Made by a program: the position numbers and the translations under genes | Source of the DNA: a virus | Strand: one strand, 5' to 3' | Length of the DNA stretch: 23,378 bases | IMG/VR virus record: IMGVR_UViG_3300012918_000006 | Span: 1-23,378 of that record | Shown here: positions 1 through 23,378 of the stretch, piece after piece | Position numbering within the stretch: the stretch's first letter is position 1 | Layout: each line of letters starts with the position of its first letter | Notes under the pieces: model-generated | What the model saw: only the letters and a program-made list of their open reading frames with translations | What the model was told of the DNA's origin: nothing | The model's database searches: none

Positions 1-365
1 TCTTGACAGTACTCACATACCTCATGCTCTGGTGGAGCCTTGCCGTAGACTTTCGCCATAGGTACGGGATTGTCGAACTTACCACTCATCACCTTCCCGT
101 AGGTCTCGGGTCTTACCAACCACCCGAACTCGGCCTTCCATCCCTTGGTGTGCTTCACCTTTGCGTTGCAGAAATCAGATGCTGCAATCCTCTTTACGAC
201 ACTCACCCAGTAATCGAAATCATTTTTCTCTCGCACGCGATCTTGAGCCGAGAATGCTGCTGCTCCTAAATCTTCGATCTTCTGAAGACTGCCTGAATGC
301 GAGTTCCATACTTGCATCAACTCTCGTGCTGTTATCGGACGGGACTTTGGACTGCTACTGCTCAT
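1..365 (-). CDS. Phage replication-protein-like C-terminal region (partial)
   Basis: This leftward reading frame starts at ATG 363-365 and stays open to the left edge, so only about 121 residues are visible. A GAGGT ribosome binding site lies 8 bases before the start, and the gene overlaps the end of the preceding leftward gene by 11 bases, which implies translational coupling. Visible stretches include WVSVVKRIAASDFC and then GWKAEFGWLVRPETYGKVMSG. This spacing (W...V..RIAASDF, K.....W.A.F.WL..P....K...G..D) is the pattern seen at the C-terminus of many phage and prophage replication initiator or helix-turn-helix replisome-organiser proteins. I infer a DNA-replication role. The start seems close to the conserved domain, so the protein lacks the long N-terminal DNA-binding region of full-length initiators, or that part is encoded elsewhere. 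An alternative is an unrelated early protein carrying the same module. Confidence 0.7.
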   Translation of the reverse strand, partial: MSSSSPKSRPITARELMQVWNSHSGSLQKIEDLGAAAFSAQDRVREKNDFDYWVSVVKRIAASDFCNAKVKHTKGWKAEFGWLVRPETYGKVMSGKFDNPVPMAKVYGKAPPEHEVCEYCQ

Positions 366-603
366 TCTTTTTGACCTCTAACTCATCGAAGAAACATACC
401 CATCCTTGCTTCGATGGTTCGCGCTCCGCCCACATCTCTTTGTGTACCCAGTCGCTATCGATTACCCAGATCCATAGCACAGTAGAGTCGAGGTCTGTCA
501 GTCCTTTCATCAGTTGTTCTCGGGTCTTGAAAGATTTCCAGAACATCGATTCAATGCCGACCTTCGATCCCGGCTTTCCTTTAAACACGACAAACCGTTT
601 CAC
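355..603 (-). CDS. Small early protein of unknown function (82 aa)
   Basis: This 82-residue leftward gene starts with GTG at 601-603, preceded by a perfect AGGAGG ribosome binding site five bases upstream, which is strong support for the start and strand. The product is rich in tryptophan and charged residues, has no membrane segment, and shows no motif I recognise. Its stop (TAG, 355-357) lies inside the start of the next leftward gene, which has a replication-protein-like C-terminus, so it is probably the first gene of an early replication operon. The promoter should lie within about 100 bases to the right; an 11-bp palindrome (GTAAT-G-ATTAC, 621-631) just upstream of the ribosome binding site could be an operator. 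The opposite-strand open frame across the same bases has no ribosome binding site and an implausible composition. Confidence 0.75.
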   Translation of the reverse strand: MKRFVVFKGKPGSKVGIESMFWKSFKTREQLMKGLTDLDSTVLWIWVIDSDWVHKEMWAEREPSKQGWVCFFDELEVKKNEQ

Positions 604-681
604 TACTACCTCCTAAACAAGTAATGATTACAAGCAATCCTTTGTCATAGAGTTCCGAGCAAAGTCCCCCCCTACCCCCAA

Positions 682-711
682 TTGAATTGATTCAACTAGC
701 AGTCGTAAAGA
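682..711 (+). promoter_or_regulatory. Candidate promoter overlapping a palindrome
   Basis: TTGAAT at 682-687 could be a -35 box, followed by an 18-base spacer and TAAAGA at 706-711 as a -10 box. Transcription would begin near 718, a few bases before the first strong stem of the hairpin array. The -35 overlaps the 14-bp palindrome TTGAAT-TG-ATTCAA (682-695), which could be a repressor site, as expected between divergent phage operons. The match to sigma-70 consensus is only moderate, so this is a hypothesis. Confidence 0.25.
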
Positions 712-717
712 CTAAAG

Positions 718-1176
718 CCCTACCGGTCCTGGCTGACCTTATGAGAAATAAGGATCAGCAGCAGCAGTGACCGGACACCGACAATCCCCCGTCACCAGGA
801 TTACGCCTCCTGGTAAGCCGTTGCCGTCGACAGAACAATGGTTCCTCTTTGGGAGCGAAGATGATGATGATTCTCTTGATGTGTGTGTCCGTCGGACTAG
901 CCGCGGGTTCTCTTTTAAATTCATCAAAAACTCTTCCACTTTATTGTGCTCCCCTGGTGGGCCTAGCAGTTCTGCTTGCACGTCAGTTATCAGGCCGGGA
1001 ACCCATCCCGGCGCTCCTTTAGTGAGCGATATCCCCACCCAAGGTGACGTCCCCCTATCTAGCCACAGCTCTGCAAGATCCTATCTTGCATGCGGTCTCC
1101 CAGCTTGCGCCTGGACACTTCATTCGCTCTCAACGTGAGCAAATGGAAATGATAGGTTTTTGGCGACCAGTTTTTT
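718..1176 (+). ncRNA. Candidate large structured RNA (strand uncertain)
   Basis: A run of strong hairpins occupies this protein-free stretch. The first is nested: CCGGTC (723-728) pairs with GACCGG (769-774) around an 11-bp stem, GCTGACCTTAT (732-742) with ATAAGG-a-TCAGC (748-759), one bulged A and loop GAGAA. Then follow ACCAGGA/TCCTGGT (794-800/808-814), AGCAG/CTGCT (965-969/972-976), GCCGGGA/TCCCGGC (994-1000/1006-1012), CGCTC/GAGCG (1012-1016/1024-1028), CACC/GGTG (1036-1039/1043-1046), TGCAAGAT/ATCTTGCA (1072-1079/1083-1090) and CATTcGCTC/GAGCaAATG (1121-1129/1137-1145). A TTTTTT run at 1171-1176 could mark the 3' end. The size resembles the large ornate RNAs known from phages (GOLLD, ROOL), but I cannot recognise any of those families by eye. 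A chance cluster, or operators acting as DNA, remain alternatives. Confidence 0.35.
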
Positions 1177-1300
1177 AATCGTTCGATCTTTGGTATTGAA
1201 TTTTGAAGATAGTTTGATATTTACTGTGACCAAGCGGTCATATCTTTAGATCTTCAAATCAAACCGTGATGATCAGGTCCTCGTAAGACCGAACGATCAA
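1175..1300 (+). ncRNA. Candidate structured element upstream of the methyltransferase gene
   Basis: Bases 1175-1188 and 1287-1300 form a 12-of-14 inverted repeat (core ATCGTTCG/CGAACGAT) that would close a domain of about 126 nt. Inside lies a long hairpin at 1202-1258: TTTGAAGAT pairs perfectly with ATCTTCAAA (9 bp), then a symmetric 5x5 internal loop, GATA/TATC, a 7-base bulge, and TGACC/GGTCA capped by AAGC. A further GGTC/GACC stem (1276-1279/1287-1290) competes partly with the closing helix, and GTTTGAT/ATCAAAC (1212-1218/1258-1264) offers an alternative fold. It ends about 100 bases before the next gene, so it could be a leader, a small RNA or a protein-binding site. It may be part of the same transcript as the preceding hairpin array. 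Confidence 0.35.
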
Positions 1301-1361
1301 ATTGTCCCAGGGAGAACATCCCTCCCCTAGACTCTTCGGACCATAGCTAAAGTCTCGTCAG

Positions 1362-1392
1362 TTGTTAACGATAAATTTGTTCTTGCTAAAAT
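1362..1392 (+). promoter_or_regulatory. Candidate promoter for the methyltransferase operon
   Basis: TAAAAT at 1387-1392 matches five of six bases of a -10 box. A -35 could be TTGTTA (1362-1367, 19-base spacer) or TTAACG (1365-1370, 16-base spacer); neither is ideal. Transcription would start near 1399, right at the GTG start at 1401, giving a leaderless or nearly leaderless message. This fits the absence of a ribosome binding site there. Confidence 0.35.
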
Positions 1393-1400
1393 AACTCTAC

Positions 1401-2639
1401 GTGGCAAGAATGCGGGCCATGGAAATCAAGGCCAAAGACATCAAGATTGTTCCCGTTGCGGAGCTGCGCGTAAACAAAGCAAACAGAAATAAACATCCTC
1501 CAGAACAAATCGATCGCCTTGCCAAGATCATCGAATACCAAGGCTTCAGAAGCCCCGTCATCGTGAGCAATCTCTCAGGCCTAGTAGTGGCAGGCCATGG
1601 CCGATTGCTCGCCGCCAAGAAGCTAGGGATCGCACAGGTGCCGGTGATCTACCAGGACTTCGAAAATTCTGATCAAGAATATGCAGCATCAATTGCGGAT
1701 AACTCCGTTGCATCTTGGAGTGAGCTTGATCTATCAGGAATCAATCTCGATCTCGGTGATCTAGGACCTGATTTTGATATCGATCTTCTCGGCATCAAGG
1801 GATTCACGATCGACGTAGCCGACAAAACTCCAGGCTGTGACGAAGACGATGTTCCAGCGCCGCCGGTTGATCCGATTGCGAAGCGCGGGGATATTTGGCA
1901 GCTCGGTCGGCATCGGTTGATGTGTGGCGACTCGACCATGATCGACGACGTCGAAAAACTGATGGATGGTGACAATGCAGATGGTTGTTTTACAAGCCCG
2001 CCATACAATTGCGTCATTAAATACAATCAATACGACGATAAGAAAGAGAAGGAAGATTATCTTGAATTTGTGACTATCATAATTTCAAACCTATTCGCGG
2101 TTATGAAAAAAGGACGGATCATTTTTTGGAATTGCGGAAGTTCTCCCAAATCCCATGCCCATGCCCATGCCTTAGAAAGTTGTGGATTTACATTACGTCG
2201 TCAAATCATTTGGAAAAAAACTGGTTGTCAAATTCCGCTTTGGCAGAATACTAAGAAAAACCCAGTCGCCAGGTATTATCTACCGAATTACACTCACGAA
2301 AATATATTCATGGCGTCCACTGGTGAAATAGAAAATGGCGAGCCGACCACATTTGACGAAAAGTTGGCGAATGATGTTTGGGAAATATCTCAGTTTTCCG
2401 CTGGCGGTAAAGGACATCCTGCTGCGTTTCCAGTTGAACTGGTTGAACTCCCATTGGTCGCGACCACTAACGAAAACGAATTAATATTCGAGCCATTCGG
2501 AGGCAGCGGGACTACGCTAATTGCATGCGAGAAAACCAATCGCAAATGTTTCATGATGGAAATCGATCCACACTACGTCGACGTCATAGTAAAACGTTTC
2601 GAAAAATATTCAGGCCAAACAGCGGTGTTGATCACATGA
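1401..2639 (+). CDS. ParB-like domain fused to DNA methyltransferase
   Basis: This is a fusion of an N-terminal ParB/sulfiredoxin-like domain (about residues 9-115, with GHGRLLAAKKLG from residue 65) and a C-terminal SAM-dependent DNA methyltransferase. The catalytic motif TSPPYN is at 198-203 and the SAM-binding motif FGGSGT at 366-371, giving the beta-class order (catalytic motif first). The SPPY form is more typical of N4-cytosine enzymes than the DPPY of N6-adenine enzymes, but specificity cannot be fixed from sequence. Such fusions are common in phages and are thought to modify phage DNA against restriction. No cognate restriction enzyme is adjacent. GTG 1401 gives the longest frame; ATG 1410 and ATG 1419 are equally credible, and none has a good ribosome binding site. 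Base composition drops sharply near position 1995, inside the catalytic motif region, suggesting a mosaic gene. Confidence 0.9.
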   Translation: MARMRAMEIKAKDIKIVPVAELRVNKANRNKHPPEQIDRLAKIIEYQGFRSPVIVSNLSGLVVAGHGRLLAAKKLGIAQVPVIYQDFENSDQEYAASIADNSVASWSELDLSGINLDLGDLGPDFDIDLLGIKGFTIDVADKTPGCDEDDVPAPPVDPIAKRGDIWQLGRHRLMCGDSTMIDDVEKLMDGDNADGCFTSPPYNCVIKYNQYDDKKEKEDYLEFVTIIISNLFAVMKKGRIIFWNCGSSPKSHAHAHALESCGFTLRRQIIWKKTGCQIPLWQNTKKNPVARYYLPNYTHENIFMASTGEIENGEPTTFDEKLANDVWEISQFSAGGKGHPAAFPVELVELPLVATTNENELIFEPFGGSGTTLIACEKTNRKCFMMEIDPHYVDVIVKRFEKYSGQTAVLIT

Positions 2640-2760
2640 TCGCGGCCACGAGGGTTATCACCCGCGCCTAGGCACGGATGCCGAGACAAACATATCCCAC
2701 CTTGATACACTTAAAATAATTAGATTTCTGAATTTTTTACATGATGTACAATAAGTTATC

Positions 2761-2788
2761 TTAACCAATACAAGATTAGCTTTATATT
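2761..2788 (+). promoter_or_regulatory. Candidate promoter for the HNH gene
   Basis: In the AT-rich gap after the methyltransferase gene, TTAACC (2761-2766) and TATATT (2783-2788) are separated by 16 bases and precede the HNH start by about 44 bases. The -10 is good and the -35 weak. A small palindrome, TACAT-G-ATGTA, lies slightly upstream. The rest of the 2640-2831 gap shows nothing else I can assign. Confidence 0.3.
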
Positions 2789-2831
2789 CTGCCTTCATCT
2801 TAACCCCCGGATAAGAGAAGGAGATAAAAAA

Positions 2832-3326
2832 TTGGGATATACATATCGAAAGATTGATGGTCTTCAGGTTCCGGAGCATCGATGTATTTGGGAAGAGCAT
2901 CATGGAAAAATACCGGAAGGCGCTCATATCCACCACATCAATGGGATTAAGGACGACAATAGAATTGAAAACTTAGAATGTTTATCAAACCTAGATCATA
3001 TGAGAAAGCATTCAGGATTCTATAAAAACGATCGAGGCGAATGGATTAAACCATGCAAGGGATGTGGTATTCATAAATCACTAGAGACAGAGTTTTACAA
3101 AACAGATAAAAAAATCTCTACTTTATGTATGTCTTGTCATGACGACGATAGAATTATTGCCGTTTCTGATCCCAATAGGAATCCAACCTTTCTTTGCGCT
3201 GTTTGCAGAAAGACCGCACGTCGAGGACATTTGATCAAAGTGCGAGAAGGATTATCCAAAGGCACAAACGTCAAGACCTGTCGTGAAACCGATTGCATTG
3301 TCAAAGCTTCATGGGGAGAAATCTGA
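2832..3326 (+). CDS. HNH endonuclease with zinc-binding C-terminal modules
   Basis: This 164-residue protein starts at TTG 2832, chosen because AGAAGGAG lies 8 bases upstream. Residues about 15-60 form an HNH_3-type homing-endonuclease core: EHRCIWEEHHGKIPEG, then IHHINGIKDDNRIENL with the paired histidines and the asparagine, followed by LDHMRKH. The middle holds CKGCG ... CMSCHDD, a probable zinc site. The C-terminus holds a zinc-ribbon-like CAVC (122-125) ... C150/C155. HNH proteins of this kind cut or nick DNA and are often mobile within phage genomes; some act with terminase, but this gene is 4 kb from it. The gene is more AT-rich than its neighbours and has its own candidate promoter, which suggests later insertion. 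The zinc-ribbon is duplicated in the gene starting at 3930. Confidence 0.85.
   Translation: MGYTYRKIDGLQVPEHRCIWEEHHGKIPEGAHIHHINGIKDDNRIENLECLSNLDHMRKHSGFYKNDRGEWIKPCKGCGIHKSLETEFYKTDKKISTLCMSCHDDDRIIAVSDPNRNPTFLCAVCRKTARRGHLIKVREGLSKGTNVKTCRETDCIVKASWGEI
3180..3263 (+). repeat. Zinc-ribbon coding repeat, copy A
   Basis: These 84 bases in the 3' part of the HNH gene align without gaps to 3951-4034. Both encode NPTF-C-xx-C followed by RRG..I.VR.G.SKG. Here the ribbon is intact, with the second cysteine pair C150/C155 just downstream. Confidence 0.7.
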
Positions 3327-3328
3327 TC

Positions 3329-3640
3329 ATGAGCAAATCCACTCCCGGCCCTTGGTCAGTAAGTGGGCCATATGCCGATCAAACGCTATCGATCCTGGCC
3401 CCGCAAAAGGAATCTGGCTGGTCACCAATCATCGCAAATATCCGCAAGAAAAGTGATCAGAGCTATTTCGAGGCCATGGCAAATGCCAGACTGATAGCAG
3501 CAGCACCAGAGCTATTAGAATTCGCTGAGGCCGTACTGCGCGAACTCCTCGCCTCTAAACCCACACTCGATGAGGACGCCATGAATCGGCTCTGGGAGCA
3601 TGGTCAGTCCGTCGTCAAGAAAACGATGGTGAAGCCATGA
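3329..3640 (+). CDS. Conserved phage protein of the TPGPW / ANARLIAAAPELL type
   Basis: This is a 103-residue protein. The start at ATG 3329 is preferred over an upstream in-frame ATG because it begins the typical sequence MSKSTPGPWSV and has GGGGAG ten bases upstream, inside the end of the HNH gene. The C-terminal half contains the block ANARLIAAAPELLEFAEAVL, seen together with an N-terminal TPGPW in many small phage and prophage proteins. Its function is not known; it is generally found among accessory or early genes. It overlaps the next gene by four bases (ATGA), so the two are translationally coupled. No membrane segment or metal site is visible. Confidence 0.8.
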   Translation: MSKSTPGPWSVSGPYADQTLSILAPQKESGWSPIIANIRKKSDQSYFEAMANARLIAAAPELLEFAEAVLRELLASKPTLDEDAMNRLWEHGQSVVKKTMVKP

Positions 3641-3933
3641 CAAAAGATGAACTCGATCGACTGCGCGCTCTGAACCGTAAATTGGATGCAGCCTACAAAA
3701 GGGCGATTGTAGAATGCCGCCGACAATACCTTCATGCCGATAAGAACGGAGCAGGTGCCGAAAGATGGATGGAAGTTCATCGTCTCGGCGGTGAGGCCGA
3801 TGGACTGATGCATGCCTATGGCCTGATATCAGACCTCATCTATGAATTCACCAAAGAGGACGAAGCACTGAAACAATTTAATGAAGATCTATTGCTCGGC
3901 CATGGTGACGGTTCAAAGAAAGGAAAATCATGA
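3637..3933 (+). CDS. Hypothetical phage protein, helical (98 aa)
   Basis: This is a 98-residue, highly charged protein, predicted from composition to be mostly alpha-helical (start MTKDELDRLRALNRKLDAAY). I do not recognise a family. It begins at an ATGA overlap with the upstream TPGPW-type gene and ends at an ATGA overlap with the following zinc-ribbon gene, so it belongs to a small coupled operon of accessory genes. The C-terminus is lysine- and glycine-rich. No signal peptide, membrane helix or cysteine pair is seen. Confidence 0.65.
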   Translation: MTKDELDRLRALNRKLDAAYKRAIVECRRQYLHADKNGAGAERWMEVHRLGGEADGLMHAYGLISDLIYEFTKEDEALKQFNEDLLLGHGDGSKKGKS

Positions 3934-4127
3934 AGAAAAAAGCAGCAGCAAACCCAACCTTCCGTTGCATGATCTGCAATCGCTTATTTCGGCGCGGTGC
4001 CATGATCGAAGTCCGTAAGGGCCCATCCAAAGGCGTCGTGGGGAGAATTTCTGAATATTCTAACACGCCGCCTCGTACCATAACTCCTTCACCAACTATC
4101 CGGAATATCCAGATAGTTGACACCTAA
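3930..4127 (+). CDS. Truncated zinc-ribbon protein, probably degenerate
   Basis: This is a 65-residue frame coupled by ATGA to the gene before it. Residues 8-35 (NPTFRCMIC ... RRGAMIEVRKGPSKG) closely match residues 117-144 of the HNH protein. In this copy the second cysteine pair is missing: about 44 bases present in the HNH gene after the SKG codons are absent. The sequence then rejoins at a shared TGGGGAGAA and TCTGA, but out of frame, so the ancestral stop is bypassed and translation runs on through a low-complexity tail (NTPPRTITPSPT) to TAA 4125-4127. I infer that a zinc-ribbon gene was damaged by a deletion. It could still make a stable small peptide, but zinc binding through four cysteines is lost. 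Confidence 0.55.
   Translation: MKKKAAANPTFRCMICNRLFRRGAMIEVRKGPSKGVVGRISEYSNTPPRTITPSPTIRNIQIVDT
3951..4034 (+). repeat. Zinc-ribbon coding repeat, copy B
   Basis: This is the partner of 3180-3263: 84 bases with no gaps, encoding the first CxxC and the RRG..I.VR.G.SKG segment. Immediately after it the copies diverge by a deletion of about 44 bases and rejoin at TGGGGAGAA (4039-4047 here, 3312-3320 in copy A). Confidence 0.7.
4093..4119 (+). other. Strong hairpin at the 3' end of the degenerate zinc-ribbon gene
   Basis: CAACTATC (4093-4100) pairs with GATAGTTG (4112-4119). After a C-A mismatch, GGA pairs with TCC, leaving a 3-base loop. There is no T-run, so it is not a standard intrinsic terminator; it may be a 3'-end stabiliser or an operator. 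It lies within the run-on tail of the upstream frame and would have been intergenic before the presumed frameshift. Confidence 0.5.
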
Positions 4128-4140
4128 CTAAAAGCCACGA

Positions 4141-4169
4141 TTGTCATTTCCCGCCAAAAGCTCAACACT
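4141..4169 (+). promoter_or_regulatory. Weak candidate promoter before the 4181 gene
   Basis: TTGTCA (4141-4146), a 17-base spacer and AACACT (4164-4169) give a good -35 and a poor -10. The start codon at 4181 follows only 11 bases after the -10, with no ribosome binding site in between. This is the same arrangement as the gene at 9620. Support is weak on its own. Confidence 0.2.
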
Positions 4170-4180
4170 GACCGAACATC

Positions 4181-4681
4181 ATGGCTGACGGCTTTAGATC
4201 GATACTCCTCATGGATTCAGATGCCCAATACTTGGGCAATAGTCCTGGCGCTGACCTGAGAGGCCGCCTACACGTTCTCGTCGCTAACACCACTCTAGAA
4301 CCCGTCCCCGTCGCAATCGTCGACTCCTCAATGCTGCCCCTATCCTCAGTGAACGTGTTCGCCACAGCCTCAGCAGTACCATCCGGGTCAGAAGTCCTGA
4401 TCGCAACCTATACCGTGCCGCCGGCCAAGACCTTCCATCTCGTGCGCGTGGATATATCGGGCGACAACGTTGCCAAGTACAATCTCTACGTAAACGCTTT
4501 AGTCATCGCCAAGCGCCGGACCTGGTTCGGTGGAAATATCTCAGAGACAATTGAATTCTTAGACGGGCACAAAGTAGGATTAAAGCTAATAGCCGGTGAC
4601 GTAATCGAAATCAAAGTCTTCAACTATCGTCCTGATCCAGCCGACTTCGATGGACGAATCCAAGGTGTCTTGGAAGGGTAA
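4181..4681 (+). CDS. Beta-rich putative virion protein (166 aa)
   Basis: This is a 166-residue protein with alternating hydrophobic residues and few charges, typical of a beta-sandwich virion protein (for example VATYT-like strands around VLIATYTVPPAKTFHLVRVDI, then WFGGNIS and GDVIEIKVFNY). I do not recognise a specific family. It heads a set of seven co-directional genes that resemble decoration or receptor-binding accessories, so a surface structural role is inferred. No ribosome binding site precedes ATG 4181; the alternative ATG 4211 has none either. The downstream coiled-coil gene starts after a 6-base gap, using a GGAAGGG site within this gene's 3' end. Confidence 0.65.
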   Translation: MADGFRSILLMDSDAQYLGNSPGADLRGRLHVLVANTTLEPVPVAIVDSSMLPLSSVNVFATASAVPSGSEVLIATYTVPPAKTFHLVRVDISGDNVAKYNLYVNALVIAKRRTWFGGNISETIEFLDGHKVGLKLIAGDVIEIKVFNYRPDPADFDGRIQGVLEG

Positions 4682-4687
4682 TCAGCA

Positions 4688-4867
4688 ATGACAGATCTAG
4701 AGCTCCAAGTAGAGAGAAAGAAACTCGAACTCTCACGAGTACAGCACGCACGCATGGAGATGGAATTCACCATCAAGGAACGCTTGGCCGATATCGCCCG
4801 GATCAAGATCAACATCGAAGTCCAGACCAAACGAGAAGCAGAAATCAAATCACAACTTGAGAATTAA
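4688..4867 (+). CDS. Small coiled-coil protein (59 aa)
   Basis: ATG 4688 to TAA 4865-4867 encodes 59 residues, beginning MTDLELQVERKKLELSRV. Leucine and isoleucine recur at heptad-like spacing among many Lys, Arg and Glu residues across the whole length, indicating a single long amphipathic helix or coiled coil. GGAAGGG lies nine bases upstream, at the end of the preceding gene, which supports the start. The family is not recognised. Its position between two virion-type genes suggests a trimerisation or assembly helper, but that is inference. Confidence 0.65.
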   Translation: MTDLELQVERKKLELSRVQHARMEMEFTIKERLADIARIKINIEVQTKREAEIKSQLEN

Positions 4868-4889
4868 CATCTTAGATTAGGAGCACAAC

Positions 4890-5654
4890 TTGGCGGACAT
4901 CGATTCCCAACTACCCATAAGATCGCAAGCTGACGGTACCGATGAGCGCGTCCACGTGAAAGTCGTCGATGGTGCCACGCCCGCTCAGCGCATGACAGTC
5001 GACACAGACCTAAACGCTCACGTCGAAGCACATGGCAATGACCCAGGTGGAACCGACCGCGTGTTAAGGCTCTCGGAGCTCGGAGCGGTCACACCTGATG
5101 GTGTCTATGATGCCGTCAACAATACTAAACCCGGAAACTTAGGTCTCATCGTCGCAACCCGTAACGCCACACCAGGCGATGCCCAACAAGGTATCCGCCA
5201 AACCGGCATCCACAACGGTACCGTCGATGCGGCCGACGTGGCGATTTTCGATAGCACCGGCGCTCCGTTCTCGATGACTAATCCCTTGCCAGTCACAAAT
5301 ATTGAAAATACTGGTAGCAAAGTCGACGATTACAAGAACGCGACTGCCATTGCAGCAGCAGCGACCGACAACCACGACTATACAGTCACAGCACTGAAGA
5401 CTCTACAGCTCACCCAGATCGAGGCCACAGCGTCAGGTAAGGCCCGGATACTCGTGCAAATCGAAACTGGCGTAGCCACCGGCATCTTCACCACCAAGTT
5501 TTCTCAGTTCAACTCCACTGCAACTCCAAACATGACAATCGAACTCCAAGAGCATATTGCGGTAGCAGCAGGAGTCAGAGTCCGCGTGGCAATGATGAAC
5601 CGTGATAATCAGGCAGAAGATCTGAACTCAACAATCTGTGGACACGAGAATTGA
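4890..5654 (+). CDS. Putative virion structural protein (254 aa)
   Basis: It starts at TTG 4890, six bases after a clear AGGAG site. The N-terminus (DSQLPIRSQADGTDERVHVKVVDG) followed by MTVDTDLNAHVEAHGND is of a type I associate with phage structural proteins of uncharacterised function. The C-terminal half is beta-rich and low in charge. No enzyme motif, signal peptide or transmembrane segment is seen. Together with its neighbours it probably forms part of a surface appendage or decoration layer. Function is inferred from context and composition only. Confidence 0.65.
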   Translation: MADIDSQLPIRSQADGTDERVHVKVVDGATPAQRMTVDTDLNAHVEAHGNDPGGTDRVLRLSELGAVTPDGVYDAVNNTKPGNLGLIVATRNATPGDAQQGIRQTGIHNGTVDAADVAIFDSTGAPFSMTNPLPVTNIENTGSKVDDYKNATAIAAAATDNHDYTVTALKTLQLTQIEATASGKARILVQIETGVATGIFTTKFSQFNSTATPNMTIELQEHIAVAAGVRVRVAMMNRDNQAEDLNSTICGHEN

Positions 5655-5659
5655 TTTAA

Positions 5660-6040
5660 ATGGCTGACCTAGACGAACTTCACTCATCAGGCTCGACGAA
5701 GATTGCTGGATCGGATGCGACCGGCAATGAAACAAACTTCGTCGATGCCACATCACTCAGAGATCTACAGGTAGCCGACGTTCCAAATCAGACGGGACTA
5801 AACGCTACTCTGTCGCTCACCACCACGGCTCAAGAACTCAAAGTCGGTGGCTCGACCATGACCAATCGGAAATATGTGAAGTTCGAAGCTCTCTCAAATA
5901 ATGTAAAGTGGGGAGACGATACCAACTGCCTCTTCGATGCTTTCAAATCTCAGTTCTTCATGATACCCGCGGGTACCACGAACAAGATCTACATGAAGAT
6001 GTCGTCAGGTACTGGCACCGCATCAGTGGGCGAGAGCTAA
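5660..6040 (+). CDS. Small phage virion-associated protein (126 aa)
   Basis: This is a 126-residue protein. The N-terminus (TKIAGSDATGNETNFVDAT) and the middle block (TAQELKVGGSTMTNRKYV, then EALSNNVKWG) resemble small structural proteins found beside fibre and decoration genes in many phages. The C-terminus (FFMIPAGTTNKIYMKMSSGTG) ends in beta-strand-like repeats. The stop codon is immediately followed by the ATG of the next gene, so the pair is coupled. No good ribosome binding site is visible before ATG 5660, which lies six bases after the previous stop. I infer a structural role. Confidence 0.65.
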   Translation: MADLDELHSSGSTKIAGSDATGNETNFVDATSLRDLQVADVPNQTGLNATLSLTTTAQELKVGGSTMTNRKYVKFEALSNNVKWGDDTNCLFDAFKSQFFMIPAGTTNKIYMKMSSGTGTASVGES

Positions 6041-6409
6041 ATGCCCGGACCACTTCTCTCGCAAGTCGCCAGATCCGTCCCGTTCGATAGTCCAGCATCG
6101 GAAAATAATGCCCTAGGAAATTCCGTCCAAGACTACATCGATCGTCTATCGGCTCCGTCTAATTCTCAAGTCGCTACCTATCTCGCAAACGGAGAAGTGA
6201 ACACGGTCACCTTCTATTCTTCGGCGACACAGATCACAGCCAATAGACTCTATCTTGCCACCATCGGATATGACGGGAGCCTGAATCCAACATCGGAGAC
6301 ATGGCAGCTCTTCGATACGGCCGACGGCACTACGGTACTTAAGACCTTCACGTTCACCAACACGTTCACCGGTGTCGATCTAACAAACACCACAACGACG
6401 ACGGTTTAA
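6041..6409 (+). CDS. Putative virion protein, threonine-rich (122 aa)
   Basis: This 122-residue protein starts directly after the upstream stop. The beginning (VPFDSPASENNALGNSVQDYIDRLS) resembles the short SENVQDAIDE-type segments that often occur in phage fibre and baseplate proteins. The rest is beta-rich, with polar strands and a threonine-rich end (TNTFTGVDLTNTTTTTV). The family is otherwise not recognised. Tight spacing to both neighbours places it in the same virion-protein operon. Confidence 0.6.
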   Translation: MPGPLLSQVARSVPFDSPASENNALGNSVQDYIDRLSAPSNSQVATYLANGEVNTVTFYSSATQITANRLYLATIGYDGSLNPTSETWQLFDTADGTTVLKTFTFTNTFTGVDLTNTTTTTV

Positions 6410-6410
6410 A

Positions 6411-7382
6411 ATGATTGATAGCATCGTTAAAGTAATCAGAGGGATCGTTAAGCTTCGAGGTGGAACCGACAATACTGTTATCGGAAATGTCAGCGACATG
6501 CTCAAAGTGACGGCCACGTCATCCATACTGAATGGCACTGGCTCAGCTGCTGCTCTCAATGCTGATCTGTTTCCATCCACCGATGTCTCAGGATATCAAA
6601 CAGCATCTATCCAAATCTCTGGCACTTGGGTTGGAACGATCACATTTCAAGGCTGTGACGATAACTCAAATTTTCTGCCGATCCTTGCCACCGACGCATC
6701 TGATGCAATCGAAGCACCGGAGACAACAACTACCAGTAATGGTCTCTTCTACATTCCTCTCACCTTTCGATATCTGCGCATTCGGATGACGGCCTATACA
6801 TCGGGCACTGCAAATCTAAACTACACGCTCGACACCCTCACGTCTGGTGATCTAGGTGCAAGAGTGATATCCGGCACCATTACTCCAGGAAATGCTGATA
6901 AACCGACATACTCGGCAGCAATCGTCGGGATGTCACCGGCGACTCTCGCGACCGATATCTTCACCATTACCGGCAGTGCCACGAAGACCATTCGCATCTC
7001 GCATATCGAGATCACAGCTACGGCAACACTAAATGGCGGCGCTACATTTCTACTCGTTAAACGATCAACTGCAAACTCAGGCGGCGTATCGTCGAGTCCA
7101 ACGGCCGTTAGACATGACTCGATCGATGCAGCAGCTACTGCCACTGTTCTTGCATATACGACCAATCCAACCCTAGGTACGACAGTCGGAACCATACGTA
7201 CCATTCGGACAAATACTCCCGTTGTAAGTGGACAAGGGACACCTATAATTTGGGATTTCGGTGGGAAGCCAGTGAAAATGCCGACCTTAATTGGGACAGG
7301 AGAAGTTTTAGCGATCAACTTAAATGCGACCACAATCAGCGGTGGTAGTGTCAACATTGATATCGAATGGACCGAAGAGTAG
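6411..7382 (+). CDS. Putative fibre-like or decoration virion protein (323 aa)
   Basis: This is the largest of the pre-terminase structural genes. The N-terminus contains VKLRGGTDNTVIGNVSDMLKV, a motif type common at the start of phage structural proteins. The remainder is threonine-, alanine- and serine-rich with repeated strand-turn patterns and almost no long helices, as expected of beta-sandwich fibre or decoration domains. A block around residues 45-145 (YQTASIQISGTWVGTITFQG ... FRYLRIRMTAYTSGTANLNY) looks like a carbohydrate-binding-module-like or discoidin-like sandwich, though this is a resemblance only. It starts one base after the upstream stop. Confidence 0.65.
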   Translation: MIDSIVKVIRGIVKLRGGTDNTVIGNVSDMLKVTATSSILNGTGSAAALNADLFPSTDVSGYQTASIQISGTWVGTITFQGCDDNSNFLPILATDASDAIEAPETTTTSNGLFYIPLTFRYLRIRMTAYTSGTANLNYTLDTLTSGDLGARVISGTITPGNADKPTYSAAIVGMSPATLATDIFTITGSATKTIRISHIEITATATLNGGATFLLVKRSTANSGGVSSSPTAVRHDSIDAAATATVLAYTTNPTLGTTVGTIRTIRTNTPVVSGQGTPIIWDFGGKPVKMPTLIGTGEVLAINLNATTISGGSVNIDIEWTEE

Positions 7383-7410
7383 AACCCATACACATTTAGG
7401 AGCATTAGCC

Positions 7411-7662
7411 ATGGAACCATTTATAGTTTATAACAACACCAGTGATGATATCATTATCCAAACACAAACCATTCCCGCAAATGGAAGCTTCTCGGTGTCG
7501 CCATCGAGTGTTGTAGCCTGGGCGAAAGATCCACAATTCGTTATCGCTATCATTGCCTCAAAGGTTGGAGTTAACATCTATGGAACAGACCTTGGATATG
7601 GTATAGGATCAGTCGCCGATCAATGGATCTTGCGCATAGCTCAAGGCGCGATCGCATTCTAA
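7411..7662 (+). CDS. Small hypothetical virion-associated protein (83 aa)
   Basis: The start at ATG 7411 is chosen over an upstream in-frame ATG because AGGAG (7398-7402) lies eight bases before it. The 83-residue product is hydrophobic and beta-rich, with little charge, and contains IPANGSFSVSPSSVVAWAKD. No family is recognised. It is the last gene before the terminase pair. Confidence 0.65.
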   Translation: MEPFIVYNNTSDDIIIQTQTIPANGSFSVSPSSVVAWAKDPQFVIAIIASKVGVNIYGTDLGYGIGSVADQWILRIAQGAIAF

Positions 7663-7691
7663 AATCCAAAATGTTAAACAAGGATTAGACA

Positions 7692-8129
7692 ATGGCCGCC
7701 GCCAAAGAACCAAAGCCCAAGAAAAAGATGGGGCGTCCTCAGATGGAGATCAACTGGGAAGACTTTGATAAGCTCTGCGCCATTCAATGTTCAGAGCAAG
7801 AAATAGCGGCCTGGTATAAATGCCACATAGATACCATCTACATTCACGTCAAACGTAAGCATGGTATGACTTTCCCCGAGTACTTCGCTCAAAAGAGAGT
7901 GGGCGGCAAGGTATCTCTTCGGCGTAAGATGTGGCAACAAGCCCTGGCCGGAGATCGTGTTCTTTTACTCTTCCTCGCTAAGAATCATCTCAACATGTCT
8001 GACAACGGGCCCACCGATGGGAAACCTCTTGTCATGGTGCAGACAGGAAACGATACCATAGTCTATGAAACGAACTGGGGCTCAGCCAATGAGTCAAGCG
8101 CCATCGCGGACGATAAGAAGGATTCTTAA
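7692..8129 (+). CDS. terS: Terminase small subunit-like DNA-binding protein
   Basis: This is a 145-residue protein. A lysine-rich N-terminus with GRPQMEINWEDFDKLCAIQC leads into a helix-turn-helix segment (SEQEIAAWYKCHIDTIYIHVKRKHG), then FPEYFAQKRVGGKVSLRRKMWQ and LLLFLAKNHLNMSD. This order (GRP, HTH with C.IDTI, KR..GK.SLR, FL.KN.L..SD) is characteristic of a widespread phage protein family regarded as the DNA-recognition or small terminase subunit. It would select packaging sites and load the large subunit. AAGGA lies seven bases upstream of ATG 7692. It overlaps the large-subunit gene, the usual arrangement. Confidence 0.8.
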   Translation: MAAAKEPKPKKKMGRPQMEINWEDFDKLCAIQCSEQEIAAWYKCHIDTIYIHVKRKHGMTFPEYFAQKRVGGKVSLRRKMWQQALAGDRVLLLFLAKNHLNMSDNGPTDGKPLVMVQTGNDTIVYETNWGSANESSAIADDKKDS

Positions 8130-9441
8130 ACTCTATCATCCCCACGATAAACAGCTCGAGCTTCACAATCTAACTAAGCGCTACATCGTAGCCTCTTGGG
8201 GGCGCCAATCAGGTAAGTCCACCTGGGGCATCAACGAGATCCTACGTTCCATGTGGAACAAACCATCGACCAACTACTGGTTCATTTCACCAACTTATCA
8301 GCAGGCGCTTAGCCTCTATCGTCGCATGGTCGGCATGCTCTGGGCATCGCCTGGACTCTTGCTAAAGAAGAATCAAACCGAGCTCAGAATCAAACTCAAC
8401 AACATGTCCCAGTGTCGATTCATCTCGGGCGAGATCCTCCATAACCTCCGCGGTGAAACTCTCAATGGCGTTATCATCGACGAAGTCCGAGCACAGCACA
8501 AAGACCTATGGCCCATGATCATTCGCCCGATGTTGTCGACCACTAAGGGTTGGGCCCGTTTCATCTCAACGCCCAACGGCTTTGACCACTTCTATGATCT
8601 CTCGCAGAACCACAGTCTCGATCCTCACAACTGGGCTTTCTTCCAAACCCCATCGACGGCGAATCCGCTCTTCTCATCTGAAGAATTTGAAGCAGCAAAA
8701 GCAGACATGTCAGAACCTCAGTTCGCACAAGAGATCCTGGCTCTCTTCAGAGATCTGACTTCCGGTAAGACCTATCTCAACTTCTCAGATAAGAACCTCT
8801 CTCAATACTGCCCATGGCATCAGGACCATCCGTGGTCCCCGTATCTACCAGTCGTCCTTGGCTGTGACTTCAACATTACACCCATGTCGTGGACGCTAGG
8901 GCAAACCAGAGCTGAGGAGTGGTGGTGGTTTGATGAAATCGTCTTAAAGAACTCTCACACTCCGGAAGCAGCCAAAGAGCTGGTACACCGAATTCACGCC
9001 ATGCAGGCCTCTGGCCATCGAGCGGATCCGGCCCTGGTCATTTGTGGGGATGCTACTTCAAAAGCTCGCCAAAGGGCCGCTGGTGGCGAATCCGACTACA
9101 CGATCTTGAAAGGTATATTGCGAGACGCGAAGATCACATTTACCGACAAGACCCCGGATTCAAACCCCGCGGTGAAAGACCGAGTCAATAATGTCAACGC
9201 AAAGCTCCAAGATGCGGCAGGATCCCAACACCTTTGGCTACAACCCGCCAAAGTCCCTCATCTCAAGAAAGACTTAGAGCGAGTCGTTTGGAAGCCAGGG
9301 GCTGAGGCAACACTCGATCAAACGACCGATAAGGACCGGACACATTCGTCTGACTCGATCGGCTATCCGATCCATGAATTGACACCGATCAAACAGATTC
9401 GGAACATTGGATCATCTCGGATTCTCCACCGAGTTTTCTAG
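8065..9441 (+). CDS. terL: Terminase large subunit (ATPase-nuclease)
   Basis: This is the DNA-packaging motor, using ATP hydrolysis to translocate DNA into the prohead and a nuclease domain to cut concatemers. The ATPase shows Walker A GRQSGKST (46-53), Walker B VIIDE (136-140) and coupling motif ISTPNG (167-172). The RNase H-like nuclease shows the expected acidic residues D268 (GCDFN), D329 (CGDAT) and D430 (SSDSIGY). At 458 residues it is of usual length for compact terminases. ATG 8065 overlaps the small-subunit gene by 65 bases; ATG 8089, with GGGG eight bases upstream, is an equally good start and begins closer to the conserved region. The gene is followed by an intrinsic terminator. 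Confidence 0.95.
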   Translation: MKRTGAQPMSQAPSRTIRRILKLYHPHDKQLELHNLTKRYIVASWGRQSGKSTWGINEILRSMWNKPSTNYWFISPTYQQALSLYRRMVGMLWASPGLLLKKNQTELRIKLNNMSQCRFISGEILHNLRGETLNGVIIDEVRAQHKDLWPMIIRPMLSTTKGWARFISTPNGFDHFYDLSQNHSLDPHNWAFFQTPSTANPLFSSEEFEAAKADMSEPQFAQEILALFRDLTSGKTYLNFSDKNLSQYCPWHQDHPWSPYLPVVLGCDFNITPMSWTLGQTRAEEWWWFDEIVLKNSHTPEAAKELVHRIHAMQASGHRADPALVICGDATSKARQRAAGGESDYTILKGILRDAKITFTDKTPDSNPAVKDRVNNVNAKLQDAAGSQHLWLQPAKVPHLKKDLERVVWKPGAEATLDQTTDKDRTHSSDSIGYPIHELTPIKQIRNIGSSRILHRVF

Positions 9442-9467
9442 CGTTCACGACGTTGTCATCCTTTGGT

Positions 9468-9510
9468 GCCCGTATCGATTTACGACTCATCTATCGCTAC
9501 GGGCATTTTT
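9468..9510 (+). terminator. Intrinsic terminator after terL
   Basis: GCCCGTAtCGAT (9468-9479) pairs with ATCGcTACGGGC (9493-9504), an 11-bp stem with one mismatch and a 13-base loop, followed by ATTTTT (9505-9510). It sits 26 bases after the terL stop and would isolate upstream transcription from the head operon. Confidence 0.8.
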
Positions 9511-9543
9511 CATTTGAAACTCATCTTTAGTTAATTCATTCTG
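9506..9543 (+). promoter_or_regulatory. Tandem late-promoter-like element, copy 1
   Basis: The element reads TTTTTCATTTGAAACTCA (9506-9523), 13 variable bases, then CATTCTG (9537-9543). It contains TTGAAA (9514-9519) and CATTCT (9537-9542) separated by exactly 17 bases, the optimal -35/-10 spacing. The same elements recur 68 bases downstream. Its 5' end is shared with the terminator T-run. Confidence 0.5.
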
Positions 9544-9573
9544 ATCAAAGTTGAGACGGGCGTTCCCTTGGAC

Positions 9574-9611
9574 TTTTTCATTTGAAACTCACTCCCGAGT
9601 CGTCCATTCTG
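9574..9611 (+). promoter_or_regulatory. Tandem late-promoter-like element, copy 2
   Basis: This copy is identical to copy 1 in the 18-base block (9574-9591) and in CATTCTG (9605-9611), while the 13 bases between differ. TTGAAA (9582-9587) and CATTCT (9605-9610) again have a 17-base spacer. Transcription would start near 9617, about three bases before ATG 9620. Conservation of only the two boxes argues for a functional promoter or activator pair driving the head genes. Confidence 0.5.
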
Positions 9612-9619
9612 CCTCTTAG

Positions 9620-10744
9620 ATGTACACTTTGAATCAATCACCGGCCTATCGACGATTCGTTCGCGACCGCGACAAAGCGCTCGAGGTTCTCCACATCAGA
9701 GCTCAGCGAAAGATCTCTGATACTTTGCGCGGATCCTTTGCTCATGCTTTAAGCATCACCAAATCCTACTATCATCGCCTCATCGATAACCCGTCCACCG
9801 AGAACGCTGAGGCCCTCAGTCGTGAGATCGCTTTTCTCTTTTCCTACACCAAATTGGAAGTGGTCTATGACATCAAACGATTACGGCGTAACGCGTTCAC
9901 CCTCTCTAAGTCATCCGAGTCAGAAGTACTGGCCCAGTTATTTTCGAGACCTATCCACGCCAAAGTCTCAAGAGATCAAACCCAAGCAGCAGCAGACAAG
10001 AATGTCACAGAAGGTGGAAGTCTCGATCATCGTGTCGGTCTGTATCTTGATCGCGTCCGTCGCGATCTAGTCCACAACGCCCAACAGGCAGCGATGATCA
10101 CCTATGGCGATAAAGACGGGAAGATCGTTCATCTCGACGAGCATGGCTATCTACTGCGCGCCTACATGGCTTTTCCCAAGGCCCGCAAAGTGGTCAGACC
10201 CAAGTGCGAGCTCAAACCACCACTGATGAAAGAGGCAATCAAGTTCAAGAAATCAGATGATGAGTATGCCATGACCAAGGACTCGGCCATCGACATGATC
10301 GACGAAGATCAGTGGGCACAGATGCTCGAAGACTATACGTCAGACTATGTTCCGAAATGGCGAGGACCGAAGGACATCATCGAAATCCCTGGCAACACAG
10401 GCGACGAACTCTATGCATGGGAGCTCGAGCGATCGATTACCCAGGACTTCGTCCAGCAGGTTCGTGACGGACAGATTGATGCAGCGAAAGAGAACGGCAT
10501 CAATGACTTCGTTTGGATTGCAATTATTGACGCAGTGACTGATGATTGTTGCACATGGCGCGATGGACTATTGACATCTGAGATTGAACAACGACTTCGC
10601 ACGGACAAACAAAACGACGAGTGTCAGGCAACAGTGCCTGCAGCTCACTTCAACTGTAGGTGCACACTAGCGCCTGCCTCAGACGATATACCCAAAGCCC
10701 CAAACGACCTGTCTAAGGAGTTTGAGGATTGGCTAAACACATAG
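9620..10744 (+). CDS. MuF-like phage head morphogenesis protein
   Basis: This 374-residue protein has a helical N-terminal half and a C-terminal MuF/SPP1 gp7-like domain (about residues 290-350): TDDCCTWRDGL, then a glutamate-rich helix, then VPAAHFNCRCTLAP. The paired cysteines and the HFNCRC motif are characteristic of this family, whose members are minor head proteins bound to the portal and present in a few copies per virion. It lies just before the portal gene, overlapping it by 16 bases; in many phages the order is portal then MuF. No ribosome binding site is visible before ATG 9620, and the start sits about ten bases after a promoter-like element, so the message may be nearly leaderless. 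Confidence 0.85.
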   Translation: MYTLNQSPAYRRFVRDRDKALEVLHIRAQRKISDTLRGSFAHALSITKSYYHRLIDNPSTENAEALSREIAFLFSYTKLEVVYDIKRLRRNAFTLSKSSESEVLAQLFSRPIHAKVSRDQTQAAADKNVTEGGSLDHRVGLYLDRVRRDLVHNAQQAAMITYGDKDGKIVHLDEHGYLLRAYMAFPKARKVVRPKCELKPPLMKEAIKFKKSDDEYAMTKDSAIDMIDEDQWAQMLEDYTSDYVPKWRGPKDIIEIPGNTGDELYAWELERSITQDFVQQVRDGQIDAAKENGINDFVWIAIIDAVTDDCCTWRDGLLTSEIEQRLRTDKQNDECQATVPAAHFNCRCTLAPASDDIPKAPNDLSKEFEDWLNT

Positions 10745-12465
10745 CATTTACAGATGGATCAGATGAGCCAACCAGGAAGAAGATCGCGAGAGCAGAGAGA
10801 CTCGCGCAGGGTCTTATATTTGACGAGAAGAAGTATGAATACTCAGATGCATTCGTTCCTGGTGATCCTGACGATCCTATGTCTGTTCATACTGTTAGCG
10901 AAATGCTCGAGTGCCTTAAACGAAACCCACAAGTTGACATCGAGGCACGAGTACTCGGTACCAGTCGAAACGGTCGTCATCTCGTTAGGCTTAACAAAGA
11001 GCAGATTCTAGAATCATCCAAGCGTCGGGATTCAAAGAAGTTTCGAGAGAGCATCGACACGTTTCTGTTTGATGATCACCCGGTTACCACAAATCGGGTA
11101 GGCGATGATTTCATCCCTCTCACCGGTGGCCCATTTTTTAAACAGCTCTATTACCGCGACTATCTCCGCATGCATGGCGCGAGCTTCCAGGCCTATCATC
11201 AGGATTGCTTTGCTAGGGCTGTAGTCGAGATCACGTCTAACTTCACCCTTGGCCGTGGTTATGATCTCATCTCCGAGAATCCGAAGGCGATGGCCCTATG
11301 GCAGGCGTTCGAGAAGGTCAATAACCTTGAAGAGCAGATGGAGCTTCTCTCGACCGAAGTATGCATCTATGGCGAGGTGATGATCTGGAAACTCCCAAAT
11401 CTCAACACCAAGATCGTCTATCGCCCGCGGCCTGATGAGAAGATCCCAGTCGGCATGATCCCACGAGTCCGGCTCATTGATCCATCGGCGATCGTCGAAA
11501 TCGTGACTCACCCAGAGGACATTTCTCGCGTACTTTTTTATCAGTGGCTCGCGCCAACACAGTATCAGATCTACACCGATGGGAAACAGCCATCGACGAA
11601 GTTCATCTTCCAACAGATACCAGCTGATCAAGTGGACCATTACCGTGTGAACCGAGTCTCAAACGAGAAGCGTGGCCGATCTGATTTCTTCCCGGCCCTT
11701 GGCTACATGAAACGCCTGAGGGATTCAGTGAACTACTCAGTCGTTGCCCTGCAGAAGGCAGCAGCATGGTGCATTGACACCACCATTGCCGGCGACGACC
11801 AGGACATAACGGATTACATCAATGGCCAACGGGCACTAGGCACCTTCGCGCCCGCCGGATCTGAGTTTGTCCACACCGAGTCAGTTAAACGTGAGTACCT
11901 ATCAAACGGCGCTACTGGCAAAGGTGGAGACCCACACGTGTTCCTATGGTGCCTCTCTGAGATCTCGGCGGGCACTGGCATTCCCATTACGTATTTCGGA
12001 TCTCACCTATCTGGAGGTCAGAACAGAGCCTCAGCACTCACCGCCACAGAACCCGTTGTGAAGAAATTCGAGCGCCGCCAGGGTCTCTATGCCCGCGTGG
12101 TTAAGGGTCTCTTCTATTGGCTGATGGAGCAGTATGGAATCGATGCCCAGTGCGACATCATCTTTCCTGAGCTCACCACACAAGACCGCTCGGCGAAACT
12201 TAAAGATCTGCAACTTGCCGAGATGGCCAAATGGTTCTCTCACAAGCGCGCAATGGGACTCGCGGCCCAAGAGCTTGATCAAGACGACTTCAATCCCGAT
12301 ACCGAAATGGCTGACATTGAAGCAGAAGCAGCCAAGGGCGAGGGTCCAGTCGGTTTCCCGTCAACAGGTCCTCTCTCGACACCGGGTCAGCTTCCACCGA
12401 AGTCAGACCTTGGCATGACATCAGACGAGAAGACCAACACCAAGGCGAACATCAACAATGGATAA
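10729..12465 (+). CDS. Portal protein
   Basis: This 578-residue protein is the dodecameric ring at the DNA-entry vertex that docks the terminase and the connectors. The start is TTG 10729, with AAGGAG eight bases upstream inside the MuF-like gene. Diagnostic stretches are RVRLIDPSAIVEIVTHPEDI, then VDHYRVNRVSNEKRGRSDFFPALGYMKRL and SVVALQKAAAWC, the usual portal clip/stem order. After these comes GTGIPITYFGSHLSGGQNRA, matching the C-terminal portal region. The position after terL and the MuF-like gene and before the protease-scaffold is the canonical one. The C-terminus is a disordered Gly/Ser/Lys tail. Family subtype (lambda-like or SPP1-like) is not resolved. Confidence 0.9.
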   Translation: MAKHIAFTDGSDEPTRKKIARAERLAQGLIFDEKKYEYSDAFVPGDPDDPMSVHTVSEMLECLKRNPQVDIEARVLGTSRNGRHLVRLNKEQILESSKRRDSKKFRESIDTFLFDDHPVTTNRVGDDFIPLTGGPFFKQLYYRDYLRMHGASFQAYHQDCFARAVVEITSNFTLGRGYDLISENPKAMALWQAFEKVNNLEEQMELLSTEVCIYGEVMIWKLPNLNTKIVYRPRPDEKIPVGMIPRVRLIDPSAIVEIVTHPEDISRVLFYQWLAPTQYQIYTDGKQPSTKFIFQQIPADQVDHYRVNRVSNEKRGRSDFFPALGYMKRLRDSVNYSVVALQKAAAWCIDTTIAGDDQDITDYINGQRALGTFAPAGSEFVHTESVKREYLSNGATGKGGDPHVFLWCLSEISAGTGIPITYFGSHLSGGQNRASALTATEPVVKKFERRQGLYARVVKGLFYWLMEQYGIDAQCDIIFPELTTQDRSAKLKDLQLAEMAKWFSHKRAMGLAAQELDQDDFNPDTEMADIEAEAAKGEGPVGFPSTGPLSTPGQLPPKSDLGMTSDEKTNTKANINNG

Positions 12466-12853
12466 CCTCACCATTGACGACATCATGCAGGACCCTCACA
12501 AGTTCGGTGCCCCGACCTTTGATGAGTACTGCCGCGATCGCGATAAGTATCAGGGCAGATGGGATGACACATTCTCTGCGATCGATCAGGGCTCTCGTCT
12601 AGGTTTACAGAATCACTTGACGAGAATGAAATATGAGATCGACGGAATCAGATGTGATTCACTTGAAGAGGTTGAGAAACGAGCTATCGATTTGGGTCTT
12701 GACCTGAGCATCGCGATGACAAACGGAGACTTATCGTTTCATCCAGAGGTTCAGGACCAGGGAGGACAGCGCTGTGAGATCATGGTCCGATTCTTTTCAA
12801 AAGCTTTTAGAGAGAAAATCCAAAGTGAAATTCAAGGAAGACAAAACACATAA
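12458..12853 (+). CDS. Hypothetical head-region protein (131 aa)
   Basis: This 131-residue, mixed-charge protein overlaps the end of the portal gene by 8 bases, and its own 3' end overlaps the protease-scaffold gene by up to 80 bases. I recognise no domain. The N-terminal segment TIDDIMQDPHKFGAPTFDEYC recalls short conserved segments of small head-region proteins of unknown role. No cysteine pair, membrane helix or signal peptide is seen. Co-transcription with portal and protease suggests a head-assembly role. Confidence 0.65.
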   Translation: MDNLTIDDIMQDPHKFGAPTFDEYCRDRDKYQGRWDDTFSAIDQGSRLGLQNHLTRMKYEIDGIRCDSLEEVEKRAIDLGLDLSIAMTNGDLSFHPEVQDQGGQRCEIMVRFFSKAFREKIQSEIQGRQNT

Positions 12854-14663
12854 GCGCGTCGGTGCTTATAACGACAAGAGTAATGGCATCAGGACCAGCC
12901 ATTGGTTTTGGGGTGCTGCTGATACGTTCAAACCAAAGCCAACGGGTGACTCTGACCAAACGTCCGGATCTTCGGCCGATGAGGATGTGAGAAAGCTCTT
13001 GGTCGAAAACCCTCAGGCCAATGCTGCTACCCTTTACAACATGATCAAAGCCAAAGGCTTGAAGATTGTAAAGGCAACCGAGCATGCAGCTCTGGGCGTG
13101 GATAAGAAGAAATTCGACGATTGCGTAAACAAGGTGTCGGCCAAAGGCAACACCAGTAACGCCTATGCCGTTTGCAACGCGAGCCTTCAACAGGGGGGCA
13201 GCACAGGTGCAAAGAAGAAGAAGAGAACCGAAGCCGACTCAGCCTCAGCAAATACGCAAATGCTTCCGGCAGGTGCTAAGGGTGTTCCAAAGAAGAAACC
13301 AAAGACAGAGTCATCTCAGGGCAACATTTCTTGGACAGCAAAGTTTAAGGAATCGTCTGCGGTCGACGACGGGATAGGACACACGAAGTTTGAAGTGGCC
13401 CTCATCACTGAAGGACTGGGGAATTTCAAGGATGCATTTTATTACGACCGCGAAGCCCTGGAATCTGCAATCCCGATATTCGAGGGAGCAAAGATCTATG
13501 CCGATCACCCATCTCTTAGCGAAGAAGAAGACAGGCCAGAGAGATCAGTGCGCGACATCCTCGGCCATTACCAGGACCTTCGCATCCAAGAAAAAGACGA
13601 TGGTTGCGGCGAGCTCTTAGCTGATCTCGTCACTCTTCCAGATAAATCAAACGAATGGGCCCGCACTCGCATCAAGCACGCGGCCGAGTACGCCAAGAAG
13701 TTCCCAGATAAGGATTTTGTCGGTCTATCCATCAATGCCTCAGGTGATGCGATGGAAAAGAAGATCGACGACGTAATTGCCTCGGCACCCGAGGGCGCAA
13801 AGATCAAACTCCAAGAAGCTAAAGATTCAGGAATTGAAACCATCAGAGTCGTATCAGAGATCAAGGATGCCGTATCCTGTGATCTAGTCACTGAGGCCGG
13901 AGCTGGTGGCAGAATAATCAATCTCATCGAAGGGGAAAACATGGCCACCAAAAAAGGCAAAGTTAAAAACAGAGAAGCAGCAGCAGACGGCGAACACGAC
14001 GATGCGGCTCAAGATATGGAACTCATCAAAAAGATGCTCGACGAATACGTGGGAAAAGCCGATGGCGATGACGGGCACTCCAACGAGACCATGAAGATGG
14101 CTTACGAGGCCTATGAGGCCTACAAGGAAATGGGCCACAAAGAAGAAGAGGCCATGAAGATGGCAGGCTCTGCGATGAAGCTTGCTAAGCACATGGCGGG
14201 CAAGAAGGAAGCAGCAGAAACGGATGAGGCCGATGAGGCTGAAGAATCCGATGAGGCAGATGCCGATGGAAAAAAGAAGCCTGATGAAAATCAGGAATGT
14301 GGCGACGAAAAGGATGGAAAAATGAAAAAGATGGAATCCGAGATGCTCCGTCTCAAGGGCCGACTTGCTCTCGTTGAAGCCGACAAGAAAAAGTCAGAGG
14401 CCTATCTCTATATGGAAGATAAACTTGCCAAGAGCAAACAACCTAACTCGATTACTAAAGCCTTCCGTGAAGCGGCAAAGGGCAAGATCAAATCGAAAGA
14501 GGATGTAGATTCGCAATGGCAATCATTTGCCAATGGTGTTGAAGCACAAAAACAGGGTGAAGCCGTTGATAATGTGTTCTTCACTGAAAAAGGAATCACA
14601 GCAAGTGATGAAACTGAAAATGGCGGCATCCTCGATTTCAGCACCTGTGCTGATAATTATTAA
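12774..14663 (+). CDS. Prohead protease fused to scaffold
   Basis: The 629-residue product has three parts. Residues 50-190 are a lysine-rich region with a helical module (FDDCVNKVSAKGNTSNAYAVCNASL). Residues 200-385 are a prohead protease-like domain: KIYADHPS (candidate catalytic His245), RPERSVRDILGHY, then DFVGLSINASG (candidate Ser319). From residue 390 comes a long, charged, helical scaffold (EAYEAYKEMGHKEEEAMKMAG and a Glu/Asp/Lys-rich segment). Such proteins guide capsid assembly and are then cleaved. GTG 12774 is preferred because GGAGG lies eight bases upstream; GTG 12825 is the alternative. Start at either site overlaps the gene before. The scaffold also has its own internal start. 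Confidence 0.8.
   Translation: MRSWSDSFQKLLERKSKVKFKEDKTHKRVGAYNDKSNGIRTSHWFWGAADTFKPKPTGDSDQTSGSSADEDVRKLLVENPQANAATLYNMIKAKGLKIVKATEHAALGVDKKKFDDCVNKVSAKGNTSNAYAVCNASLQQGGSTGAKKKKRTEADSASANTQMLPAGAKGVPKKKPKTESSQGNISWTAKFKESSAVDDGIGHTKFEVALITEGLGNFKDAFYYDREALESAIPIFEGAKIYADHPSLSEEEDRPERSVRDILGHYQDLRIQEKDDGCGELLADLVTLPDKSNEWARTRIKHAAEYAKKFPDKDFVGLSINASGDAMEKKIDDVIASAPEGAKIKLQEAKDSGIETIRVVSEIKDAVSCDLVTEAGAGGRIINLIEGENMATKKGKVKNREAAADGEHDDAAQDMELIKKMLDEYVGKADGDDGHSNETMKMAYEAYEAYKEMGHKEEEAMKMAGSAMKLAKHMAGKKEAAETDEADEAEESDEADADGKKKPDENQECGDEKDGKMKKMESEMLRLKGRLALVEADKKKSEAYLYMEDKLAKSKQPNSITKAFREAAKGKIKSKEDVDSQWQSFANGVEAQKQGEAVDNVFFTEKGITASDETENGGILDFSTCADNY
13941..14663 (+). CDS. Nested scaffold protein from an internal start
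   Basis: ATG 13941, in frame within the protease-scaffold gene, follows AAGGGG at a 5-base spacing, a good ribosome binding site exactly at the domain junction (the sequence changes from protease to MATKKGKVKNREAAADG). Initiation there would give a 240-residue scaffold alone, acidic and helical, with repeated EAYEAYKEMGHKEEEAM-type segments and a possible coiled coil near MKKMESEMLRLKGRLALVEA. This parallels lambda C/Nu3, where a protease and a scaffold share a C-terminus. The start is inferred from the ribosome binding site and domain boundary. Confidence 0.6.
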   Translation: MATKKGKVKNREAAADGEHDDAAQDMELIKKMLDEYVGKADGDDGHSNETMKMAYEAYEAYKEMGHKEEEAMKMAGSAMKLAKHMAGKKEAAETDEADEAEESDEADADGKKKPDENQECGDEKDGKMKKMESEMLRLKGRLALVEADKKKSEAYLYMEDKLAKSKQPNSITKAFREAAKGKIKSKEDVDSQWQSFANGVEAQKQGEAVDNVFFTEKGITASDETENGGILDFSTCADNY

Positions 14664-14675
14664 GGAGTAAAACCA

Positions 14676-15161
14676 ATGACAAAAAATACCAAAGTCAGAG
14701 AGATCTCCGATAAGTCGATCTTTCCTGACGCAACCACGGTGATCACATCGACTACCACGTTCGCCTCTGGCGATTTGTTGGTGTTTGATGACACCCTCAA
14801 CAAGATCGTAGTCCCGACACTCGAAGCCGATGGTGCGACATTCTTGGGCGTTGCCGTTGTGAGCGTCACAAATGGCCATGCTAAGGACGTCTACACCACC
14901 GACGTAGATGCATCGGTTGCGATCACGTCCATTCCAGGGCCGGTCTATGGGAGCGTATTTAAGAGCTTCCTGAAAGTCGGCGATGTTCTAAATCCTGGTG
15001 ACTCCGTTTTCCTCTATCCCACTGGCGGCACGAACTTCGTGCAAGCTGCAGGGACAAAGGCCATCGGTATCTACCAAGGTAAGACAGTCACGGCAGTCAC
15101 CGGGACTGAGGTCGAAATCCTTTACGGTGCTCGCCATCCCGGCGACACGTTGCGATTCTAA
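14676..15161 (+). CDS. Head decoration or stabilisation protein
   Basis: This 161-residue beta-rich protein lies directly before the major capsid gene, the usual place for lambda gpD- or DUF2190-like decoration proteins. Glycine-turn strands recur (SGDLLVFDDTLNKIVVPTL, GDVLNPGDSVFLYPTGG, AIGIYQGKTVTA), as in the small capsid-stabilising family that trims 'early' capsid lattices. AAGGAG precedes ATG 14676 by nine bases. Function is inferred from position and fold-like composition rather than a diagnostic motif. Confidence 0.75.
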   Translation: MTKNTKVREISDKSIFPDATTVITSTTTFASGDLLVFDDTLNKIVVPTLEADGATFLGVAVVSVTNGHAKDVYTTDVDASVAITSIPGPVYGSVFKSFLKVGDVLNPGDSVFLYPTGGTNFVQAAGTKAIGIYQGKTVTAVTGTEVEILYGARHPGDTLRF

Positions 15162-15174
15162 GGAAGGATGACAA

Positions 15175-16425
15175 ATGAACCCAACATTTAAAACAGTCGA
15201 AGAGGCAAATACCTGGCTCACCAACTTCATGGCGACCAGATCACAATCAAACCCGATCCGCGAGCGCAACCGCAGAGTGCAAAAGCGCCTGATGACAGAG
15301 TGCGAAGACGTGAAAGAATTCCGTGAAGGGATGAAGCGCCGGTATGGCTTTGATCCCATCACTGATTCGAAGCGTTTCCCGGTGCTCATGGAATCGTTCT
15401 CGTGGAAGAAGTTCCGTCAAGAGCTGGGATCGAAACTCCGTGAGGCAGATAGCTCTTCTGCTTTCACTCAGTTCCTGCGCGCCGGCATTCAGAACATCAC
15501 AGCGAACATGTATGAGATCACTCAGGGTTCGCACGATGATTGGGTCACAACCGTTGGATCCACTCGGGCTGAGGAGCCCTACGCTCCGATGCATGGTGTG
15601 GCGTTCCCTCGCCAAGTTGGTCCGCAAGTTCCCTATCCAGAGGTCGGAGCTGCGGCGCTTGACTTGAAGTTGAAAAACTACAAGTACGGCAGCATCTACG
15701 GCGTGGAAAAAGAGCTTTTGGAAGATGACCAAACTGGACAGTTCCAGAGGCAGGCAGGAATGCTCGGTGAATACCTGAAGGTGCTCACTGAAGTTCTTGT
15801 CATGGGAAAACTCGCATCCGTCACCGGTGGTTGCACCTATGCCGGCTACACGGTTCCCGTATCTGAGACGAAGCCATCGAACGAGGCAACATATCCTTGG
15901 TCGACGACTCTCTCAGGTGGTGGCAAGAACCGTCCGACAGCATTCGGTGTCATGACTCAGACGAACATCCAAAACGGATTCATCGGCCTCATGGCTCAGA
16001 AGAATCTGCAAGGCTTGTTCATGCAGGTCGCACCCTCTCGCATCCTGATCTCGCCATTCTATGTGTTTGATTTGGCAGTGTTGCTGAACTCAGCTTACTA
16101 CCCATCAGGCGCAGCAGCAGCGGGCTCCACGGGTGGCGCGTTTGCAATCAACCCACTTAAGGGGATCGCTGATTCCACCGTCTCTCGGTACATGTTCGAC
16201 AATGCCGGCGCAATCACTGGTTCGTCGAAGGCATGGTATATGATGGACGATGCGAAGCCGTGGTTCATCCTTCAACAGCGCACACCAGTGGCCGTTGAAC
16301 AAGAGAACCCACAATCGGGCGAGAGCTTCCAGCGCGATATCTATCGCTTCAAAGCCTACAGCCGGCAGAACGCGGACTTCATTGATCCGCGTTTCGCATG
16401 GCAGGGTTCTGACGGTAGCGTTTGA
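15175..16425 (+). CDS. Major capsid protein (HK97-fold, probable)
   Basis: This 416-residue protein has a strong AAGGAAGGA ribosome binding site before ATG 15175, fitting high expression. A charged helical N-terminal region (about residues 1-100) could be the cleaved delta-like segment. It is followed by a stretch resembling the HK97-fold E-loop and P-domain (VTTVGSTRAEEPYAPMHGVAFP, then YGVEKELLEDDQ) and an A-domain containing SRILISPFYVFDLAVLLNS. It follows the protease-scaffold and decoration genes and precedes connectors, the canonical capsid position. Fold assignment rests on context and length; no absolutely diagnostic motif exists. Confidence 0.85.
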   Translation: MNPTFKTVEEANTWLTNFMATRSQSNPIRERNRRVQKRLMTECEDVKEFREGMKRRYGFDPITDSKRFPVLMESFSWKKFRQELGSKLREADSSSAFTQFLRAGIQNITANMYEITQGSHDDWVTTVGSTRAEEPYAPMHGVAFPRQVGPQVPYPEVGAAALDLKLKNYKYGSIYGVEKELLEDDQTGQFQRQAGMLGEYLKVLTEVLVMGKLASVTGGCTYAGYTVPVSETKPSNEATYPWSTTLSGGGKNRPTAFGVMTQTNIQNGFIGLMAQKNLQGLFMQVAPSRILISPFYVFDLAVLLNSAYYPSGAAAAGSTGGAFAINPLKGIADSTVSRYMFDNAGAITGSSKAWYMMDDAKPWFILQQRTPVAVEQENPQSGESFQRDIYRFKAYSRQNADFIDPRFAWQGSDGSV

Positions 16426-16502
16426 TCACCTTGATTTTTTATCAGCACTGATTGGTCTGGACCTCTCACATGGGGTTCGGGCTTCACCTTAGAGATAGGC
16501 AA

Positions 16503-16922
16503 ATGAAGAAAGTGATAGCAGCAAGATCCATCAACGGAGTCGGCACATCGGAACTCGCATCTGAAGAGAAAATCAGAGAGATGCGGTCAAACATCATCAT
16601 TCGTCGGTCGTCGGCTCTCGTCTCCATTCCTGAGAAAATCGCAGGCGATAAGTTCGCTTACAAGAACTGGCAGATCCCAGACGGTGTCGCGCTCTTCCCG
16701 CTTGATTGGAAGATGAGGTTTGTCGATCTCTACTATCCGTTCGCCGAAGATGGACCACTGCTTGTAGATTTCCCCACATTCGAGAATCAAACCAATGCCA
16801 TTAAAGAGAAGCAGCAGATCCTCCATGCTCTCGGCCACCGGCACATCTACATCACAAACTCAATTCAGATGACTGAGGCCGAAGTCCGCGAGCAGCTCTT
16901 CAAAGTCAAAGAGGTCAGCTAA
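16503..16922 (+). CDS. Hypothetical protein after capsid, possible connector (139 aa)
   Basis: This 139-residue protein starts at ATG 16503, chosen over an in-frame ATG at 16452 that would place an odd extension in the intergenic gap. A weak TAGAGATAGGC precedes it. The product contains RRSSALVSIPEKIAGDKFAYKN and a helical C-terminus (MTEAEVREQLFKVKEVS). I do not recognise the family. Its location between the capsid and the tail-adaptor genes suggests a small head-completion protein. Its stop overlaps the next start (TAATG), so the two are coupled. Confidence 0.7.
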   Translation: MKKVIAARSINGVGTSELASEEKIREMRSNIIIRRSSALVSIPEKIAGDKFAYKNWQIPDGVALFPLDWKMRFVDLYYPFAEDGPLLVDFPTFENQTNAIKEKQQILHALGHRHIYITNSIQMTEAEVREQLFKVKEVS

Positions 16923-17575
16923 TGGCTTGGACGACGTCCATCGCAGACTTAAGACGAACTCTCTCTGACGGGGCTAAGGATAAACTGCGCTATCGCAAGC
17001 GCGTGATTGGAATTCAGAATGGAACAAATCTTGTATTTAAAACATTTGAGTATCGGCGTACTCAGACTCTTGTTGGTGCAGTTGCTCCTATTGGCGTTTA
17101 CGTGGATGACGCTTCTGTGGCTATCGTTAGCGATGATGTGGACAGCGGTGAATTTACTCTTGCGGTTGCCCCAACTGATGCTCAGGCTCTTCGGGCGACG
17201 TACTACTTACAATGGTTCACCGACACTGAGTTAACAGAATTTCTGGTGGTTGCCACCCAGTGGTTGGGATTCGGAACCGACTTCACATCGATTGCCGATT
17301 CTTTCCAACCATCGGCTCTAAAATATGGGGCGTGCACCGCCTACAGAAAGCTTGCTCTCTTCTGGGCCCAGAACATGTCGGAGATCTACCAACTCCAGGA
17401 TGCACCACTGGATAAAGAGTTCGATCCTGTGAAGCAGTACGGGGATCTAGCAGAGCTCATGTGCAAAGACGCTATGGTCTTAAGGGATGACGTTTACACG
17501 CGCCAGGGCAGAGCAAAAGCTCCTAGGTTTGCAACCTTTGCCGGCAACGTGCGCGACGTGAAACCACCGAGATGA
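16922..17575 (+). CDS. Head-tail connector (adaptor) protein
   Basis: This 217-residue protein has an N-terminal beta-rich region (KRVIGIQNGTNLVFKTFEYRR, then PIGVYVDDASVAIVSDDVDSG) and a helical C-terminus (YGACTAYRKLALFWAQNMSEIY). Beta at the start and helices at the end, after the capsid gene, resemble siphovirus head-tail adaptor proteins that bind beneath the portal. The start overlaps the previous stop (TAATG). The family assignment is by position and general build, not by a specific motif. Confidence 0.6.
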   Translation: MAWTTSIADLRRTLSDGAKDKLRYRKRVIGIQNGTNLVFKTFEYRRTQTLVGAVAPIGVYVDDASVAIVSDDVDSGEFTLAVAPTDAQALRATYYLQWFTDTELTEFLVVATQWLGFGTDFTSIADSFQPSALKYGACTAYRKLALFWAQNMSEIYQLQDAPLDKEFDPVKQYGDLAELMCKDAMVLRDDVYTRQGRAKAPRFATFAGNVRDVKPPR

Positions 17576-18021
17576 AGATCAAGATTGAGAACGGAATTCT
17601 GGATTACTTAAACGAGCTGATGGACAGAGCTAGTTCTGGAAAAGTGAAGGGTTACTTAAACCGCGTGGTCTACAAGCAGATCATCGAAGCCCAACAAAAG
17701 AGATGGATGACCGAAGGTGCGTCGGAGGGGAAACAATGGATACCGTTAAATCCGGAGTATCGACAGAGGAAATTAAAGAAGTTTGCCTCATACCAGGGTG
17801 GCGGCAGAAAAATGCTGATCGCTACAAATCGCTTAGTCGACAGCATGACGGGAAAATCGAATCAGGATCACTTCAAGCTAGTGACCGAGCGACGGATAGA
17901 GGTGGGAAGCCTTGTCGAATACGCGAGGTACGTGGACGAGAAAAGGGACATCACAACTTTCGGGGATAAGACAATCAACGAGATCTTAAAAGGTCTCAAT
18001 GATTACTTAGTAGGCAGGTAA
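17572..18021 (+). CDS. Tail-completion protein, Mu gpG/HK97 gp10-like
   Basis: This 149-residue basic protein is coupled to the gene before it by an ATGA overlap. The pattern KRWMTEGASEGKQWIPLNPEYRQRK, then GRKMLIATNRLVDSMTG, then a YARYVDEKR segment matches the order seen in Phage_tail_S / virion-morphogenesis proteins (W....P...Y...K, L..T..L..S, Y..Y...). These join or finish the tail end that meets the head. No metal site or transmembrane segment is present. Confidence 0.75.
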   Translation: MKIKIENGILDYLNELMDRASSGKVKGYLNRVVYKQIIEAQQKRWMTEGASEGKQWIPLNPEYRQRKLKKFASYQGGGRKMLIATNRLVDSMTGKSNQDHFKLVTERRIEVGSLVEYARYVDEKRDITTFGDKTINEILKGLNDYLVGR

Positions 18022-18025
18022 GACA

Positions 18026-18535
18026 GTGGTAGCTGAGCAGCTAGTTGAGAGAACAAGAGATATGATTCTCGCCGAGATCAAGGCCAAGATCTCTGCGGCA
18101 CTCCTTGCTGTGCGCACAGAGAGATCTGACCCACGGGTTACCACTGAGATTCCTCGCCAATACTTTATCTTCGACGGAGCTCACACCTATAACTGTCCGG
18201 CCGTCTTCGTCGTCGTCGACTCAATGGACTTTCCTGAGTCTTCCTACGGACCGAATCACATCAACAATTTAGTGAAGATCTATTGTTCGGCCGTGGTCGA
18301 GGATAGGGACATGGCGTTTCTCACGATCAAGGCCGAGAGATACCAGGCCGCCCTTTGCAGGATTCTGCATCGGACGATTCTGCAAGATGATCCGAACTTT
18401 ATTAAGATCTATTCTCGAGTGTTAAGGGCCGAGTTCTCGCCGATCTTCACCCGGAAAGAGAAGACCAACGAGGGAATATTCAGGAAAGAAGTTTCATTGG
18501 AATTGGAAGTTAAACATTTTGAAAACCCAAACTAA
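18026..18535 (+). CDS. Tail terminator-like protein
   Basis: This 169-residue protein starts with GTG 18026, with an AGGTAAG a few bases upstream. It has an amphipathic N-terminal helix and a beta-rich core (YFIFDGAHTYNCPAVFVVVDSMDF, then NNLVKIYCSAVVEDRD), followed by helices and strands ending in a charged tail. Its place directly before the tail tube gene and after the tail-completion gene is where the tail terminator of siphoviruses lies, which caps the tube and sets its end. Sequence motifs are not diagnostic. Its stop codon lies in the loop of a hairpin that overlaps the tube gene's ribosome binding site. Confidence 0.65.
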   Translation: MVAEQLVERTRDMILAEIKAKISAALLAVRTERSDPRVTTEIPRQYFIFDGAHTYNCPAVFVVVDSMDFPESSYGPNHINNLVKIYCSAVVEDRDMAFLTIKAERYQAALCRILHRTILQDDPNFIKIYSRVLRAEFSPIFTRKEKTNEGIFRKEVSLELEVKHFENPN

Positions 18536-18547
18536 CTTTGGGAGGGG
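18526..18547 (+). promoter_or_regulatory. Hairpin controlling tail-tube translation
   Basis: CCCAAA (18526-18531) pairs with TTTGGG (18537-18542). The loop contains the upstream stop codon TAA (18533-18535), and the 3' arm overlaps the tube gene's GGGAGGGG ribosome binding site (18540-18547). Ribosomes terminating upstream would melt the stem, coupling the two genes. Confidence 0.55.
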
Positions 18548-18553
18548 CAGCAT

Positions 18554-19093
18554 ATGTCAATATCCTTTGCAACCGTAACCCCGGCCGATTTCGATATCGG
18601 TCCGTGCAAGGTTACTTACAACACAGTTGATCTTGGTGGAACTCTCGACAACGTAGTGATCCATTTCAAATATGACAAAGCACCACTGAAGGCCGACCAG
18701 ACAGGCACGACTCTGCTTGATGAAGCTGTGTCGGGCATGGAGGTGACTGTTGCTACGTCCTTCCTAGAGACTCGAAACAAAGCCAATCTCGCGACGATCC
18801 TCCCGGCATTCACCTTGGCCGGCACTTCACCTGCTAATTTCTTGACCATGAACAACAAGGTGGCGACGAGATATCTAGCGGCTCTGGCATTCCCTCTGGA
18901 ACTTCATCCAATGTCGGATGCAACAGCCGTGAAGAATTTCGATTACTACTTCTACAAGGCTGTGCCGTCAGAAGAGAGCGAGATCATCCTAGGGCCGGCC
19001 GATCAGCGAAGGGTCAAGATCATCTGGAAAATCTACCTAGACTTCACGGTCACCGGTGGTCAGATGTTCCGTTACGGCGATCACACTCTCTAA
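18554..19093 (+). CDS. Major tail tube protein
   Basis: This 179-residue protein has a very strong GGGAGGGG ribosome binding site six bases before ATG 18554, as expected for an abundant tube protein. The N-terminal block FDIGPCKVTYNTVDLGGTLDNVVIHFKYD and KADQTGTTLLDEAVSGMEV resemble tail tube proteins of phages, where a beta-sandwich polymerises into hexameric rings. The position, directly before the chaperone and tape measure genes, is canonical for siphoviruses. No separate sheath gene follows or precedes it. Confidence 0.85.
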   Translation: MSISFATVTPADFDIGPCKVTYNTVDLGGTLDNVVIHFKYDKAPLKADQTGTTLLDEAVSGMEVTVATSFLETRNKANLATILPAFTLAGTSPANFLTMNNKVATRYLAALAFPLELHPMSDATAVKNFDYYFYKAVPSEESEIILGPADQRRVKIIWKIYLDFTVTGGQMFRYGDHTL

Positions 19094-19104
19094 AAAGGAT
19101 AGAT

Positions 19105-19575
19105 ATGAGACTCTTGCCCTTAAGACAGAAGAAGACTGAACCGATTGGACCGATCGTTGACCTTGATGCGATCGTATCCGATCCAACACCTTTTCGTTTC
19201 AAGGGCAAGATCCATATTATTAAACCTATCTCATTTAAAGAGTTTCTGAAGTTCACAGCATCGCAATCAAACTTCGTCTCCACTCTGAACTCGAACACTC
19301 AAGTAACCCCGGATCAGTTAGCGGATGGTTACCATCAGATCATCTCTGCCGTTTGCGATACGATCACGATTCAAGACATCAAGGATATGGAACAGGCCCA
19401 GATCGGAGCCCTGTATCAGCTCATTCTCGATGTTGTGACAGGCTCGGTGCAAACGGGTGACAGAGTCGATGACGGTAAAAAAAAACGCTTCCGTCTGCCG
19501 ATCTACGAATCGAGTCAGCTAGGATCGTTGCCGAATGCGCTAGAGAGTTCGGATGGAGTTACGAGCAAATCCTAA
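19105..19575 (+). CDS. Tail assembly chaperone, short form (lambda gpG-like)
   Basis: This 156-residue protein is expressed when ribosomes stay in frame through the A9 run at 19477-19485. It contains an N-terminal segment with FRFKGKIHIIKPISFKEFLKF, which resembles the beta-hairpin start of tail chaperones, then helices (IKDMEQAQIGALYQLILDVV). The last 30 codons after the slip site are low in conservation, as expected if they exist only to reach a stop. It would coat the tape measure protein during tail assembly. AAGGAT precedes ATG 19105. Confidence 0.75.
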   Translation: MRLLPLRQKKTEPIGPIVDLDAIVSDPTPFRFKGKIHIIKPISFKEFLKFTASQSNFVSTLNSNTQVTPDQLADGYHQIISAVCDTITIQDIKDMEQAQIGALYQLILDVVTGSVQTGDRVDDGKKKRFRLPIYESSQLGSLPNALESSDGVTSKS

Positions 19576-19859
19576 GCTGTCCGGCTAGGGCATTGTTTGC
19601 GATCTTAAAGGCCGCGCGTGAGCAGAAGAATCAACAGCAGGCGGAGTTCTTTGCAAACATGGTCGAAGTAGCAGCAGTCCCACAACAGCCGGCAAAGTAC
19701 GCAAATGAGCTTCGCAAGCACTGGACAGACATTGCGATGAATCTCATTCCTGAATCCCTTAGGCCGGATCCTGTAAAGCGTGAGCTAACACCTCCACCAG
19801 TGATGGTCGCCATGCTCAAGCGCGCAGAAGAGATCAAGAGGAGTTTAGGCCGTGGCTGA
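19105..19859 (+). CDS. Tail assembly chaperone, long form by -1 frameshift (gpGT-like)
   Basis: Ribosomes shifting back one base on A-AAA-AAA (within 19477-19485) enter a frame that is open from ACG at 19485 to TGA 19857-19859. The fusion has 127 residues from the short form plus 124 new ones (251 aa). The added part reads on as TLPSADLRIESARIVAECAR, then FGWSYEQILSCPARALFAIL, a helical domain with a W..xxIL pattern typical of T-like chaperone domains. A separate start at TTG 19593 has no ribosome binding site, which argues against an independent gene. This is the known lambda G/GT strategy; it overlaps the tape measure gene by eight bases. Confidence 0.8.
19477..19485 (+). promoter_or_regulatory. 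Slippery sequence for -1 frameshifting
   Basis: Nine consecutive A residues, read as GGT AAA AAA AAA CGC in the zero frame, form an A-AAA-AAA slip site like those of dnaX and many tail chaperones. The -1 frame is open to 19859. I looked for but could not confirm a downstream stimulatory stem. Confidence 0.75.
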
Positions 19860-21867
19860 TGAGAAAACCACCAAGGTCATCTTAGACCTAGACAATAAGG
19901 AATTCGTAAAGAAGCTCAAAGAGTCGATGGGACTCATGAATGAACTAGGCGAGGCCGAGGGTTTAAAATCCGGCATCGACATGTTCCTGAAAGTAGGTGT
20001 GGTAGCTGGCGTAGCCGCAGCAGCTATTGGAGCTGTCAAAGTCGCAATCGACATGTCTGAGGAAATTGACAAGATCAAACAGATTGATGCTTCCTTTGAG
20101 GCTCTCTCTAAATCAGTCGGTTTAGTTGGTACTGAATTAAAAGAAAAACTTCTAGCCTCAGTCCACGGACTAGTCGCAGACACAGACGTCATTCAGGCCG
20201 CCAATAGAGCTTTGGTTCAAATGGGAGATGGTGCGGCCAGACTACCAGAGATAATGGAGATATCCAGAAAAGCCACAATGATATTTGGTGGTGATCTCAT
20301 CTCTAACTTCGAAGCGATAAATTCAGCCATAGCCAATGGCAATACCAGAATGTTGAAGCAGTTCGGCATTATCGTTGATGTCACTGAAGCCGAGAAGAAA
20401 TATGCCAAATCTATTGGCACTACTGCCGACATGCTCAGTGAAACAGGAAAAAAGCATGCTCTAGCCAATGCTGCCATTGCTCAAGCTGCGAAAAAGTTCA
20501 AAGAAGTCGAAACCAATGCGGTAACGGTCACATCATCTCTAAAGAAATTCATGGCCGAGTTAACCAATCTCAAAGAGACGTTGATGGTGAAGGCGGAGAA
20601 GCCGCTAAACACGCTCAGTGACGGATTGATAACTATTGGAAGATTGGCAATCGGGGCTTTCAAGACAGCAGCAGTAAAGATGTTCGGTAGCGATACCGAA
20701 AATGCCGCAATGAAGGTTGATGACTTAAGTTGGAAGATAAACAATCTCACCGACAGGATCAAAGCTCAGAAGAAATGGATAGCCGATCATCAAGATGGCG
20801 GCGAGGCACTTCTCAAACAAGGAAATCTAGAGCTTCAAAGAATCGAAGCACAGCTTGGTCAGGCCACAAGTGAGAGAGATCGGATAAAGGGTGAGATAAA
20901 GGCACTCGAGCCGGAAAAGAAAAAGGATAAAGAAGAAGAAGTTCCGGAAGAAAAATCAGATAAGAATTTAGATAAAGTTAGAGAACTACGTTTAAAGTTC
21001 AATAAAGACATATTGAACATTCAAAGAGATCTCGTTAGTCAGCAAGAACATCTGACTATGTCGGCTGACGAAGCTGATGAGAATAGAATACAAAGGATTA
21101 ACGAACTAACTTCAGATTCCGAAATCAAGAAAATGGAACTTAGAAAAGAGTTCGTCGAGAAGGGAATCATCACTGAGAAAGAATACGTCGATGCTGTAGC
21201 TTTATTAAATGAAGACAAAGAAGCAAAGATTGCGCAAATTGAATTAAACGTCGCTCAAGACAGAATCGATGCTCTCGATCGTTATCGCAATGCTGCAACA
21301 TCTACCTACGATGGCATTGCAAGATCTGCGAAAGTTAGGGGAGCACAAGCAACAAAAGAGAACGAAGACTTTGGGAAAAAGGGCGCCAAAGTCATGGACA
21401 TATTTGAGTCACATGCAGCTAACGCTTTCATGGAGCTTGGTGAAGGCACCAAAGATGCCGGCGATGTGATGAAGGGCTTTTTCTTCGGCGCTCTTGCTGA
21501 GATGGCAGAAATGCAAGGGAGAATATATCTCGGTATGGGTATCGGTGGAAATTATGCCGCCGCTGCTGCTGGTGCTGGATTGTTGATTCTTGCCGGAATC
21601 TTGCGAGGCATGTCTAAGGGCGGAGCCAGAAGCAGCAGCTCTGGTGCCGGGGCGAGCATGGGAGGTGGCGGAAGCGGTGACACAATCGGCACTCAAATTT
21701 CGACTCCTACAAAACCTGCAATCGAAGAACAGAAAAAGAAAGAAGTCACCGTGGCGATCCACGGGAATTACTTCGAGACCGAACAGACGAGAACCCGTCT
21801 GATGGAGATGATCAGAGAGGCCGGAGACTTCACCGATTTCAATTTGAAGCAGATTGGACAGAGCTGA
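19852..21867 (+). CDS. Tape measure protein
   Basis: This 671-residue protein starts at GTG 19852, nine bases after a GAGGAG site. It has an alanine- and glycine-rich hydrophobic segment near residues 43-69 (VGVVAGVAAAAIGAVKVAI) and another near 557-590 (GMGIGGNYAAAAAGAGLLIL), separated by long charged helices with coiled-coil character (about 275-480), then a Gly/Ser-rich linker and a globular C-terminus. This layout, and its position right after the frameshifted chaperone, identify the tape measure protein, which sets tail length and may form a membrane channel during DNA entry. At about 1.5 angstroms per residue the tail would be near 100 nm. Confidence 0.9.
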   Translation: MADEKTTKVILDLDNKEFVKKLKESMGLMNELGEAEGLKSGIDMFLKVGVVAGVAAAAIGAVKVAIDMSEEIDKIKQIDASFEALSKSVGLVGTELKEKLLASVHGLVADTDVIQAANRALVQMGDGAARLPEIMEISRKATMIFGGDLISNFEAINSAIANGNTRMLKQFGIIVDVTEAEKKYAKSIGTTADMLSETGKKHALANAAIAQAAKKFKEVETNAVTVTSSLKKFMAELTNLKETLMVKAEKPLNTLSDGLITIGRLAIGAFKTAAVKMFGSDTENAAMKVDDLSWKINNLTDRIKAQKKWIADHQDGGEALLKQGNLELQRIEAQLGQATSERDRIKGEIKALEPEKKKDKEEEVPEEKSDKNLDKVRELRLKFNKDILNIQRDLVSQQEHLTMSADEADENRIQRINELTSDSEIKKMELRKEFVEKGIITEKEYVDAVALLNEDKEAKIAQIELNVAQDRIDALDRYRNAATSTYDGIARSAKVRGAQATKENEDFGKKGAKVMDIFESHAANAFMELGEGTKDAGDVMKGFFFGALAEMAEMQGRIYLGMGIGGNYAAAAAGAGLLILAGILRGMSKGGARSSSSGAGASMGGGGSGDTIGTQISTPTKPAIEEQKKKEVTVAIHGNYFETEQTRTRLMEMIREAGDFTDFNLKQIGQS

Positions 21868-22631
21868 TGGCACTACGCGATAAATCCTTATTTCTCTACA
21901 GTCTCCAAGTCACAACGCTAAATCGCTCATTAGACTTTAAGACGGCCGCCCTGGGGCCCACGTACCAAGCCTCACTCAGACTAGGGTTCTATTCTCTGAC
22001 GTCCCTAATGGTCGAGATAGCATCTCAGATGCGTGCTAAGGATCCGGCCCATACGTTCACGGTGACAGCGGACCGGACGTTCGTTGGTGGAACACAGAAT
22101 CGGGTGACGATCGCCACAAATTCGGCCTTCCTATCGCTACTCTTTGGATCAGGTCCAAACTTCAGTACCACCGTGGCCCCACTGATTGGATTCACATCGA
22201 CCGACAAGACAGGATCGACCTCTTACCAAGGGACTCTGACATCAGGCACGGCATTAGCCACCGAGTGGTATGGGCACAACTATCAGGGCCCGCTCACCAA
22301 TCGTCGAAATTTCGGTGCTGTGAATATCTCGGCTTCTGGTGAGAAGGAGTCTGTTGTCTTTGCATTGCAACAATTCATCGATGTTGAGTTTCAGTATGAA
22401 CCTCAAACGAAGGTCCTAACCACTTGGGTGGCACTGATTGACTGGATGATATCGCAGAGGCCATTTGATTTTACACCCGAGATCTCTACTCCTACTCTGG
22501 TGTACCAGGTGACGCTCGAGAAGAGCTCGGCCGACGGTAAGGGTCTGGCTTTTCTCATGAAGGAAATGCTTCCAATGTATCCGTTCACTTACACGACGGG
22601 AGCCATGATGTTTAGATTGCGAGGAACCTAA
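21867..22631 (+). CDS. Putative distal tail or tail-tip protein (254 aa)
   Basis: This 254-residue beta-rich protein overlaps the stop of the tape measure gene by one base (TGATG). Repeated hydrophobic strands and small loops are seen, with no enzyme motif. Proteins in this position in siphoviruses form the distal tail ring that links the tube to the fibres, but no diagnostic motif is visible. The stop overlaps the start of the following fibre gene (TAATG). A component of the tail tip is the best inference. Confidence 0.6.
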   Translation: MALRDKSLFLYSLQVTTLNRSLDFKTAALGPTYQASLRLGFYSLTSLMVEIASQMRAKDPAHTFTVTADRTFVGGTQNRVTIATNSAFLSLLFGSGPNFSTTVAPLIGFTSTDKTGSTSYQGTLTSGTALATEWYGHNYQGPLTNRRNFGAVNISASGEKESVVFALQQFIDVEFQYEPQTKVLTTWVALIDWMISQRPFDFTPEISTPTLVYQVTLEKSSADGKGLAFLMKEMLPMYPFTYTTGAMMFRLRGT

Positions 22632-23378
22632 TGGGTATCGTCGACGGTCAACCAGTAGACGCAGCAAACTCAAACCCGGCATGGATAGATGCCAATGCCG
22701 ATGACTTCACTGTGGGTAAGCTCGGTGTCAAGGATCCAGACTCGGCAACATCCGGTCCGTTTATTATCAACATTCAGCGCGAACACAATGCCACGTCTAG
22801 TTACACCGGTCTCCCGATTAATTCGGTAAAGACGATAAAGCCCGCATGGACGCACAACGAAGTAGGCACGGCAACTGATGATCTATTAACTCGTGTAGAT
22901 TTGATCACATTCAAGTTTAACGGTACTTCCGGTCACGCTCATTCCGGTGTCGATGGCGATGGCACGAAGGTAAATGCGTTTAATTTAGCTGCGGTTCCAT
23001 TGCGAGGATATTTTCAGCAAGCCACAGATCTCACAGGAGTCACCGGAACATCGACTGATGTCTCGACTGCGATGGCTGGAAAGACCGCATCATCTGGAAC
23101 AGCATCAACCGGCGTGGTGGTCACCACTTCGTTTAACCGGATGATCCTTAGACAATCGACCGGGGCAAATGCCAACGAGCTCTTTGAGGATGCCTCAGGT
23201 AACGACGTCTATGGACGGTTGACGTTTGCAGCCAGTGTTTGGACGCTAAGTTATTTCTCTCTCGTCGGAAACGTTGAGACGGTCTACTCGTTCGTAGGAT
23301 CAAATGGCGTGCGGTGGTATTACCAAGAGCTGTTTAATCCCATGGTCAATCCACCGACCTATGATGCGAACGCGATCA
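22631..23378 (+). CDS. Tail fibre protein, N-terminal part (truncated by edge)
   Basis: This frame runs from ATG 22631 through the right edge without a stop (about 249 residues). The N-terminus reads MGIVDGQPVDAANSNPAWID, with NIQREHNATSSYTG, then FNGTSGHAHSGVDGDGTKV and AVPLRGYFQQATDLTGVTG, further on WYYQELFNPM. The HAHSG.DGDG.K block and LRGYFQQ are of a type found in phage tail-fibre and related virion proteins. The remaining C-terminal receptor-binding part lies beyond the window. It is coupled to the distal-tail gene by TAATG. Confidence 0.75.
   Translation, partial: MGIVDGQPVDAANSNPAWIDANADDFTVGKLGVKDPDSATSGPFIINIQREHNATSSYTGLPINSVKTIKPAWTHNEVGTATDDLLTRVDLITFKFNGTSGHAHSGVDGDGTKVNAFNLAAVPLRGYFQQATDLTGVTGTSTDVSTAMAGKTASSGTASTGVVVTTSFNRMILRQSTGANANELFEDASGNDVYGRLTFAASVWTLSYFSLVGNVETVYSFVGSNGVRWYYQELFNPMVNPPTYDANAI

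Follow-up and report, generated by a model that had tools for sequence, protein, structure and literature searches.

Genomic context and coding status

The window analysed here is the whole 23,378-base virus record IMGVR_UViG_3300012918_000006, which derives from an uncultured phage. Near its left end a gap (604-1400) separates leftward genes, lying at the left edge, from a rightward gene block that includes the packaging and head genes (Table 1). The leftward gene truncated by the window edge matches replication initiation proteins and DnaD-like helicase loaders (phrog_5810, E = 2.8e-9; phrog_10469, E = 4.7e-8), and its neighbour, the 82-amino-acid frame next to the gap, was assigned to no family by Pfam and PHROG searches. 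The start of the right-hand neighbour was picked by comparison with the record L002. This gene (1422-2639) fuses a ParB N-terminal domain to an N6/N4 DNA methyltransferase; in L002 and L093 the ParB-like protein stands alone, directly upstream of the terminase genes. ARAGORN found neither tRNA nor tmRNA in the window, which is a fragment.

The gap is noncoding. As the first-pass annotation had held, neither strand carries a convincing protein: the three open reading frames in the gap have codon scores (mean log2, trained on 20 rightward genes) of -0.25, -0.10 and -0.08 and thereby resemble wrong frames. The training genes themselves score between -0.05 and 0.27 (positive in 19 of the 20), and of the two leftward genes one scores 0.10 and the other 0.00. 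The two longest frames have no Pfam or PHROG match. On the plus strand, purines make up a fraction of 0.40 in the leftward genes and 0.53 in the rightward genes; the gap lies between them at 0.46, and the fraction jumps at about 1400, as would be expected if the gap were transcribed leftward.

Transcription signals are scarce. The first-pass annotation had proposed a promoter-like pair just ahead of the first stem and a T6 run as the end of the array; no sigma-70-like site is present at the former, the overall number of such sites equals the shuffle mean, and no terminator-like site occurs on the plus strand in the gap. On the minus strand of the gap, too, the site scan revealed neither a clear promoter nor a clear terminator; there the putative start of the best leftward match (about 1333) falls one base before the hairpin 1332-1304. 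Iterons are absent from the gap, as are DnaA boxes (one mismatch allowed), features that phage origins need not have.

Table 1. Genes, promoter-like sites and elements of the predicted minus-strand fold in the window
Feature	Position	Strand	Basis or remark
Replication initiation/helicase-loader-like protein, truncated by window edge	3..365	-	PHROG matches
82-aa ORF, downstream of candidate RNA	355..603	-	GTG start after AGGAGG site
ParB-N + N6/N4 DNA methyltransferase, right neighbour	1422..2639	+	Domain matches
Terminase	8065-9441	rightward	
Portal	10729-12465	rightward	
Head protein	15175-16425	rightward	
Promoter-like site with TG extension, for methyltransferase	1365..1392	+	Consensus match only
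Best leftward promoter-like match, TTAACA-17-TATGGT, start ~1333	1340..1368	-	At chance level
Candidate large structured RNA, maximal extent	647..1400	-	Fold versus shuffles; start near 1333 possible
Closing helix P1, 5' strand	1393..1400	-	Pairs with 647-654; 8 bp, mean probability 0.96
Closing helix P1, 3' strand	647..654	-	Predicted fold
Purine-rich hairpin, 11 bp, 29 nt	1304..1332	-	Mean probability 0.96
Long imperfect hairpin, 128 nt	1174..1301	-	Predicted fold
Branched domain A	954..1170	-	Predicted fold; covariance model R1
Hairpins inside domain A	1121-1145, 1095-1118 (GCAA loop), 1072-1090, 1016-1044 (loop GATATCG), 992-1015, 965-976	-	Predicted fold
Second domain, GGGAGC/GCTCCC closure	851..953	-	Predicted fold
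Hairpin including the 794-814 stem	779..829	-	Predicted fold
Two-part hairpin	723..774	-	Predicted fold
Final stem-loop element ahead of closing helix	657..720	-	Predicted fold

Hairpin excess and fold strength

The hairpins of 718-1176 are real and exceed chance. The perfect stems described there by the first-pass annotation, at 794-814 (7 bp, loop of 7), 994-1012 (7 bp, loop of 5) and 1072-1090 (8 bp, loop of 3), are present, as is the bulged hairpin at 723-774. If a perfect stem is required to have 7 bp or more and a loop of 3-10 bases, the stretch holds three against a mean of 0.15 in dinucleotide shuffles, and three are reached by one of the 500 shuffles and by none of the 94 other 459-nt windows.

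The fold of the gap is exceptional, and the over-folded stretch is longer than the 718-1176 first proposed, running from about 647 to about 1400. On the minus strand of 647-1400 the minimum free energy is -269.6 kcal/mol, whereas shuffles give -225.6 +/- 7.3 kcal/mol, for a z of -6.0. One state exceeds a probability of 0.9 at 68% of positions (31% in shuffles), and neither this share nor the energy is reached by any of the 80 shuffles. The plus strand, which the first-pass annotation had implied, folds less well over the same interval (z = -3.9, 50% certain positions), and 718-1176 on that strand gives z = -2.2. When 780-nt tiles are laid across the window, the minus strand of the gap is the deepest of the 60 tile/strand pairs. 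By the identical measure, Escherichia coli RNase P RNA (z = -2.65, 53% certain positions) and nucleotides 1-754 of 16S rRNA (z = -3.18, 58%) are both weaker than the minus strand of the gap. The antisense strands of these two controls give z = -0.7, compared with -3.9 for the plus strand of the gap, so that part of the gap signal is strand-neutral, from inverted repeats that could function at the DNA level.

Two observations temper the size of this excess. A 500-nt scan with a cruder, regression-based expectation gives the gap only z = -2.9, many windows in related phages being deeper, and coding tiles over head-protein (capsid) genes reach z of about -5. The interval 14661-16220, which surrounds the major head protein gene, comes close to the gap in over-folding, with z between -4 and -5, although it is coding. 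Two further indicators of strand were rejected: G-U pairs outnumber A-C pairs on the minus strand of the gap by 15:4, a bias likewise shown by a coding control tile (12:3), and A-rich unpaired bases are equally frequent in shuffles.

Predicted structure

The minus-strand model of 647-1400 contains about 16 hairpin loops in a few branched domains, and in most of its helices the pairs have a mean probability of at least about 0.9. The long imperfect hairpin is built on a 17-bp basal helix in which the two imperfect pairs are G-U on the minus strand and A-C on the plus strand. Several loops in the model are palindromic (GATATC, CTAG and ACGT); a 6-nt palindrome turns up in one loop or more in about 18% of random loop sets.

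Homologue searches

The candidate is an orphan and belongs to neither GOLLD nor ROOL. The families suggested by the first-pass annotation (GOLLD, ROOL, HEARO and raiA) gave no match even at E <= 10 when the whole window and 600-1420 were compared by cmscan with all 4227 Rfam families, at gathering and E <= 10 thresholds. The covariance models of OLE, introns, RNase P and tmRNA in Rfam also gave no match, and two eukaryotic snoRNA matches at the permissive threshold lie far below the cut-offs and were dismissed as chance.

Relatives were also sought through genes of the window. Terminase relatives occur in IMG/VR (up to 58% identity), and in these neither blastn nor nhmmer found a homologue of the gap, while the covariance models built for three domains matched only the window itself; as each model came from one sequence, only fairly close relatives would be found, and this negative is weak. 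No terminase relatives were found in bacterial genomes, and a prophage search with terminase and portal gave no nucleotide homologue of the gap; nor did the relatives of the methyltransferase and of the 82-amino-acid gene. Distant blastn searches against phage, plasmid and E. coli records were empty or at noise level, and a scan of IMG/VR with seed words from the RNA returned chance matches only.

Divergent gaps in related phages

Two or three members of the phage group have a structured divergent gap, those of the window and L110 showing no sequence similarity to each other. In L110 the gap (1440-2102) is flanked by a leftward recombination operon with RecT on one side and a rightward gene for RNase H on the other, a setting like that of the window gap, and folds with z = -8.1 on the minus strand and -3.5 on the plus strand. 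It contains a 15-bp terminator-like hairpin with a T run at 1498-1466, facing the leftward RecT operon, and low-complexity repeats of the CGTCGG type. The minus strand of L110 1440-2102 is a second candidate large phage RNA and counts in favour of an RNA in the window gap. In L124 a 780-nt divergent noncoding gap (3575-4354) beside a RecT-like gene is equally over-folded on both strands, and terminator-like hairpins are more numerous in it than in shuffles; L123 carries a stretch 99.8% identical to it. An ordinary control region seems the better reading of this gap. Two supposed parallels were discarded, the gap of L091 holding two small genes and that of L111 small open reading frames, and the remaining divergent gaps of the group are not over-folded. 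Elsewhere in the group, the minus strand of L006 4216-5217 encodes, judged by eye, a DNA adenine methylase-like frame into which a long Q/L/E/R repeat (LQQLQQLERLERLQQL...) is inserted.

Discussion

The first-pass suggestion of a large structured phage RNA proves to be a fair reading, strengthened by the shuffles and the known-RNA controls; its strand, boundaries, promoter and terminator did not survive. On balance we lean towards the gap encoding a large, independently folding minus-strand RNA that runs leftward toward the replication operon, most simply a 5' leader that is kept or processed. We infer its transcription, strand and boundaries. The RNA would be about 690-754 nt long, with its ends closed by the 8-bp helix, and may serve as a long 5' leader of the replication operon that is retained or processed into a free RNA. 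A leader is the simplest reading because no terminator was found between the RNA and the AGGAGG that precedes the next gene. The likeliest mechanism, in our view, is that the folded body, as a stable RNA, would shield the transcript or set the timing of expression of the downstream replication genes, a putative role.

The inverted repeats might instead act as operators or as replication origin or processing sites in a DNA-level control region between divergent early operons, the RNA fold being a by-product. This is possible, though we would not expect it. Such a region would suit a divergent intergenic site next to a replication gene, and it would account for the strand-neutral share of the signal, seen in the plus-strand z and in the Watson-Crick-only energies of -222.5 and -210.0; the gap of L124, over-folded alike on both strands and rich in terminator-like hairpins, offers a parallel. 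The lack of iterons and DnaA boxes speaks against it, as does the minus-strand fold, in which the helices nest within a single closed and sharply defined structure and are not separate palindromes. It is unlikely that the gap is merely an unselected stretch in which hairpins and short leader elements have piled up neutrally, with no large RNA as such. The absence of a homologue in any search made, the folding excess of similar size in head-protein genes and the failure of the cruder scan to single out the gap would all fit this explanation, but shuffles never reached the fold energy and certainty of the minus strand and only once reached the number of perfect stems.

An RNA on the plus strand, extending from about 718 to 1176 as first envisaged, is very improbable. 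That strand is indeed over-folded, over the wider interval and less strongly over 718-1176 itself; however, the minus strand is both deeper and better defined, the base composition fits leftward transcription, and the proposed ends have neither promoter nor terminator. Beyond the minus-strand leader that we favour lies a bolder and rather doubtful proposal, namely that the 690-754-nt RNA represents a new class of large phage RNA, not related to GOLLD or ROOL, that heads an early replication operon and perhaps assembles into an RNA-only complex through its palindromic loops. Given the frequency of such palindromes in random loop sets, the assembly part is only a lead.

Comparison with known systems

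Few large structured phage RNAs are known, and the purpose of the RNA-only nanocages formed by GOLLD and ROOL is unknown. The present candidate is a single sequence for which no homologue was found; if it is real, an unrelated RNA at the head of replication genes would point to repeated invention of such RNAs by phages, and the locus would be one where a role can be tested by deletion. GOLLD is a phage and prophage RNA, often longer than 800 nt, and ROOL is likewise known from phages and prophages, the function of both being unknown (PMC12286853). The candidate resembles GOLLD in size class, in its many hairpins and in being phage-encoded, but it has no Rfam match, and GOLLD often lies near tRNA islands, whereas the window has no tRNA. 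GOLLD forms an RNA-only 14-mer nanocage. With ROOL (RF03087, a 574-position model) it shares size class and branching, yet the ROOL model matched neither the window nor any of 32 related records; in the latter scan the control genomes were not matched either, which makes that negative a weak one.

In phage K, the long noncoding RNAs lnc001 and lnc002 are encoded in intergenic regions and have no known function, lnc001 having its own early promoter (PMC9241854). The candidate is likewise long, noncoding and intergenic in a phage. The phage K RNAs were seen by RNA-seq and adjoin tRNA genes; distant blastn against phage records returned only noise matches of 29-31 bases. The put antitermination RNAs of phage HK022 are structured RNAs in early phage leaders. 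The candidate resembles such leaders as a structured RNA directly upstream of an early operon, but is about ten times larger.
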